The notes beneath the pieces are model-generated. The model did not search any database. It was given only the letters and a program-made list of their open reading frames with translations, and was not told where the DNA came from. Shown one piece after another: positions 1 through 64,000 of a DNA stretch of 64,000 nucleotides. This DNA is from Pseudorhodoferax sp. Leaf267. GTDB lineage: Bacteria > Pseudomonadota > Gammaproteobacteria > Burkholderiales > Burkholderiaceae_C. How positions within the stretch are numbered: position 1 is the stretch's first letter; each line of letters starts with the position of its first letter. Location: assembly GCF_001422405.1 (NCBI RefSeq), contig NZ_LMMV01000022.1:176628-240627 (forward strand), given 5' to 3'. Made by a program: the position numbers and the translations under genes.

Positions 1-69
1 CGAACCTCGCGCAGCGGTGAGCGTGGGGGCCTCGATTGGCTAAGGCCCTGGCGGCTTGAGGACGAGAAC

Positions 70-960
70 ATGTACGAAATCCGCCTGATGTGTCCCGAGG
101 ACCGGGTCGAAACGCTGAGCGAGGCGCTGGAGGCGCTGGACGCGCTGTCCGTCAGCGTGGAAGACGCCGATGCGCAGACCGACGCCGAGCAGGCCCTGTT
201 CGGCGAGCCCGGCATGCCGCCGCCGGCCGAGGGCTGGCAGCGTTCGCGCCTGGTCGCGCTGTTCGCGACCGAGGATGGCGCGCGCGAGGCCGAGCAGCTG
301 CTGCAGGCGCAGGACTTCTTTGCCGGCTGCCAGTGGCTGGGCGTGGACGAGGTGCCCGAACAGGACTGGGTGCGGCTCACGCAGTCGCAGTTCACGCCGG
401 TCGAGATCACGCCGGCGTTCTGGATCGTGCCGACCTGGCACGAGCCGCCTGCGCAGGCGCGGCAGGTGATCCGTCTGGACCCGGGCCTGGCCTTCGGCAC
501 CGGCACGCATCCCACCACGCGCATGTGCCTGCGCTGGATCGCGCGCCAGGCCGCGTCGGGCTGGGGCCGCGTACTGGACTACGGCTGCGGCTCGGGCATC
601 CTGGCCATTGCGGCCGCCAAGCACGGCGCCACCGTGGTCGACGCGGTGGACATCGACGAGGCCGCCGTCACCTCCACGCTGGACAACGCGCGCGCCAACG
701 ACGTGACGCTGCACGCCGGCCTGCCGGACCGGGCCCAGGGCCTGTACCAGGTGGTGCTGGCCAACATCCTGGCCACGCCCTTAAAGATGCTGGCGCCGTT
801 GCTGTGCGCCCATGTGGACGCTGGCGGCTCGCTGGTGCTGGCCGGCATCTTGGAGCGCCAGGCCGACGAGCTGCAGGCTGTTTACGCGCCGCTGCTGGAC
901 CTGCAGGTCGCCGATCGCGAAGACGGCTGGGTGCTCATGACGGCCACGCGGCCAAGCTGA
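70..960 (+). CDS. prmA: Ribosomal protein L11 methyltransferase
   Basis: Cytoplasmic SAM-dependent enzyme that methylates ribosomal protein L11. The 296-aa length is normal for the family. An N-terminal L11-recognition region is followed by the class I methyltransferase fold: GTGTHPTT around residues 143-150, the SAM-binding loop DYGCGSG around 170-176, and ANILATPL around 231-238 where the catalytic NPP-like motif sits. The ATG at 70 is the natural start of the conserved MYEIRL N-terminus. The frame is open upstream to the window edge, but those codons do not look like PrmA. Positions 1-69 are probably the tail of, or spacer after, an upstream gene that cannot be identified. The DUF3426 gene follows 23 bp downstream. 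Confidence 0.95.
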   Translation: MYEIRLMCPEDRVETLSEALEALDALSVSVEDADAQTDAEQALFGEPGMPPPAEGWQRSRLVALFATEDGAREAEQLLQAQDFFAGCQWLGVDEVPEQDWVRLTQSQFTPVEITPAFWIVPTWHEPPAQARQVIRLDPGLAFGTGTHPTTRMCLRWIARQAASGWGRVLDYGCGSGILAIAAAKHGATVVDAVDIDEAAVTSTLDNARANDVTLHAGLPDRAQGLYQVVLANILATPLKMLAPLLCAHVDAGGSLVLAGILERQADELQAVYAPLLDLQVADREDGWVLMTATRPS

Positions 961-983
961 GCTTCGGCACCGCGCGCGCATCC

Positions 984-2219
984 ATGAGCCAGGTCACGCG
1001 CTGCCCCGCTTGCGGAACTTCGTTCAGGGTCGTGCCCGACCAGTTGCGCATCTCGCAGGGCTGGGTGCGCTGCGGGCAGTGCGACGAGGTTTTCGACGCC
1101 GCGCAGGACCTGCGCGACCAGGCGGCCGCCCAGGGCCGGCCCATGCCGCAGGAGGTGCAGGAGGCGCAGGAGGCGCAGCCGCCCAGGCCCGCGCCGGCCG
1201 AGGCTCCGCTGTTCGGGCCGCCCGAGGACGCGACCACGCCCGCCCCGGCGCGCGCGCCCGAGGGCACCGACCCACCCGCGCCGACGCTGGTCGATGTCGC
1301 ACCGCAATGGTTGCAGAGCGCGCCGCCCGAGATCCCGGTCACCGACCCCGCTGCCTCGCTCGACGTCGGCTTTGCCGAGTACCAGCAAGCCCAGGTGCAG
1401 GCCGACGATCCGGTGCTCGCCCCCTTGCTGAGGCCTTCGGCATCGGACGGCCCAGCCGGCGCGCCCGCGCCCGACGATGCGCCGCCCGGCGCCTTGGGGG
1501 GAGACCGCCTGTTCGTTGCCCTCGCGCCGGGCGCTGGCGCCAGGCTGGAGGCCGCGGCCGCAACCGCGGTCGACGCCATGCCGTTGCCGCAGCGGCCTGC
1601 CTCCGATGCTGCGCCATCGCTTGCGGCACAGGCGGCGCGTCCGGCAGGCCCGGTGCCTGTGGCGACGCACCCCGGCGCGACCGCGCATGCCGAGGTCTCC
1701 TTTCTGCGCGATGCGCCCGAGATGGCCCCGGTGCGGGTTGCGGCCACGCCCCGACGCGGGCTGTGGTTGGGCGCTGCGGCGCTGCTGCTGCTGGTCTTGG
1801 TGCTGCAGCTGGCCGTGCACACGCGCGACCGCCTCGCCTCTGCGGCGCCGGCCTTGCGCCCTGTGCTGCGGGTCATGTGCCTGCCGCTGGGCTGCACGCT
1901 GCAGCCGCTGCGCCGCATCGACGCCATCGTGATCGACGGCTCGGCCTTCGTGGCGCTGGGCGAGCAGGGCTATCGGCTGAGCCTCACGCTGCGCAACCGC
2001 GCACCGCATGCCGTGGCACTGCCGGCACTCGTGCTGTCGCTGACCGACATCCAGGAGCAGGCCGTGGTGCGCCGCGTGCTGCTGCCTGAGGAGCTGGGCG
2101 CGCCGCCGGCCGAGCTGGCGGCACACGGCGAATGGTCCACCAGCGTGGACCTGCAGTTGGCAGACAACGCCGGCCGTGCGCGCGTGGTGGGCTACCGCCT
2201 GGACTCCTTTTATCCCTGA
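984..2219 (+). CDS. Zinc-ribbon / DUF3426 membrane protein
   Basis: A 411-aa protein of unknown function, commonly found next to prmA in Burkholderiales. The N-terminus carries an MJ0042-type zinc ribbon with cysteines at residues 7, 10, 30 and 33. A long low-complexity Pro/Ala/Glu-rich stretch of about 200 residues follows. One transmembrane helix lies around residues 257-280, and a C-terminal DUF3426 domain of about 130 residues ends the protein. I infer a cytoplasmic zinc ribbon tethered to the inner membrane with the DUF3426 domain outside. The ATG at 984 is chosen because it directly precedes the zinc ribbon. The frame is open much further upstream, but only as a shadow of prmA. Confidence 0.88.
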   Translation: MSQVTRCPACGTSFRVVPDQLRISQGWVRCGQCDEVFDAAQDLRDQAAAQGRPMPQEVQEAQEAQPPRPAPAEAPLFGPPEDATTPAPARAPEGTDPPAPTLVDVAPQWLQSAPPEIPVTDPAASLDVGFAEYQQAQVQADDPVLAPLLRPSASDGPAGAPAPDDAPPGALGGDRLFVALAPGAGARLEAAAATAVDAMPLPQRPASDAAPSLAAQAARPAGPVPVATHPGATAHAEVSFLRDAPEMAPVRVAATPRRGLWLGAAALLLLVLVLQLAVHTRDRLASAAPALRPVLRVMCLPLGCTLQPLRRIDAIVIDGSAFVALGEQGYRLSLTLRNRAPHAVALPALVLSLTDIQEQAVVRRVLLPEELGAPPAELAAHGEWSTSVDLQLADNAGRARVVGYRLDSFYP

Positions 2220-2243
2220 CGACTTCCTGCTCGGAGAAACACC

Positions 2244-3146
2244 ATGGCCAGCATCATTTGCGGATCCCTCGCGTTCGACACCATCATGACCTTCGAGGGC
2301 CGGTTTTCCGACCAGATCCTGCCCGACCAGATCCACAACCTGAATGTGTCGTTCCTGGTGCCCGGCCTGCGGCGCGACTTCGGTGGCTGCGCCGGCAACA
2401 TCGCCTACGCGCTCAAGCAGCTCGGCGGCGACCCGTTGCCCATGGCCACGCTGGGCCGCGACAGCGCCGACTACCTGCAGCGCCTCGTAGACCTGGGCAT
2501 CAGCACCGAGTACGTCCAGGAGATCCCGGAGACCTACACCGCGCAGGCCATGATCATGACGGACCAGGCCAACAACCAGATCACGGCCTTCCACCCGGGC
2601 GCGATGATGCAGGCGCACCAGACACGCATCGTGGCTCGGCCTGATGTGAAGCTGGGCATCGTCTCGCCGGATGGCCGCAACGCCATGCTGGCGCATGCGG
2701 AGCAGTTCGTGGCTGCCGGCATCCCCTTCGTCTTCGATCCTGGCCAGGGCCTGCCGATGTTCGACGGCGCGGCGCTGCGGCATTTCGTCGAACTCGCGAC
2801 CTGGGTCACGGTGAACGACTACGAAGGCAAGATGCTCAGCGACCGCACCGGCCTCGGCTTTGCAGAGCTGTCGCGCCAGGTGCGAGGCCTGATCGTGACG
2901 CTGGGCGGCGAGGGCAGCGAGGTCTGGATCGCGGGCGAGAAGACCTTGGTGCCGGCGGTGCGTGCAACAGAGGTCGTGGACCCGACGGGCTGCGGCGACG
3001 CCTACCGTGGCGCGCTGCTGTATGGGCTGGAGCAGGGCTGGCCGCTTGCGCGCTGCGCGGCATTGGGCAGCCAGCTGGGTGCGCTGAAGATCGCCCAGCG
3101 CGGGCCGCAAAACTACGTGGTCGACCGCGTCGCGCTGGGCTTGTAA
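2244..3146 (+). CDS. PfkB-family carbohydrate/nucleoside kinase
   Basis: A 300-aa ribokinase-fold kinase, probably cytoplasmic. The N-terminal PfkB signature GGCAGNIAYALKQLGG lies around residues 48-63. The C-terminal signature DPTGCGDAY lies around 246-254, and its last Asp (about 252) is the expected catalytic base. The overall form is closest to the adenosine kinase-like subgroup of PfkB proteins seen in Betaproteobacteria, but substrate cannot be read from the sequence. The gene starts 24 bp after the DUF3426 stop, with GGAGAAAC just before the ATG, so it probably shares a transcript with prmA and the DUF3426 gene. Confidence 0.88.
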   Translation: MASIICGSLAFDTIMTFEGRFSDQILPDQIHNLNVSFLVPGLRRDFGGCAGNIAYALKQLGGDPLPMATLGRDSADYLQRLVDLGISTEYVQEIPETYTAQAMIMTDQANNQITAFHPGAMMQAHQTRIVARPDVKLGIVSPDGRNAMLAHAEQFVAAGIPFVFDPGQGLPMFDGAALRHFVELATWVTVNDYEGKMLSDRTGLGFAELSRQVRGLIVTLGGEGSEVWIAGEKTLVPAVRATEVVDPTGCGDAYRGALLYGLEQGWPLARCAALGSQLGALKIAQRGPQNYVVDRVALGL

Positions 3147-3161
3147 GAACGCGCAGGAATG

Positions 3162-3190
3162 AAAAAGCCCGGCGTCTTGCGACGCCGGGC
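3162..3190 (-). terminator. Rho-independent terminator of the histone-like gene
   Basis: Perfect 10-bp stem GCCCGGCGTC / GACGCCGGGC (3167-3176 and 3181-3190) with a TTGC loop. On the minus strand it is followed by five U residues (AAAAA at 3162-3166 on the plus strand). This polarity fits termination of the minus-strand histone-like gene ending at 3216. There is no T run on the plus side for the PfkB gene. Confidence 0.85.
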
Positions 3191-3215
3191 CTGGTGCGCA
3201 TCGCTGCGCAGGGGC

Positions 3216-3776
3216 TCAGGGCTTGCCGGCCGTCGGGAAGGGCCAAGCAGCCTGGGGGTTCAGCGTGGTCTGTGTGGACGCAGAGGCTGGGGCCGGGGCA
3301 GGCTTGGCGGCAGCGGGTGCGGCCGCTGCTTTCTTGGCAGCCTTCTTGGTGGCGGCCTTCTTCGCAGGAGCCGGCGCGGCTGCCTTCTTGGCGGGCGCAG
3401 CGGCCTTCTTGGCGACGGCCTTCTTTGCCGGGGCGGCCTTCTTCGCGGGCGCCGCCTTCTTGGCTGCAGCCTTCTTCGCGGGCGCTGCTGCCTTCTTGGC
3501 CGGAGCGGCCTTCTTGGCGGGCGCTGCCTTCTTGGCGACGGCCTTCTTCGCGGGTGCTGCTGCCTTCTTGGCCGGTGCAGCCTTCTTCGCTACAGCCTTC
3601 TTCGCGGGCGCTGCAGCCTTCTTCGCGACAGCCTTCTTGGCGGGCGCTGCGGCCTTCTTCGCCGGTGCGGCTGCCTTCTTGGCTACAGCCTTCTTCGCGG
3701 GAGCCGCCTTCTTCGCGGGTGCAGCTTTTTTCGCTGGTGCGGCCTTCTTTGCGGCCGGCTTCTTTGCAGTTGCCAT
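3216..3776 (-). CDS. Histone H1-like Lys/Ala/Pro repeat protein
   Basis: A 186-aa, extremely basic protein built from tandem KKAAPAKK-type units from about residue 3 to 140, followed by an Ala/Pro linker and a neutral tail ending in WPFPTAGKP. This composition is typical of bacterial H1/Hc-like nucleoid proteins, which bind DNA non-specifically through a disordered lysine-rich domain. The DNA-binding role is inferred from composition. The start ATG is preceded by AAGGAG eight bases upstream, and a strong terminator follows the stop, so it is a self-contained transcription unit. The codons for the units vary (GCC/GCG/GCA for Ala), so the repeat is not a recent exact duplication. Confidence 0.9.
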   Translation of the reverse strand: MATAKKPAAKKAAPAKKAAPAKKAAPAKKAVAKKAAAPAKKAAAPAKKAVAKKAAAPAKKAVAKKAAPAKKAAAPAKKAVAKKAAPAKKAAPAKKAAAPAKKAAAKKAAPAKKAAPAKKAVAKKAAAPAKKAAAPAPAKKAATKKAAKKAAAAPAAAKPAPAPASASTQTTLNPQAAWPFPTAGKP

Positions 3777-3881
3777 TGAGTTCTCCTTGATCGGATTACA
3801 AAGAGCACTTCATGCGGGTTGGGCCGCAGGAAGCGATGCATGGCGTTGGAACCCGATGTCCCAGCGCCATGTATTCGAGAA

Positions 3882-3922
3882 CGCACCACGCCCGCACTCT
3901 GCGGTGCTAGGGCGGTGGTGCG
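3882..3922. repeat. Long imperfect inverted repeat downstream of nrdB
   Basis: CGCACCACGCCC (3882-3893) pairs with GGGC-G-GTGGTGCG (3910-3922), with one bulge, and the interior can form a second small hairpin (GCAC/GTGC). It lies about 30 bp after the nrdB stop on the minus strand. No U tract follows, so it may be an mRNA-stabilising hairpin or a weak terminator rather than a classical one. Confidence 0.45.
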
Positions 3923-3952
3923 TGATGCCTTGTGGCATGTTCTTGTGGAGCT

Positions 3953-5185
3953 TCAGTCCCAGGACAGCGCGCCGCCGGACTGGTATTCGATGACCCGGGT
4001 CTCGAAGAAATTGCGCTCCTTCTTCAGGTCGATCATCTCGCTCATCCAGGGGAAGGGGTTCTCTTCGTTCGGGAACAGCGGCTCCAGGCCGATCTGCGTG
4101 GCTCGGCGGTTCGCGATGTAGCGCAGGTAGCCCTTGAACATCGAGGCGTTCATGCCCAGCACGCCGCGCGGCATGGTGTCTTCGGCATAGCGGTACTCGA
4201 GTTCGACGGCCTTCTCGAACAACGCCTTGATCTCGGCCTTGAACCCGGCCGTCCACAGGTGCGGGTTCTCCAGCTTGAGCTGGTTGATCAGGTCGATGCC
4301 GAAGTTGCAGTGCATGGACTCGTCGCGCAGGATGTACTGGTACTGCTCGGCCGCGCCCGTCATCTTGTTCTGACGGCCCAGCGCCAGGATCTGCGTGAAG
4401 CCCACGTAGAAGAACAGGCCTTCCATGAGGCAGGCAAACACGATCAGCGACTTGAGCAGCGTCTGGTCGTTCTCGGGCGTGCCGGTGTGGAAGTTCGGGT
4501 CCATGATCGCCTCGATGAAGGGGATCAGGAACTCGTCCTTGTCGCGGATCGACTTGACCTCGTTGTAGGCGTTGAAGATCTCGGACTCATCCAGCCCCAG
4601 CGACTCGACGATGTACTGATAGGCGTGCGTGTGGATCGCCTCTTCGAAGGCCTGGCGCAGCAGGAACTGGCGGCACTCGGGCGCCGTGATGTGGCGGTAG
4701 GTGCCCAGCACGATGTTGTTGGCGGCCAGCGAGTCGGCAGTGACGAAGAAGCCGAGGTTGCGCTTGACGATGCGGCGCTCGTCTTCGGTCAGGCCGTTCG
4801 GGTCTTTCCACAACGCGATGTCGCGCGTCATGTTCACCTCTTGCGGCATCCAGTGGTTGGCGCAGGTGGCGAGGTACTTTTCCCAGGCCCACTTGTACTT
4901 GAACGGCACCAGCTGGTTCACGTCGGTCTGGCCGTTGATGATGCGCTTGTCGGCTGCGTTCACGCGGCGTGCGACAGGGGCTTCAGAGGTGCTGGCGCGC
5001 GGTGCTGCGGCAGCGGGAGCGACGGCGCCATCGTCGAGTTTGCGCAGTGCCACAGGGGCTGCGGCCGCGGTCGCGACGGAGGGGTTCACGGATACGGGAG
5101 AGACCGACGCCTCGCGGTGTCCGGTGGAACCGCCGTGCATGTTCGATGGCGAGGAGGGCTTGACTTCGTCGTCCCAGGTGAGCAT
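3953..5185 (-). CDS. nrdB: Class Ia ribonucleotide reductase beta subunit
   Basis: Small subunit of aerobic ribonucleotide reductase (410 aa). It houses the di-iron centre and tyrosyl radical that starts reduction of NDPs to dNDPs in NrdA. The ferritin-like four-helix core shows metal-ligand motifs including EEAIHTHAY and DESMHCNFG. The C-terminus (SGGALSWD) is the usual flexible tail that docks on the alpha subunit. An extra N-terminal extension of about 80 Ala/Pro/Ser-rich residues precedes the conserved core. The gene lies 138 bp downstream of nrdA on the same strand. The ATG at 5185 has only a weak GGA Shine-Dalgarno, so translation or transcription may depend on the upstream gene. Confidence 0.95.
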
Positions 5186-5270
5186 AGATTTTCCAGTGCA
5201 GAGATTATGAAAGCGGTGCAGTGAAAAGCAAAGGCTTCACACTGGTCACCGCTTGGTTTTGTTGCTCAAT

Positions 5271-5303
5271 CGCATCGCAAACGAAGGCTTCGCATGCGAT
5301 GCG
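5271..5303. repeat. Stem-loop between nrdA and nrdB
   Basis: Perfect 8-bp inverted repeat CGCATCGC (5271-5278) / GCGATGCG (5296-5303), with an inner CGAAG/CTTCG stem. It sits in the 138-bp spacer on the minus-strand transcript, without a U run. It could protect or process the nrdA-nrdB message and so set the subunit ratio. That role is inference. Confidence 0.5.
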
Positions 5304-5323
5304 TCGGGTTCAGGCCTGCGCGC

Positions 5324-8272
5324 TTACTGGCAGGCCTCGCACGTGGGGTCATCGACACCGCAGAACTTCACGTCGGTGGCCGGCGATGCGGCGAGTGGCG
5401 CGTTCATCTGCGCGTCCATCTGGGCACGCGCTTTCGCAGCGGCCACATCGAGCGCGCTCATGCGCTGTGCATCGTTGCCGCCCGACGAAACAGCGTTCAT
5501 GCGGCCTGCCGTGACGGTGGATTTTTCGGCGTGCGTGGCACCGCGCGTGCGCAGGTAGTAGGTGGTCTTGAGGCCACGCGTCCACGCCAGCTTGTAGGTG
5601 TCGTCCAGCTTCTTGCCCGAGGCGCCGGCCATGTAGATGTTCAGCGACTGCGCCTGGTCGATCCACTTCTGGCGACGCGCTGCGGCCTCCACCAGCCAGG
5701 TGGTCTCGACCTCGAACGCAGTGGCGTAGAGCGACTTGATCTCCTGCGGCACGCGGTCGATGGGTTCGAGCGAACCGTCGAAGTGCTTGAGGTCCATGAC
5801 CATCACGTCGTCCCACAGGTTCAGGCGTTTCAGGTCGCGCACCAGGTAGTGGTTGATGACGGTGAACTCGCCCGACAGGTTGGACTTGACGGACAGGTTG
5901 CCGAAGCAGGGCTCGATCGATGCGTCCACGCCGATGATGTTGGAGATGGTCGCGGTCGGTGCGATGGCCACGCAGTTGGAGTTGCGCATGCCGTCCTGCT
6001 TGATCTTGGCGCGCAGGGCTTCCCAGTCCAGCGTGGCCGAGCGGTCCACTTCCACGTAGCCGCCGCGGGCCTTGGCCAGCAGGTCCAGCGTGTCCAGCGG
6101 CAGCACGCCCTTGTCCCACAGCGAACCCTTGTAGCTCGCGTAGCGGCCACGCTCGGCGGCCAGGTCGGTCGAGGCCCAGTAGGCGTAGTAGCAGATGGCT
6201 TCCATCGAGGTGTCGGCGAACTGCACGGCGGCGTCGCTGGCGTAGGGCACGCGCAGCTCGTACAGCGCGTCCTGGAAACCCATCAGCCCCAGGCCCACCG
6301 GGCGGTGGCGCATGTTGGAGTCGCGCGCCTTCTTCACGGCGTAGTAGTTGATGTCGATCACGTTGTCCAGCATGCGCATGGCGGTCGCGATCGTCTTCTT
6401 GAGCTTGGCGTGGTCAACGCTGCCGTCCTTCAAGTGCTGCAGCAGGTTCACGGAACCCAGGTTGCAGACCGCGGTCTCGGTGTCGCTGGTGTTCAGCGTG
6501 ATCTCGGTGCACAGGTTGGACGAGTGCACGACACCCACATGCTGCTGCGGCGAGCGCACGTTGCAGGCGTCCTTGAACGTGATCCAGGGGTGGCCGGTCT
6601 CGAACAGCATCGTGAGCATCTTGCGCCACAGGTCCGAGGCCTGGACGGTGCGGCTGGGCTTGATCTCGCCGCGCGCGGCCTTCTCTTCATAGGCCACGTA
6701 GGCCTTCTCGAAGTCGGTGCCGAACAGGTCGTGCAGGTCGGGCACGTTGGAGGGCGAGAACAGGGTCCAGCTGCCCTTTTCCATCACACGGCGCATGAAC
6801 AGGTCGGGGATCCAGTTGGCCGTGTTCATGTCGTGCGTGCGGCGGCGGTCGTCGCCCGTGTTCTTGCGCAGCTCCAGGAACTCTTCGATGTCCAGGTGCC
6901 AGCTTTCCAGGTAGGTGCAGACCGCGCCCTTGCGCTTGCCGCCCTGGTTCACGGCGACCGCCGTGTCGTTGACGACCTTGAGGAACGGCACCACGCCCTG
7001 CGATTCGCCGTTCGTGCCCTTGATGTGCGAGCCCAGGGCGCGCACGCGCGTCCAGTCGTTGCCCAGGCCGCCAGCGAACTTGGACAGCAGCGCGTTTTCC
7101 TTGATCGACTCGTAGATGCCGTCCAGGTCGTCGGGCACGGTCGTGAGGTAGCACGAGGACAGCTGCGAGCGCAGCGTGCCGGCGTTGAACAGCGTGGGCG
7201 TGCTGGACATGAAGTCGAACGAGGACAGCACCTCGTAGAACTCGATGGCGCGCGCTTCGCGGTCGATCTCGTTCAGCGACAGGCCCATGGCCACGCGCAT
7301 GAAGAAGGCCTGCGGCAGTTCGATGCGCGTCTTGCGCACGTGCAGGAAGTAACGGTCGTACAGGGTCTGCAGGCCCAGGTAGTCGAACTTCAGGTCGCGC
7401 TCGGCCTTCAAGGCGGCGCCCAGTTTCTTGAGGTCGAACTGCAGCAGCTTCTCGTCCAGCAGCTCGTTGTCCACGCCCTTTTTGATGTAGAGCGGGAAGT
7501 AGTCGGCGTAGCGCTCGGCCATCTCGGCCTGCGTGGACTCCACGCCCAGCACTTCCTTGACGATGGTGTGCAGCAGCAGGCGCGCCGTGGCGTAGGTGTA
7601 GTCCGGGTCCTTCTCGATCAGCGTGCGGGCGGCCAGGATGGCGGCCTTGTAGACCTCTTCGATCGGCACGCCGTCGTACAGGTTGCGCATGGTCTCGGCC
7701 ACGATGGGATCGGGCTTGACGTCTGCGCCCAGGCCGGCGCAAGCATCGGCGATCAGCTGCTGCAGGCCGGCCAGGTCCAGCGCGACGCGCTCGCCGCCGT
7801 CCAGCACATGCAGGCTGGGCGCCGCAGGCTTGTCCTGCTCGCCCTGGCGCAGGCGTTCCTGCGCGCGGCGTTCGCGGTACAGCACGTAGGCACGTGCGAT
7901 CTCATGGTGGCCGCCGCGCATCAGGCCCAGCTCGGCCTGGTCCTGCACGTCTTCGATGTGGAAGGTGCCGCCGCCCGGGCGCGAGCGCACCAGCGCGCGG
8001 ACCACGGCCTGGGTCAGGTTGTCGACCACTTCGCGCACGCTGGCCGAAGCCGCGCCCTGCGTGCCGTGCACGGCCAGGAAGGCCTTCATCATGGCCACGG
8101 CGATCTTGTTCGGCTCGAACGGCACGACGGCGCCATTGCGGCGGATGATCTGGTAGTGCGCCAGCATGCCGGGCGTGGAGGCGTCGGCAACGGCGCCGCC
8201 GCGGGCGGCCTGGCTGGCGGGCGATGCGGGCGCGGTCTGCGAAGACGGGGAGGGGTTCGCTGCGGTGTGCAT
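5324..8272 (-). CDS. nrdA: Class Ia ribonucleotide reductase alpha subunit
   Basis: Catalytic subunit of aerobic ribonucleotide reductase, 982 aa, longer than the E. coli enzyme. The extra length is N-terminal: a low-complexity leader of about 35 residues, an ATP-cone (about 38-135), and a second cone-like segment, as in other long NrdA proteins with two ATP-cones. The redox and radical chemistry residues are present: SSCYL around residue 374, NLCTEI around 588, CNLGSVNL around 602, and the C-terminal redox-shuttle pair CEACQ at the very end. AAGGAAG precedes the ATG. A tandem NrdR-box promoter lies about 95-141 bp upstream of the start. Confidence 0.97.
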   Translation of the reverse strand: MHTAANPSPSSQTAPASPASQAARGGAVADASTPGMLAHYQIIRRNGAVVPFEPNKIAVAMMKAFLAVHGTQGAASASVREVVDNLTQAVVRALVRSRPGGGTFHIEDVQDQAELGLMRGGHHEIARAYVLYRERRAQERLRQGEQDKPAAPSLHVLDGGERVALDLAGLQQLIADACAGLGADVKPDPIVAETMRNLYDGVPIEEVYKAAILAARTLIEKDPDYTYATARLLLHTIVKEVLGVESTQAEMAERYADYFPLYIKKGVDNELLDEKLLQFDLKKLGAALKAERDLKFDYLGLQTLYDRYFLHVRKTRIELPQAFFMRVAMGLSLNEIDREARAIEFYEVLSSFDFMSSTPTLFNAGTLRSQLSSCYLTTVPDDLDGIYESIKENALLSKFAGGLGNDWTRVRALGSHIKGTNGESQGVVPFLKVVNDTAVAVNQGGKRKGAVCTYLESWHLDIEEFLELRKNTGDDRRRTHDMNTANWIPDLFMRRVMEKGSWTLFSPSNVPDLHDLFGTDFEKAYVAYEEKAARGEIKPSRTVQASDLWRKMLTMLFETGHPWITFKDACNVRSPQQHVGVVHSSNLCTEITLNTSDTETAVCNLGSVNLLQHLKDGSVDHAKLKKTIATAMRMLDNVIDINYYAVKKARDSNMRHRPVGLGLMGFQDALYELRVPYASDAAVQFADTSMEAICYYAYWASTDLAAERGRYASYKGSLWDKGVLPLDTLDLLAKARGGYVEVDRSATLDWEALRAKIKQDGMRNSNCVAIAPTATISNIIGVDASIEPCFGNLSVKSNLSGEFTVINHYLVRDLKRLNLWDDVMVMDLKHFDGSLEPIDRVPQEIKSLYATAFEVETTWLVEAAARRQKWIDQAQSLNIYMAGASGKKLDDTYKLAWTRGLKTTYYLRTRGATHAEKSTVTAGRMNAVSSGGNDAQRMSALDVAAAKARAQMDAQMNAPLAASPATDVKFCGVDDPTCEACQ

Positions 8273-8366
8273 GGCTTCCTTCTTTTTTGGGACAACGATG
8301 GGAGAACGCGAGGGCTGTCGTCAGCCCGGACGGGTGCTGGAACAGCCTTCGGAAATGAGCGGGTGG

Positions 8367-8413
8367 ACCCTATATCTGGGGTTCGGCGGCATTCTAGCCA
8401 CTACCGGTAGTGT
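8367..8413 (-). promoter_or_regulatory. Tandem NrdR boxes over the nrdA promoter
   Basis: Two 16-bp inverted repeats upstream of nrdA. Read on the minus strand, the distal box is ACACTACCGGTAGTGG (8413-8398) and the proximal one ACCCCAGATATAGGGT (8382-8367). Both resemble the NrdR consensus acaCwATATwGtgt. Their centres are 31 bp apart, about three helical turns, as known for paired NrdR boxes. A possible -10 TAGAAT (8396-8391) lies between them, so NrdR binding would occlude RNA polymerase. NrdR itself is not in the window. Confidence 0.78.
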
Positions 8414-8566
8414 TTCGCAGCGGGTTTTTGTGAGCACTGGCAACGCACTGCCCGCGATGCCAGCAGGCATCTGCTATGGCGGGTCGAAAGCCAGATTCCA
8501 TGCGCTCTGGCGGCCGGTTTCGCCCGCGCGGGCGCGCCGTCAGTGGCTCGGCGCCGCCCTATCTTT

Positions 8567-9178
8567 TCAGTCCTGGCGTATCCCTGTTGCCTGGGCGGGA
8601 AAGACGCGGGCCGGCCAGCCGGTCGATTGCTGCAATGCCGCCCAGTCGAAGCCCGGTCCTGGATCCTGCTTGCGGCCCGGTGCCACATGCTCGTGCCCGG
8701 CCACGTAGGCGATCGGGTAGTGGTGCGCGAGCGCCGTGCACAGGCTGGCCAGGGTCTCGTACTGGGCCGGTTCGAAGGGCCCGCCTTCCAGGCCTTCGAG
8801 CTCGATGCCGATGGAGTCGTCGTTGCACTCGTCGCGGCCGCGCCAGTGCGAGCGGCCGGCATGCCAGGCGCGCTGATCGCAGTCCACGAACTGCCACAGC
8901 TCGCCCTGGCGGCGGATGTAGAAATGCGCGGAGACCTGCAGGCCGCGAATCTGCGCGAAGTACGGGTGCGCGTCCCAATCGAGCCGGTTGTCGAACAGCT
9001 CCATCACTTCGTTGCCGCCGTACACGCCGGGTGGCAGGCTGATGGAATGCACGACGAGCAGGTCCACCTGCGCGCCGGCCGGCCGTGGGCCGAAGTTCGG
9101 AGAGGGATGGCGCCGTGCGAAGCGGTACCAGCCGCCGTCCCACAGCGCTGCGGCGGCGGGCTCAGTGCGCATCGTCAT
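8567..9178 (-). CDS. ampD: 1,6-anhydro-N-acetylmuramyl-L-alanine amidase
   Basis: Cytosolic zinc amidase (203 aa) that removes the stem peptide from anhydro-muropeptides during peptidoglycan recycling. In bacteria with AmpR/AmpC it thereby keeps beta-lactamase induction low. Expected zinc ligands are H44 (LVVHS), H162 (GHEHVAPG) and D172 (DPGPGFDW), with a catalytic Glu in GIELEG near 126. The start overlaps the end of pilR by 17 bp, so it is translated from the pilS-pilR transcript. The coupling to pilus regulation is probably only positional. Confidence 0.93.
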   Translation of the reverse strand: MTMRTEPAAAALWDGGWYRFARRHPSPNFGPRPAGAQVDLLVVHSISLPPGVYGGNEVMELFDNRLDWDAHPYFAQIRGLQVSAHFYIRRQGELWQFVDCDQRAWHAGRSHWRGRDECNDDSIGIELEGLEGGPFEPAQYETLASLCTALAHHYPIAYVAGHEHVAPGRKQDPGPGFDWAALQQSTGWPARVFPAQATGIRQD

Positions 9179-10652
9179 GCGGCTCGTTGTCCTGCGGCGC
9201 CGCGATGTTCAGGCGCGCGATGCGGTAGCGGATCTGGCGCAGCGACAGGCCCAGCCGCGCGGCCGTGGCCGTGCGGTTGAAGCCGGTCTCGTGCAGCACG
9301 CGGGTCAGGATCTCGCGCTCTTGCTGGTCCAGATAGGCCTGCAGGTCGCTGGGCGTGCCGCCGGGCGGGGGCGGTGCGTCGGCGCCGGGCGCGTCCTGCA
9401 GCGGCATGCCGTCGCTGGACGCGAAGTCGGCATCGAGCTCGTCGCCCTCGCTCATGGCCACGGCGCGGTGCAGCAGGTTCTCCAGCTCGCGCACGTTCCC
9501 GGCCAGGGGATGGTGCTGCAGCTCGTGCAGCAGGGCCGGCGACGGGGGTGGCACGGGCATGCCGGACTCGTGTGCGATGCGCGCGAGCAGAGCCTGGCAC
9601 AGCGCAGGCAGGTCCTCGCGGCGCTCGCGCAAGGGCGGCACCACGATCTCGATCACGTTGAGCCGGTAGTACAGGTCCTGACGGAAGCGGCCGGCCTTGA
9701 CGTCTGCGGCCAGGTCGCGGTGCGTGGCGCTGACGACGCGCACGTCTACCGGGTCCTCCTGCGTGGAGCCCAGGGGCCGCACGCTGCGTTCCTGGATGGC
9801 GCGCAGCAGCTTGGACTGCATGGGCAGCGGCAGGTCGCCGATCTCATCGAGGAACAGCGTGCCGCCGCGTGCGGCCTGGAAGTACCCCAGACGGTCGGCC
9901 ACCGCGCCCGTGTAGGAGCCCTTCTTGGCGCCGAAGAACTCGGCCTCCAGCAGGTTCTCGGGGATGGCGCCGCAGTTCACGGCCACGAGCGGCGCGGCCG
10001 CGCGGTGGCTGCTGGCGTGCAGGGCCTGGGCCACCAGTTCCTTGCCGGTGCCGGACTCGCCGCGCACCAACACCGGCGCCATGCTGCGCGCCACCTTCAC
10101 GATCCGCTGCTTGACCTGGCGCATGGGCTCCGAATCGCCGACCAACCGGTCCAGCGCGGGCAGGGCCGGCGCGCCACGCTCGGCCGGCGCGGCGCGCGGT
10201 GGGCCGTCGCCCCGTGGCGCCGTGCGCAGGGCGGCTGCGCCCTGGTCCTGGACGGCCGACGCGACCACGGCGCGGAACTGCTTGAGGTCCACGGGCTTGG
10301 TCAGGTAGTCGAAGGCGCCGGCCTTGAGCGCCTCGACCGCGTTCTCGGCCGAGCCGTAGGCCGTGATCACCACGCAGCGCTCGGCCCGTTGCTGGGTGCG
10401 CAGGGTCTGCAGCAGCGTGAGACCCAGGCCGTCGGGCAGGCGCATGTCGCTGATCACCGCATCGAAGCGCTGGGCCTGCAGCGCCGCATGGGCCTCGGCC
10501 AGGCTGCCGGCGGTCTCCACGCGGTAGCCCTCGCGCAGCAGCGTCAGTTCGTACAGGGTGCGCAGGTCCGGCTCGTCGTCGACCACCAGGATGCTGGCGG
10601 CAGGCGCCTGCGCTGGCGGCAGGGGGGAGGGGGCGGTGGAGTGGAAGGCCAT
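9162..10652 (-). CDS. pilR: Sigma-54-dependent response regulator PilR
   Basis: NtrC-family activator, 496 aa. The receiver domain (about 20-135) has the phospho-acceptor Asp in ISDMRLPDG. The AAA+ domain (about 165-400) has Walker A GESGTGKE and the sigma-54 contact loop as GSYTGA. A Fis-type helix-turn-helix ends the protein ([15 protein letters not shown]). With PilS it is expected to drive type IV pilin transcription; no pilA lies in this window. The ATG at 10652 is chosen because it directly precedes the receiver domain. The frame is open upstream to 10820, but those codons overlap the 3' end of pilS. Confidence 0.88.
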
Positions 10653-10663
10653 GCGTGGGAGTC

Positions 10664-12403
10664 TCAGACCAGCGGCATTTGCGAGGAATTGCGGCGCCCG
10701 GCGCCCGTGGCGGGCTTGGGCGGCCGGAACTGCACGGAGAACTCGTTGCCCAGCGCCGTCGCACCGGCCAACTGGCGCGGCGCGCGCTGGTAACCGATGG
10801 TGGCACGGTGGCGTTCGCACAGTTCACGGCAAATGTACAACCCCAGACCGCTGGAGCGGCTCTCCGACGAGAAGAAGGGCTCGAACAGGTGCTGCTCGAC
10901 CGTGTCCTCCAGCGGCGGGCCATCGCTCCAGACCTGCAGGCTGGACTGCCGTTCGGCCGACAGCTGGGTCGACACCTGGATCGAGGCCGGTCCGCCGCTC
11001 ACGTAGCGCAGCGCGTTGTCCAACAGGTTCACGATCACGCGGCGCAGGTGGTCGGTGTCGAAGTCCACGGGCAGGCCGTGCGTGCCCATGCTCAGCAGCA
11101 CCTGGCGATCATGGGGCGACTGCTGGGTCCAGTCGTTGCAGATGCTGCGCACGGTTTCGTCCAGCACCAGGCTGGGCGGCGAGGTGCGGCCCGGCGCGGG
11201 CACGCGGGCCACGTCCAGCACCTCGTCGACGATCTTGGACAGGCGCTGCGCGTTCTGCCGGATCATCAAGGTCAGCTGCTGCGCACCGCGGTCCTGCAGG
11301 TCTTCGGACAGCAGCGCATTGGCTTGCGCAATGGCCGCCAGCGGGTTGCGGATCTCGTGCGCGACGGCGGCCGACATGCGGCCCATGGCGGCCATCTTCT
11401 CGGTGCGCAGGCGGGCCTCGACCTCGCGCAGGTCGTGCAGGAACAGCACGCACAGGCGGTCCTGCAGCAGCCCGTGGGCCTCGGTCATGCGGGTGCGCAC
11501 GCGCACCCGCCGCGTGCCCTTGCCGGCGTTGCGCAGTGTGATGTCGGCCACCTGGGCACTTTCGCGCTCGAAGGTCATCATCGCCAGCTCCAGCAGCGGC
11601 GCCCAGCCCGGCCGCGCGCTCAGCACCAGCGCATCGCGCTCTTGCAGCCCGGCTGCGCCCAGCAACTGCCGCGCCGCGGGGTTCACGGTGCGCGCGCTGC
11701 CGGCCGCATCGACCACCAGCACGCCGTCGGCCAGGGCTTCGATGACCAATTCGTTGACCTGGGTCTGCAGCCGGGCCGCATGCTGGCTGGCCAGCGCCAG
11801 TTGCTCCTCGCGCACCAGCCGCGCGGCCAGCTGGTTGGCCAGGAAGGCGACTAGCAGGTAGCCCAGGCCCGTCAGCACCGTCTGCAGGTAGCGCGCCGTG
11901 GTCTCGCCAGCGCCGCGCGCCGATCCCCACCAGGTCTCCAGCACCAGCAGCAGCGTGATGGCCGAGGCCATGCCGATGGACATCGCCCGCGTGCCCAGCA
12001 CGGCCGTCTGCAGCACCGGCACGCCGAGCAGTGGCGTGTAGTTGAAATTGCTGCCGGCCTGGAACACCTGCAGCAGCGCGACGGCCAGCACGTCCAGGCC
12101 GGCGGTCAGCAGCCAGGTCGGGTCGGCCGCGTGGCGCGGCAGCCGCGGCCGCGCCAACAGGCGCACGGCCAGTGCGCTGGCGAAGTAGGCCGCGCACAGC
12201 AGCACCAGCCATGGGCTGGAGGTCTCGTGCAGCAGATACTGGCTGCCCTGCAGCAGCAGCAGCGCCAAGGCGATCGTGCTGCGCGCGGTCATGAAGCCAT
12301 ACCAGGCGCGCGTCATCGCCAGGTCGCCGGCTTCTTCGATGGAGGGTGTGTGCTGTGGCGCCGGGCGCCCGAACTGGGAATGGGGCGCAGCGGAGGAGGG
12401 CAC
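10664..12403 (-). CDS. pilS: Sensor histidine kinase PilS
   Basis: Inner-membrane histidine kinase, 579 aa. After a 30-residue soluble start there are about six transmembrane helices within residues 35-210, then a PAS-like region, the HisKA H-box VAHEIRNPLAAI, and a HATPase_c domain with VNLLDNALRY and GLGLYICREL. Architecture and the adjacent pilR, 11 bp downstream, identify it as PilS, which senses pilin level in the membrane. It is 3 bp downstream of the small membrane/zinc protein gene at 12407, suggesting one operon. Confidence 0.87.
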   Translation of the reverse strand: MPSSAAPHSQFGRPAPQHTPSIEEAGDLAMTRAWYGFMTARSTIALALLLLQGSQYLLHETSSPWLVLLCAAYFASALAVRLLARPRLPRHAADPTWLLTAGLDVLAVALLQVFQAGSNFNYTPLLGVPVLQTAVLGTRAMSIGMASAITLLLVLETWWGSARGAGETTARYLQTVLTGLGYLLVAFLANQLAARLVREEQLALASQHAARLQTQVNELVIEALADGVLVVDAAGSARTVNPAARQLLGAAGLQERDALVLSARPGWAPLLELAMMTFERESAQVADITLRNAGKGTRRVRVRTRMTEAHGLLQDRLCVLFLHDLREVEARLRTEKMAAMGRMSAAVAHEIRNPLAAIAQANALLSEDLQDRGAQQLTLMIRQNAQRLSKIVDEVLDVARVPAPGRTSPPSLVLDETVRSICNDWTQQSPHDRQVLLSMGTHGLPVDFDTDHLRRVIVNLLDNALRYVSGGPASIQVSTQLSAERQSSLQVWSDGPPLEDTVEQHLFEPFFSSESRSSGLGLYICRELCERHRATIGYQRAPRQLAGATALGNEFSVQFRPPKPATGAGRRNSSQMPLV

Positions 12404-12406
12404 GCC

Positions 12407-12634
12407 TCAGCCTTCGATCTGGCGCCGGTGTTCCACGCTGCAGTAGGTGCCGCGCGCGCTGCGTTCGGCGTCGGCCAGCGGCAGGTGCAGGCCGCACACG
12501 GCGCAGCGCGTCATTTCGGCCACGGCCTTGCCTGCGGGGCGCTTGCGTGGCGGCGCGGCCTGGGGTGGAGGGCGACGCGAGCGCCACAGCCAGATCCCCA
12601 CCGCGATGGCCAGGATCACGATCAACAGCTTCAT
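12407..12634 (-). CDS. Small PP0621-family membrane/Cys-motif protein
   Basis: A 75-aa protein with an N-terminal transmembrane helix (residues 2-18), a basic Pro/Arg linker, and a C-terminal cysteine motif with CAVC (44-47) and CSVEH (about 65-69) that could bind a metal. It matches the PP0621 family of small membrane-anchored proteins of unknown function. The ATG overlaps the stop of the upstream CcsA-like gene by 4 bp, so the two are translationally coupled. Confidence 0.8.
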   Translation of the reverse strand: MKLLIVILAIAVGIWLWRSRRPPPQAAPPRKRPAGKAVAEMTRCAVCGLHLPLADAERSARGTYCSVEHRRQIEG

Positions 12635-13443
12635 GCCGCCCCCCGCCCGATGATGACTTCCAGCACGAAGCGCGAGCCCACGTAGGCCAGCAGCAGCAGC
12701 CCTGCACCGGCATACAGCACGCGCACGGCCGTACGACCGCGCCAGCCGAAGCGGGCCCGGCCGAGCAGCAGCACGGCGAACGTCAGCCAGGACAGCACCG
12801 AGAACACGGTCTTGTGGTTCCAGGTCCAGGCCGCTGCGGCGGTGCCGTAGAGCGCTTCGCCGAACAGCCAGCCGGCCAGCAGGGTGGCCGTCAGCAGCAC
12901 GAAGCCGGCCTGCACGAAGCGGAAGGTCAGCCGCTCCAGCGTCAGCAGGGGCACGCCGGTGAAGGAAGCGTCGGCATGGCGCATGGCACGCTCCGTGCGC
13001 CGCATCAGCCAGGCGTGCACCACGGCGGCCGCGAACAAGCCGTAGGAGGCAAAGCCCAGTGCCCCGTGCACGGGCAGCCAGGGCGACGCCGTCTCGTGCA
13101 TGGGCGTGCCCGGGAACAGCAGCGCCAGCAACACGGCCAGCGCGCCGAAGCCGGCCAGCGCCCAGCGGGCGCGCAGCTGCGGGAACACATGGCTCTCGAC
13201 CGCATACACCGTGAGCACCAGCCAGGCCGTGACGGACAGCGCCGGTGCGAAGCCGAAGCGCGGCGTGGACGCGAACAGCAGGCCCCAGCACAGCAGCGTG
13301 CCGTGCAGCAGCCACGCGGTGAGCAGGGCGCCGCGGCTGGCCGACAGGTTCAGGCGCGAGGCGGCGGCCGCCGGCACGGCATAGGCCACGGCGGCGGCTG
13401 CCGAGAGCAGCACGGTGGCCAGGGACGCGCTCGCTAAAATCAT
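12631..13443 (-). CDS. CcsA/YpjD-like cytochrome c assembly family protein
   Basis: Polytopic inner-membrane protein, 270 aa, with about eight hydrophobic helices and the family's conserved segment LPVHGALGFASYGLF and WTWNHKTVFS, whose Trp and His residues resemble the heme-handling WWD-type region of CcsA/CcmC. Many proteobacteria carry this YpjD-type homologue next to ffh, as here. A direct role in cytochrome c maturation is not proven for this subgroup. It is transcribed divergently from ffh with 86 bp between starts, and its stop overlaps the following small gene. Confidence 0.85.
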   Translation of the reverse strand: MILASASLATVLLSAAAAVAYAVPAAAASRLNLSASRGALLTAWLLHGTLLCWGLLFASTPRFGFAPALSVTAWLVLTVYAVESHVFPQLRARWALAGFGALAVLLALLFPGTPMHETASPWLPVHGALGFASYGLFAAAVVHAWLMRRTERAMRHADASFTGVPLLTLERLTFRFVQAGFVLLTATLLAGWLFGEALYGTAAAAWTWNHKTVFSVLSWLTFAVLLLGRARFGWRGRTAVRVLYAGAGLLLLAYVGSRFVLEVIIGRGAA

Positions 13444-13529
13444 TTCTGCAGTTTAGCGGCTTGCCCCTTCCGGCCACGCCGGTTTCCCCCTCTTCCATCC
13501 CTGCTCTCCACCTGGAGCGAAAGACCGCC

Positions 13530-14900
13530 ATGGCGTCCGCCCTCACCGAAAAGTTATCGCGACTGGTCAAGGAAATCCGCGGCCAGGCCCGCATCACCGA
13601 GGCCAATGTCGCCGACATGCTGCGCGAGGTGCGGATGGCCTTGCTGGAAGCCGACGTGGCCCTGCCCGTGGTACGCGACTTCATCGCGCGCGTGAAGGAA
13701 AAGGCGCTGGGCCAGGAGGTCTTGGGCTCGCTGTCGCCGGGCCAGGCGCTGGTCGGCATCGTGAACCGCGAACTGGCCGCCACCATGGGCCAGGGCCAGG
13801 CCGGCGGCGAACTCAACCTGGCGGCGCAGCCGCCCGCCGTGATCCTGATGGCCGGCCTGCAGGGCGCCGGCAAGACCACGACCACGGCCAAGCTGGCCAA
13901 GCATTTGATCGAGCGGCGCAGGAAGAAAGTGCTGACGGTGTCGGCCGACGTCTACCGACCGGCCGCCATCGAGCAGTTGAAGACGGTCACCAAGCAGGCC
14001 GGTGCCGAGTGGTTCCCGAGCACGGGCGACCAGAAGCCCGTCGACATCGCGCTGGCCGCGCTGGACTACGCGCGCAAGCACTACATCGACGTGCTGCTGG
14101 TCGACACCGCCGGCCGCCTGGCCATCGACGAGGCGCTGATGCGCGAGATCCGCGAGCTGCATGCGGCCGTGCACCCGGTCGAGACCCTGTTCGTGGTCGA
14201 CGCCATGCAGGGCCAGGACGCGATGAACACGGCCAAGGCCTTCTCGGACGCGCTGCCGCTCACCGGCATCGTGCTGACCAAGACCGACGGCGACTCGCGC
14301 GGCGGTGCTGCCCTGTCGGCGCGCCACATCACGGGCGCGCCGATCAAGTTCGCCGGCACCAGCGAGAAGATCGACGGGCTGGAGGTGTTCGACGCCGAGC
14401 GCCACGCCGGCCGCGTCCTGGGCATGGGCGACATCGTGGCGTTGGTGGAGCAGGTGACGGCCAACGTGGACGTGGCGGCCGCGCAGAAGCTGGCGGCCAA
14501 GGTCAAGAGCGGCGAGAGCTTCGACCTGAACGACTTCCTGGGGCAGATCCAGCAGATGAAGCAGATGGGCGGCCTGTCCAGCCTCATGGACAAGCTGCCC
14601 ACGCAGATGGCGGCCAAGGCCGGACAGGTCGACATGGACCGCGCTGAGCGCGACATCCGCCGCAAGGAGGGGATCATCCACAGCATGACCCCCCTGGAGC
14701 GGCGCAAGCCCGAGCTCATCAAGGCCACGCGCAAGCGCCGCATCGCCGCCGGCGCCGGCGTGCAGGTGCAGGAGGTCAACCGCATGCTCAACGAGTTCGG
14801 CCAGATGCAGGACATGATGAAGAAGATGAAGGGCGGCGGCCTCATGAAGATGATGAAGCGCATGGGCGGCATGAAGGGCATGCCCAAAATGCCGTTCTAA
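13530..14900 (+). CDS. ffh: Signal recognition particle protein
   Basis: SRP54 GTPase, 456 aa, which binds 4.5S RNA and signal sequences to target membrane proteins co-translationally to FtsY. The N domain (1-90) leads into the G domain with the P-loop GLQGAGKTTTTAK around residue 108, DTAGR around 191 and TKTDGD around 248. The methionine-rich M domain ends with MKKMKGGGLMKMMKRMGG. The ATG at 13530 begins the conserved N-terminus. The open frame extends 23 codons upstream but is not conserved-looking. A bidirectional terminator follows the stop. Confidence 0.97.
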   Translation: MASALTEKLSRLVKEIRGQARITEANVADMLREVRMALLEADVALPVVRDFIARVKEKALGQEVLGSLSPGQALVGIVNRELAATMGQGQAGGELNLAAQPPAVILMAGLQGAGKTTTTAKLAKHLIERRRKKVLTVSADVYRPAAIEQLKTVTKQAGAEWFPSTGDQKPVDIALAALDYARKHYIDVLLVDTAGRLAIDEALMREIRELHAAVHPVETLFVVDAMQGQDAMNTAKAFSDALPLTGIVLTKTDGDSRGGAALSARHITGAPIKFAGTSEKIDGLEVFDAERHAGRVLGMGDIVALVEQVTANVDVAAAQKLAAKVKSGESFDLNDFLGQIQQMKQMGGLSSLMDKLPTQMAAKAGQVDMDRAERDIRRKEGIIHSMTPLERRKPELIKATRKRRIAAGAGVQVQEVNRMLNEFGQMQDMMKKMKGGGLMKMMKRMGGMKGMPKMPF

Positions 14901-14920
14901 GCCACACCGACCGACCATGA

Positions 14921-14946
14921 AAAAAGCGCCTCATCGAGGCGCTTTT
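14921..14946. terminator. Bidirectional terminator between ffh and opgH
   Basis: AAAAGCGCCTC / GAGGCGCTTTT stem with an ATC loop. It has an A run on the left and a T run on the right, so it can end transcription of convergent ffh (plus) and opgH (minus). Confidence 0.88.
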
Positions 14947-14966
14947 CCTTGGGGGCTAGAAACCGA

Positions 14967-17000
14967 TCAGGCAGCGAGGGCCAGCGGCCGCAGCGGCTGG
15001 CTGGCATGCAGCCATGCGCGGCGGAGCACGGCGGGCGACCAGCTTTCTTCCGGGATCAGCAGCCAGCGCTGGCGGCGCATGGCCGAGCCCAGGTCGCTGC
15101 GGCTGGTCAGCACGCTCATCGGGATCGCCAGCAGCAGGGGCAGGCCCACGGGCAGCAGCCAGACCAGTGCGGTCGGGTCGATCATGGCGATGCCCACGGC
15201 CAGCAGGGCGACCACGCTGCTCATCGGCGCCAGGTTGCGGGCGGCATCGCTCCAGCGCAGCGCGGCGGCTTCGCGAGGGGGCGACTTCCATTCCAGCTTC
15301 AGGCCGGTCAGGGCCACCAGCACGAACAGCGAGTGGGCCAGCATGCGGACCGGCGACTGCAGCATGGCCATCACGCTCTCGAGTGCGGCGCTCTTGACGA
15401 GGCCCAGCGTGCCGCCATAGCGGCGCTGCTCGCCCTGCACCAGCACGGCGGCCATGCCCAGCAGACGCGGCAGGAACAGCACGGCCAGCGTCCAGATCCA
15501 CAGGCCGACCAGCTCGGCCGGCACGGCCGACAGCGCGGCGCTGACGGAGTGCAGGCCCACGGCTTGCGGTGTGCCCGACAGCCACAGGGCCGTGCCCAGG
15601 GTCATGAAGGCCAGCCACAGGGGTGCCGACAGGTAGGACATGGCGCCCGTGATGAACATGGCGCGGTGCACACCGGCGATGCCGGGCTCGGCCATCAGGC
15701 GTGCATTTTGCAGGTTGCCCTGGCACCAGCGGCGGTCACGTTGCAGCTCGGACAGCAGGTCCGGCGGTTGTTGCTCATAGCTGCCGACCAGGTCGGACAC
15801 CAGCCAGACATGGAAGCCGGCACGGCGCATCAGCGCGGCTTCGACGAAGTCATGCGACATGATGCCGCCGGCCAAGCCGCCCGTGCCCTTGATCTCTGCC
15901 AGCGCGCAATGCTTCATGAAGGGCTCGACGCGCAGGATGGCGTTGTGGCCCCAGTAGTGGGACTCGCCCAGCTGCCAGTACTGCATGCCCAGCGTGAACA
16001 GACGGCCGGTCATGCGCGAGGCGAACTGTTGTGCGCGGGCATGCAGGGTCTGGTGGCCGATGGACTGCGTGGCGGTCTGGATGATGCCGGCCTTGGGGTG
16101 CGCTTCCATGAGCTTGACCATGGAGGTCAGGCAGTCGCCGCTCATGACGCTGTCGGCGTCCAGCACGACCATGTACTTGTAGTCCTTGCCCCAGCGGCGG
16201 CAGAAGTCGGCCACGTTGCCGGCCTTGCGGTGCGTGCGGCGCTTGCGCAAGCGGTAATAGACCTCGATGGCCGGGCCGCCTTCTTGCGCCAGCACGGCGC
16301 GCAGGTCTTCCCAGGCAGCGCGCTCGGCCTGCTGGTTCTCCGGCTTGTTGCTGTCCGACAGCACGAACACGTCGAAAGCCTTGCCCTGGCCCGTGGCCAG
16401 CACCGACTCGCAGGTGGCGCGCAGGCCAGCGAATACCGTGCCCACGTCTTCGTTGCAGATCGGCATGATGATCGCCGTGCGCGCGTCGGCGCCGGTGGGC
16501 ATGGCGTGGCCCTTGACCTCGTTGACCGACAGCGCATGCGGGTCGCCGCGCAGCACGACGAAGAAGCCCATCAGCGCCGTGCCGAAGCCCGACACGATCC
16601 AGGCCGACAGCAGCGCAAACAGCGACAGCTGGCCGACTTCGAGGAACACGCTGTTGTAGTCCGGCTGCACGGCAGCGAACAGGCTGGTCGCCACGCCGGA
16701 GGTCAGCAACACGATCAGCATCAGCACCATGCGGCGCCGGCTGGCGGCCTGCTGCCAGGCCTCGGTGGCCTCGGCGGCCTGGCGCGGCGCGGCCGGACGC
16801 ATGCCGGGGATGGCCATCAGTGCGGCCGTGCCCAGGCTGTTCCAGAAGCCGCGCCAGGGGCGGGGCGTCATGGAGCCACGGTTCAGGGGCGGCGCGGTGA
16901 CCGCATTGGGGTGGCGTTCTTCACGCAGCGCGCTGCGCTGCTGGTCCCACGAGCGTCCTGCGATCTGCCGGCCGACGCGGGCGAAATGTTGCTGGTTCAT
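14967..17000 (-). CDS. opgH: Osmoregulated periplasmic glucan glucosyltransferase
   Basis: Inner-membrane GT2 enzyme that polymerises beta-1,2-linked glucose from UDP-glucose into osmoregulated periplasmic glucans. Transmembrane helices flank a cytosolic catalytic domain with VLDADS (second Asp), MSHDFVEAAL and the QRDRRW form of the QxxRW motif. At the ATG at 17000 it has 677 aa. In-frame ATG 17042 and GTG 17048 also exist. I prefer 17000 because a sigma-54 promoter at 17056-17071 would start transcription near 17045, leaving almost no leader for the upstream ATG. The Shine-Dalgarno is weak at both. No opgG partner is adjacent, which is unusual compared with enterobacteria. Confidence 0.9.
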   Translation of the reverse strand: MNQQHFARVGRQIAGRSWDQQRSALREERHPNAVTAPPLNRGSMTPRPWRGFWNSLGTAALMAIPGMRPAAPRQAAEATEAWQQAASRRRMVLMLIVLLTSGVATSLFAAVQPDYNSVFLEVGQLSLFALLSAWIVSGFGTALMGFFVVLRGDPHALSVNEVKGHAMPTGADARTAIIMPICNEDVGTVFAGLRATCESVLATGQGKAFDVFVLSDSNKPENQQAERAAWEDLRAVLAQEGGPAIEVYYRLRKRRTHRKAGNVADFCRRWGKDYKYMVVLDADSVMSGDCLTSMVKLMEAHPKAGIIQTATQSIGHQTLHARAQQFASRMTGRLFTLGMQYWQLGESHYWGHNAILRVEPFMKHCALAEIKGTGGLAGGIMSHDFVEAALMRRAGFHVWLVSDLVGSYEQQPPDLLSELQRDRRWCQGNLQNARLMAEPGIAGVHRAMFITGAMSYLSAPLWLAFMTLGTALWLSGTPQAVGLHSVSAALSAVPAELVGLWIWTLAVLFLPRLLGMAAVLVQGEQRRYGGTLGLVKSAALESVMAMLQSPVRMLAHSLFVLVALTGLKLEWKSPPREAAALRWSDAARNLAPMSSVVALLAVGIAMIDPTALVWLLPVGLPLLLAIPMSVLTSRSDLGSAMRRQRWLLIPEESWSPAVLRRAWLHASQPLRPLALAA

Positions 17001-17043
17001 GGAGTCTTCAGGGTTGGATGAGGAGGGAGAGACGGTGCTCATA

Positions 17044-17059
17044 TGCACTTGCTAGTGCA
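17044..17059. repeat. Inverted repeat over the opgH transcription start
   Basis: TGCACT TGCT AGTGCA, a perfect 6-bp inverted repeat overlapping the -12 element and the predicted start point of opgH. It may be a repressor site or a 5' mRNA hairpin; the sequence alone does not decide. Confidence 0.45.
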
Positions 17060-17071
17060 AACCCCATGCCA
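17056..17071 (-). promoter_or_regulatory. Sigma-54 (-24/-12) promoter of opgH
   Basis: Minus strand TGGCATGGGGTTTGCA against the consensus TGGCACG-N4-TTGCA: 11 of 12 specified bases match, with the invariant GG and GC exactly 10 bp apart. Predicted transcription start is near 17045, about 45 bases before ATG 17000. Sigma-54 promoters need an enhancer-binding activator, and the flanking sites point to GlrR. Confidence 0.82.
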
Positions 17072-17089
17072 GGCTGAAAAGACTATATG

Positions 17090-17102
17090 AATCAACAAGT
17101 TG
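17090..17102 (+). promoter_or_regulatory. IHF binding site
   Basis: AATCAACAAGTTG is an exact match to the IHF consensus WATCAA-N4-TTR. It lies between the GlrR boxes and the sigma-54 promoter, centred about 50 bp upstream of the predicted start. This is the usual place for IHF-assisted looping of an enhancer-bound activator to sigma-54 polymerase. Confidence 0.65.
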
Positions 17103-17163
17103 CGCCGATTTTTGCGGCGCCGTGGCGGCTTGGCCGCGAAACGGCCCCCAAAACCCCGGTATT

Positions 17164-17181
17164 TGTCGCTGAACAGCGACA
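17164..17181. promoter_or_regulatory. GlrR box 1 (enhancer)
   Basis: TGTCGCTGAACAGCGACA, a perfect palindrome fitting the enterobacterial GlrR (QseF) operator TGTC-N10-GACA. It is centred about 127 bp upstream of the predicted opgH start, in the normal range for a sigma-54 enhancer. The glrR gene ends 43 bp to its right. Confidence 0.72.
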
Positions 17182-17223
17182 GGAGGGCACGGCTGCCAGC
17201 CCGTTCCTTTCTAAATCAATGAC

Positions 17224-18645
<1,422 letters not shown>

Positions 18646-18652
18646 GGCCAGT

Positions 18653-19342
18653 TCAGGGTTGGGTGGCGCGCGGCTGGCCGTTGGGCGGCGCCGGGCGCGC
18701 CGTCAGGCTGCGCTCGATGGCCCGTACGGCTTCCAGCCGTTCGTTGAGTTGCTCGATGCGGCGCTGCTGCTCCTTGACCTGCTGGGTCTGCTTGTCCAGC
18801 AGGTCTTCCACACGGCGCTGCTCGGTGTAGCGCGCCAGCAGCAATGCCGCCAGCGGGTGCAGGCCGCGGGCGTCGTCGCGCGGGTTGGCCAGCACACGCT
18901 GCAGCAGGCCCTGGGCGCGCGCCAGATCGGCCGGCACGCGCGTCTGCCCCAGCGCCAGCGCCAGCTGCAGGTCGTCGCCGGGCTGGCGCTGCGCCTCGGG
19001 CATCTCGGACAGGCGCGCCAGCTCCTGCGCCAGCTCCTGTGGCGGCATGCGCCGCAGCCGGTCGGCCTGGGCCAGCAGGGCCACGCTCGCGCTGCGGCTG
19101 TCGGGCACGACGGCGCCGGGCAGGCCGCCCTGCACGGGCATGGCCACGGCGGCCTGCGGGGGCGGTGGCGCAGGCTCCACCACGGGCGGTGGCGGTGGGG
19201 GCGGCGCCAGCGGCACAGGGGCCGCAGGCCTGGGCGCGGGGGCCGGCGGCGCGGGCAGCGCACAGGCGCTCAGCAGCGCAGCGGCTGCCAGCACGGGCAA
19301 CAGTGCAGGGAACGCGCGGGACGCGCGTGGTTCAGGGCACAT
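18653..19342 (-). CDS. qseG: QseG-like proline-rich outer-membrane lipoprotein
   Basis: A 229-aa lipoprotein. A signal peptide ends in the lipobox LLSAC with lipidated Cys near residue 27. A very Pro/Ala-rich spacer (about 28-65) follows, then a helical region with tetratricopeptide-like character (QADRLRRMPPQELAQELARL) and a C-terminal coiled coil around 185-215. Sequence conservation with enterobacterial QseG is not evident by eye. The call rests on its position between glrK and glrR and on being a lipoprotein of matching size; in E. coli QseG binds and controls the kinase QseE/GlrK. It overlaps glrK by 11 bp. Confidence 0.62.
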   Translation of the reverse strand: MCPEPRASRAFPALLPVLAAAALLSACALPAPPAPAPRPAAPVPLAPPPPPPPVVEPAPPPPQAAVAMPVQGGLPGAVVPDSRSASVALLAQADRLRRMPPQELAQELARLSEMPEAQRQPGDDLQLALALGQTRVPADLARAQGLLQRVLANPRDDARGLHPLAALLLARYTEQRRVEDLLDKQTQQVKEQQRRIEQLNERLEAVRAIERSLTARPAPPNGQPRATQP

Positions 19343-20750
19343 GGGGTAATTCGATCCGAAAGTGGGCGCCGGGGCCGCCGGCCAACAGCGTCATCTTGCC
19401 ACCATGCGCGGCGATGTATTCGTGCACGATGGAAAGCCCGATGCCGGTGCCCTTGACAGCACCTTCGGGCTGGCGCTGGCCGCGGTAGAACGGCTCGAAC
19501 ACGCGGTCGCGGTCGGCATCGGCCACGCCCGGGCCGGCGTCGATCACATCGATCAGCACCAGGTGGTGCAGCCGCTGCAGCCGCAGCACGATGCGCCCGC
19601 CCGGTGGCGAGAAGCGGATCGCGTTGGACAGCAGGTTGGCCAGCGCCGTGCCGATCTTGGCTGGGTCCACGCGCGCGGTGACAGGCTCGCCTTCGACCTG
19701 CACCACGAGCTGGTTGGCCCGCCACTGCAGGCGCTGCGCATCGACCTGGGCCTCGATGAGCTGCAGCAGGTCCACGCGCTCGCGCTGCAGTTGGCGCGCC
19801 TCGAACGCGGCGGCGTTGAAGCGCAACAGCGCCTCGATCTGGCTCTGCAGTTGCACCGTGTTCTGGCGCAGGATGGAGGCGATCTCGCGCTGGTTGTCGT
19901 TGAGTTCGCCGGCCACGCCTTCCTCGAGCAGCGAGACGCCCTCGCGCAGTGCCGCCAGCGGGGTTTTGAGCTCATGCGAGATGTGGCGCAGGAAGCGGGC
20001 CTTGTCCGCGTCCAGCTCGCTCAGGCGCAGCCGCAACCAGTCCAGCTGCTGGCCGATGCGGTGCACGTCGGAGGGCCCCTGGATCTCGATCGGCTGGTCC
20101 AGCCGGTTCTCGCCCAGGCCGACGATGGCACGCTCCACGCGCTTGAACGGCCGCGCCAGCCAGATGCCCAGCGCCACAGCCAGCAGCAGCGCCAGCACCA
20201 GCATGCCGATCACCTGCCGCGTGATCTGCGCGCGGCTGGCGTCCAGCTCGGTGTTGAGCGCCTGGCGGCGCTTCTCGATGGCGGCCTGCATCTGCTGGGC
20301 GATCACCACGTTCAAGGCGTCCAGCTCGCGGAATTCGCCGGCGATGTTGCGTTCGCGCTCCAGCGCCGTGTCGGGCGCGCCTTCCATGAGCCGGTCGATG
20401 GTCTCCAACTGGTTGCGCCAGCGGGCGGCCAGCGGCGGCGGCAGGTCGGCGGGCTGCAGGTCGGCCACGATCTCGCGCGCCTGGCGCGCGGCGTCGACAA
20501 AGCTGCGGCGCAGCGGGCTGTCGTTCAGGATCAGCGACTGGCGCGCCGCGCGTTCCATGGTCGCGCTGCGCTCGGACAGCGCCTGCGCCGCGCCGTTCAG
20601 TTGCAGCGTGCGGGCCGAGAAGCCCAGGCTGCGCGCCATCAGCCCGTCGAAGGTGAACACTGCGCGCAGCGCCACGCCGCCCAGCAGCACGGCGATCAGC
20701 AGGAACGCCAGCAGCAGCAGTTGCCGGAAGGAACCGCGGGGCAGCCTCAC
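19332..20750 (-). CDS. glrK: Sensor histidine kinase GlrK/QseE
   Basis: Inner-membrane kinase, 472 aa. Helix 1 lies at about residues 8-30, a periplasmic helical sensor domain of about 140 residues follows, then helix 2, a HAMP segment ([11 protein letters not shown]), the H-box [13 protein letters not shown] and a HATPase_c domain ([22 protein letters not shown]). I place the start at GTG 20750 because it overlaps the miaB stop as GTGA and directly precedes helix 1. The longer open frame upstream lies antisense to nothing useful and within miaB. Co-transcribed with miaB, qseG and glrR. Confidence 0.83.
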
Positions 20751-22111
20751 GCGAGTGCCGGGTGGTCCTGCGTGCAGACCTCGCCCCGCAGCGAATAGCT
20801 GTTCGCCGCCGTCACGCGCACGTCGATCATCTGGCCCACCAGCCGCGCGGGCGCCGGGAAGTTCACCACGCGGTTGCACTCGGTGCGGCCCATGAGCTCC
20901 GGCACCTCGCCGTAGCTGCGCTTGGCCGGCCCCTCCACCAGGATGCGCTGCACCGTGCCCACGCGGCGCGCGGCGATGGCGCGCACGTTGGCGTCGATCA
21001 CGCCCTGCAGGTGCTGCAGGCGCTTCAACTTCACGTCGTGCGGCGTGTCGTCGGCCAGGTTGGCGGCCGGCGTGCCGGGGCGCGGGCTGAAGATGAACGA
21101 GAAGCTGTTGTCGAAGCCGATGTCGTCGATGAGCTTCATCATCTTGTTGAAATCGTCCTCGGTCTCGCCCGGGAAGCCGACGATAAAGTCGCTGCTCATC
21201 GCCATGTCGGGGCGGATCGCACGCAGCTTGCGCACGGTCGACTTGTATTCCATGGCCGTGTAGCCGCGCTTCATGGCCATCAGGATGCGGTCCGAGCCGT
21301 GCTGCACGGGCAGGTGCAGGTGGCTCACGAGCTTGGGCACGCGCGCGTAGGCCTCGATCAGCGGCTGCGTGAACTCGTTGGGGTGGCTGGTGGTGTAGCG
21401 GATGCGCTCGATGCCGGGGATCTCGGCCACGGTCTCGATCAGCGTGGCGAAGTCGGCGATGGCGTCGTTGCCCTTGGCAGGCGCGCCCACACGGCCCCGG
21501 TAGGCGTTGACGTTCTGGCCCAGCAGCGTGACCTCCTTCACGCCCTGGTCGGCCAGCCCGGCGATCTCGACCAGCACGTCCTCGAACGGGCGCGATACCT
21601 CCTCGCCGCGCGTGTAGGGCACGACGCAGTAGCTGCAGTACTTGGAGCAGCCTTCCATGATGGAGACGAAGGCCGTCGCACCTTCCACGCGCGCGGGCGG
21701 CAGGTGGTCAAACTTCTCGATCTCGGGGAAGCTGATGTCCACCTGCGGCCTGTTCTGGCGGGCCCGCGCGTTGAGCATCTCGGGCAGGCGGTGCAGCGTC
21801 TGCGGGCCGAACACCACGTCCACATAGGGCGCGCGCGCGATGATGGCCTCGCCCTCCTGGCTGGCCACGCAGCCGCCCACGCCGATCTGCACGCCCTTCT
21901 TCTTGAGATGCTTCACGCGGCCCAGGTCGGAGAACACCTTCTCCTGCGCCTTCTCGCGCACCGAGCAGGTGTTGAACAGGATCAGGTCGGCTTCGTCGAC
22001 GTCCTGCGTGGGCTCGTAGCCCTGGGCGGCGTGCAGCACGTCGGCCATCTTGTCCGAGTCGTACTCGTTCATCTGGCAGCCGAAGGTTTTGATGAAGACT
22101 TTTTTCGTCAT
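20747..22111 (-). CDS. miaB: tRNA-2-methylthio-N6-dimethylallyladenosine synthase
   Basis: Radical SAM methylthiotransferase, 454 aa, that adds the 2-methylthio group to i6A37 in tRNAs reading UNN codons. The UPF0004 domain supplies three Cys ligands for the auxiliary Fe-S cluster (GCQMNEYDS near residue 10, NTCSVREKA near 48, GGCVASQEG near 82). The radical SAM motif CSKYCSYC lies around 155-162, and a C-terminal TRAM domain binds RNA. The gene heads the glrK-qseG-glrR run, tying tRNA modification and envelope signalling to one transcript. Confidence 0.96.
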
Positions 22112-22173
22112 GGCGGTCTCGCGGGGGAAAGGGGGCGCCGGCAGGAATGCCGCCGGAGCTGGAGGAGCAATGC

Positions 22174-22596
22174 CTACTGCCCGTACTTGGGCAGCAGGTG
22201 GAACGGCGTCTTGCCGTCGTCCTTGGGGCGGGTGTCTTCTTCGGACGCGAAGATGAAGTTGCGCTCGCGCGTGGCGCCGGGGCGCTTGAGCGCAGCCTCC
22301 TGCTGGTTGAGCAGCCAGACCCGGTGGACCATGCCGTTGGGTTCGCGCTCGTAGTTCACGACCAGGCGCTCACCGGCGATGCTGGCCGACAGCACCAGTT
22401 CGTTGCGCGGCCCGAGGATGCGTGCGCCGGGCGACAGCCGGTCGGCGTTGCCGTCCAGCAGCACCTCGGGTGGCTGGGTGACCTGCAACACGCCACGCAA
22501 GGCGGCCGGCGGAAATTCGCGCACCTGCGCCTGTGCGGTGGACAGGGCCAGCAGGGCGGTGGCGAGTACGGGAAGGCAGCGGTTCATGGTGTTCAT
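22174..22596 (-). CDS. Conserved exported protein, function unknown
   Basis: A 140-aa protein with a clear signal peptide cleaved after AQA (about residue 24). The mature part has no cysteine and no recognisable catalytic motif. It looks like a small beta-rich periplasmic protein with a conserved-looking tail (FHLLPKYGQ). The family appears common in Comamonadaceae genomes, but I do not recognise a named domain. The 62-bp gap to miaB makes co-transcription possible. Confidence 0.7.
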
Positions 22597-22689
22597 CCAG
22601 AGGCTGGGCGGGCGATTTTAAGTGCCAGGGCCGGGCCTGCCGGTTGGCCCTCTAAGATCGCCGCTTTTCGCGCCCAGGAGTCCACCACT

Positions 22690-24837
22690 TTGACGCAAGC
22701 CCTCCGCGACATCCGGCGCTGGCCCTGGCATCTGCCGGCCCATGTGCTGAACGGCATCGGCGTGGCGCTCGGCGTGTTGCTGGTGCAGCTGCTGGCCGGT
22801 GCGGCCGGCGGCACCCCGGCCGCGCTGCTGGCCGCCGGCGGCGCGATCTTCGCCAGCCTGGCGGACACGCCCAATCCGCCCCACCGCACCGGCCCGCGCG
22901 TGGCCCTGGGCGCGGCCGTCGGACTGATGGCCAGCATCCTGGTCACGCTGCTGCGCGCGCATCCGTTGGCGCTGGGCGTGCTGCTGGTGGCCATGTCGTT
23001 CTGCGCCAGCATGTTGCTGGCCTGGGGCGTGCGTGCCGGCCCGATCTCGTTCGTGCCCATACTGGCCGTGGTGTTCACGATGGCCGCACCGCCGCCCGCC
23101 GACTGGCAGACGCAGGCGGTGCATGCGGCCTGGACGGCCCTGGGTGGCGCGCTGTACCTGGCCTGGGCGCTGCTGGTGGCGCGCTGGCTGCAGCCGCGCT
23201 ACCGCGCGCTGGCCCTGGCCGGGGTGCTGCATGCCACCGCCGAGCTGTTCCGCTCGCGGGCGCGCATGCTGGCGCTGGAGCCACGCGAAGCGCAGGGCGC
23301 GTTGCCGCTGCAGGACTGGATGCAGCGGCAGGTGGCGCTCGACGAGCGTCTGCAGGGCGCTCGCGACATGTTGTTCGTCGCCGCGGATGCCCCCCACGGC
23401 GCACGCCAGATCGCCTTGCTGCTGCACGCCATCGACCTGCGCGACATCCTGCTCGGCAGCGAGCTCGACCTGGACCTGCTGGGTGGCGACGCCGCGGCCG
23501 AGCGCTTGCGCATTGCGCTGGCAGGCCGCATCGACGGCACCGCTGCCATGCTGGACCGTGTGGCCCTGGCCGTGCAGCTGGACGTGCCGCTTGCGCGCGT
23601 GCCCGGCGGCGCCACGGTGCCCGATGCGCTGGACGCCTCCATCGAAGGCTTTGCGGCCGACCCGCGCCGCCGCGCGCTGGCCGGTGCGCTGCGCGACCGC
23701 GCGCGCCACCTGAGCGACGACCTGGCCCGCATGCTGGCGACCTTGCAGCACCACGCCGCACCGGCCGTGCTGCGACCGGCCGAGTTGCAGTTCTTCGTGT
23801 CGCCGCAGGGCTGGCCGCTGGCCGCGCTGCGCCCGCACCTGCGCCTGGGCTCGCCCATCCTGCGCCACGCCTTGCGCAGCGCCGTGGCGCTCGGCACGGC
23901 CTATTTCCTGGCCCTGGCGCTGCCCTGGACCTCGCACCCGCACTGGCTGGTGCTCAGCGTGGCCGTGGTGCTGCGCGGCAACCTGGACCAGACCCTGTCG
24001 CGCCGCGATGCGCGCGTGGCCGGCACGGTGCTGGGCTGCATGCTGGTGCTGCTGTTCGCCTCGCTGCAGCAGTACTGGCTGTCGGGCATCGTCTTCCTGC
24101 TGGCGGTCGGCATCGCCCACGCGTTCGTCAACGTGCGCTACCTCGTCACTGCCACTGCCGCCACCGTGATGGCGCTGCTACAGGCCCACATGGCACACCC
24201 GGCCGGCGGCTTCAACATCGGTGAGCGCCTGGCCGACACATTGCTCGGCGCGCTGCTGGCCTGGGGCTTTTGCTATGTGTTGCCCGCCTGGGAGCGGCGC
24301 GGCCTGGTGCGCCTGGTCGACCGCGTGCGCACGGCGGCACGCGCGCTGGTGCACGAGACGCTGCACTGGCCCGAGCCCGGCCAGGCCGACGTGCCGCTGC
24401 GCCTGGCGCGCCGCGAGTTCTACGAGGCCATTGGCGGCATCGCCGCCAGTGCGCAGCGCAGCCGCGCCGAGCCCGCGCGCGTGCAGATCGCGCTGCCAGC
24501 CATGGCCACGCTGCTCACGCGCTGCCATGTGCTGCTGGCCCAGTTGGCGGCCGTGCGCACCTTGCTGGAGCGCCGGCGCGACCGCCTGGAGCCCGAGGCG
24601 GCCAGGGCCTTGCTGCTGCAGGCCGCCACGGCGGTCGATCGCCTGCTGGAGCCTGGCTCTGCCGTGGCCTCGGACGCGGTGGCATCCGACACGCTCGGGC
24701 CTGCGCCCATGGTCTGGATCGAGGAGCCCGAACGTCTGCTGCCCTGGCTGGAGCGGCGGCTGGGCCTGGTGGCCGACAGTGCGGCCGGCGTCGCGGCTGC
24801 CGCGTCGGCCGTGCGGGCCGCGAGCGTGCGTGGCTGA
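22690..24837 (+). CDS. FUSC-family inner-membrane transporter
   Basis: A 715-aa membrane protein of the fusaric acid resistance/YccS type. Two repeats of membrane helices (about residues 15-170 and 395-540) alternate with large cytosolic helical domains (about 170-390 and 545-700). Relatives export aromatic acids with a membrane-fusion partner, but none is encoded nearby, so the substrate is unknown. I choose the TTG start at 22690 because AGGAG lies nine bases upstream and it begins the first helix domain. The open frame extends far upstream, but only antisense to the exported-protein gene. Confidence 0.85.
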   Translation: MTQALRDIRRWPWHLPAHVLNGIGVALGVLLVQLLAGAAGGTPAALLAAGGAIFASLADTPNPPHRTGPRVALGAAVGLMASILVTLLRAHPLALGVLLVAMSFCASMLLAWGVRAGPISFVPILAVVFTMAAPPPADWQTQAVHAAWTALGGALYLAWALLVARWLQPRYRALALAGVLHATAELFRSRARMLALEPREAQGALPLQDWMQRQVALDERLQGARDMLFVAADAPHGARQIALLLHAIDLRDILLGSELDLDLLGGDAAAERLRIALAGRIDGTAAMLDRVALAVQLDVPLARVPGGATVPDALDASIEGFAADPRRRALAGALRDRARHLSDDLARMLATLQHHAAPAVLRPAELQFFVSPQGWPLAALRPHLRLGSPILRHALRSAVALGTAYFLALALPWTSHPHWLVLSVAVVLRGNLDQTLSRRDARVAGTVLGCMLVLLFASLQQYWLSGIVFLLAVGIAHAFVNVRYLVTATAATVMALLQAHMAHPAGGFNIGERLADTLLGALLAWGFCYVLPAWERRGLVRLVDRVRTAARALVHETLHWPEPGQADVPLRLARREFYEAIGGIAASAQRSRAEPARVQIALPAMATLLTRCHVLLAQLAAVRTLLERRRDRLEPEAARALLLQAATAVDRLLEPGSAVASDAVASDTLGPAPMVWIEEPERLLPWLERRLGLVADSAAGVAAAASAVRAASVRG

Positions 24838-25104
24838 TTGCGCCGGCTTGTTCCAATTGTTGATTGCAAGCCCTTTTCGTTGTGCGTTTGTCGCGTGAAG
24901 TTGTCCCTCGCCGCCGTGGGCAAGCTTGTGGACAAGTGCGGGGCGATCTCCGCAGATCGTTGCCTGGCGCGGCTTGCGACGCAGTGCCCGGCAAATAGGC
25001 ACAGCCATCAGAGACGGCTGGCCCACGCCATCAGGTGGCACAGGCTGACACGCCGCGCCCGATGCGCGGGCCACCATGAATGCACCAACTCAAAGGAGCA
25101 CACC

Positions 25105-25329
25105 ATGGGCAATGAAGACATCAACCTGGCACCGAACGCAACGGGTGCCGACCGCATCGACACGGGCTCGGACGAAGCCGTGGGCACCTGGGCGAAGCGG
25201 CTGGACGTCAGCCCGGACCAGATCCGGGAGGCGGTCGCGAAAGTGGGCGACCGGTCCAGCGACGTGGAACTGCACCTGAAGGGCAGCCGCAGCACCACCA
25301 CCGACGACCGGGTGGAGGCTGCCGAGTAA
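25105..25329 (+). CDS. DUF3606 small protein
   Basis: A 74-aa acidic protein with the DUF3606 pattern: DVSPDQIREAVAKVGDRSSDVELHLKG (given here as a split: DVSPDQIREAV then KVGDRSSDVELHLKG, about residues 32-58). Such proteins are short, often stress-associated, and of unknown function. An excellent AAAGGAG precedes the ATG. The preceding 267 bp after the FUSC gene hold no evident gene. Confidence 0.82.
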   Translation: MGNEDINLAPNATGADRIDTGSDEAVGTWAKRLDVSPDQIREAVAKVGDRSSDVELHLKGSRSTTTDDRVEAAE

Positions 25330-25460
25330 GACGGCGCTGCAAGGGTCTTCGCAGCGTCCCTTCGGGGGCGTAGGTCGTGCGCGTTGTTGCTCTGCTGGAA
25401 ACGATGCATTGCCGCGCAGGCGGTTTTTCTTTCGGCGCTCGGAACCTACAGTTCAACCCA

Positions 25461-25491
25461 TCGATGAGACGCACCGAACACGGCTCATCGA
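25461..25491. repeat. Inverted repeat upstream of the small exported-protein gene
   Basis: TCGATGAG (25461-25468) / CTCATCGA (25484-25491), 8-bp perfect arms separated by 15 bp. It is located 60-90 bp before the ATG at 25552. It could be an operator or a leader hairpin. Confidence 0.4.
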
Positions 25492-25551
25492 GACGGGGTG
25501 GACATGGTGTCCGGCCCCGCCGATCGAGTCACCAGACCTGAAGGAACCATC

Positions 25552-25869
25552 ATGAAGACCCAATTTTTTGCCACCGTCCTCGTCGCCGCCGTCGGCTTCA
25601 TCGCCGCCCCCAGCTTTGCCGGCGACAACATCAGCGGTGAAGTCGGTTATGTACCCCCTGCGCCTGTCGCATCGACGGGCGGCCTGACCCGCGAAGCCGT
25701 GCGCAACGAGGTGCTGCAAGCCATCCGCACCGACACGCTGGAAACCACGGGCGAAGGCGCAGACATGGGCGCGGTCGCTTCGGCCAAGAGCAACCTGACG
25801 CGCGCGGCCGTCCGCGCCGAAGCCGTCTACGCCGTGCGCCACGGTCAACTGGGTGGCGGCGAAGTCTGA
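25552..25869 (+). CDS. Small exported DUF4148-like protein
   Basis: A 105-aa protein with a signal peptide cleaved after SFA (about residue 20). The mature region contains two similar units, LTREAVRNEVLQAIRTD and LTRAAVRAEAVYAVRHG, like the repeated LTRAqV-type helices of DUF4148 proteins common in Burkholderiales. Function is unknown; periplasmic location is inferred. GAAGGAACC precedes the ATG, and a canonical terminator follows the stop, so it is monocistronic. Confidence 0.78.
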   Translation: MKTQFFATVLVAAVGFIAAPSFAGDNISGEVGYVPPAPVASTGGLTREAVRNEVLQAIRTDTLETTGEGADMGAVASAKSNLTRAAVRAEAVYAVRHGQLGGGEV

Positions 25870-25896
25870 GCCATCGGCTGACCGCACCACGATCGA

Positions 25897-25920
25897 GCCG
25901 CCTTCGGGCGGCTTTTTCTT
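25897..25920 (+). terminator. Rho-independent terminator
   Basis: GCCGCC-TTCG-GGCGGC stem with a stable UUCG tetraloop, followed by TTTTTCTT. It ends the small exported-protein gene. Confidence 0.92.
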
Positions 25921-25942
25921 GCCTGGGCCTGGACAACGCTGC

Positions 25943-26341
25943 TCAGTCCTCCTGGACGCGGTCGAACACCACGACCGCCGGTTGGCCGGTGGTGCGCTGC
26001 ACGCGGGCACGCACGCGCTGGCCGATGCGAACCGTGTCGGTCGGGCCTTCCACGCGGCTCATCAGTCGCACGCCTTCGTCCAGGTCCACCAGCGAGATAT
26101 TGAAGTCGCCGCCGGCCTCGGCCTTGCGGCGTACGGTCCTGGCCGCATAGACGGTGCCGGTGCCGGCCGGCGCGACCAGTTCCAGTTCAGCGCTGCCGCA
26201 GTGTGGGCACAGCTCGCGCGGGAAGTACACGTGCCGGCTGCAGCCGCCGCAGCGCTTGATCAGGAAGTGGCCGGCGTCCAGCGCAGCCTGGTGTCGTGCC
26301 TGGTTGCCGCTGCCCGGCTGGGTTGAGACGGAGTGGTACAT
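25943..26341 (-). CDS. Zn-ribbon/OB-fold protein (DUF35 type)
   Basis: A 132-aa protein with a rubredoxin-like zinc ribbon (CGGC and CPHCG, around residues 31-51) followed by an OB fold. Members of this family bind acyl-CoA and partner with thiolase-like or hydratase proteins in CoA-ester pathways. The natural partner would be the thiolase-like protein encoded at 39643-41211, since none is adjacent. Start at ATG 26341 is chosen by family length; there is no clear Shine-Dalgarno, and the frame stays open to 26473, so the start is uncertain. Confidence 0.78.
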   Translation of the reverse strand: MYHSVSTQPGSGNQARHQAALDAGHFLIKRCGGCSRHVYFPRELCPHCGSAELELVAPAGTGTVYAARTVRRKAEAGGDFNISLVDLDEGVRLMSRVEGPTDTVRIGQRVRARVQRTTGQPAVVVFDRVQED

Positions 26342-26685
26342 GACAGTGCGCGCCCCGCGGTGGTTGCGATGGTGCGACGGAGCATGCCGCGAGGCCGCAC
26401 GGCGGGCCACCGACGTTTTTTCAGCGCAGCGCCGACGATGTGGCAGCGAAGATATTGCGCTGTCCGCAGGCATGGATGGCGCTCCTGCCGAGGCCCGCCG
26501 ATCCGTCGGCCGCCAGGTTCAAGACGACCGCCGCGATACACCGTTCCGACTGCAGGCGCGCGTTTCGGGCAGCGCGGGCGGGCGCGCCGGCATCACGCGC
26601 TTGCTGGTGGGCAAGGGCCTCGGCAGCGTATCCTCGCCGGGTTACTGAAGTCCCGTTGCCCGCTTCTCGCGTTCCTGGAGATTCC
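26342..26685. other. 344-bp divergent intergenic region
   Basis: Lies between the OB-fold gene (minus) and the lipoprotein hydrolase gene (plus). GC-rich, with several open frames but none with a plausible start, Shine-Dalgarno or recognisable protein. No clear promoter pair, tRNA or terminator was found. It may hold the 5' end of the OB-fold gene if that starts upstream, or decayed coding sequence. Confidence 0.4.
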
Positions 26686-28038
26686 ATGACCCATCTGACC
26701 CGGCGCCTCGTGCTGGCCGCGGCCGTGCTGCTGCTGTCGTCTTGCGCCACCGCCCCCAGCCCCGACGGTGCCGACGCACGCCCCCCAATCGTCTTCGTGC
26801 ACGGCAACGGCGACAGCGCCGCGGTGTGGTTGACGACCATGTGGCGCTTCGAGTCCAACGGCTGGCCGCGCGAGCGGCTGCACGCCATCGACATGCCGCT
26901 GCCCACCGCGCGCGACGATGACACGCGCGAACAGCCCGGCCGCTCGTCCGCCGCCGAGCACCGGGACTACCTGCGCGCCGAGGTCGACAAGGTGCTGGCC
27001 CGCACCGGCGCGCGCCAGGTCGTGCTGATGGGCAATTCGCGCGGCGGCAACGCCATCCGCAACTACATCGCCCATGGCGGCGGCGACAAGACGGTCTCGC
27101 ACGCCATCCTGGGTGGTACGCCCAACCACGGTGTCTGGGCGGTGCCGATCGAGGGCCTGTCCGACCGCAGCGAGTTCGCGGGCCACGGCCCCTTTCTCAG
27201 CGCGCTGAATGCGCCCAAAAACGCGGCCGGCGACGAGGTCACCGGCCCGGTGCGCTGGATGACGGTGCGCTCGGACGGCAACGACAAGTTCGCCCAGCCC
27301 GATGGCCTGTGGATCGGCAAGCGCGGCGTGGCCACCGGCGTCACGGCCGCCGGCCCGCAGCTGAAAGGCGCCACCAACGTCGTGATCCCGCGCATCGACC
27401 ACCGCGAGACTTCGTTCTCCCCTGCTGCATTCGAGGCGGCGCACCGCTTCATCACCGGGGTGGCGCCGGCACGCAGCGCGATCGCCCCCGAGCCGCGCGT
27501 GTCCTTGTCCGGCAAGGTGAGCGGGGCGGGCACCAACATCGGCCTGGCAGGGGCGCGCATCGAGGTCTTCACCGTCGACCCCCGCACGGGTGAGCGTCTC
27601 GGGCCGGCTCTCTACACCGCAGTGGTGCCCGCGGCAGGGGAGTGGGGTCCCCTGGTGACCGATCCGCAAGCGCGCCACGAGTTCGTGGTCAGCGCGCCCG
27701 GCTACGCCACCACGCACTTCTACCGCAGCCCGTTCCCGCGCTCGACCCAGGTGCTCCATGTGCGGCCCGAGCGCGTGCCCGAGGCCGACAGGGCCGCGCC
27801 TGCGCTGGCCGTGATGACGCGCCCACGCGGCTACCTGGATCCAGGGCGCGACACGATGGCCTTCGACGGCCAGTCACCACCGCCGGGCGCGCTGCCGGGC
27901 GCAGGTGTCGCGGTGTCGCGCACCAAGCCCGCCGGGCCGCCGCGCCCGCTGGTGGCCGAATTCAACGGCGAGCGTGTCGTCGGACGCAGCTGGCCGCTGG
28001 CCGACAACCACGTGACGGTGCTGGAACTGAACCACTGA
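26686..28038 (+). CDS. Lipoprotein alpha/beta hydrolase with C-terminal beta domain
   Basis: A 450-aa lipoprotein. A signal peptide ends in the lipobox LLSSC with Cys near residue 20. The alpha/beta hydrolase domain (about 30-270) has an oxyanion-type FVHGNGDSA and the nucleophile elbow GNSRGG with Ser near 118; DHRE supplies a likely catalytic His near 243. A C-terminal region of about 170 residues resembles carboxypeptidase-regulatory-like beta sandwiches. A lipase or polyester/esterase role at the envelope is inferred; the substrate is unknown. CTGGAG precedes the ATG at 26686. Confidence 0.75.
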   Translation: MTHLTRRLVLAAAVLLLSSCATAPSPDGADARPPIVFVHGNGDSAAVWLTTMWRFESNGWPRERLHAIDMPLPTARDDDTREQPGRSSAAEHRDYLRAEVDKVLARTGARQVVLMGNSRGGNAIRNYIAHGGGDKTVSHAILGGTPNHGVWAVPIEGLSDRSEFAGHGPFLSALNAPKNAAGDEVTGPVRWMTVRSDGNDKFAQPDGLWIGKRGVATGVTAAGPQLKGATNVVIPRIDHRETSFSPAAFEAAHRFITGVAPARSAIAPEPRVSLSGKVSGAGTNIGLAGARIEVFTVDPRTGERLGPALYTAVVPAAGEWGPLVTDPQARHEFVVSAPGYATTHFYRSPFPRSTQVLHVRPERVPEADRAAPALAVMTRPRGYLDPGRDTMAFDGQSPPPGALPGAGVAVSRTKPAGPPRPLVAEFNGERVVGRSWPLADNHVTVLELNH

Positions 28039-28049
28039 CGCGCGGCGGC

Positions 28050-29048
28050 TCACGCCGCGCACGCCACCCACTCCGACTCTCCCGCATCGTTCCCCGCTTC
28101 CTGCGCCCCCTGCACCAGGCTCATGCGCGGCAGCACCTGGCCCTGGGAGGTGTGCCCGCTGTCGCACTGCTGCGCGGCCTGCACCAGCCACTCGCGGAAG
28201 GCGGCCACCGCGGGGTTGTGCCGGGTCTGCTCGGGGCACACGAAGTAGAAGGCCGAGCGGTTGCGCAGCGGCACGTCGAAGGGGATCACCAGGCGAGCGG
28301 CCTGCAGCTCGTCGAGCACATAGTGCCGGTGCGTGAGGCCGATGCCCATGCCGGCCAGCACGCATTGCAGCACCACGGTGGCGTCCTCCAGATAGGCCTC
28401 GGCGGCGGGCTCGAAAGGCTGTTCGCTGACCAGGCGGAACCAGCGCGGCCATTCCTCGCGCCGCGCATAGGCGTGGTATAGCGTGGCCCGTAGGATGTCC
28501 TGCGGCTCGGCCAGCGCCAGCCGTTCGGCCAGCGCGGGCGTGCAGACCGGCACCATCTCCATCGGGAACAGCGCGTCGGCATGGCAGCCGGGCCACTGCC
28601 CGCGGCCGAAGCGGATGGCCGCATCCACGCCGTCATGGCCGAAGTCGACCGCCTCGCGGCTGGACGAGAGCTGCACCTCGATGCGCGGCTGCACCGCCTG
28701 GAAGCCGGGCAGGCGCGGGATCAGCCAGCGCAGCATGAAGTTGGTGTCGCCGTGCACCTTGATCACGCTGCGCTGGCGCGCGTGGCGCAGCACCTGGCTG
28801 GCACGGTCGATCTCGTTGAAGGCGCGCGTCAGCGATTCACAAAAGCGCCGCGCCTCGGGCGCCACGACCAGGTTGTTGTTGAAACGCTCGAACAGGCCGA
28901 AGCCGAGGTACTCCTCCAGGTGCCTGATGTGCCGGCTGACGGCCCCCTGCGTCACGTGCAGCTCGTTGGCCGCGCGCGTGAAGCTTTCATGCCGCACGGC
29001 GGCCTCGAATGCGCGCAGATGGTTCAGGGGCGGCATGTGTCTTCTCAT
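28050..29048 (-). CDS. LysR-family transcriptional regulator (GcvA-like)
   Basis: A 332-aa LysR regulator. The winged HTH lies at about residues 6-65 (FTRAANELHVTQGAVSRHI), followed by a periplasmic-binding-protein-like effector domain. The closest style is the GcvA subgroup. Starts at 29048 (MRRHMPPL) or 29036 (MPPL) are both possible. A good sigma-70 promoter is seen upstream at 29079-29106. It is encoded on the same strand as the acyl-CoA dehydrogenase gene at 29183, which lies 5' of it, so it may control the catabolic genes to its right. The last 25 residues are an extension beyond the usual family end. Confidence 0.88.
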   Translation of the reverse strand: MRRHMPPLNHLRAFEAAVRHESFTRAANELHVTQGAVSRHIRHLEEYLGFGLFERFNNNLVVAPEARRFCESLTRAFNEIDRASQVLRHARQRSVIKVHGDTNFMLRWLIPRLPGFQAVQPRIEVQLSSSREAVDFGHDGVDAAIRFGRGQWPGCHADALFPMEMVPVCTPALAERLALAEPQDILRATLYHAYARREEWPRWFRLVSEQPFEPAAEAYLEDATVVLQCVLAGMGIGLTHRHYVLDELQAARLVIPFDVPLRNRSAFYFVCPEQTRHNPAVAAFREWLVQAAQQCDSGHTSQGQVLPRMSLVQGAQEAGNDAGESEWVACAA

Positions 29049-29078
29049 GGCTTGTATCCTGTGGGCCGGGTGAGAAAG

Positions 29079-29106
29079 ACTATACATGGTCCTTTAGAAC
29101 TATCAA
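29079..29106 (-). promoter_or_regulatory. Sigma-70 promoter of the LysR gene
   Basis: Minus strand -35 TTGATA (29106-29101), 16-bp spacer, -10 TATAGT (29084-29079), about 30 bp before ATG 29048. Good matches in both hexamers. Confidence 0.7.
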
Positions 29107-29182
29107 CCCCCAGGCGCAGCGCAAGCTCCTGCCGGGGTTGGGGCAGGGGCGCGAGGGGGCGGGACAGGGGCAGGGGGCCGCG

Positions 29183-30424
29183 TCAGCGCTGCGCCATGGT
29201 CGGAATCCTGGAGAACGGGATGTCCTGGTCCGCCTGCATGTCGCCCGGCAGGCCCAGCACGCGCTCGGCGATGACGTTGCGCACGATCTCGTCGGTGCCG
29301 CCGCCTACGCGCTTGCTCGGCGCATCCAGGAAGGCCTGCTGCAGCCAGCCTGACTCGGGCGCCAGCGACGCGTCCATGACGGCGCCGCCCGCGCCCAGCA
29401 GGTCGAGCACGAAGTCCACGCTGTCTTGCAGCAGCTGCGGCGTGACGGCCTTGCACACGTCGGCCTCGGGGCCTGGCGCCTGGCCGCGCGACAGCGCGGT
29501 CATGACGCGCTTGCGCGTGTGGCGCACGCCCTCGGTGCGCACGTGCAGCTCGGCAAGGCGGCGGCGTGCGGCCGGGTCGGCCAGCAATTTGCGGCCATTG
29601 GCGCCGCTCGTGGCGGTGCACAGCGTGCGCAGGTCGCCGACGTCGGGGCGGAACACATTGCTCACGGCCAGCCGCGCGTGCGACAGCGCGGTCAGCGTGA
29701 CGCCCCAGCCGCCGCCCACGGCGCCCAAGCGCTGGCTGTCGGGCACCCGCACGTCGCTGAGGAACACCTCGCCGAAGCTGCGATCGCCGCTGGCCTGCTG
29801 GATGGGCCGCACCAGGACGCCGGGCGACTGCATGTCGATGAAGAAGGCCGTGAGGCCGGCCTGCTTGGGCACGTCGGGGTCGGTGCGCGCGATCAGCAGG
29901 CCGAATCGGGCCAGGTGCGCGCGCGAGGTCCAGATCTTGTGGCCGTCCACGCGCCAGCCGTCGCCGTCGCGCCGCGCGCGGGTGCGCAGGCCGGCCACGT
30001 CGGAGCCGGCGCCGGGTTCGGAGAACAGCTGGCACCACATCTCCTCGCCGCGCAGCGCGGGCGGCACATGGCGCGCCAGCTGCGCCTCGCTGCCGTAGGC
30101 CAGCAGCGTCGGGATGCACATGCCCACGGTCACGTCGTACACGCCATGCGGCACGTCGTGGCGGGCCTCCTCGTCCAGGTAGATGACCTGCTCGATAGCG
30201 CTCGCCTCGCGCCCGCCCCAGCGGCGCGGCCAGGCCAGTGCAGCGAAGCCGTGCGCGGCCTTCACCGCCTGCCACTCGCGGGCGCGGGCGGTCATCTCCT
30301 CGGTGGCACAGGCGCGGGTGTGGCGGCCGGTGCCGCCGTTCCGGTCGTGCGGCGCATGCGCCTGCAGGAAGGCGCGGGCCTGGGCACGGAAGGCGGCCTC
30401 GGCGGGGGTGTCGTCGAAATCCAT
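29183..30424 (-). CDS. Acyl-CoA dehydrogenase (large partner of an adjacent pair)
   Basis: A 413-aa flavoprotein acyl-CoA dehydrogenase. It has the FAD/substrate motif [14 protein letters not shown] (around 130), VDGHKIWTS, and the C-terminal GGGTDEIVRNVIAERVLGLPGD. There is no Glu in the IYEGT position, so the catalytic base must lie elsewhere, as in FadE-type and isovaleryl-CoA dehydrogenases. It lies 92 bp downstream of a second, divergent acyl-CoA dehydrogenase on the same strand. This arrangement matches alpha2beta2 heteromeric acyl-CoA dehydrogenases that act on bulky ring- or steroid-derived CoA esters. Confidence 0.88.
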   Translation of the reverse strand: MDFDDTPAEAAFRAQARAFLQAHAPHDRNGGTGRHTRACATEEMTARAREWQAVKAAHGFAALAWPRRWGGREASAIEQVIYLDEEARHDVPHGVYDVTVGMCIPTLLAYGSEAQLARHVPPALRGEEMWCQLFSEPGAGSDVAGLRTRARRDGDGWRVDGHKIWTSRAHLARFGLLIARTDPDVPKQAGLTAFFIDMQSPGVLVRPIQQASGDRSFGEVFLSDVRVPDSQRLGAVGGGWGVTLTALSHARLAVSNVFRPDVGDLRTLCTATSGANGRKLLADPAARRRLAELHVRTEGVRHTRKRVMTALSRGQAPGPEADVCKAVTPQLLQDSVDFVLDLLGAGGAVMDASLAPESGWLQQAFLDAPSKRVGGGTDEIVRNVIAERVLGLPGDMQADQDIPFSRIPTMAQR

Positions 30425-30516
30425 GTCAATGAAGCTCGGCCGCCCGAAGGCATTGACGCGTCCCCTCGTGGGGCAGCGGGCCGCGCACAGCGGGCAAGCG
30501 TGGGGGTGGGGTCATG

Positions 30517-31644
30517 TCAGTTCTTGCGCTGTGGGGCGGTTTTGGCGAGCTGCTGCGCCAGCCGGTCTTTCCAGGCACCCAGGCCGCCCAGGGCCAGGCC
30601 CAGGTGGCGGCCACGGCGCAGGTACAGGTGGCAGTCGGCCTCCCAGGTCACGCCCAGGCCGCCGTGGGTCTGGATGTTCTCCTTGGCCGCGAGCAGGTAG
30701 GCCTCGCTGGCGCTGATGCGCGCGGCGGCGGCCGCCTGGGGCAGCTCGGGCGCATCGTGGGCCAGCGCCCAGGCCGCGAAGTAGGCGTTGGAGCGCGCCA
30801 ATTCCAGCGCGATGTAGACGTCGGCCAGCTTGTGCTTGATGGCCTGGAACGAGCCGATCGGCCGGCCGAAGGCGTAGCGCGTCTTCGCGTACGCGACCGC
30901 CATGTCCAGGCAGGCCTGGGCGCCGCCGATCTGCTCGAAGGCCATGGGCACGGCGGCGCGGGCGAGCATGCGCTCCAGCGCAGCGGGGCCGTGCGGCTGC
31001 GTGCCCAGGCGTTCGGCCGGGGCACGGTCGAACACCAGCTGCGCCAGTTCGCGCGAGGGGTCGATGCCGGCCAGCGCGGCGCGCTGCACGCCAGGGTGGT
31101 CCAGCCGCACCAGGAACAGCGCTGCCTCGCCGCCGGCATCGTGGTCCCATGCGACGACCACGGCCCTTTGCGCGGCCAGGCCGTCGACCACGGGCCATTT
31201 GCGGCCGCTGAGGCGGCCACCCCGCACGCGGCAGGCCAGTGTGTCGGCATGCGTTTCGCCGAGGCCCTCGGCCAGCGCCAGCGTGCCGACCAGGCGGCCC
31301 GCGGCCACGGCCGAGAGTTGCTCGCTGCGCTGCTGCGGCGTTCCCAGCTGGGCCACGGCGTCGGCGAACAGGTAGACGGTGGACGCGAAGGGCACGGCCG
31401 CCAGCGCATGGCCCAGCTCCTGCGCGAGCATGCACAGCGCCTCGACGCCGGCCTGCGCTCCGCCATCGTCGGTGCCGATGTTCACGCCCAGCCAGCCCAG
31501 CTCGCCCATGGTCTGCCACAGCGCCTGGTCGTGGCCGCCACAGTCCAGCAGCTGGCGGGCGGCGGCGCGGGCCTGCCGGCGCTGCAGCAGCGTGCGCGCC
31601 TCCTCGCCGATGGCGCGGGCGTCGTCCGAGATCTCGAAATTCAT
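30517..31644 (-). CDS. Acyl-CoA dehydrogenase (small partner of the pair)
   Basis: A 375-aa acyl-CoA dehydrogenase-fold protein. The core is recognisable (RYAFGRPIGSFQAIKHKLAD, then QTHGGLGVTWEADCHLY), but the middle FAD-binding motifs are weak and the C-terminal GT-EI segment is missing. This is typical of the partner subunit in heteromeric enzymes rather than a self-sufficient homotetramer. ATG 31644 begins the conserved MNFEISDDAR start; the longer open frame upstream is a shadow. Probably forms one enzyme with the product of 29183-30424. Confidence 0.85.
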   Translation of the reverse strand: MNFEISDDARAIGEEARTLLQRRQARAAARQLLDCGGHDQALWQTMGELGWLGVNIGTDDGGAQAGVEALCMLAQELGHALAAVPFASTVYLFADAVAQLGTPQQRSEQLSAVAAGRLVGTLALAEGLGETHADTLACRVRGGRLSGRKWPVVDGLAAQRAVVVAWDHDAGGEAALFLVRLDHPGVQRAALAGIDPSRELAQLVFDRAPAERLGTQPHGPAALERMLARAAVPMAFEQIGGAQACLDMAVAYAKTRYAFGRPIGSFQAIKHKLADVYIALELARSNAYFAAWALAHDAPELPQAAAAARISASEAYLLAAKENIQTHGGLGVTWEADCHLYLRRGRHLGLALGGLGAWKDRLAQQLAKTAPQRKN

Positions 31645-31793
31645 GGGGTCCGTCCTGCGGCGCACAGTGGGTCGCGCTGCGTGCCTGCGACTGTCCGCTC
31701 GCGGGGTGCGGACGGTGGCGGCGAGTATTGCGGTCGCCCGCGCTGCGGGCCAGCGATGAAAGGTGGGGCGCAGGCGCAGGCTTGCTCGCGCGC

Positions 31794-32954
31794 TCACCAG
31801 GCTTGCTCGAGCAGCTCCACGAGCGGCTCCGCATGGCGCACCGGCCGCGGGCTGTCGTGGATGCACCAGTCCTTGAGCGCCATCCGCGCGATGGCGGCGA
31901 ACGCGTCCTGCGGCACAGGCAGATCGCGCAGTCGCTGCGGCACGCCCAGCGGCTCCAGCACGGCCTGCAGCACGGCGCAGACGGCCTGCAACGGATCGGC
32001 GCGTGCCGGCAGCGCCAGCGCCACGGCCAGCCGCTCCAGTCCCGGCGCGATGGCCTGGGCGTCGAAGCGCAGCACGTGCGGCAGCACCACCGCGTTGACC
32101 AGGCCGTTCTCGGTGCCGTGGCGCGCGCCGATGGCATGGCCCAGCACCGATATCAGGCCCGAGGCGCTGTGCTCGGCGCCACGGCCACACAGCACGGCGG
32201 CCAGCAGCAGCGCGCTGCGCATGTCCGGCCCGTCGTCGCGCGCGATCGCCGGCAGGTGCAGCGCCAGCAGGCGCACGCACTGCATCAGATCGGCATGCGC
32301 CAGCGCGTCGCCGACCGGCGAGACCAGCGCCTCCACCGCCATCGCCAGCGTGTTCAGGCTGGCACTGATCGCCAGCGCACGCGGTGCCGACAGCAGCAGC
32401 TGCGGGTCGGCGAAAACGGCCTGCGCGCGCGTCTTGGGATCGAACAGCGCCAGCCGCTCGCCGCGCACCGGGTCGAACACGGTGCTGCCGGCCTGCACGG
32501 CGGCGGTGCTCGGCGTGGTGGGCACCACGAACTGCGGCAGCTTGGCCGCAAGCAGCCGCGGTCTGTGCAGTCGGCCGTCGACGGTGCGGGTGCACAGCCG
32601 GCTGGCCGGCTGCTGCTCGGCCAGCAGGATGCTCGCGGCGCGCGCGGTCACGATGGCCGAGCCGCCGCCGACGGCGACGACGGCATCGGCCCGCAGCCGG
32701 CGCATCGCCTCGGCCGCGGCCTGGACATCGGGCACCGGGCTGTGCGCGCGCACCTGGTCGAACACGCCCGCGCGTTGCGGACCGCAGGCGGCGAGCACGC
32801 GGTCGAGCAGCCCGGGCTGGCGCGCCAGCGAGCCGCCGCAGACCACCACAGGCCGTGTGCAGCCCAGGCGCTGCAGCTCGCGCCCGAGCCGGCCGAGCGC
32901 GTCCTCGCCGTGGAACAGGCGCAGCGGTGCCGCGATGTGCTGGAAGGTTTGCAT
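31794..32954 (-). CDS. Iron-ADH/maleylacetate reductase-like dehydrogenase with altered metal site
   Basis: A 386-aa member of the iron-containing alcohol dehydrogenase superfamily: NAD-binding VAVGGGSA near residue 88, VVPTTPSTAA, and the GHAIGARHGTENGLVNAVVLP region. The first two metal ligands of classic enzymes (Asp and His in DALTHAIE) are replaced: the equivalent segment reads NTLAMAVE. The two later His residues remain. Metal-independent maleylacetate reductases show similar losses. ATG 32954 is chosen, since GGGGA lies upstream; a TTG five codons earlier is less likely. Confidence 0.78.
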   Translation of the reverse strand: MQTFQHIAAPLRLFHGEDALGRLGRELQRLGCTRPVVVCGGSLARQPGLLDRVLAACGPQRAGVFDQVRAHSPVPDVQAAAEAMRRLRADAVVAVGGGSAIVTARAASILLAEQQPASRLCTRTVDGRLHRPRLLAAKLPQFVVPTTPSTAAVQAGSTVFDPVRGERLALFDPKTRAQAVFADPQLLLSAPRALAISASLNTLAMAVEALVSPVGDALAHADLMQCVRLLALHLPAIARDDGPDMRSALLLAAVLCGRGAEHSASGLISVLGHAIGARHGTENGLVNAVVLPHVLRFDAQAIAPGLERLAVALALPARADPLQAVCAVLQAVLEPLGVPQRLRDLPVPQDAFAAIARMALKDWCIHDSPRPVRHAEPLVELLEQAW

Positions 32955-33023
32955 GGATGCTGTCCCCAAAAAAAGCGGCCGACCTGCAGCCGCGCAACCC
33001 CTTGGCGTACGGATGGACAGGTG

Positions 33024-33989
33024 CTACGGCGCGCCGGGCACGATGCCGGCCTGCTGCACCAGCCGGCGCCACTTCGCCAGGTCGGCGCGCGCGTTGGCCG
33101 CCAACTCGGCCGGCGGTACCGGCCAGGGCACCAGCCCGCCCTCGGCGAACCGGGCCTGGATGGCCGGGTCTGACAGCGCGGCCGTGAACAGGGTGTTCAG
33201 GGCCTGCACCACCGGCTGCGGCGTGCCGCGCGGCGCGACCAGCGAGGTCCACGCGAAGAACGAGTAGCCCCGCAGCGTCTCGTCGATGGGCGCGGCGTCC
33301 GGGTACAGCGGATCGCGCTTGCGCGCGCTGGTGCCCAGCACGCGGGCCTGCCCGCTGTCGACCAGGGGCCGGGTGGTCATGGTGCCGTTGAACATCATGT
33401 CGATGCGGCCGGCGGCCAGGTCGTGCGCCGCCTTGGCCACGCCCTGGTAGGGCACGTGCAGTAGGTCGATGCCGGCCATGGACTTGAACAGCTCGCCGGC
33501 CATGCGCCCGGACTGGTTGCCCGAGCCGAAACTGAGCTGGCCGGGCCGGCTGCGCGCCAGCGCGATCAGCTCGGGCACGTTGTACACCGGCAGGTCCTTG
33601 CGCACGGCCAGCACATAGGCCACCAGCGACACCCCGACCACCGGGGCGAAGCTCTCCAGCGGGTCGTATGGCAGCTTTGCGTGCAGCGCCCCGGCCGCGG
33701 ACGACACGGTGGTGCCGCTGAACAGCAGCGTGGTGCCGTCCGGCGCGGCCTGAGCGACCTGCGTGGCGCCGATGATCATGTCGCCGCCCGGGCGGTTCTC
33801 CACGATCACGGTGCGCCCGCTCTGCTCGGTGACCTTGGCGGCCAGCAGGCGCGACAGCGTGTCGCCGCCCTGCCCCGGCGGGGACGGCACGACGATGCGG
33901 ATCGGTCGCTCGGGCAGTTCCGCCATGGCGTCGCCGGCCAGCGAAGGGGCCAGGGCCAGGGCACAGCGCAGGACATCGCGGCGTTGCAT
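33024..33989 (-). CDS. Bug-family periplasmic solute-binding receptor
   Basis: A 321-aa tripartite tricarboxylate (Bug) receptor. A signal peptide of about 22 residues leads into the typical start of the mature protein (PERPIRIVVPSPPGQGGDTLSR). ENRPGGDMIIGATQVAQ and VPYQGVAKAAHDLAAG are family landmarks. Bug proteins bind carboxylates or aromatic acids in the periplasm. No TctA/TctB membrane genes are nearby, as is usual in Burkholderiales, so it may be a sensor or an orphan receptor for the cluster's substrate. AAGGAG lies upstream of the ATG, 20 bp after the crotonase gene. Confidence 0.92.
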   Translation of the reverse strand: MQRRDVLRCALALAPSLAGDAMAELPERPIRIVVPSPPGQGGDTLSRLLAAKVTEQSGRTVIVENRPGGDMIIGATQVAQAAPDGTTLLFSGTTVSSAAGALHAKLPYDPLESFAPVVGVSLVAYVLAVRKDLPVYNVPELIALARSRPGQLSFGSGNQSGRMAGELFKSMAGIDLLHVPYQGVAKAAHDLAAGRIDMMFNGTMTTRPLVDSGQARVLGTSARKRDPLYPDAAPIDETLRGYSFFAWTSLVAPRGTPQPVVQALNTLFTAALSDPAIQARFAEGGLVPWPVPPAELAANARADLAKWRRLVQQAGIVPGAP

Positions 33990-34009
33990 GGGTCGGTAGT
34001 CTCCTTCTG

Positions 34010-34816
34010 TCAGCAGCCGACCCAACTGGGCCGGCGGCGCTCGTTGAACGCCGCCAGGCCTTCGCGGGCGTCGCGGGTCTGGATCATCGCGCCGATGTTC
34101 GATTCGGTGAAGGCCACCATCTGGTGGAAGCCCATGCCCTGGACCGCGCGCATGGCGTACTTGCCACGGCGCAGCGCGATGGGCGAGGCCGCCAGCAGGT
34201 CGTCCAGCAGCATGTCGACCGCGGCATCCAGTTCCGCGGCCGGCACCACCCGGTTCAGCAGGCCCAGCGACAGCGCGGTGGGCGCGTCGATCGGGCGGCC
34301 GGTCATGCACATCTCGTTGAGCCGGCGCGGCGGGATCAGGTCGCGCAGCATGGTCAGGACCTGCATCGGGAACAGGCCGATGCGCACCTCCGGCAGGCCG
34401 AAGCGCGCGTGATCGGCTGCCACCGCCAGGTCGCATAAGCCGAACAGGCCCATGCCGCCGGCCATGCAGACCCCGTTGATGCGGCCCACCAGCGGCACAT
34501 GGCAGCCGTGCACGGCACGCGCCAGGTCGGCCAGCGGCAGCGTCAGCCGGGCCGGATCGCTCTGGAACGGGGTGTCGCCCGGCGTCAGGTCGGCACCGGC
34601 GCAAAAGGCCTGCTCGCCCGCGCCGGTCAGCACGATGGCGCGCAGCGACGGGTCGGTGCCGGCTTCGCGCACGACGTGCGCCATCTGCAGCAGCACCGCG
34701 TCGGTCAGGGCATTGCGCCGCTCGGGGCGGTTGAGGGTCAACCAGAGCACGGCCTCGCGTCGCTCGACCAGCAGCTCGCCGTCGCTGGAATTCAAGGTGG
34801 GGGCGGACAGGGACAC
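34010..34816 (-). CDS. Crotonase-family enoyl-CoA hydratase/isomerase
   Basis: A 268-aa crotonase-fold protein. CAGADL (about residue 72) forms part of the CoA oxyanion hole. Of the two hydratase glutamates, the one in GLPEVRIGLFP is present. The other is missing: the segment reads AGGMGLFGLCD where hydratases have GGGCELAM. So an isomerase, hydrolase or other crotonase reaction is as likely as hydration. GTG start at 34816. A divergent promoter region separates it from the MaoC gene. Confidence 0.87.
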   Translation of the reverse strand: MSLSAPTLNSSDGELLVERREAVLWLTLNRPERRNALTDAVLLQMAHVVREAGTDPSLRAIVLTGAGEQAFCAGADLTPGDTPFQSDPARLTLPLADLARAVHGCHVPLVGRINGVCMAGGMGLFGLCDLAVAADHARFGLPEVRIGLFPMQVLTMLRDLIPPRRLNEMCMTGRPIDAPTALSLGLLNRVVPAAELDAAVDMLLDDLLAASPIALRRGKYAMRAVQGMGFHQMVAFTESNIGAMIQTRDAREGLAAFNERRRPSWVGC

Positions 34817-34845
34817 GCGGGCACTCCGGCTAAACGGTTGCCACC

Positions 34846-34874
34846 ACTGTAGTCATGTATAGTTGTACCGTCAA
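34846..34874 (-). promoter_or_regulatory. Sigma-70 promoter of the crotonase gene, overlapping a divergent one
   Basis: Minus strand -35 TTGACG (34874-34869), 17-bp spacer, -10 TACAGT (34851-34846). On the plus strand, TATAGT at 34858-34863 could be the -10 of the MaoC gene. The two promoters would overlap face to face, so one bound regulator could control both directions. Confidence 0.6.
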
Positions 34875-34907
34875 TAGAACTTGTGACGGATCCTCAGGAG
34901 GCAGCGG

Positions 34908-35972
34908 ATGGCCAACGCAGAAGACGGCGCCTGGGGCACGTTGCAGGGCATGGTGGGCAAGGACTTCTCGCCCACGGCGGTGATGGGCGTCGACCGCATC
35001 GAGGCCGGCGCGATCCGCCGCTACCTGGAGCCGCTGGAGTTCGACTGCGCGCTGCACCACGACGCCGCGTTTGCGCGCCGCCATGGCTTTGCCGACGTGA
35101 CCGCGCCCTACACCAGCCTGTCCACCTTCTGCATGCCGGCCTTGTGGCGCCCTGGCGAGCGGTTGTGGACCACGGCCGGGCGCGACGCCCTGCCGCCATG
35201 GCTGGCCGACGGCCTGCAGCGCCAGCCTGGGCTGCCGCGGGAGGCGACGCAGTATTTCGTGACCGATGTGGACACCGACTTCCTGCGCCCCGTGCTGGCC
35301 GGCGAGCGCGTGGGGCGGCGCGGCCGGCGCCTGCTGTCCTGCACGCCCAAGCAGACCTCGGTCGGGCGCGGCGCCTTCCTGGTGTTCGAGTCGGACACCA
35401 TCGACGCGCACGGCGAGGTGGTGGCGCGGCACCGGCGCGGGCTGTTCCACTACGCGCCGCAGCCGGGGCCGGCGGGCGAACGGCCTGCGGCCAGCGCGGC
35501 GCCTGCGGAGCCGGCGACACCGCCGCAGCCACCGGCCGCGCCGCCAGACTGCTGGGAGGCCGTCGCGGCCGGCGACTTGCTGCCACCGCATTCCTTCCCG
35601 CTGACGGTGCACCGCCTGGTCGTGGCGGCCGGCGCCAACCGCGACTTCAATCCACTGCACCACAACAGCGCCTACGCCCAGGCCAGCGGCGCGCCCGAGA
35701 TGTACGCCAACAACTTCTTCCTACAAGGCATGTGGGAGAAAACGGTGCGCGCCTGGATCGGCCCGGCCGGCACGCTGCGCGCACTGAACGGCTTTCGCAT
35801 GCGGGTGTTCAGCACCGTGGGGCAGACGGTGGTGGTGCGTGGGCGCGTGCTGCGCACCTGGCGCGACGGCGATGCCGGCTGCGTGGAGATCGCGCTGTGG
35901 TCCGAGACGGCCCACGGCACCACTGTCGGCCCGGGCCGCGTGGTGGCCACAGTGCCGCTGCGCCAGCCTTGA
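34908..35972 (+). CDS. MaoC-like hydratase, fused double hot-dog
   Basis: A 354-aa protein with two hot-dog domains: an N-terminal FAS1-type dehydratase-like domain (about 10-175) and a C-terminal MaoC domain (about 225-350). A Pro/Ala-rich linker (about 183-215) joins them. The hydratase motif appears in the C-terminal half as NRDFNPLHHNSAYAQ, with Asp and His as likely catalytic residues. Such two-domain MaoC proteins hydrate enoyl-CoA esters with bulky chains or mesaconyl-type substrates. AGGAGG lies seven bases before the ATG. Confidence 0.85.
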   Translation: MANAEDGAWGTLQGMVGKDFSPTAVMGVDRIEAGAIRRYLEPLEFDCALHHDAAFARRHGFADVTAPYTSLSTFCMPALWRPGERLWTTAGRDALPPWLADGLQRQPGLPREATQYFVTDVDTDFLRPVLAGERVGRRGRRLLSCTPKQTSVGRGAFLVFESDTIDAHGEVVARHRRGLFHYAPQPGPAGERPAASAAPAEPATPPQPPAAPPDCWEAVAAGDLLPPHSFPLTVHRLVVAAGANRDFNPLHHNSAYAQASGAPEMYANNFFLQGMWEKTVRAWIGPAGTLRALNGFRMRVFSTVGQTVVVRGRVLRTWRDGDAGCVEIALWSETAHGTTVGPGRVVATVPLRQP

Positions 35973-36021
35973 GCGGCCATAGACTGTAGCCCTGACCCCA
36001 CCCGCAACAGTCGAGGCGCCC

Positions 36022-36825
36022 ATGCCCACGTCCACCGCCATCCACCCTGCCCCGGCCGCCGGTGGCGCCCGTGCGCCGCGGCGCACCCCGCGGTTCACCG
36101 CGGGCCCCACCACGCTGTACGCGCAGCTGGCCAGCGTGCTGCGTGGCCACATCGCCAGTGGCGAATGGCCGCCGGACTCGGACATCCCCAGCATCGACGA
36201 GCTATGCGCGCAGTACGGGCTGGGCCGCATCACGGTGCGCCAGGCGCTGCAGATCCTGGCCGCCGAGGGACTGGTGTCCAGCCAGCGCGGGCGGCGCACC
36301 TTCGTCACCTATTCGCGCGACCAGCTCGAGGCCGCACCGCTGTTTCCCACCTTCGCGGCCGTGGGGGTGCAGACGCCGGAGTACGGCGTGAAGATCCTGT
36401 CGCACACACGCACGGATGAACTGCCGCCTGCGCGCTGGGACCTGGGCCGCTCGGCCGGCCCCTACATGTTGGTGCGCAAGCTCGACCAGAGCAGCGGCCA
36501 GCCCTACGGCCTGTCGGGCATCTACGTAGCCGAGGACATCTACAAGCGCTTTCCCAAAGGCGCAGAGAACCGCTCCAAGCTGGTGCGCCTGCTGGTCAAG
36601 TACGCCAAGGTGCCGGTGACCCTGGCACGCGAGCGCGTGCGCGTGGCCGCGGCCGATTTCGCCGAGGCCGAGGGCCTGGGCTGTGCCATGGCCATGCCGG
36701 TGGCCCGCGTCGAGCGCGTGTTCTGCGACGCCGATGGCCGCGTCGTCTACTACAGCAACACCGCCTACCGCGGCGACCGCTATGGGCTGGAGCGCGACAT
36801 TTCCGAGTACCTGCATCGCGTGTAG
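36022..36825 (+). CDS. GntR-family regulator, HutC/UTRA type
   Basis: A 267-aa regulator. A winged HTH (about 32-100; IPSIDELCAQYGLGRITVRQAL) is followed by a UTRA ligand-binding domain (about 115-262). It stands 50 bp after the MaoC gene and 110 bp before the small-ORF/CoA-transferase operon, so it is the likely local regulator with an acyl-CoA or carboxylate ligand. The N-terminal 28 residues are Pro/Ala-rich and disordered. Confidence 0.9.
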   Translation: MPTSTAIHPAPAAGGARAPRRTPRFTAGPTTLYAQLASVLRGHIASGEWPPDSDIPSIDELCAQYGLGRITVRQALQILAAEGLVSSQRGRRTFVTYSRDQLEAAPLFPTFAAVGVQTPEYGVKILSHTRTDELPPARWDLGRSAGPYMLVRKLDQSSGQPYGLSGIYVAEDIYKRFPKGAENRSKLVRLLVKYAKVPVTLARERVRVAAADFAEAEGLGCAMAMPVARVERVFCDADGRVVYYSNTAYRGDRYGLERDISEYLHRV

Positions 36826-36851
36826 TCGGTCAGACACCGACATCCTGTCGC

Positions 36852-36908
36852 TTGACGCTGCCAGGTGGCTTTCTACGATCGATCGGACTATTCAGAGGAC
36901 GTGCGTCC
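36852..36908 (+). promoter_or_regulatory. Promoter and candidate operator of the CoA-transferase operon
   Basis: -35 TTGACG (36852-36857), 16-bp spacer, -10 TACGAT (36874-36879). About 17 bp downstream is the palindrome GGACG-TG-CGTCC (36897-36908), nested between GACTA and TAGTC arms. The placement across the transcript start suggests a repressor site, perhaps for the GntR protein encoded just upstream. Confidence 0.5.
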
Positions 36909-36934
36909 GGTAGTCACATGATCGGAGAGTCGAC

Positions 36935-37066
36935 GTGCCATCCCAACCACTCCTGCTGCTGCGCGCCAAGAGCTTCGCGCAGGTGCTGCCGGCGCACCCG
37001 GGTCGCATCCCGCCGGCCTGGCGGGCCGATATCGACGCCGGCCGTCCGGCGCAGGTGGCCCCGTGA
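36935..37066 (+). CDS. Small leader-like protein before the CoA-transferase
   Basis: A 43-aa open frame with GTG start, preceded by GGAGAG at five bases, whose stop TGA overlaps the GTG start of the CoA-transferase gene (GTGA). The product has a hydrophobic start (QPLLLLRAKSF) and a Pro/Arg-rich remainder. I do not recognise a family. Good ribosome binding and overlap make it credible as a real, translationally coupled small protein. It may alternatively be the remnant of a longer gene. Confidence 0.5.
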   Translation: MPSQPLLLLRAKSFAQVLPAHPGRIPPAWRADIDAGRPAQVAP

Positions 37067-38292
37067 CAGCGCCGGCAAGCGGCCCGCTGGCCGGCGTGCG
37101 CGTGATTGACCTGACCACCGTGCTCATGGGCCCCTCGGCCACGCAGGCCCTGGCCGATCTGGGCGCCGACGTGGTCAAGGTGGAGACGCCCGAGGGCGAC
37201 AACGTGCGCCGCATCGGCCCGGCCGGCGAGGAGCAGATGGGCCCACTGTTCCTGGGCCTGAACCGCAACAAGCGCAGCCTGGCGCTGGACCTGAAGCACC
37301 CGGAGGGCCGCGCCGCCTTCCTCAAGCTGGCCGCCACCGCCGACGTGCTGACCTGCAACGTGCGGCCCAAGGCCATGGCGCGGCTGGGCCTGAGCTACGA
37401 GGACGTGGCGGCGGTGAACCCGCGCATCGTCTATGTGTCCATGGTCGGCTTCTCGCAGCGCGGCCGGTACGCGCCGGCGCCGGCCTTCGACGACCTGATC
37501 CAGGCCGCCACCGGCCTGCCGGCCATGCTGGCGGCCAGCGGCGACGGCACGCCGCGCTTCGTGCCGCTGAACATCGCCGACCGCTCGGTGGGGCTGTATG
37601 CCTTCGGGGTGATCACGGCGGCGCTCTATGCGCGCGAGAAGACCGGCCGCGGCCAGCGCGTGGACGTGCCGATGTTCGAGACCATGGTGCCCTACATCCT
37701 GGGCGATCACCTGTACGGCGCCAAGTTCGTGCCGCCGCGCGGCGGCTACGGCTACCCGCGGCTGCTGGCGCCCTCGCGCCTGCCTTACCCCACGCGGGAC
37801 GGCCACATCGCCTGTGCCATGTACACCGATGCCCACTGGCGCAGCTTCCTGGCCATGACCGGGCAGGAGCACCTGATGGACCAGGACCCGCGCTTTGCCG
37901 ACCTGACCACGCGCACCGCGCACATCGACGAGCTCTATGCGCTGGTGGGCCGCGCGATGCGCGAGAAGACCACCGCCGAATGGGCCGCGCTGCTGACTGC
38001 GGCCGACATCCCGGTCTCGCCGGTGCACAGCTTCGACAGCCTGCTGGCCGACCCGCACTTGGCCGACATCGGCTTCTTCCGGGAGGTCGAGCATCCCACC
38101 ATGGGCACGATCCGCGAGACCGCCGTGCCCAGCGAATGGCATGGCACGCCGCCACAGGACTACCGCCCGCCGCCGCAGCTGGGCGAGCACAGCGCCGAGC
38201 TGCTGCGCGAGGCCGGCTACGGCGAGGCCGAGATCGACCGCCTGGTCACCGCCGGCATCTGCCGCATCCCCACCGGACCCGCGCGCCCATGA
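37063..38292 (+). CDS. Family III CoA-transferase (CaiB/BaiF type)
   Basis: A 409-aa CaiB/BaiF CoA-transferase that moves CoA between carboxylates. Landmarks are the N-terminal GVRVIDLTTVLMGPSATQ, KVETPEGDNVR, NRNKRSLALDL and NIADRSVGLYAF, where the Asp is the candidate catalytic aspartate. The GTG start overlaps the small ORF, and the stop overlaps the next ATG (ATGA), so small ORF, transferase and dehydrogenase are one coupled operon. It likely activates the pathway's free acid with an acyl-CoA donor. Confidence 0.92.
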   Translation: MTAPASGPLAGVRVIDLTTVLMGPSATQALADLGADVVKVETPEGDNVRRIGPAGEEQMGPLFLGLNRNKRSLALDLKHPEGRAAFLKLAATADVLTCNVRPKAMARLGLSYEDVAAVNPRIVYVSMVGFSQRGRYAPAPAFDDLIQAATGLPAMLAASGDGTPRFVPLNIADRSVGLYAFGVITAALYAREKTGRGQRVDVPMFETMVPYILGDHLYGAKFVPPRGGYGYPRLLAPSRLPYPTRDGHIACAMYTDAHWRSFLAMTGQEHLMDQDPRFADLTTRTAHIDELYALVGRAMREKTTAEWAALLTAADIPVSPVHSFDSLLADPHLADIGFFREVEHPTMGTIRETAVPSEWHGTPPQDYRPPPQLGEHSAELLREAGYGEAEIDRLVTAGICRIPTGPARP

Positions 38293-39455
38293 GCAAACCC
38301 ACCCTCACGCCCGAGCTGGCGCAGATCCGCGATGCCATCACCGCGTTGTGCGACCGCTTCGACGACGACTACTGGCTGCACGCGGACCGCGAGCACCGCT
38401 TCCCGCACGCGTTCCACCGCGCCGTGGCCGAGGCCGGCTGGCTGGGCATCACGTTGCCCGAGGCCTACGGCGGCGCCGGCCTGGGCGTGACCGAGGCGGC
38501 CTGGATGATGCAGCTCATCGCCAGCTCGGCCGGCACCATGGCCGCCTGCTCGGCGGTGCACATCAACATCTTCGGCCCGCATGCCATCAGCAAGCACTGC
38601 ACCGAAGAGCAAAAGCGCCGGCTGCTGCCGCCATTGAGCCGCGGCGAGGAACTGGTGGCCTTCGGCGTGACCGAGCCCGACGCCGGGCTGAACACCACGC
38701 AGATCGCCACGCGCGCGGTGCGCAGCGGCGACGGCTACGTCATCAACGGCCAGAAGGTCTGGACCAGCACCGCGCAGCAGGCCCACAAGATCATGCTGCT
38801 GGTGCGCACCGCGCCCTACGACGCGGCGCGGCCCACCGACGGCATCACGCTGTTCTACACCGACCTGGACCGGCGCCACATCGAGGTGCGCGAGATCGAG
38901 AAGCACGGCCGCGCGGCGGTGGACTCCAACGCCCTCTTCATCAACGACCTGCAAGTGCCCGCGCGCGACCGCATCGGCGCGGAGGGCCAGGGCTTTCGCA
39001 TCATCCTGGACAGCATGAACCCCGAGCGCATCCTGGTGGCGGCCGAGGCCATCGGCATCGGCCGGCGCGCGCTGGCCAAGGCCACGGCCTATGCCAAAGA
39101 GCGCGTGGTGTTCGGCCGGCCCATCGGCCAGAACCAGGCCATCCAGCACCCGCTGGCCGAGAGCTGGGCCGAGCTGGAGGCGGCCAACCTGATGGCCTTC
39201 CACGCCGCCGAGCTGTACGACGCCGGCCAGCCCTGCGGGCCCGAGGCGAATGCCGCCAAGGTGCTGGCGGCCGAGGCCGGCTACCGCGCCTGCGACCGCG
39301 CGGTGCGCACGCACGGCGGCTTCGGCTACGCCAGGCATTACCACGTGGAGCGCTACCTGCGCGAGGCCATGCTGCCGCGCATCGCCCCGGTCAGCCGCGA
39401 GCTGGTGCTGTGCCACATCGCCGAGCGCGTGCTGGGGCTGCCGAAATCCTATTGA
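38289..39455 (+). CDS. Acyl-CoA dehydrogenase
   Basis: A 388-aa acyl-CoA dehydrogenase with a complete fold: VAFGVTEPDAGLNTTQ, INGQKVWTSTAQQ, ERILVAAEAIGIGRRAL, VVFGRPIGQNQAIQHPLA and THGGFGYA. The C-terminus ends AERVLGLPKSY without the IYEGT glutamate. Coupled to the CoA-transferase by a 4-bp overlap, it probably introduces the first double bond into the acid that the transferase activates. Convergent with the thiolase-like gene; the 187-bp spacer 39456-39642 shows no gene. Confidence 0.92.
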   Translation: MSKPTLTPELAQIRDAITALCDRFDDDYWLHADREHRFPHAFHRAVAEAGWLGITLPEAYGGAGLGVTEAAWMMQLIASSAGTMAACSAVHINIFGPHAISKHCTEEQKRRLLPPLSRGEELVAFGVTEPDAGLNTTQIATRAVRSGDGYVINGQKVWTSTAQQAHKIMLLVRTAPYDAARPTDGITLFYTDLDRRHIEVREIEKHGRAAVDSNALFINDLQVPARDRIGAEGQGFRIILDSMNPERILVAAEAIGIGRRALAKATAYAKERVVFGRPIGQNQAIQHPLAESWAELEAANLMAFHAAELYDAGQPCGPEANAAKVLAAEAGYRACDRAVRTHGGFGYARHYHVERYLREAMLPRIAPVSRELVLCHIAERVLGLPKSY

Positions 39456-39642
39456 GCATCCTGATGCCCGAGGCCCACGGCGGCAGCGACCAGGGCCACC
39501 AGACGTCGGCCTGGTGCCGGAGGCGGCGGGCCAGAAGGCGACGGCGCGCGCCCGAAGCGCGTCGGCTGCGGCATCTGCCAGCACCGCGAAGGCTGCAGCA
39601 GTGCACCGCTGGCCCGCGCCAGCGTGCGCTATGGCAAGGTTT

Positions 39643-41211
39643 TCATGCGCAGCCCTGGGGGTCGAGCTGGAAGATCTGCAGCCCGTCCTGCCAGCGCACG
39701 CGCACACGGCGCGCCAGCGGGTCGAGGTCGTGCATGGCCTGCGGCGTGGCCGTGTCACCCACGGCGGTGGTCGCCAGCACGCGCTGCCCACCCTGCAGCA
39801 GCCGGCCCACGACGATGGCGTGCGTCGGCTGGCCCTGCTGGTGCACCACGGTGTAGCCTTCGATGCGCGCCGGGCCGGCTACCTTCTCGGCAAAGGGCGG
39901 CGCCGGTTCCGCATCGATGCGCTGCTGCAGCGGCGCATCGTCGGGCGCTTGCCATGCGCGCGGTGTGGTCGAGTAGACGCCGGCCGCGTACTTGCTCAAA
40001 TGCCCGCCGTTGGCCCCCACCAGCCCCAGCGCGCCGGGCCGCGCGCGCAGGCGTTGCGCCATCTCGGCGATGGCATGCAGCGAATAGCTGTTGCCCGGCC
40101 CGCCGAAGTACGGCAGCCCGCCCGTGACGGTGAGGCCGCGCGCATCGTCGGCCGCCAGCCCCAGCGCGTCACAGGCCACGTTGGACACGGCGATCGGAAA
40201 GCAGCTGTAGAAGTCAAAAAGGTCGATCTGCGGCACCGTGGCACCGGCCTGCGCCAGCGCTGCCCGCACGGCCATGCGTGCGGCCGGCGAGGTGCCCAGG
40301 TCGGCGCGCTCCAGCACCGGCCGCTCGGCCAGCGCGCTGCAGCCGTGCAGGAAGACCCAGCGCTCGCGCGCGATGCCCAGGCGCCGGGCGTTGCCCACCG
40401 AGGTCAGCAGCAGCGCGGCGCCCTGGTTGACCTGGTCGCGCGAGACCAGCCGCAGCGGATACGGGTCGGCCACCATGCGGTTGCGCGGGCCGACCGTCAC
40501 CAGCTCTTCGGCCGTGCGCGACGGCTGCGCGCTGCAGGCATAGGGGTTGCGCGCGGCCACGCCGGTGAAGGGTGCGAACAGCGCGCCCATCTGCGCCGCA
40601 TAGTCGGCGCGCGACAGGCCCAGCCGCGCGCGGCGCGCGCTCTCCAGCACCGCGTAAACCGTGGGCGCGCCCACCAGGCGCTGGCGGCGCTGCGCAGCCG
40701 GCAGGCTGCTGCCCGCGCCGCGGTCGTCCAGGCTGCCGGCGACCTGCTCGGCCCAGTTCAGCAGCGTGCCCTGCTGCTGCATGTGGCGCGCCGTGGAGAT
40801 CGCCTCCGAGCCGGTGACCAGGGCCACGCCGACCTCGCCCTCGGCGATGCGCGCGCACAGCTCGTTCACCAGGCGCTGCGGGCTGTCGCCGCCGACCTGC
40901 TCCAGGATGGCGCGCTGCGGGCCCATGCCCAGCCGCCGGGCGATCGAGCGCGGGTGGTTGGTGGAGATGCCGAACGGCGGCGGTACCGGGCGCGAGGCGT
41001 CGAAGGTGCGCGTGCTGGCGATGGTGTCGATCTCGGCGCGCAGGGCCTGCAGCGACAGCGCGTCCGCACAGGCTTCGGCGCAGGCCTGCGCGGCCAGGTC
41101 GTACGGCGACAGCGCGCGGTAGCCCGGCGCGTCCAGCCGGTCGACCGCCTGGCCCACGCCGACCAGGATGGGAGTGCGGTCCGGGACCGCGGGGTTCAGC
41201 GTGCCTGCCAT
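39643..41211 (-). CDS. Thiolase-like protein (SCP-x/acetyl-CoA acetyltransferase type)
   Basis: A 522-aa thiolase-superfamily protein with thiolase landmarks including VALVTGSEA and TGGLPYFGGPGNSYSLHAIAEM. Where biosynthetic thiolases have the nucleophilic Cys (CSSG-type loop), this one reads VGGDSPQRLVNE, so the usual nucleophile is absent. That substitution is seen in a long subgroup of thiolase-like proteins of unclear chemistry. These often need a DUF35 OB-fold partner, and one is encoded at 25943-26341. The C-terminal 100 residues form an extra domain typical of the subgroup. Confidence 0.82.
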   Translation of the reverse strand: MAGTLNPAVPDRTPILVGVGQAVDRLDAPGYRALSPYDLAAQACAEACADALSLQALRAEIDTIASTRTFDASRPVPPPFGISTNHPRSIARRLGMGPQRAILEQVGGDSPQRLVNELCARIAEGEVGVALVTGSEAISTARHMQQQGTLLNWAEQVAGSLDDRGAGSSLPAAQRRQRLVGAPTVYAVLESARRARLGLSRADYAAQMGALFAPFTGVAARNPYACSAQPSRTAEELVTVGPRNRMVADPYPLRLVSRDQVNQGAALLLTSVGNARRLGIARERWVFLHGCSALAERPVLERADLGTSPAARMAVRAALAQAGATVPQIDLFDFYSCFPIAVSNVACDALGLAADDARGLTVTGGLPYFGGPGNSYSLHAIAEMAQRLRARPGALGLVGANGGHLSKYAAGVYSTTPRAWQAPDDAPLQQRIDAEPAPPFAEKVAGPARIEGYTVVHQQGQPTHAIVVGRLLQGGQRVLATTAVGDTATPQAMHDLDPLARRVRVRWQDGLQIFQLDPQGCA

Positions 41212-41654
41212 CTCGGCGTCCTCGTCTTTTGCAAGGCGCGCGGTCCTGCGGTGTCGTCCCGGGTGGTGCGCAGCCGCGCCAAGGCCTCGGCGCCGATGTG
41301 CCGGGCGGCGGTCGGAGAGCCCAGCGCCGCGTTTTCGCAGCTACGCGTGGCCAGGGCCAGGGCGGCCGGCAGCACCTCGCCAAGCGGCAGCGCCTGGTGG
41401 ACAAGGCCCCACTGCGGCCTTGCCTGCGCGTTCATCGCCGCACCTGCTGCAGGTCGGCCCCGGCGCACCAGGCGCGCCCGCCGGCACCGGTCAGCACAGC
41501 GGCCCCACGGGTCTGCGTGAGCCGCGCTCGGTTCGTCGGCGTCGCCCGTCTCCTGCGCCATGCGTGCGGTCACGCAGTGCGGGAGCTCGGGCCGGCCCAG
41601 CGTCATGACCACGATGCGGTCCACCCGCTCGACCCGGATGTGCTGCAGGCGCAT
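41196..41654 (-). pseudogene. Decayed, frameshifted crotonase
   Basis: The frame begins like an enoyl-CoA hydratase (MRLQHIRVERVDRIVVMTLGRPE given as MRLQHIRVERV then DRIVVMTLGRPE). It then goes out of frame. In another frame the region near 41450-41540 encodes AAVLTGAGGRAWCAGADL, the crotonase oxyanion-hole motif, which then stops. The original frame resumes with a crotonase-like C-terminus (GLVHQALPLGEVLPAALALA). The central 80-100 residues, including the second catalytic segment, are missing. So it has at least one frameshift and one deletion, and is not functional. Confidence 0.8.
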
Positions 41655-41657
41655 GGC

Positions 41658-43775
41658 TCAGGCGCCGTCGCTCGGCCAGGTGACGAGGCCGTTTAGCGCC
41701 TCGATCTGGCGGCCGGCCACACGCAGCGCGTTGACCTGCAGCACCGCCGCCGCGGGGTGCAGCGCCAGCGCCGCATCACCGATGCTTTCGATGGCACGCA
41801 CCAGCCCATGCAGGTCGGCCGGCTCCTGGCCGCGCGCACCGGCCAGCAGGCCGAAGCCTCGCAACGCGCGCAGCATGGCCGCGATCTCCTCGCCGCGCAG
41901 CGGCAGCGGGCGCATCTGCACGTCCGTCAGCACCTCGCTCCAGATCCCGCCCAGGCCCACGGCCAGCAGTGGGCCCCAGGCGGCATCGCGGGTAACGCTC
42001 ACGCGCAGCTCCACTCCCCCGCGCCGCATCGGCGAGACGGCGACGCCTTCGATAAGGGCCTCGGGGCGCCGGGTGTGCACGCTGCGCACGATGTCGCCGA
42101 AGGCCCGGGACACGTCGGTATCGCCACGCACGTCCAGCCGCACGCCGCCGGCCTCGGTCTTGTGCGCGACGTCGGGCGCGCTGACCTTCAGCGCCACGGG
42201 GCTGCGGAACTGGCGGGCCGCGTCCTGCGCCTGCACCGCGGTGGCCGCCAGCAGCGTTGGCACCACCGGCACGCCATGGCGCTGCAGGTGCCGCAGCACG
42301 GCGCGCTCGCCCACCGGGCGCTCGCAGGCCGGGCCGGCCGGGCCGGCTGGCCCGGCGTCGGCCAGTGGTGGTGCCGCGAGCCGGGCCGACCAGTCGATTG
42401 CCTTGGCCAGGCTGCGCGCCAGGTGCGCGATGCCGCCGGTGACGAAGGGGATGCCCACCGCCTGCTGCGCCTCACGCAGGAGCGGGGTGGACGGCCGCAG
42501 CGCGTGGGAGGCCAGCAGCGCGCGCGGCCCCAGCGGCGCCAGCGCGGCCCCGGCGGCCTGCATCAGCGGCAGCCGCGTGCCGCTGCGCTTGTCCTTGCTG
42601 CCGATGGTGTAGCCGCACACGGTCAGCGCCACGCCCGGGTCGTCGGCGATGGCCTGCAGGCAGTGCGTGAGCAGCGTCGGGTCGTTGATGACCGCGCCGG
42701 TGGTGTCGAAGGGGTTGTCGGTGCGTGCGTCGTCGGGCAGCACGCTGCGCAGCCGTTCCAAGGTGGCGGGCGCGAGGGCCGGCATCGGCAGCCCGGCCCG
42801 TTCGGCCGCCTCCGCGAACACACTGCAGGCGCCGCCCGACGGCGATACGTAGGCGATGCCGCCAGGGCCGATGGGGCCTGTGTGGGCGAGCAGCGCGGCG
42901 GTGCCGACCAGGTCTTCCAGGCTGTCGGCGCGCAGCACGCCATGGTGGCGGCAGACCGCGTCGAACACCGCGTCGTCCCCGGTCAGCGCGCCGGTGTGCG
43001 CCGGGGCGATGGCGGCGCTGCGCGCGCCACGGCCGAGCTTGAGCACCACGATCGGCTTGCGCACGGCCAGCGCGCGGCGCGCCACGGCGACGAAGCGCGC
43101 CGGGTTGCGCACGGTCGCGGCGCAGACACCGATGGCGCGCGTGGCGGGGTCGTCCATCAAATGCTCGACCACGTCGCACAGGTCGACCATGGCCTCGTTG
43201 CCCATGGCCGCCATGAAGGACAGGCCCACGCCCTGCTGCAGCGCGTAGTCGGCCAGCGCCACGCACATGGAGCCGCTCTGCGACACGCAAGCCAGGCCGC
43301 CCGGCAGCACCGGCTCGGGCACGGTGAAGGCGCACAGGCCGCTGCGCGCGGCGATGTGGGCCACGCCCATGCTGTTGGGGCCCATGAAGGTGATGCCGTG
43401 GCGGCGCGCCTGCTCCAGCAGGCGCTGCTGCGCAGCCGCACCCTCGGGCCCGGTCTCGGAAAAGCCCGAGCTCAGCACCACGGCTGTGCGGATGCCGGCT
43501 TGCGCCATGTCGTCGAAGACCTGCGGCACGCTGGCTGCCGGCGCCAGCACGCAGGCCGTGTCCACCGGCGCACCGATCTGCGTGGCCGAGCGGAAGCCGG
43601 GCAGGCCGTGCGCCGGGGACGCGCTGCGGTTGATGGCGAACATCGGCCCGTCGTAGCCCAGCGTGCGCGTGGCGTTGACGATGCCGCGCGACCAGGCGGA
43701 TTTGTCCGAGGCGCCATACAGCGCGACCGATCGCGGGCGCAGCAGAAGCGCCAAAGGTGTGGGGGCGGCGCTCAC
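41658..43775 (-). CDS. Acyl-CoA synthetase, NDP-forming (acetate-CoA ligase family)
   Basis: A 705-aa fused NDP-forming acyl-CoA ligase. The CoA-binding domain is N-terminal (LLRPRSVALYGASDK...), followed by succinyl-CoA-ligase-like domains (GPNSMGVAHIA, VSQSGSM, AHTGALTGDDAVFDAV with the likely phospho-His) and a C-terminal ATP-grasp domain (RFRSPVALKVSAPDVAHKTE, GVELRVSV). It makes acyl-CoA from an acid, CoA and ATP with ADP release. GTG start at 43775 overlaps the upstream CoA-transferase stop (GTGA), so both are co-translated. The Pro/Gly/Ala run near residue 465 is a linker. Confidence 0.88.
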   Translation of the reverse strand: MSAAPTPLALLLRPRSVALYGASDKSAWSRGIVNATRTLGYDGPMFAINRSASPAHGLPGFRSATQIGAPVDTACVLAPAASVPQVFDDMAQAGIRTAVVLSSGFSETGPEGAAAQQRLLEQARRHGITFMGPNSMGVAHIAARSGLCAFTVPEPVLPGGLACVSQSGSMCVALADYALQQGVGLSFMAAMGNEAMVDLCDVVEHLMDDPATRAIGVCAATVRNPARFVAVARRALAVRKPIVVLKLGRGARSAAIAPAHTGALTGDDAVFDAVCRHHGVLRADSLEDLVGTAALLAHTGPIGPGGIAYVSPSGGACSVFAEAAERAGLPMPALAPATLERLRSVLPDDARTDNPFDTTGAVINDPTLLTHCLQAIADDPGVALTVCGYTIGSKDKRSGTRLPLMQAAGAALAPLGPRALLASHALRPSTPLLREAQQAVGIPFVTGGIAHLARSLAKAIDWSARLAAPPLADAGPAGPAGPACERPVGERAVLRHLQRHGVPVVPTLLAATAVQAQDAARQFRSPVALKVSAPDVAHKTEAGGVRLDVRGDTDVSRAFGDIVRSVHTRRPEALIEGVAVSPMRRGGVELRVSVTRDAAWGPLLAVGLGGIWSEVLTDVQMRPLPLRGEEIAAMLRALRGFGLLAGARGQEPADLHGLVRAIESIGDAALALHPAAAVLQVNALRVAGRQIEALNGLVTWPSDGA

Positions 43776-44956
43776 GCAGCGGGGCTCCACTGGCGCACGG
43801 CACCGCGCGCCACCAGCGCATCGATGGTGTGGGCCGGCACGCCCCAGCCGGCCAGCACTGCGCGCGACTGCTGGCCGATGTGCGGTGCCTGCTGGGCCGC
43901 ACCGGTGTCGAACGGCTGCGCGCCCGGCACGTTGCCCAGCGGCAGGCGCTGCGCCAGCCCGTCCTGCTCGGCCCATGCCACGGCGTGCTGGTGTTCGACC
44001 TGCGGGTGCGCCAGCAGCTGCTCGTAGCTGAGCACGCGTGTATGCAGCACGCCGGCCTCTTCCAGCAGGTCGGCGATCTGCTCGGTGGTGCGGCGTTCGA
44101 ACTCGGCGCGCAGCGCGGCCATGAGCGGCGCCTCGTGCGTGAGCCGGCTGTCGCGCGACGCGTAACGCGGGTCAAGCGCCAAATCGTCGCGGCCCAGTGC
44201 GTGGCACAACGCGACGAAATGCTTGTCGCGCATGACCGAGATCGAGATGTTGCCGTCGGCCGTGCGCATCACACCCAGCGGCGCGTACATGGCCCGGTTC
44301 ATGCCGCCGGCGGCCATCTCGGCCAGCTTGGTGGTCTGGAAGGCGATGGCCGACTGCATCAGGCTGCAGTCGATGTACTTGCCCTCGGTCGCACCCTGGG
44401 CACGCTCCAGCAGCGCGGTGGTGATGGCCTGGAAGGCGTACAGGCCGGTGATGACGTCCATCATCACCATGTCCACGCGGCGCGGCACGCCATCGGCGCC
44501 GGCGTTCATGTGCATGAAGCCGGAGAAGCCCTGCATCACGCCGTCGGTGGCGGGCAGCGTGGCCATCGGCCCGGTCTGGCCGAAGCCGGTGACCGACAGG
44601 TAGACCACGCGCGGGTTGGCGCGCCGCACGCTGGCGTAGTCCAGCCCATGCCGGGCCAGCACGCCGCTGCGGAAGGACTCGATCACCACGTCGGCCTCGC
44701 CTGCGGCGCGCTGCACGATGGCCAGCGCCTCGAGGTCCTGGAAGTCCACTGCCAGCGACTGCTTGCCGCGGTTGTAGGCGACCATGTAGGAGCTGAGGTC
44801 GCCGAACTGGCGGCCCATCGTGCGCGCCCAGTCGCCACCTGGCGACTCGACCTTGACGACCTCGGCCCCGTGCTGGCGGCACAGCATGCCGGCGTGCGGG
44901 CCGGCGACGCCCATGGACAGGTCCAGCACACGCAGGCCTTTCATGGCTTGGCTCAT
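43772..44956 (-). CDS. Family III CoA-transferase (CaiB/BaiF type), second copy
   Basis: A 394-aa CaiB/BaiF CoA-transferase: MKGLRVLDLSMGVAGPHAGM, EVVKVESPGGDWAR, NRGKQSLAVDF, and MVMMDVITGLYAFQAITTAL, where the Asp is the likely catalytic residue. Distinct from the copy at 37063, so probably handling another acid. GAGGAG precedes the ATG. It is first of a coupled pair with the acyl-CoA synthetase: the pair offers two alternative activation routes, ATP-driven or by transfer. Confidence 0.92.
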   Translation of the reverse strand: MSQAMKGLRVLDLSMGVAGPHAGMLCRQHGAEVVKVESPGGDWARTMGRQFGDLSSYMVAYNRGKQSLAVDFQDLEALAIVQRAAGEADVVIESFRSGVLARHGLDYASVRRANPRVVYLSVTGFGQTGPMATLPATDGVMQGFSGFMHMNAGADGVPRRVDMVMMDVITGLYAFQAITTALLERAQGATEGKYIDCSLMQSAIAFQTTKLAEMAAGGMNRAMYAPLGVMRTADGNISISVMRDKHFVALCHALGRDDLALDPRYASRDSRLTHEAPLMAALRAEFERRTTEQIADLLEEAGVLHTRVLSYEQLLAHPQVEHQHAVAWAEQDGLAQRLPLGNVPGAQPFDTGAAQQAPHIGQQSRAVLAGWGVPAHTIDALVARGAVRQWSPAA

Positions 44957-44959
44957 GTA

Positions 44960-45154
44960 CTAGCTCCTCGAACAGTGTTCGCTGCGGTGCGCTGGCACCG
45001 CCGGCATCGGCGCGCAAGGCGGCCACGCAATTGGCCATGCCGGCGGCCAGGCGCGGCGGGTCGCGCGGTCGTTGCCGTAGGAGGTGAAGCCATCGATCGC
45101 GCGCGGGTCGATCCCGACGATCGCGGTGCGCCCGCGCGGCGTCCTGTCGCTCAT
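44960..45154 (-). pseudogene. Truncated thiolase-like gene fragment
   Basis: The frame from ATG 45154 reads MSDRTPRGRTAIVGI and then DPRAIDGFTSYGNDRAT, resembling the very start and a later N-terminal segment of SCP-x-type thiolases with the piece between deleted. After that the frame turns into a Trp/Pro-rich nonsense tail. In the next frame, ATRLAAGMANCVAAL-type residues continue a thiolase-like helix. The match is by eye, so moderate confidence. Lies just before the CoA-transferase gene and probably contributes only leader sequence. Confidence 0.45.
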
Positions 45155-45535
45155 GTGTTGCCTTGCTGTGTTCGAGTCAGCCATTACAGGCCGGCGACGA
45201 CACGGTGACAACGGACGTTTCATCGGCGCGCGCACTCCGAAACGTCGGGGGCCTGCAGGCCGTTCCCGAAGTAATTACTGAATGGCCTATTTTTAGTTTT
45301 TTCTAGGGCTGCCGCGCCATGCGACGTGGTGTCGGCTCGTGGGCCGACACACGAGCAGACGATGGCCAGGCATGCGAACACTCGACGGCCGCCGCGCCCG
45401 GAGCGCAACCCGACGACTCGGGAAGCGGCAAGCCCAGCGGCTCCCCGAGAAAAGCTGCGTTGCCCGCACCGGTCGTGTTGCCTAGCATGCACAAGGCCTA
45501 TTGACCGGCCATTCCATCAATGCCTGAGGATGCGC
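45155..45535. other. Divergent intergenic region with AT-rich segment
   Basis: About 380 bp between the thiolase remnant (minus) and the aldehyde dehydrogenase (plus). It has a locally AT-rich stretch (45268-45305) with the palindrome AGTAATTACT (45270-45279), which looks like an operator or promoter core. It also holds an 8-bp hairpin at 45329-45350. No credible gene was seen. Confidence 0.5.
45329..45350. repeat. 8-bp perfect inverted repeat
   Basis: GTGTCGGC (45329-45336) / GCCGACAC (45343-45350) with a 6-base loop, about 190 bp before the aldehyde dehydrogenase start. No T run follows on either strand, so it is more likely an operator or mRNA hairpin than a terminator. Confidence 0.45.
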
Positions 45536-47029
45536 ATGCAACTCCCTGCCGACAGCCTGGCGCGCCGCCGCCTCGGTCCCGCGCCCAACCAGCTCTTCAT
45601 CGACGGCCAGTGGGTCGACAGCCGCTCGGGCAAGCAGCTTGACTGCGTGAACCCGTCGACCGGCGAAGTCATCGCACGCATCGCGGCCGGCAACGTACAA
45701 GACGTGGGTTTGGCCGTGGCCGCCGCGCGCCGCGCCTTCGAGGGCCCCTGGCGCCAGATGCTGCCGCATGACCGGCAGGCCATCATGCTCAGGTTTGCCG
45801 ACCTGGTGGACCGGCACTACGACGCCCTCGCCACGCTGGACGCCATGGACATGGGCGCGCCGTTGGCGCGGCTGCAGGGCGGCAGCCGCCAGCGTGCCCT
45901 GGGCGGCGTGCGCTTTTACGCCGGGCTGGCCACGGCGATCGGTGGGCAGACCATTGCCAACTCGGTCTCGCGCGCCATGGCCAGCTACACGCTGCGCGAG
46001 CCGGTGGGCGTGGTCGGCGCCATCATTCCGTGGAACGCGCCGCTGGGCTCGGCGCTGTGCAAGATCGCCCCGGTGCTGGCCACCGGCTGCACCATGGTGC
46101 TCAAGCCGGCCGAGCAGGCCTCGCTGTCGAGCCTGGCGCTGGCCGAGCTGCTGGCCGAGGCCGGCGTGCCGCCGGGCGTGGTCAACATCGTGACCGGCCT
46201 GGGCGATACGGTGGGTGCGGCGCTGGCCCACCATCCCGGCGTGGACAAGATCGCCTTCACAGGCTCGGGCCCGGTCGGCCAGTCCATCGTGCGCGCCTCG
46301 GCCGGCAATCTGAAGCGCGTGACGCTGGAGCTGGGCGGCAAGTCACCGAACATCGTGTTTGCCGACGCCGACCTGGACGCCGCCGTGCCCGGCGCGGCCA
46401 TGGCCATCTTCGGCAACAGCGGCCAGGTGTGCGCGGCCGGCAGCCGGCTGTTCGTGGAGCGCAAGATCTACCGCGAGTTCGTCCTGCGCGTGGTGGCGTA
46501 CGCCAACCAGCTCAAGGTGGGCGACAGCCTGGACGCGGACACGGTGCTGGGCCCGCTGGTCTCGCGCGAGCAGATGGAGCGGGTGCTGGGCTACATCGAC
46601 ATCGGCCGCCAGGAAGGTGCGCGCGCGCTGTCGGGCGGGCAGCGGCTGGTGGAGGGCAAACTGGCCAGCGGCTACTTCGTGCCGCCCACGGTGTTCGGCG
46701 ACGTGGACGATGGCATGCGGATCGCGCGCGAGGAGATCTTCGGCCCGGTGGTCTGCGCGATCCCGTTCGACACCATCGACGAGGTGGAGCAACGCGCAAA
46801 CGCCACGCCCTACGGCCTGGGCAGCGGCGTGTGGACGCGCGACATCCACAAGGTCCAGCGGCTCACGCGCAGCCTCCGCGCCGGCTCGGTGTGGGTGAAC
46901 TGCTACAGCGTGGTCGAGGCGTCGGTGCCGTACGGTGGCTACCGGATGAGCGGCTACGGGCGCGAGGGCGGCCTGCAGAGCCTGGACGCGTACCTGGAGA
47001 CGAAGGCGGTCTGGGTCAACGCGGGATAG
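45536..47029 (+). CDS. NAD(P)-dependent aldehyde dehydrogenase
   Basis: A 497-aa aldehyde dehydrogenase oxidising an aldehyde to its acid. Motifs: IPWNAPL (about 160), cofactor-binding FTGSGPVGQ (about 240), catalytic Glu in LELGGKSPN (about 265), and catalytic Cys in NSGQVCAAGSR (about 300). GAGG lies six bases before ATG 45536; an in-frame ATG at 45530 is also possible. The open frame reaching 45326 is not preceded by a ribosome site. It probably feeds an acid to the neighbouring CoA-activating enzymes, perhaps together with the dehydrogenase at 31794. Confidence 0.92.
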   Translation: MQLPADSLARRRLGPAPNQLFIDGQWVDSRSGKQLDCVNPSTGEVIARIAAGNVQDVGLAVAAARRAFEGPWRQMLPHDRQAIMLRFADLVDRHYDALATLDAMDMGAPLARLQGGSRQRALGGVRFYAGLATAIGGQTIANSVSRAMASYTLREPVGVVGAIIPWNAPLGSALCKIAPVLATGCTMVLKPAEQASLSSLALAELLAEAGVPPGVVNIVTGLGDTVGAALAHHPGVDKIAFTGSGPVGQSIVRASAGNLKRVTLELGGKSPNIVFADADLDAAVPGAAMAIFGNSGQVCAAGSRLFVERKIYREFVLRVVAYANQLKVGDSLDADTVLGPLVSREQMERVLGYIDIGRQEGARALSGGQRLVEGKLASGYFVPPTVFGDVDDGMRIAREEIFGPVVCAIPFDTIDEVEQRANATPYGLGSGVWTRDIHKVQRLTRSLRAGSVWVNCYSVVEASVPYGGYRMSGYGREGGLQSLDAYLETKAVWVNAG

Positions 47030-47151
47030 GCGCTGTGCATCGCCACGGCTCCTAGCGGCTCCCGTAATTGAACGCTGGCTCGGCAACCGGCTGGCACGGA
47101 AACGCGCTGCAGATGGCTGCACAGCGGCTCCGACGACCCGAACGCCCAAAG

Positions 47152-47180
47152 AAAAAGGGCCTAGCACCGCTGCTAAGCCC
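47152..47180 (-). terminator. Rho-independent terminator of the tRNA gene
   Basis: Minus strand GGGCTTAGCA-GCGG-TGCTAGGCCC, one mismatch, followed by UUUUU (AAAAA at 47152-47156). It lies 10 bp after the tRNA 3' end. Confidence 0.82.
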
Positions 47181-47190
47181 CTGATTTGTT

Positions 47191-47267
47191 TGGTGGCGCT
47201 TCACGGATTCGAACCGCGGACCTGTGGATTATGATTCCATCGCTCTAACCGACTGAGCTAAAGCGCC
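47191..47267 (-). tRNA. tRNA-Met (CAT), elongator type
   Basis: A 77-base cloverleaf: acceptor GGCGCTT/AAGCGCC, D arm AGCTCAGTCGGTTAGAGC, anticodon loop ATCATAA giving CAT, T arm with GGTTCGAATCC, and an encoded CCA. The first acceptor pair G-C and the AGC-TCAG D arm argue against initiator tRNA. A tRNA-Ile2 with lysidine-modified CAT cannot be excluded by eye, though the sequence is closer to elongator Met. Confidence 0.93.
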
Positions 47268-47276
47268 AAGCCCAAC

Positions 47277-47307
47277 ATTATAGCGCAGCCGCAAGGCTCC
47301 GTTTCAA
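47277..47307 (-). promoter_or_regulatory. Promoter of the tRNA gene
   Basis: A perfect -10 TATAAT (minus strand, 47282-47277) ten bases before the tRNA. TTGAAA (47307-47302) lies 19 bp upstream as the -35, overlapping the last codons of the enoyl-CoA hydratase gene. So the tRNA has its own promoter. Confidence 0.65.
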
Positions 47308-48083
47308 CCGTGGCTGAAGTTGGCGCTGCGCTTGTTCAGGAAGGCGTCCATGCCCTCTTTCTGGTCGGCCGTTGCAAAGAGGCCGTGGAACAGCCGGCGC
47401 TCGAACATGACGCCATCGGACAGCCCGCTCTCGAAGGCGCGGTTGACCGATTCCTTCGCGGCCATCACCGCGATCTGTGAGAACTCGCAGATCTGCAGCG
47501 CCGCGCCCAGGGCCTCGTCCATCAGCTTGTCCAGCGGCACGACACGGCTGACCAGGCCCGAGCGCTCGGCCTCGCTCGCGTCCATCATGCGGCCCGTCAG
47601 CGCCATGTCCATGGCCTTGGACTTGCCGACGGCGCGTGGCAGCCGCTGCGTGCCGCCAGCGCCGGGGATCACGCCCAGCTTGATTTCTGGCTGGCCGAAC
47701 TTGGCGTTGTCGGCGGCGATGATGAAGTCGCACATCATGGCCAGCTCGCAGCCACCGCCGAGCGCGAAGCCACTGACTGCCGCGATCACGGGCTTGCGCA
47801 CGCTGCGGATCTGCTCCCAGTTGCGCGTGATGAAGTCGCCCTTATAGACGTCGGCGAAGCTGAACTTGGCCATGGCGCTGATGTCGGCGCCGGCCGCGAA
47901 GGCCTTCTCGCTGCCGGTCAGCACGATGCAGCCGATGCTGCTGTCCTGGTCCAGCCGCTGGAGCACGGCGCCCAGCTCGTTCATGAGCTGGTCGTTCAGC
48001 GCGTTCAACTGCTTGGGGCGGTTCAGCGTGACGATGCCGACTTTGCCAGCCTCCACGCGCAATGTGATGGTCTCGTATTCCAT
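47304..48083 (-). CDS. Enoyl-CoA hydratase
   Basis: A 259-aa classic crotonase. Both hydratase glutamates are in place, in [11 protein letters not shown] (about residue 109) and [19 protein letters not shown] (about 130), and AAGADI supplies the oxyanion hole. It hydrates trans-2-enoyl-CoA in fatty acid or amino acid beta-oxidation. ATG 48083 is chosen for its GGAGAG site; an in-frame ATG seven codons upstream is weaker. Followed on the same strand by the tRNA. Confidence 0.95.
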
Positions 48084-48143
48084 GGCTCTCTCCGGTGTGG
48101 TCAAGGCGAATCGCCGACGACTATAACGACCGGGAGCGCGAGG

Positions 48144-49832
48144 TCAGGCCTTCTCGCGCCGCAACTCGCGCCGCAGGATCTTGCCCACGTTGCTCTTGGG
48201 CAGCTCGTCGCGGAACTCGATGTACTTGGGCCGCTTGTAGCCGGTCAGGCTCTGCTGGCAATGCCGCGCGACGTCTTCCTCGCTGAGCATCGGATCGCTC
48301 CTGACCACGAAGACCTTGATGGCCTCACCCTGTTTCTCGTTCGGGATGCCGATGGCTGCGCACTCGACGACGCCGGCGCACAGCGAGATGACGTTCTCCA
48401 ATTCGTTCGGGAACACGTTGAAGCCGCTGACGAGGATCATGTCCTTCTTGCGGTCGACGATGCGGAAGTAGCCCTGCCTATCCATTACGCCAATGTCACC
48501 GGTGCGCATGTAGCCGTCCGGCGTGAAGGCATTCGCGCTCTCGGCCGGCAGGTTGTAGTAGCCGCGCATGACGTTGGGGCCCTGGATGCAGATCTCGCCG
48601 GGCTCGCCCTGCACCACGGTGCGGCCTTCATCGTCCTTGATCGCGATGTCGATGCCCGGCAGCGGCAGGCCGATGCTGCCGCTGAATGCAGTCGCGGTGA
48701 CGGGGTTGTTGGTGCCGATGGCGACGGTCTCGCTCATGCCCCAGCCTTCGATCATGGGGCAGCCCGTGGCCTCCAGCCAGTGGCGGGCCGTGCCTTCGGA
48801 GGCTGCCATGCCGCCGGCCTGCGTCACGCTCAGGCTCGAGAAGTCCACGCTCTTGAACTGCGGATGCTGCAGCAGTGCATTGAACAAGGTGTTCACGCCC
48901 GGCAGCATGTGGAACGGCCGGCGCTTGAGCACTTCGACGAACTTGCCGATGTCGCGCGGGTTCGGGATCAGCGTCAGATGCGAGCCCAGCTTGATCGCCA
49001 GCAGGCACAGCGTCAGCGCGAAGATGTGGTACAGCGGCAGCGCCGCAATGCTGTTGACCTTGCGCAGGTCGCCCACGCGCCCCAGCGCCGGCGAGAACCA
49101 GGCCTCGGACTGCAGCACGGCGGCGATCACGTTGGCATGGGTCAGCACCGCGCCCTTGGACAGGCCTGTCGTGCCGCCGGTGTATTGCAGGAACGCGATG
49201 CTCTCGTGGGTGGCATGGCTCGGCCGCAGGCTTCGCGCGGCGCCGCGCGCCAGGGCGGTTTTGAAGGGCGTCACGGTCCGGCCCTGCGCCAGCGCCAGGC
49301 TGAACTCAGGAACCATCTTGGCCAGGTGGCGCACGGCGAAGGTCAACCAGGGGCCGTAGAACGTGCCCAGCATGTCGCCCATGGACGCGATCGCCACGTG
49401 GCGCACCTCGGTGTTGCCGATGACTTTTTCCAGCGTGCTGGCGAAATTTTCCAGGATCACGATCGCGGTTGCGCCGGAGTCCTTGAGCTGGTGCTCGAGC
49501 TCCCGCGCCGTGTAGAGCGGGTTCACGTTGACGCAGGTGTAGCCTGCGCGCAGAACGCCGGCCATGGTGACGGCGAACTGCGGGATGTTGGGCAGCATGA
49601 TCGCGACACGGGCGCCTTCCTCCAGGTCCAGGCCCTGCAGCCAGGCGCCCAGGGCGGCGGAGGCCTCGTCCAGTTCGCGGTAGCTCATCCACTGGTCCAT
49701 GCAGACCGAGAAGGGCCGCGTTGCATTGGTCTTGAATGACTCCTCCATCAGGTGCGACAGCGAGCGGTAGCGGCCGATGTCGATGTCGTGCGGCACGTTC
49801 GGTGGGTAGCTGTCCAGCCAGGGCTTTGTCAT
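48144..49832 (-). CDS. fadD: Long-chain fatty acid-CoA ligase
   Basis: A 562-aa AMP-forming acyl-CoA synthetase that activates fatty acids at the inner membrane. ATP/AMP motif YTGGTTGLSKGA (about 212), GWGMSETVAIG (about 355), GYMRTGDIG (about 435) and the catalytic Lys in the C-terminal NVGKILRRELR are all present. AAGGAG lies upstream of ATG 49832; the open frame upstream of that overlaps the divergent lipase gene. It sits 60 bp from the hydratase gene on the same strand, forming a small beta-oxidation unit. Confidence 0.93.
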   Translation of the reverse strand: MTKPWLDSYPPNVPHDIDIGRYRSLSHLMEESFKTNATRPFSVCMDQWMSYRELDEASAALGAWLQGLDLEEGARVAIMLPNIPQFAVTMAGVLRAGYTCVNVNPLYTARELEHQLKDSGATAIVILENFASTLEKVIGNTEVRHVAIASMGDMLGTFYGPWLTFAVRHLAKMVPEFSLALAQGRTVTPFKTALARGAARSLRPSHATHESIAFLQYTGGTTGLSKGAVLTHANVIAAVLQSEAWFSPALGRVGDLRKVNSIAALPLYHIFALTLCLLAIKLGSHLTLIPNPRDIGKFVEVLKRRPFHMLPGVNTLFNALLQHPQFKSVDFSSLSVTQAGGMAASEGTARHWLEATGCPMIEGWGMSETVAIGTNNPVTATAFSGSIGLPLPGIDIAIKDDEGRTVVQGEPGEICIQGPNVMRGYYNLPAESANAFTPDGYMRTGDIGVMDRQGYFRIVDRKKDMILVSGFNVFPNELENVISLCAGVVECAAIGIPNEKQGEAIKVFVVRSDPMLSEEDVARHCQQSLTGYKRPKYIEFRDELPKSNVGKILRRELRREKA

Positions 49833-49943
49833 GCGGGCGTCTCCTTGCGGCGGGATTGTCCATGGCGCCTGCACAGTCGCCAGCGGGCTTGCCCTAGGCC
49901 GTGCACGCACGACAATCGCCGCGCCGCAACTCCACCGTCCACC

Positions 49944-50837
49944 ATGATTGCCCGCCTGCAGCGCACGATCTGCCTGTCCCTGCTGCTGTCGGCCCTGGCC
50001 TGGGCGCTGCTGTTCTGGGCCTGGTCGCCAGCGCTGGCGCTCGCCGGCTTGGCGCTGCCGGCGCTGGCTTACGGCGGCATCCTGGCCTGTGAATTCGTAT
50101 TGCTGGCGCGCGTGCGTGGCGATCCGGTCCCACGCGCCGGGACAGCGCCGTTGCTGCGCGCCTGGGCCCGTGAGCTGGGCTGTGGTCTGCAGGTGTTCGC
50201 CTGGCGCCAACCCTTCCGCGCACATGCCGAGCCCGACCAGGTGATGCCGGCGCAAGGCCGGCGTGGCGTGGTCTTCGTGCATGGGCTGATGTGCAACCGG
50301 GGGTTCTGGGCGCCGTGGATGCGCCGCGCCAAGGCCGTGGGCATGCCCTGCATGGCCGTGAACCTGGAGCCGGTATTCGGTGCCATCGACGACTACGTGC
50401 CGGCCATCGAGACAGCCGTCGCCCGCATGCTTGCCGCGACCGGTCAGCCGCCGGTGCTGATCTGCCACAGCATGGGAGGCCTGGCGGCGCGGGCCTGGTT
50501 GCGCACCGCTGGCGCGCGCGAACGCGTGGCCCATGTCGTCACCATCGCCACTCCGCACGCCGGCACCTGGATGGCGCGCTTCGGCCAAGGCCGCAACAGC
50601 CGGCAGATGCGCGTGGGCAGCGGGTGGCTGCAGGCCCTGGCACGTGGCGAGCCCGAGGAGGGCCGTGCCTCGTTCACCTGCTGGTACTCCGATTGCGACA
50701 ACATCGTGTTTCCGGTGTCGACGGCCACGCTGCAGGGCGCAGACAACCGATTCGTGCCGGGCGAGCCGCATGTCGGGCTCGCATTCCATCCCGAGGTCAT
50801 GTGCGCGTCGCTGGCACTGGTGCATCCGCGTGCCTGA
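49944..50837 (+). CDS. Membrane-anchored lipase-like alpha/beta hydrolase
   Basis: A 297-aa protein with two N-terminal membrane helices (about 8-28 and 30-52), then an alpha/beta hydrolase domain: VVFVHGLMCNRGFW (oxyanion loop) and CHSMGG with nucleophile Ser near residue 173. A His near the C-terminus (EPHVGLAFHPEV) completes a triad. Likely a triacylglycerol lipase or esterase facing the periplasm. Divergent from fadD, suggesting a shared lipid theme. Confidence 0.82.
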   Translation: MIARLQRTICLSLLLSALAWALLFWAWSPALALAGLALPALAYGGILACEFVLLARVRGDPVPRAGTAPLLRAWARELGCGLQVFAWRQPFRAHAEPDQVMPAQGRRGVVFVHGLMCNRGFWAPWMRRAKAVGMPCMAVNLEPVFGAIDDYVPAIETAVARMLAATGQPPVLICHSMGGLAARAWLRTAGARERVAHVVTIATPHAGTWMARFGQGRNSRQMRVGSGWLQALARGEPEEGRASFTCWYSDCDNIVFPVSTATLQGADNRFVPGEPHVGLAFHPEVMCASLALVHPRA

Positions 50838-50880
50838 GTCCGGTGCGACACTTGCGCACATCATTTGCAAAGACGGTGCT

Positions 50881-51354
50881 GTGGACACACTCGACAAGCT
50901 GGATCGCCAGATCCTCCAGGCCTTGCAGGCCGACGGCCGTGCCACCTACGAGCAGATCGCCGAGGGCGTGGGGCTGTCTGCCAGCGCCGTGCTGCGCCGG
51001 GTCAAGCGGCTGGAAGACGCCAAGGTCATCGACCGCTATGTCGCGCTGGTCCGGCCTGAGGCCGTGGGACTGGCGTTGACAGCCTACCTGAACGTGCGGC
51101 TCGAAAAGCACACCGAGACGCACAAGCGCAATCCCATGGACCTGTTCCGAGCCAGCGTGGTCACGTGGCCCGAGGTGGTGGAGTGCGCTGCGCTGACCGG
51201 CGACATGGACTATTTGCTGTGCGTGGTCGTGCGCGACATGGGGCACTACCGCAGTTTCATCATGGGCACGCTGCTCAAGCACCCCAGCGTGCAGGACTGC
51301 AAGACGAGTTTCGTGCTGGACCGCGTGAAGACGACGACGGCGCTGCCCGTCTGA
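50881..51354 (+). CDS. Lrp/AsnC-family transcriptional regulator
   Basis: A 157-aa Lrp/AsnC regulator. An HTH (about 8-60; TYEQIAEGVGLSASAVLRRV) and an AsnC/RAM effector domain (about 70-150). GTG start at 50881, fitting the conserved N-terminus MDTLDKLDRQIL. Ligand probably an amino acid. It begins 43 bp after the lipase gene; its target is not evident here. Confidence 0.9.
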   Translation: MDTLDKLDRQILQALQADGRATYEQIAEGVGLSASAVLRRVKRLEDAKVIDRYVALVRPEAVGLALTAYLNVRLEKHTETHKRNPMDLFRASVVTWPEVVECAALTGDMDYLLCVVVRDMGHYRSFIMGTLLKHPSVQDCKTSFVLDRVKTTTALPV

Positions 51355-51365
51355 CCGCGCCGCGC

Positions 51366-51824
51366 TCAGTGGTCGGTGCGCAGCTGCACGACGTTGCGCA
51401 CCATGCCGCGCGGCACGGGCCAGTCAGCTGCATCGCGCGGGTCGCCCGCGGTGGCGAGCGCATGCCGCTGCCGGTCCAGCAGGCCAGCGAACATGAAGGT
51501 GATGTCGGTCAGTCGCCTGCGCGCCAGCATCTCGCCATGCACCTCGACCAGGGCCGCCATGAGATCCTGGCGCAGCGACCACAGGGCTTCAGGGTCGTCG
51601 GCGGCGGCGATCCTGGAGGCCAGCGTCGAGCGCAGGCACTCATCGGTCACGGCCGCCAGCTGGCCCAGCATCAGGTTGCGGATCTCGGCGAACCGGCCAT
51701 CGCGCCGGAACCACAGTGATCGCCACCAGCCTCGGCGCACCTGAGGACGGGTACGCGGCGGTTCGGACGGAGGTCCGATCTTCGCGCCCCGGGGCTCGGC
51801 GACGCTGGAAGACGCAAGGGACAC
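51366..51824 (-). CDS. Hypothetical protein, conserved-looking helical C-terminus
   Basis: A 152-aa protein with no recognisable domain. The first 45 residues are polar and Pro/Arg-rich; the rest is predicted helical, with GRFAEIRNLMLGQLAAVTDECLR and ADWPVPRGMVRNVVQL as memorable segments. I place the start at GTG 51824, with AGGAG seven bases upstream. A longer open frame to 51992 exists but has lower coding character. Convergent with the Lrp-family gene. Confidence 0.55.
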   Translation of the reverse strand: MSLASSSVAEPRGAKIGPPSEPPRTRPQVRRGWWRSLWFRRDGRFAEIRNLMLGQLAAVTDECLRSTLASRIAAADDPEALWSLRQDLMAALVEVHGEMLARRRLTDITFMFAGLLDRQRHALATAGDPRDAADWPVPRGMVRNVVQLRTDH

Positions 51825-52006
51825 GTTCGATCTCCTGTTGGCGGACCCATGGATCCGAAGTCTGGCCAAAGTATGTTCTCGAGTTGTTACAAAGCCATTG
51901 CAGTGCTTTGGCGATTTGTTTCGTTTGTTGCGAGGCTGCCCATTGGCCTCAGACGTTGCGGGAATCTGCCAGATAGTTCCAGCAGCAGTCAAGGGAAAAC
52001 CCTAGT

Positions 52007-52735
52007 ATGCCCCTTATGAACGATTCCATTGCTCCTCTCTCGCCGGCCGCGGGCGCCGGACGTGCGCCTGCGGGCGCACCCCAGGGGCCGTCCGAGCGCC
52101 GCGTCTCGCCCGTCGTGGTGCCGATCCGCTCGCTCGGGCCGGAGCACCGGGAGCGCATCGCACGCCACCTGCTGGCGCTGGGGCCGCACGACCGCTACCT
52201 GCGCTTCGGCTATGCCGCCAGCGACGAGCATGTGCGCCGGTACACCGACAGCCTGCAGTTCGACCGCGACGACATCTTCGGCATCTACAACCGCAAGCTC
52301 GACCTGATCGCCATGGCGCACCTGGCGTTCTCGATCAATCCGGAACTGACCTCGTGTGCCGAGTTCGGCGTATCGGTGTCCAGCCACGCGCGCGGCCGTG
52401 GCTACGGCGCCCGCTTGTTCGAGCGTGCCGCCATGCATGCGCGCAACGAGGGCGTGCAGCTGCTGTTCATCCATGCGCTCAGCGAGAACACCGCCATGCT
52501 CAAGATCGCGCGCAACGCGGGCGCCAAAGTAGAGCGCGATGGCTCCGAGTCCGAAGCCTTCCTGCGCCTGCCGGCCGCCACGCTGGACAGCCGCATGACG
52601 GCCCTGGTGCAGGAGCAGCTGGGGCTGACCGACTACCGCCTGAAGGCGCAGGCCAAGCAGTTCTGGGACCTGCTGGCCACGGTGCAGGAAGTGCGCCAGG
52701 GCGTGCGCGACGCACGCGCCAAGTCCGGCCGCTGA
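52007..52735 (+). CDS. GNAT-family N-acetyltransferase
   Basis: A 242-aa protein. After a 40-residue disordered start comes a GNAT fold (about 40-190) with the acetyl-CoA loop SSHARGRGYGARL (about 125). A C-terminal helical extension of about 50 residues follows. The substrate is unknown; proteins of this form in Burkholderiales are unassigned. ATG 52007 or 52016 are both possible; neither has a strong Shine-Dalgarno. Divergent from the hypothetical gene across 182 bp. Confidence 0.78.
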   Translation: MPLMNDSIAPLSPAAGAGRAPAGAPQGPSERRVSPVVVPIRSLGPEHRERIARHLLALGPHDRYLRFGYAASDEHVRRYTDSLQFDRDDIFGIYNRKLDLIAMAHLAFSINPELTSCAEFGVSVSSHARGRGYGARLFERAAMHARNEGVQLLFIHALSENTAMLKIARNAGAKVERDGSESEAFLRLPAATLDSRMTALVQEQLGLTDYRLKAQAKQFWDLLATVQEVRQGVRDARAKSGR

Positions 52736-52813
52736 GCGGCCTGCCAGCGGCGCCGGCTGGCGATCCGCTATCCTTGCAGTTCATCCACAACCGCATGTCC
52801 TGCGCCCCCGTCT

Positions 52814-53704
52814 GTGTCAGACCCCTATCCTGCGCGTTCTTCTTCGGGCATGCCCGAGCGTGAAGACAAGCGCAGCTTCCTGCAGAAGCTGGCCGAATTC
52901 ATCCACCCTGGACCGGATTCGCGGGCGGAATTGATCGAGACACTGAACGAGGCGGAGCACAACGAGATCATCGGGCCGGACTCGCGCGTCATGCTCGAAG
53001 GTGTGATCCGCATGGCCGACATGACGGCCGGCGACGTGATGGTGGCGGCCACGCGCATGGACTGCCTGAACATCGACGCGCCTTACGAAGAGCTGCTGCA
53101 TGTCGTGATCGACACCGCGCACTCGCGCTTTCCGGTGTTCGAGGGCGAGAAGGAAAACATCATCGGCATCCTGCTGGCCAAGGACCTCCTGAAGCTGCAG
53201 CGTGCCCCCGAACTGAACCTGCGCGCGCTGCTGCGCCCGGCGGTGTTCGTGCCCGAGAGCAAGGGCTTGAACGACCTGCTGCGCGAGTTCCGCGGCAACC
53301 GCAACCATCTGGCTGTGGTGATCGACGAATTCGGCCGCGTGGCCGGTCTGATCACCATCGAAGACGTGCTGGAGCAGATCGTCGGCGAGATCGAGGACGA
53401 GTTCGACATCGTCGAAGACCACGGCGACATCTTCGGCCTGGCCGACCACACCTACCGGGTCAGCGGCGACACGCCGGTCGAGCGCGTCGAGGAAGCCTTC
53501 GCGGTCAAGCTGCAGGACGCCTCGGGCGACGAGGACTTCGACACCATCGGCGGCCTGATCGCGCACGCGATGGGCCATGTGCCCAAGCGCGGCGAACACC
53601 ACGTGCTGGCCGGGCTGAACTTCCTCGTGCTGCACACCAAGGGCGGCGCCGTACGCTGGTTCAAGGTCTCGCCCGCGACCGAAGCCGACGACAACACCGG
53701 ATGA
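52814..53704 (+). CDS. corC: CorC/HlyC-family CBS-domain protein
   Basis: A 296-aa CorC/YbeX-type protein with two CBS domains (about 70-185; LLAKDLLKLQ, LITIEDVLEQIVGEIEDEFD) and a C-terminal CorC_HlyC domain. It has no N-terminal DUF21 membrane region, so is the cytosolic form associated with Mg2+/Co2+ handling and, in E. coli, ribosome-related roles. GTG start at 52814. Its stop overlaps the lnt ATG, as in the ybeX-lnt arrangement of many proteobacteria. Confidence 0.92.
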   Translation: MSDPYPARSSSGMPEREDKRSFLQKLAEFIHPGPDSRAELIETLNEAEHNEIIGPDSRVMLEGVIRMADMTAGDVMVAATRMDCLNIDAPYEELLHVVIDTAHSRFPVFEGEKENIIGILLAKDLLKLQRAPELNLRALLRPAVFVPESKGLNDLLREFRGNRNHLAVVIDEFGRVAGLITIEDVLEQIVGEIEDEFDIVEDHGDIFGLADHTYRVSGDTPVERVEEAFAVKLQDASGDEDFDTIGGLIAHAMGHVPKRGEHHVLAGLNFLVLHTKGGAVRWFKVSPATEADDNTG

Positions 53705-55248
53705 CGCGCGGACGGATGGGCGTCTGGCTGGCGGCGCTGTGCGCGCTCGTGGCCGGCGGCGGCCATGCCATGTCCATCGCGGCGCCGTGGGACGGCCAGC
53801 CGCAGTGGTGGCTGCAGTTGCTCGCGATGGCAGTGCTGGTCCGCCTGGTCGATGGCGCATCCAGCGTGCGCATGGCCGCGCTACGCGCCTTCGCCTTCGC
53901 GCTTGCATGGCTCGCGGGCATCTTCTGGTGGCTGTTCATCTCGCTGCATGTGTATGGCGGCCTGCCCGCCGTGCTGGCCGTGCTGGCGGTCGGCAGCCTG
54001 GCGGCGGCGCTGGCGCTGTACTACGCGGGTGCGGCTGCGCTGGCGCGCCATTGCCGCGTGCAGAACGCCGTGCTGCGCGCGGGCCTGTGGGCTGCGCTGT
54101 GGACGTTGGCCGAGCTGTGCCGCGGCCTGCTGTTCACCGGCTTTCCGTGGGGTGCCGCGGGCTACGCCCATGTCGACGGCCCACTGGCCGCGCTCGCGCC
54201 CTGGATCGGCGTCTACGGCATCACCGCAGTCGCTGCGTTCGTGGCGGCGCTGCTGGCCCGGCTCGCCGCCAGGGCGCCGGGTGCGGGCCGCGTGGGGGCC
54301 GGCGTCGCCTTGCTGGCCCTGGCCGGCGTGGCGGCCCTGCTGCACTGGCGCGCGCCCGTGGATGCGGCGCCTGCGATGTCGCCGCCGCTGACGGTGAGCC
54401 TGCTGCAGGGCAACATCCCGCAGGACGAGAAGTTCCAGCCCGGCACGGGCATCGAGCAGTCGCTGCTCTGGTACGGCCAGCAACTGCAGCAGTCGCGCAG
54501 CCCGCTGGTCGTCGCGCCCGAGACTGCGCTGCCGCTGCTGCCCGAGCAACTGCCGCTGGGCTATTGGCAGGCCTTGCAGGAGCGCTTTGCCACCGGCTCG
54601 CAGACCGCGCTGGTCGGTCTGCCCATGGGCAGCATGACGGACGGCTACATCAACGCCGCGGTCGGCTTCCAGCCCGGCAGGCCCGCACCGTACGAATACG
54701 CCAAGCACCACCTCGTGCCCTTCGGCGAGTTCATCCCGCCGCTGTTCCGCTGGTTCACAGAGCTCATGAACATTCCCCTGGGCGACTTCCGGCGCGGCGA
54801 CGTGGGCCAGGCCTCGCTGGTGCTGGGGCCGCACCGGCTGGCGCCCAACATCTGCTATGAGGACTTGTTCGGCGAGGAGCTGGGCGCGCGCTTCATCGAC
54901 CCCGCGAAGGCGCCGACCATCTTCGTGAACATGAGCAACATCGGCTGGTTCGGCGACAGCATCGCGATCGACCAGCATCTGGCGATCTCGCGCATGCGCA
55001 GCCTGGAATTCCGCCGGCCCATGCTGCGCGCGACCAACACTGGCGCGACGGCCATCATCGATGCGCAGGGCCGCGTCACGCACAGCCTGCCGCGCCTCAC
55101 GCGCGGCGTGCTCACCGGCGAAGTGCGCGGCCGCAGCGACATCACGCCGTTCGCGTGGTGGGTGTCGCGCGCCGGATTGGCGCCGCTGTGGGGCAGCGCG
55201 CTGGCCGTGCTGGCATTGGCGCTGTGGGCGCGCCGACGCGCCCCGTAA
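53701..55248 (+). CDS. lnt: Apolipoprotein N-acyltransferase
   Basis: Inner-membrane enzyme, 515 aa, that adds the third acyl chain to lipoproteins. About six N-terminal membrane helices lead into a periplasmic nitrilase domain. The triad matches E. coli: Glu in VVAPETALPLL, Lys in YAKHHLVPFGEFIP and Cys in NICYEDLFG. A final helix anchors the C-terminus. Overlaps corC by 4 bp. This enzyme matures the lipoproteins encoded in the window, including the QseG-like protein. Confidence 0.95.
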   Translation: MTRGRMGVWLAALCALVAGGGHAMSIAAPWDGQPQWWLQLLAMAVLVRLVDGASSVRMAALRAFAFALAWLAGIFWWLFISLHVYGGLPAVLAVLAVGSLAAALALYYAGAAALARHCRVQNAVLRAGLWAALWTLAELCRGLLFTGFPWGAAGYAHVDGPLAALAPWIGVYGITAVAAFVAALLARLAARAPGAGRVGAGVALLALAGVAALLHWRAPVDAAPAMSPPLTVSLLQGNIPQDEKFQPGTGIEQSLLWYGQQLQQSRSPLVVAPETALPLLPEQLPLGYWQALQERFATGSQTALVGLPMGSMTDGYINAAVGFQPGRPAPYEYAKHHLVPFGEFIPPLFRWFTELMNIPLGDFRRGDVGQASLVLGPHRLAPNICYEDLFGEELGARFIDPAKAPTIFVNMSNIGWFGDSIAIDQHLAISRMRSLEFRRPMLRATNTGATAIIDAQGRVTHSLPRLTRGVLTGEVRGRSDITPFAWWVSRAGLAPLWGSALAVLALALWARRRAP

Positions 55249-55317
55249 AATCCGCTGTTTTTCGCGCACTCCGGCGCCCACGTCTTCTGCCGGCCGCAAG
55301 GCCTGGCCCACGCACCG

Positions 55318-56232
55318 ATGCTGTCATTCCAACAAATCATCCTCAAGCTGCAGGCGTACTGGGCCGACCAGGGCTGCGCCCTGCTGCAGCCCTATGACAT
55401 GGAGGTCGGCGCCGGCACGTCGCACACCGCCACCTTCCTGCGTGCGCTCGGCCCCGAGCCGTGGAAGGCGGCCTACGTGCAACCCAGCCGCCGCCCCAAG
55501 GACGGCCGCTACGGCGAGAACCCGAACCGCCTGCAGCACTACTACCAGTACCAGGTGGTGCTCAAGCCCGCGCCGTCCAACATCCTGGAGCTGTACCTGG
55601 GCTCACTGCAGGCGCTGGGCTTCGATCTGAAAAAGAACGACATCCGCTTCGTCGAGGACGACTGGGAAAATCCCACGCTGGGCGCCTGGGGCCTGGGCTG
55701 GGAGGTCTGGCTCAACGGCATGGAGGTCACGCAGTTCACCTACTTCCAGCAGGTCGGCGGCATCGACTGCAAGCCCATCACGGGCGAGATCACCTACGGC
55801 CTGGAGCGCCTGGCCATGTATCTGCAGGGCGTGGACAACGTCTACAACCTCAAGTGGACGGAAGGTCTCAGCTATGGCGATGTCTACAAGCAGAACGAGG
55901 TGGAGCAGTCCACCTACAACTTCGAGCACAGCGACGCCGACTTCCTGTTCACGGCCTTCACCGCGCACGAGAAGCAAGCCAAGCACCTGATGGCGCAGCA
56001 GCTCGCCTTGCCGGCCTACGAGCAGGTGCTCAAGGCCGCGCACAGCTTCAATTTGCTGGACGCGCGCGGCGCGATCAGCGTGACCGAACGCGCGGCCTAC
56101 ATCGGCCGCATCCGCAACCTCGCGCGCGCCGTGGCGCAGAGCTACTACGACAGCCGCGAGCGCCTGGGCTTCCCGATGGCGCCGCGCGAGTGGGTCGCGC
56201 AGATTCCGAAGAAAGACAAGGCGGCGGCCTGA
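55318..56232 (+). CDS. glyQ: Glycyl-tRNA synthetase alpha subunit
   Basis: A 304-aa catalytic subunit of the bacterial alpha2beta2 glycyl-tRNA synthetase, with strongly conserved segments [40 protein letters not shown] and [18 protein letters not shown] 55318; a TAAAAT at about 55245 could be a -10 in the 69-bp gap after lnt. The operon continues with glyS two bases after the stop codon. Confidence 0.97.
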
Positions 56233-56234
56233 AC

Positions 56235-58361
56235 ATGACTGCACAGAACCTTCTCGTTGAGCTCTTCGTCGAAGAACTGCCACCCAAGGCCCTGCGCAAG
56301 CTGGGCGATGCGTTCGGCGGCCAGTTGCTCGAGCAGCTCAAGGCCCAGGGCCTGGCCGGTGCCGATGCGATGCTGACCACCTTCGCCTCGCCGCGTCGCC
56401 TGGCCGCCCATGTCACGGCCGTGCTCGCGCGCGCCGCCGACAAGCCGCAATCGCAAAAGCTCATGCCGGTCGCCGTCGGCCTGGACGCCGCGGGTCAGCC
56501 CACGCCAGCGCTGCTTAAGCGCCTGGCTGCGCTGGGTGCCGACGCCTCCGCCGTGCCGCTGCTGCAGCGCCGCCCGGACGGCAAGGCCGAAGCCCTGTTC
56601 CACGACAGCATCGCACCTGGCGTGTCGCTGGTCGACGGGCTGCAAAAAGCCTTGCTCGACGCGATCGCCAAGCTGCCGATTCCCAAGGTCATGGGCTACC
56701 AGCTCGAATCGGGCTGCGAACTGCCGGGCTGGACGACGGTCAGCTTCGTGCGGCCGGCCCATGGCCTCGTCGCCCTGCACGGCAGCGAGGTCGTGCCGGT
56801 GCAGGCCCTGGGCCTGAACGCCGGCAACACCACGCAGGGCCACCGCTTCGAGGCCTCCCAATCGCCGGTCGTGCTGCCGGACGCCGACAGCTACGCCGAC
56901 GTGCTGGCGCGCGACGGCGCCGTGATCGCCGGCTTCGATGCCCGCAAGGGCGCCATCGTGCAGCAGCTCGCCGCAGCCGCGGCCCAGGTCGGCGGCGGCG
57001 CGCGCGCCATCGAGGACGACGCACTGCTGGACGAGGTCACGGCCCTGGTCGAGCGGCCCAACGTGTTGGTCTGCAGCTTCGAGCCCGAGTTCCTCGAAGT
57101 GCCGCAGGAATGCCTGATCCTCACGATGAAGGCCAACCAGAAGTACTTCCCGCTGCTCGACGCGGCCGGCAAGCTCACGAACAAGTTCCTGGTCGTCAGC
57201 AACATCAGCCCGGCGGACGCGAGCGCCGTCATCGGCGGCAATGAGCGCGTGGTGCGCCCGCGGCTGGCCGACGCCAAGTTCTTCTTTGACCAGGACCGCA
57301 AGCGCACGCTGGCCTCGCGCGTGGACAGCCTTGGCAAGGTGGTCTACCACAACAAGCTCGGCACGCAGGGCGAGCGCGTGGAGCGTGTGCGCAGCATCGC
57401 GCGGGCCATCGCCCAGCAGCTCGGCGGCGATGCATTGGCGCAGGCGGCCGACACTGCGGCCACCTTGGCCAAAACCGATCTCGTGACCGACATGGTGGGC
57501 GAGTTCCCCGAGCTGCAGGGCACGATGGGCCGCTACTACGCGCTGCACGACGGCCTGCCGGCGGACGTGGCCGACGCCATCGAAGACCACTACAAGCCGC
57601 GCTTCGCCGGCGACAGCCTGCCGCGCAACCCGGTCGGCATCGCGGTCGCGCTGGCCGACAAGCTGGAGACGCTGGCCGGCATGTTCGGCATTGGCAACCT
57701 GCCCACCGGCGACAAGGACCCGTTTGCGCTGCGCCGCCATGCGCTGGGCGTGGCGCGCATGCTGGTCGAGAGCCGGCTTGCGCTGTCCGCCTCCGCGCTG
57801 ACACGCATGGCCTTCGACGCCTTCCCCCCCGGCCTGGTGCAGGACGCCGCCGCAGCGCTGGACGACTTCATGGTCGAGCGCCTGAAGGGGTCGCTGCGCG
57901 ACGGCGGTTACTCCGCCGCCGAGGTCGATGCCGCGATCCACGCCCAGCAGCTCGGCGACTGGTCCACCATCCCGAGCCGCCTGGCCGCCGTGCGCGCCTT
58001 TGCGGCCCTGCCCGAGGCGCCCGCGCTGGCCGCGGCCAACAAGCGCATCGCCAACATCCTGAAGAAGGCCGGCGAGGTCGATGCCCATGTCAGCGAAGTG
58101 CTGCTCCGCGAGCCGGCCGAGCAGGCGCTGTTTGCCGCCATGAACGCCGTCGTGCCACAGGCCGATGCGCAGTTCCAGGCCGGCGACTACACGGCCTCGC
58201 TGCAAACCCTGGCCGCGTTGCGCGCGCCGGTCGACGCGTTCTTCGACGGCGTGATGGTCAACGCGGACGAGCCCGACCTGCGGCTGAACCGCCAGGGCCT
58301 GCTCAAGTCGCTGCATGCGGCGATGAACCGCGTGGCCGACCTGTCCCGTCTGGCCAGCTAG
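56235..58361 (+). CDS. glyS: Glycyl-tRNA synthetase beta subunit
   Basis: A 708-aa beta subunit that binds tRNA-Gly and assists the catalytic alpha subunit. Starts with the conserved LLVELFVEELPPKALRKL, has ECLILTMKANQKYFPLLD and an HD-like segment, and ends with a DALR-type anticodon-binding region. ATG 56235 lies two bases past the glyQ stop. The length is normal for the family. Confidence 0.97.
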   Translation: MTAQNLLVELFVEELPPKALRKLGDAFGGQLLEQLKAQGLAGADAMLTTFASPRRLAAHVTAVLARAADKPQSQKLMPVAVGLDAAGQPTPALLKRLAALGADASAVPLLQRRPDGKAEALFHDSIAPGVSLVDGLQKALLDAIAKLPIPKVMGYQLESGCELPGWTTVSFVRPAHGLVALHGSEVVPVQALGLNAGNTTQGHRFEASQSPVVLPDADSYADVLARDGAVIAGFDARKGAIVQQLAAAAAQVGGGARAIEDDALLDEVTALVERPNVLVCSFEPEFLEVPQECLILTMKANQKYFPLLDAAGKLTNKFLVVSNISPADASAVIGGNERVVRPRLADAKFFFDQDRKRTLASRVDSLGKVVYHNKLGTQGERVERVRSIARAIAQQLGGDALAQAADTAATLAKTDLVTDMVGEFPELQGTMGRYYALHDGLPADVADAIEDHYKPRFAGDSLPRNPVGIAVALADKLETLAGMFGIGNLPTGDKDPFALRRHALGVARMLVESRLALSASALTRMAFDAFPPGLVQDAAAALDDFMVERLKGSLRDGGYSAAEVDAAIHAQQLGDWSTIPSRLAAVRAFAALPEAPALAAANKRIANILKKAGEVDAHVSEVLLREPAEQALFAAMNAVVPQADAQFQAGDYTASLQTLAALRAPVDAFFDGVMVNADEPDLRLNRQGLLKSLHAAMNRVADLSRLAS

Positions 58362-58368
58362 GCACACC

Positions 58369-58944
58369 ATGAAACTCGTGATCCTCGACCGCGACGGCAC
58401 CATCAACGAGGACAGCGACGAATTCGTCAAGACCGCCGACGAGTGGATCCCGCTGCCCGGCGCGCTGGAGGCCATCGCCAAGCTGAACCATGCCGGCTGG
58501 CACGTGGTGATCGCGACCAACCAGTCCGGCCTGGGGCGTGGCTTGTTCGACGTGGTCTCGCTCAATGCCATGCACACCAAGATGCACAAGCAGCTGGCCG
58601 CGCTGGGCGGGCGTGTGGACGCGGTGTTCTATTGCCCGCACGCGCCCGACGAGGGCTGCGCCTGCCGCAAGCCCAAGCCCGGATTGTTCGAGCAGATCGG
58701 CGAGCGCCTGGGTGTGGACTTGAAGGGCGTGCCGACCACGGGCGACAGCGTGCGCGACCTGCAGGCTGGCGCCGCAGCCGGCTGCGAGCCGCACCTGGTG
58801 CTGACCGGCAAGGCCGAGCGCTTCCGTGGCGCAGACCTGCCGCCCGAGTTCCCGCCCGGCACCATCGTGCACCTGGACCTGATGGCGTTCGCCGAGTTCA
58901 TCACGGCGCGCGAGATGCTGCAAAAGAAGGCGCCCAGCCCATGA
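58369..58944 (+). CDS. gmhB: D-glycero-beta-D-manno-heptose 1,7-bisphosphate 7-phosphatase
   Basis: A 191-aa HAD phosphatase in ADP-heptose synthesis for LPS inner core. LDRDGTINED (nucleophile and acid Asp, about residues 5-14), IATNQSG (motif II) and the zinc-loop CxH...CxC residues (CPHAPDEGCACRKPKPG) are all present. Starts 7 bp after glyS and overlaps plsC by 4 bp. Confidence 0.95.
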   Translation: MKLVILDRDGTINEDSDEFVKTADEWIPLPGALEAIAKLNHAGWHVVIATNQSGLGRGLFDVVSLNAMHTKMHKQLAALGGRVDAVFYCPHAPDEGCACRKPKPGLFEQIGERLGVDLKGVPTTGDSVRDLQAGAAAGCEPHLVLTGKAERFRGADLPPEFPPGTIVHLDLMAFAEFITAREMLQKKAPSP

Positions 58945-59678
58945 TTGCGTGGATCCGCTCCGTGCTGCACCTGCTCTGGATGGTGGTCACCATCATCCCC
59001 TGGGCCACCTTCGCCATCATCGCGTCGCTGTTCGTGAACAGCACGCGCATGTACTGGATCTGCGCCGGCTGGCTCAAGGTCGCCGTAAATGGCGGCCAGT
59101 GGATCCTGGGCATCCGCAACCGCATCACAGGCTACGAGAACTTGCCCATCGGCACCACGGCGCCGGCGGTGCTGCTGGTCAAGCACCAGTCGACCTGGGA
59201 GACACTGGTAATGCCGGCCATCATGCCGCACCCCCTGGCCTACGTCTTCAAGCGCGAATTGCTCTACATCCCGTTCTTCGGCTGGTCCATGGCGCGCATG
59301 GACATGATCCACATCGACCGCAAGCAGGGTCCGCGAGCGTTCGCCAAGGTCGTGCAGCAGGGCCGCCGGCTGCTCAAGCAGGGCAACTGGGTCATCATGT
59401 TCCCCGAGGGCACACGCATCCCGCGCGGCGAAGCCGGGCAGTACAAGTCCGGCGGCACGCGGCTGGCGATCGCCTGCGGCGCACCCGTGATCCCGATCGC
59501 CGTGACCTCGGCCAAGTGCTGGCCGCGCAAGGCTTTCGTCAAGCGGCCCGGCATCGTCGACATCTCCATCGGCAAGCCCATCCCCACGACCGGCCGCCAC
59601 GCCGACGAGCTGATGCGCGAGGTGCAGGCCTGGATCGAGGCCGAGATGCGCCGGCTGGACCCGGACGCCTACCGGTGA
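58941..59678 (+). CDS. plsC: 1-acyl-sn-glycerol-3-phosphate acyltransferase
   Basis: A 245-aa inner-membrane acyltransferase that makes phosphatidic acid from lysophosphatidate. N-terminal helix (about 8-30), a catalytic HX4D motif in the variant form KHQSTWET (His followed by Glu in place of Asp), FPEGTRI and VIPIAV. ATG 58941 overlaps gmhB. The H-X4-E variant is known in some PlsC subfamilies. Confidence 0.9.
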   Translation: MIAWIRSVLHLLWMVVTIIPWATFAIIASLFVNSTRMYWICAGWLKVAVNGGQWILGIRNRITGYENLPIGTTAPAVLLVKHQSTWETLVMPAIMPHPLAYVFKRELLYIPFFGWSMARMDMIHIDRKQGPRAFAKVVQQGRRLLKQGNWVIMFPEGTRIPRGEAGQYKSGGTRLAIACGAPVIPIAVTSAKCWPRKAFVKRPGIVDISIGKPIPTTGRHADELMREVQAWIEAEMRRLDPDAYR

Positions 59679-60559
59679 GCCTGGCGTCCATGCAGCGGCT
59701 CGTGCAGCTGACGCTCGACCTGTTCGATGCGCCCACGACCGCGCCGGCGCCCCGGCCGCCGCCGGTCTCGCTGGTCCCCGCCGTGCCGGCCGTGCCGATC
59801 GCGCAGGAACTGGCGCCCGTGCAGTTCCAGCACCCACGCGCCACGCGCCAGGCCCAGTTGCCTGGCGCCGTGGTCGGCTATGAATTCAAGCGCGCCAAGC
59901 GCCGCACCATCGGCTTCGTCGTCGGTCCCGATGGCCTGGTCGTCAGCGCGCCGCGCTGGGTGCCGCTGGCCGAGGTCGACGCCGCCGTGCGCGAGAAGGG
60001 CGGCTGGATCGTCAAGAAGCTCGGCCAGGCGCGCGAACGCCAGCAGCGCATGGCGACCGCCCGCATCGAGTGGAAGGACGGCGCCGAGCTGCCCTACCTG
60101 GGCGGCACGCTGCGTCTGGCGCTGGAGCCCGCACAGCGCGGCGGCGCAGCCGTGCTCCAGGCTGAAGCAGGGCTGCTGCAGCTGGCGCTGCCGCACAGCG
60201 CCTCGCCCGACCAGATCCGCGACGCCGTGCAGGCCTGGCTCATGCGCCAGGCTAGGAGCCTGTTCATCGAGCGGCTGCAGCACTACGCGCCACAGGTCGG
60301 CGTGCAATGGACGCGGCTGCGCCTGTCCAGCGCCGGCACGCGCTGGGGCAGCGCGAGTGCCGACGGTTCGATCCGCCTGAACTGGCGGTTGATCCACTTC
60401 CGGCTGCCCGTGATCGACTACGTGGTCGTGCACGAGCTCAGCCACCTGCGTGTGATGGACCACAGCCCGCGCTTCTGGGACACGGTCGCCACCGTGGTGC
60501 CCGACTACGCCCAGCTGCGCGGGCAACTCAAGGACGAACTGATTCCGCAATGGCAATGA
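59675..60559 (+). CDS. YgjP-like zinc metallopeptidase
   Basis: A 294-aa member of the M48-like YgjP/SprT-type family. The zinc motif is HELSHLRVMDHSPRFW: HExxH with a third His six residues on, near the C-terminus. A Pro/Ala-rich stretch (about 20-45) precedes the family core YEFKRAKRRTIGFVV. GTG 59675 overlaps the plsC stop as GTGA; ATG 59690 is an alternative. Function in the family is unsettled. Confidence 0.85.
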   Translation: MSLASMQRLVQLTLDLFDAPTTAPAPRPPPVSLVPAVPAVPIAQELAPVQFQHPRATRQAQLPGAVVGYEFKRAKRRTIGFVVGPDGLVVSAPRWVPLAEVDAAVREKGGWIVKKLGQARERQQRMATARIEWKDGAELPYLGGTLRLALEPAQRGGAAVLQAEAGLLQLALPHSASPDQIRDAVQAWLMRQARSLFIERLQHYAPQVGVQWTRLRLSSAGTRWGSASADGSIRLNWRLIHFRLPVIDYVVVHELSHLRVMDHSPRFWDTVATVVPDYAQLRGQLKDELIPQWQ

Positions 60560-60581
60560 CACGACTGCACCGGGCCGCCGC

Positions 60582-61193
60582 ATGACCGAGCTCCTCTTTC
60601 TGCTGGCCCTGCTGGCCGTCGCTGCGTCCGTGCTGCGCTCGCGTGAGCAGCAGGCCCGCATCGCGCTGCTGGGCAGCTACCTGGGCAAGTACCAGATCGA
60701 GCGCCAGATGGAGGCGCTGACCGACGGCTACCTGCGCTGGCTGGGCGAGGAGGGCGCCGAACGCCGCGCGCAGATCCGCGGCGTGCTGGCCGGCACCGAG
60801 CAGACGCTGGCCGCGCAGTTCGAAAGCTTCGCCAAGGACGTGGCTGGCATGCCGGCGCCGCAAGCGCAGGTCAGCAAGCTGGCGTTCTGGATTCCCTACG
60901 CGCAGCAACTTCTGCCGCGCTATCGGATGTTCGACGTGCGCGAGGCCTTCGCGATCCACGCACGCGGCATTGCCGAAGTCGCCGCCAATGTGCGCGGCCT
61001 GGACGAGAAGGCCCAGGCGCACCAGATGACGGCCGAGCTGCTGCTCATGCAGCACACCTGCCACTGGTTCTGCCGCTCCAGGGCGCTAGCCGATGCACGG
61101 CTCGTCATGCGGCACCAGACGGCCCACGCCCAGGTGCTGGCCGCGGTATCGCCGCAGACGGCGCGGGCCTACGCAGCCTTGATGGCGGGCTGA
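60582..61193 (+). CDS. Conserved hypothetical protein with N-terminal helix
   Basis: A 203-aa protein with a single N-terminal hydrophobic segment (about residues 3-18) and an otherwise helical soluble body including KLAFWIPYAQQLLPRYRMFDV. No recognisable domain. It follows the YgjP-like gene by 22 bp on the same strand, so probably belongs to that operon. Confidence 0.65.
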   Translation: MTELLFLLALLAVAASVLRSREQQARIALLGSYLGKYQIERQMEALTDGYLRWLGEEGAERRAQIRGVLAGTEQTLAAQFESFAKDVAGMPAPQAQVSKLAFWIPYAQQLLPRYRMFDVREAFAIHARGIAEVAANVRGLDEKAQAHQMTAELLLMQHTCHWFCRSRALADARLVMRHQTAHAQVLAAVSPQTARAYAALMAG

Positions 61194-61200
61194 CCGCCCC

Positions 61201-62259
61201 TCAGGCCAGCCCGAAGCGGTAGACGCCGTCGCCGCTGCGCTCGCGGCGCAGCTGGCCGTCGAACCACAGCTTGTGCAGATGGGCGATGGCCTCGCCCATG
61301 GCAAACGTGGTCTGGTGCAGGTCCAGCTTGCGCGTGAAAAGCACGGGCAGGATGTCGGCCGCCGTGCGCGGCCCTTCGCTCGCGCAGGCCTGCAGCACGC
61401 GCGCCAGGTGCTCGCGATGGTGCGTGTGCAATTGCCCGATGCGCGTGTGCAGGCCACGGAAGGGCTTGCCGTGGGCCGGCAGCGTCAGCGTGTCATCGGC
61501 CAGCGGCGCGAACTTGTCGATCGAGTCTAGGAACAGCTGCAGCGAGTTCGCCTCGGGCTCGTTGTCGTAGACGCTCACATTGGTGGAGATGCGCGGCAGC
61601 ATCATGTCGCCGCCGATCAGCAGCTTGTCGGCGTCGCAGGAGAGTGCGATGTGCTCGGGCGCATGGCCGTAGCCGCTGATGCAGCGCCAGGCGCGGCCTC
61701 CGATGGTCACCGTGCCGCCGTCGAGCAGCCGGACGTAGCTGCGCGGCACGTCCGGCACCATGTCGGCGTAGTAGTTCGAGCGGCCACGCACCTTGTGCAG
61801 CGCCTCCTCGTCGGCCAGGCCGTGCTGGCGGAAGAACTGCGCCGCCGCCTCGCCGCCATTGCCGCTGGTGCCCAGCGTGTTGAGCCGGGCCACGGTGTAG
61901 TCGGTCGCGCTGATCCACAGCGGCGCGTTCCAGCGCGCGCACAGCCAGTGCGCCAGGCCGATGTGGTCGGGGTGCATGTGCGTCACGATCACGCGCAGGA
62001 TGGGCAGGCCTTCCAGCTCGTTCGCGAAGACCGCTTCCCACTGCGCCTTGGCTTCGTCGCGCGCAATGCAGCAGTCCACCACCGTCCAGCCGTCGCGGCC
62101 GTCGACCGCGTCCCGCAGCAGCCACAGGTTGATGTGGTCCAGCGCGAACGGCAGCGCCATGCGGATCCAGCGCACGCCCGGCGCGACTTCCATCGTCGTG
62201 CCCGGCGCGGGCAACTGGTCGCCAAAGGGGTAGTGCAGCTGGCTTTCGAGTGCGTTCAT
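61201..62259 (-). CDS. MBL-fold metallo-hydrolase
   Basis: A 352-aa metallo-beta-lactamase-fold hydrolase. The metal motif is THMHPDHIG (about residue 93), with further ligands in GYGHAPEHIAL and the final His/Asp near LPAHGKPF. A C-terminal winged-helix-like region follows. The LiuR palindrome at 62284 lies 25 bp upstream of its start, so it is probably in the LiuR regulon; its substrate may be a thioester or lactone, which is inference. Confidence 0.85.
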   Translation of the reverse strand: MNALESQLHYPFGDQLPAPGTTMEVAPGVRWIRMALPFALDHINLWLLRDAVDGRDGWTVVDCCIARDEAKAQWEAVFANELEGLPILRVIVTHMHPDHIGLAHWLCARWNAPLWISATDYTVARLNTLGTSGNGGEAAAQFFRQHGLADEEALHKVRGRSNYYADMVPDVPRSYVRLLDGGTVTIGGRAWRCISGYGHAPEHIALSCDADKLLIGGDMMLPRISTNVSVYDNEPEANSLQLFLDSIDKFAPLADDTLTLPAHGKPFRGLHTRIGQLHTHHREHLARVLQACASEGPRTAADILPVLFTRKLDLHQTTFAMGEAIAHLHKLWFDGQLRRERSGDGVYRFGLA

Positions 62260-62282
62260 GGCGGAGGGCTACCGGGTTGGTG

Positions 62283-62311
62283 TTGACGTTTACGTAAACG
62301 TCATCTGTAAT
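62283..62311 (+). promoter_or_regulatory. liuR promoter overlapped by LiuR operator 1
   Basis: -35 TTGACG (62283-62288), 17-bp spacer, -10 TGTAAT (62306-62311). The 20-bp perfect palindrome TGACGTTTACGTAAACGTCA (62284-62303) covers the -35 and spacer. It resembles the LiuR operator known from branched-chain amino acid regulons. LiuR bound here would repress its own gene and can reach the divergent MBL gene start. Confidence 0.8.
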
Positions 62312-62358
62312 CGCAGCCATTGTAGAAATCCGCATCCAATTCGCCTGTCACCTCCGCA

Positions 62359-62793
62359 ATGCCCGCCAAACCCGCTCCCCCGCCCGCCGCCGCCCCAGCG
62401 GCCAGCGCCTACAGCATCAGCGACCTGGCGCAGGAGTTCGACCTGACCACGCGCGCGATCCGCTTCTACGAGGACATGGGCCTGCTGCAACCGGAGCGCG
62501 CCGGGCCCGGCGGCCGCATCCGTGTCTACAGCGCGCGCGACCGCACCCGCCTCAAACTCACGCTGCGCGCCAAGCGGCTGGGCCTGTCGCTGAGCGAGGC
62601 GCGCGAGATCATCGACATGTACGACAGCCCGCGCGACACGGGCCCGCAACTTCAGAAGTTCCTGGCCGTGCTGGCCGCGCACCGGCAGGCGCTGGAGGAG
62701 CAGCTGGCCGAGCTGCTGGCCAATCTGGATGAGGTGAAGGCGCATGAGAGAGAGGCGCGCGGCCTGCTCGCCAAGTCGCGCGCCGCGACTTGA
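62359..62793 (+). CDS. liuR: MerR-family regulator LiuR
   Basis: A 144-aa MerR-type regulator with an N-terminal winged HTH (YSISDLAQEFDLTTRAIRFYED given as YSISDLAQEFDL then TTRAIRFYED) and a C-terminal dimerisation helix. In Proteobacteria LiuR controls leucine/isovalerate degradation, with isovaleryl-CoA-type ligands. The palindromic operators flanking it and the isovaleryl-CoA dehydrogenase gene downstream support the assignment. The first 20 residues are Pro/Ala-rich. Confidence 0.87.
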   Translation: MPAKPAPPPAAAPAASAYSISDLAQEFDLTTRAIRFYEDMGLLQPERAGPGGRIRVYSARDRTRLKLTLRAKRLGLSLSEAREIIDMYDSPRDTGPQLQKFLAVLAAHRQALEEQLAELLANLDEVKAHEREARGLLAKSRAAT

Positions 62794-62832
62794 GGGTTCG
62801 CGCCCCTTCCCGCGGGCCACGCGCTTCGCTAT

Positions 62833-62858
62833 GATTGACGTTTACGTAAACGTCAATC
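62833..62858. promoter_or_regulatory. LiuR operator 2, 26-bp perfect palindrome
   Basis: A 26-bp perfect palindrome centred at 62845/62846, containing the same 20-bp core TGACGTTTACGTAAACGTCA as operator 1. It overlaps a -10 TATGAT (62830-62835; weak -35 TTCCCG at 62807-62812, 17-bp spacer) just 24 bp before the thioesterase ATG, a placement that predicts repression of the thioesterase and dehydrogenase genes. Confidence 0.85.
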
Positions 62859-62865
62859 AATTTCC

Positions 62866-63318
62866 ATGGCCCACGACTCCGATGCGATCGCGCCGTCTGC
62901 GCTGTTCCAGCGCGTGCAGACCAGCCTGGAGCGCCAGGGCATGATGCGCCACCTGGGCGCGCGGCTGCTGCGCGTGGAGCCAGGGCTGTGCGAGATCGCG
63001 CTGCCGTTCTCCGACCGCGTGACCCAGCAGCAGGGCAGCTTCCACGGTGGCGCCATGGGCGCACTGGCCGACATCGCGGGCGGCTATGCCGCGCTGACGG
63101 TGGTGCCCGCAGGCATGGAAGTCGTGACCGTGGAGTACAAGATCAACTTTCTCGCGGCCCGTCAGGGCGGCGAGCTGCGCGCCACGGGCCGCGTCGTGCG
63201 TGCCGGCCAGCGCGTCATCGTCACCACGGCCGAGGTGCTGCACCTGGCCGAAGACGGCCGCGAGACCGCCTGCGCCGTGTCGCAGCAGACCCTGGCGCCG
63301 GTGCCGATGCAGTACTGA
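62866..63318 (+). CDS. PaaI-type acyl-CoA thioesterase
   Basis: A 150-aa hot-dog thioesterase with the PaaI-family segment HGGAMGALADIAGGYAAL (about residues 62-79) carrying the catalytic acidic residue, followed by VEYKINFLAAR. It probably hydrolyses a short acyl-CoA released in the pathway, keeping CoA free. Directly controlled by LiuR operator 2. Leader of only about two dozen bases. Confidence 0.88.
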   Translation: MAHDSDAIAPSALFQRVQTSLERQGMMRHLGARLLRVEPGLCEIALPFSDRVTQQQGSFHGGAMGALADIAGGYAALTVVPAGMEVVTVEYKINFLAARQGGELRATGRVVRAGQRVIVTTAEVLHLAEDGRETACAVSQQTLAPVPMQY

Positions 63319-63351
63319 CCGTCGCTTTTGCAACACCTTCGAGGAGACAAC

Positions 63352-64000
63352 ATGAACCTGCCCGGACTCAACTTCCAACTCGGCGAAGACGTGGACGCGC
63401 TGCGCGAGGCCGTGCATGCCTTCGCGCAGGCCGAGATCGCCCCGCGCGCGGCCGAGATCGACCGCAGCGACCAGTTCCCCATGGACCTGTGGCGCAAGAT
63501 GGGCGACCTGGGCGTGCTGGGCATCACGGCGCCCGAGGCCTATGGCGGCGCCAACATGGGCTACCTGGCCCACATGATCGCGATGGAGGAAATCAGCCGC
63601 GCCAGCGCTTCGGTCGGCCTGTCGTACGGCGCGCACAGCAACCTGTGCGTGAACCAGCTCAAGCGCAACGGCAACGATGCCCAGCGCCAGAAGTACCTGC
63701 CCAAGCTGATCAGCGGCGAGCATGTGGGCGCGCTGGCCATGAGCGAGCCCGGTGCCGGCAGCGACGTGATCTCCATGAAACTCAAGGCCGAGGACAAGGG
63801 CGGCTACTACCTGCTCAACGGCAGCAAGATGTGGATCACCAACGGCCCGGACGCCGACACGCTGGTCGTCTACGCCAAGACCGAGCCCGAGATGGGCGCG
63901 CGCGGCGTCACCGCCTTCATCGTCGAGAAGGGCATGCCAGGCTTTTCCATCGCGCAAAAGCTCGACAAGCTGGGCATGCGCGGCAGCCACACCGGCGAGC
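63352..64000 (+). CDS. liuA: Isovaleryl-CoA dehydrogenase, cut by window end
   Basis: First 216 codons of an acyl-CoA dehydrogenase strongly resembling isovaleryl-CoA dehydrogenase: [58 protein letters not shown]. It converts isovaleryl-CoA to 3-methylcrotonyl-CoA in leucine breakdown, passing electrons to ETF. GAGGAG lies six bases before the ATG. The gene runs past 64000, so the catalytic Glu region is not visible. Context (LiuR, operator 2) supports the call. Confidence 0.9.

Follow-up and report, generated by a model that had tools for sequence, protein, structure and literature searches.

The closest described counterpart of the system considered here is the QseE/QseF (GlrK/GlrR) pair of Escherichia coli. 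Phosphorylated QseF (GlrR), aided by IHF, activates the sigma-54 promoters of glmY and rpoE, which are given as its direct targets, and QseG activates the kinase; the stimulus is called unknown for E. coli K-12, and epinephrine has been reported in EHEC (PMC6075780). For Proteus mirabilis glmY, three putative QseF sites and two putative IHF sites have been described, with TGTCN10GACA as the QseF consensus (PMC8745638). In a regulatory table for E. coli, rpoE has GlrR and RpoN among its activators, and opgG is entered as activated by RpoE; the E. coli GlrR-to-opgG connection given there is indirect, running from GlrR through rpoE to opgG (PMC10100675).

Here we describe the DNA in front of opgH in Pseudorhodoferax sp. 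Leaf267, within a stretch of 64,000 nucleotides that was analysed as a whole (the window). Searched with the same criteria, E. coli glmY has a sigma-54 element (10/12) starting at -27, three GlrR boxes (-134, -197 and -230) and two IHF matches (-58 and -177). The glmY and opgH promoters serve unrelated products, yet their enhancer geometries are alike to within 0–7 bp. The IHF A site of glmY, AATCAATGAGTTA, lies at -177 compared with -182 here, in the same orientation; the box pair is 63 bp apart rather than 67; box B is at -134 rather than -137; and both promoters have their sigma-54 element at -27 and a match to IHF at -58. The two loci also share the regulator family, the box consensus and the gene order glrK-qseG-glrR. 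They differ in that glmY possesses one more box (-230), has IHF B in the opposite orientation and is overlapped by a sigma-70 promoter (PMC6075780). Moreover, the E. coli target is an sRNA gene upstream of glrK, whereas here it is a biosynthetic enzyme downstream of glrR, with box A in glrR codons and a GlrR that carries GAFTDA in place of GAFTGA. E. coli rpoE P2 is similar in that GlrR and sigma-54 control an envelope gene that encodes a protein (PMC6075780), but the rpoE-to-opgG route is a two-step relay, whereas the predicted control in Pseudorhodoferax is direct. The opgGH enzymes themselves are homologous (295 of 614 aligned OpgH residues identical); the 400 bp upstream of E. coli opgG, unlike the DNA before opgH here, contain no GlrR box (<=1 mismatch) and no sigma-54 site (>=10/12).

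Genes and promoter elements at the glrR-opgH locus

The genes glrK, a small lipoprotein gene, glrR and opgH are co-directional on the minus strand, and a plus-strand gene that is ffh-like by eye converges on opgH (Table 1). OpgH matches the full-length MdoH model above its cut-off. The genome encodes a GlrR orthologue, as judged by gene order and by identity to E. coli GlrR (255 of 438 aligned residues, 58%); its top NCBIfam model is GlrR (NF011695), at 602 bits under the equivalog cut-off of 763, and Pfam identifies receiver and sigma-54 activation domains. Among the matches listed, the named sequences closest to it are from Pseudorhodoferax (95 and 93%). The lipoprotein is weakly similar to QseG (26 of 85 residues identical), and a Pfam search with it gave no match. 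GlrK shares 156 of 457 aligned residues with E. coli GlrK, and its best NCBIfam match is CreC, below the cut-off; its true start is probably further inside the open frame. The genome also contains rpoN and an IHF-alpha homologue whose score of 118.5 falls just short of the curated cut-off of 120.25.

Table 1. Features of the glrR-opgH region, in window coordinates; offsets are those of the first base relative to the predicted transcription start
Feature	Position	Strand	Offset	Remarks
opgH/mdoH, glucosyltransferase	14967..17001	(-)		NF003960 MdoH, 1160 bits against a cut-off of 829, residues 22-669
Predicted opgH +1	17044	(-)		Placed 27 nt past the start of the -24 element, by analogy with the annotated +1 of E. 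coli glmY
Sigma-54 -24/-12 element	17056..17071	(-)	-27	TGGCATGGGGTTTGCA; 11/12 consensus positions, GG-N10-GC exact
IHF site B (predicted)	17090..17102	(-)	-58	AATCAACAAGTTG (+ strand letters); exact match to WATCARNNNNTTR
GlrR box B (predicted)	17164..17181	(-)	-137	TGTCGCTGTTCAGCGACA; exact TGTC-N10-GACA; inverted repeat, 8-bp arms around TT
IHF site A (predicted)	17214..17226	(-)	-182	AATCAATGACTTA (+ strand letters); exact consensus; between the boxes
GlrR box A (predicted)	17231..17248	(-)	-204	CGTCGCTGAACCGCGACA; one mismatch; 67 bp upstream of box B
glrR (qseF), response regulator	17224..18645	(-)		Receiver; sigma-54 AAA+ with GAFTDA loop; RNRTEFY segment of helix-turn-helix
Putative lipoprotein in QseG position	18653..19342	(-)		LSAC lipobox by eye; flanked by glrK and glrR, the same position as qseG in E. 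coli
glrK (qseE), sensor kinase open frame	19332..20879	(-)		HisKA and HATPase_c (Pfam)

The original prediction placed a sigma-54 element, an exact IHF consensus, an exact palindromic GlrR box and a second, one-mismatch box 67 bp away in front of opgH, with glrR immediately alongside, and each of these is present as described. For the IHF site we used WATCARNNNNTTR, which we take to be the consensus. The positions of about -127, -194 and -50 first proposed for the two boxes and the IHF site correspond to approximate element centres and agree with the starts in Table 1. The prediction had overlooked the second exact IHF site and the fact that box A lies within the final codons of glrR, inside its 3' end. 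The predicted boxes fall within 100-250 bp upstream of the opgH promoter. Of the two predicted IHF sites, one separates the boxes and the other separates box B from the promoter, which points away from glrR and into opgH.

Transcription of opgH is predicted to start at ~17044, with ~1-2 nt uncertainty. Of three candidate translation starts, ATG 17001 (+44) is the likely one; ATG 17042 would be nearly leaderless, and GTG 17048 lies upstream of the predicted transcription start and would be unusable because transcription is predicted from 17044. A scan found no terminator-like and no sigma-70-like site before opgH, results that carry little weight given shuffle means of only 0.1 and 0.7. With no terminator-like site found after glrR, read-through from glrR could therefore give a basal opgH transcript. 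The sole OpgG/OpgD-family match in the genome (G000:C2:87927-89390) is unlinked to opgH and begins, by eye, with a twin-arginine-like signal sequence. The 450 bp upstream of this gene (L055) contain neither a GlrR box nor a sigma-54 element, and opgH is therefore the only one of the two predicted to be GlrR-controlled in this genome.

The elements before opgH are far beyond chance. The pattern TGTC-N10-GACA occurs at 88 sites in the genome, against 54 for a reversed-pattern control, and is common enough that a single GlrR box is little evidence. The composite of a box, 80-110 bp and a sigma-54 element occurs at just two places in the 6.5-Mb genome (reversed control, 0); we put the second, at C23:66375, down to chance since it lies inside long open frames. 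Across 150 genomes of the family the composite occurs at 34 places in 33 genomes, compared with 7 places for the reversed control, and 28 of the 34 sit at glrR or opg. Four genomes lacking GlrR carry one composite each away from glrR and opg. Relaxing the sigma-54 half was uninformative in the window's genome (18 matches, control 51). Likewise, we rejected the box pair alone as a statistic, as its reversed control often exceeded it (1 versus 6 in the same genome), and used box-pair searches only to locate pairs: in the 150 genomes they located 43, 30 beside a copy of glrR and 13 elsewhere.

Conservation, helical phasing and linkage to opg

To compare the locus with its relatives we collected 120 glrR loci: the window, 39 loci from the other 37 of the 38 GlrR-positive genomes (E <= 1e-150) among the 150 family genomes, two of which have a second copy, and 80 named contigs among the matches listed. 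Removing nine loci whose flank was too short or whose spacer was >=95% identical to another left 111 dereplicated loci; 88 have opgH or opgGH close by, and the remaining 23 have other neighbours. The loci are kin to one another, and neither the following counts nor the phasing test below represent independent events. A sigma-54 element and a box in register occur in 88 of the 111 loci (shuffle mean 0.42), comprising 77 of the 88 opg-linked loci and 11 of the 23 others. Shuffles gave 0.0 for each of three further arrangements: the box pair (76/111), an exact IHF site in register (only 60/111) and a box with IHF (58/111). The eleven opg-linked loci that fail the strict test (L033, L038, L042, L043, L045, L071, L073, L081, L109, L114 and L119) all show a weaker, shifted or relocated copy under relaxed limits set post hoc, which is weaker evidence than the strict count; three of them failed because the end of glrR had been set too far downstream.

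Conservation is concentrated in the elements. Across 37 opg-linked loci that share one and the same box spacing, the sigma-54 element has the highest mean information (1.74 bits), followed by box B and IHF B (1.35 each), box A (1.15) and IHF A (1.12). The stretch from box A to box B averages 0.33 bits and that from box B to IHF B 0.43 bits; the one from IHF B to the sigma-54 element is intermediate (0.8). The boxes, IHF sites and sigma-54 element are kept across Comamonadaceae and Sphaerotilaceae with fixed or helically phased spacing, as expected from the original prediction, and the 67-bp distance between the boxes is itself conserved in relatives.

Box B offsets in 92 loci cluster at -149/-148, -141 to -137, -130 to -128, -120/-119, -109 to -106 and -98/-96, each cluster roughly a helical turn from the next. 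The 24 loci that fall outside the main cluster deviate from a 10.5-bp phase by 0.113 turn on average, compared with 0.25 for random positions. None of 20000 random sets was as well phased, a p value that is too small because related loci share positions. Judged from these alignments, six in-phase clusters would be hard to explain otherwise than by an activator that needs to face the promoter.

In three rearranged loci the enhancer has remained with opg and not with glrR. In G119 (L151), ~50 kb lie between glrR and the opgG and opgH genes; the enhancer precedes opgG, and the DNA after glrR has none. G089 (L043) and L073 each carry an insertion between glrR and opgG, with the enhancer on its opgG side. 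The L073 insertion, in a Polaromonas MAG, occupies ~0-660 nt after glrR and contains an open frame that is intein/Hint-like by eye.

The enhancer also follows the presence of GlrR. At the E-values set, and with kinship ignored, GlrR is found in 38 of the 150 family genomes, OpgH in 45 and both in 34. A strict composite occurs at the glrR or opg locus of 28 of the 38 GlrR-positive genomes and of none of the 112 others; among OpgH-positive genomes it is found in 27 of the 34 that have GlrR and in none of the 11 that lack it. Direct reading of the DNA before opgG/opgH in these 11 (in L147 only partial, since the DNA ends before the opgG start) found no pair of box and sigma-54 element. Two of them have a lone one-mismatch box and several have a sigma-54-like match, never paired in the right order; at four of these loci no opgG was found beside opgH.

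Proposed direct activation of opgH and its alternatives

Taken together, conservation, opg linkage and co-occurrence with GlrR support the proposal that GlrR drives opgH, and we consider it highly probable that phosphorylated GlrR, IHF and sigma-54 directly activate opgH (opgGH in relatives). By analogy with E. coli, GlrK and the adjacent lipoprotein would phosphorylate GlrR upon some periplasmic or envelope signal. We infer that phosphorylated GlrR would then bind both palindromic boxes (~-204 and ~-137) from the same side of the helix, while IHF would bend the DNA at -182 and -58. The bend would let the AAA+ ring of GlrR touch sigma-54 RNA polymerase waiting at -24/-12, and the resulting open complex would transcribe opgH from ~17044, leading to more glucan backbone synthesis. 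In relatives the same switch would drive opgGH or opgH. The original prediction went further in stating that envelope signals set glucan synthesis: its step from GlrR to opgH agrees well with the comparative data, whereas the part concerning envelope signals exceeds them.

One feature of GlrR itself bears on this proposal. The sigma-54-contacting loop reads GAFTDA in the window, compared with GAFTGA in E. coli GlrR, and the variant is present in 70 of the 111 dereplicated loci, 69 of them among the 88 opg-linked ones. A survey of Desulfovibrio lists GAFTDA among variants that would retain activity (PMC4641369), and a study in Dickeya leaves its effect open (PMC10714721). The conserved sigma-54 element in the GAFTDA clade argues for GlrR activity there, and this large Comamonadaceae clade offers a natural test of how far the sigma-54-contact loop may vary.

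The elements might be real and yet serve another sigma-54 activator, for example one of the NtrC type or NtrC itself, with the proximity of glrR incidental. The window does contain an open frame (9162-10820) that resembles an NtrC-type activator by eye, and the GAFTDA loop would favour such an activator over GlrR. We nonetheless regard this as improbable: the boxes fit the QseF consensus (PMC8745638), the RNRTEFY segment is common to the GlrR proteins of the window and E. coli, and the strict composite at glrR or opg is restricted to GlrR-positive genomes, including G119 with its unlinked opg. More improbable still is that the elements control a GlmY-like sRNA, glrR autoregulation or a glrR terminator instead of opgH. 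In enterobacteria the same architecture does drive an sRNA next to the same operon, and the inverted repeat of box B could form a hairpin. Against an sRNA, autoregulation or a terminator, just ~43 nt separate the predicted start from ATG 17001. Against an sRNA in particular, Rfam at gathering thresholds matches only a tRNA at 47194 in the window. The window and eight further loci gave only tRNA, and seven more loci gave one weak match (asX2, 25.9 bits, gathering 70). A GlmY-type sRNA locus was likewise rejected as a description of the window, where the opgH ATG lies at ~+44 and Rfam matches no sRNA. As for regulation of glrR, the promoter faces opgH and away from glrR, no terminator-like site was found in the scan described above, and the elements remain with opg when glrR and opg part.

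That the conservation merely reflects overlap with the 3' coding end of glrR, or inheritance of a functionless spacer, is barely credible. The loci are related, and of the 67 opg-linked loci with a box pair, 48 have box A entirely within glrR codons; in 13 of the 67, however, it lies over the stop codon and in 6 after it. Moreover, the stretches from box A to box B and from box B to IHF B are far less conserved than the elements (0.33 and 0.43 versus 1.1-1.7 bits), and changes in spacing go in helical steps.

Direct activation by GlrR would add opgH as a new target to a regulator that is already described, through an equally established promoter design. Among the papers listed from the open-licence literature, titles and abstract openings yielded no report of direct GlrR/QseF or RpoN control of opg/mdo, in line with the statement in the original prediction that GlrR control of opgH was not known to have been reported. 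In the portions of text available, PMC4464175 and PMC5892946 mention opgH and rpoN separately, with no direct control, and no direct GlrR-opg control was found in those of PMC10100675, PMC3162934 and PMC12194929. The relay from GlrR through rpoE to opgG in the E. coli table (PMC10100675) makes a direct link more plausible and less isolated. A direct and conserved output that is an osmoregulated-periplasmic-glucan enzyme would hint at what GlrK/GlrR senses and would provide a simple reporter; conversely, opgGH would gain a candidate direct transcriptional activator across a large bacterial group. Loss of opgG is described as abolishing pathogenicity in many pathogens (PMC10514313).

Possible other outputs of GlrR-type enhancers

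In a quick tree of GlrR sequences, in which 37 of 109 inner branches have support below 80, 88 opg-linked sequences group with two further ones in a single Comamonadaceae and Sphaerotilaceae branch (support 95); opg linkage requires 3 label changes on the tree, versus 22.2 in shuffles. Outside this branch, small exported proteins recur after the enhancer. Proteins with a BON domain (Pfam PF04972) follow a box pair in L050, L117 and L125, a single box in L118, and a sigma-54-like site with no box in register in L116. Further BON-domain genes follow GlrR-type/sigma-54 sites in L171, L187, L189, L190 and L197 (G032:C4:564226-564428); the last of these is a composite away from the glrR locus, and its paired boxes and the BON gene behind it make it probably real. 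From these arrangements, BON proteins appear to be an alternative output of the switch in other Betaproteobacteria. Similarly, Pfam identifies EF-hand proteins after the enhancer in L132 and L134. In Thiobacillus and relatives (L130 and L132-L135), an enhancer with glmY-like spacing lies ~540-570 nt after glrR and before small exported proteins, and EF-hands are recognisable by eye in L130, L133 and L135.

An order-wide search for box pairs found a sigma-54 site at a fitting distance in 21 of 30 loci. Three of these, L174-L176, belong to a different family within the order and are absent from the tree; in them opgG follows glrR, and capture of opg may therefore predate the opg branch or have occurred twice.

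A broader reading, which we advance tentatively and hold to be rather doubtful, is that GlrK, the lipoprotein and GlrR form a general periplasm-homeostasis system of Betaproteobacteria, built on a single GlrR-IHF-sigma-54 enhancer, portable and helically phased, that has had its output gene swapped. The BON/EF-hand output would be the older one, a suggestion as to the ancestral state, and opgGH would have been captured in the ancestor of Comamonadaceae and Sphaerotilaceae, or perhaps of a somewhat wider group, while enterobacteria use the glmY sRNA and rpoE relays. If this general-homeostasis reading were true, the natural signal would be periplasmic osmolarity or crowding, and the sensor would receive feedback from the opg output.

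Several loci have short open frames behind such promoters. In L184-L186, paired-box sigma-54 promoters precede exported peptides of ~45-50 residues, and no close glrR orthologue was found in the DNA examined. In L178, L179, L180 and L183, a paired-box sigma-54-like promoter precedes an uncharacterised ORF of ~50 codons; a Pfam search with the L178 peptide gave no match. The L178 and L179 ORFs end in LGDRVSAARLIA, and all four ORFs are followed, by eye, by a hairpin and a T-run.
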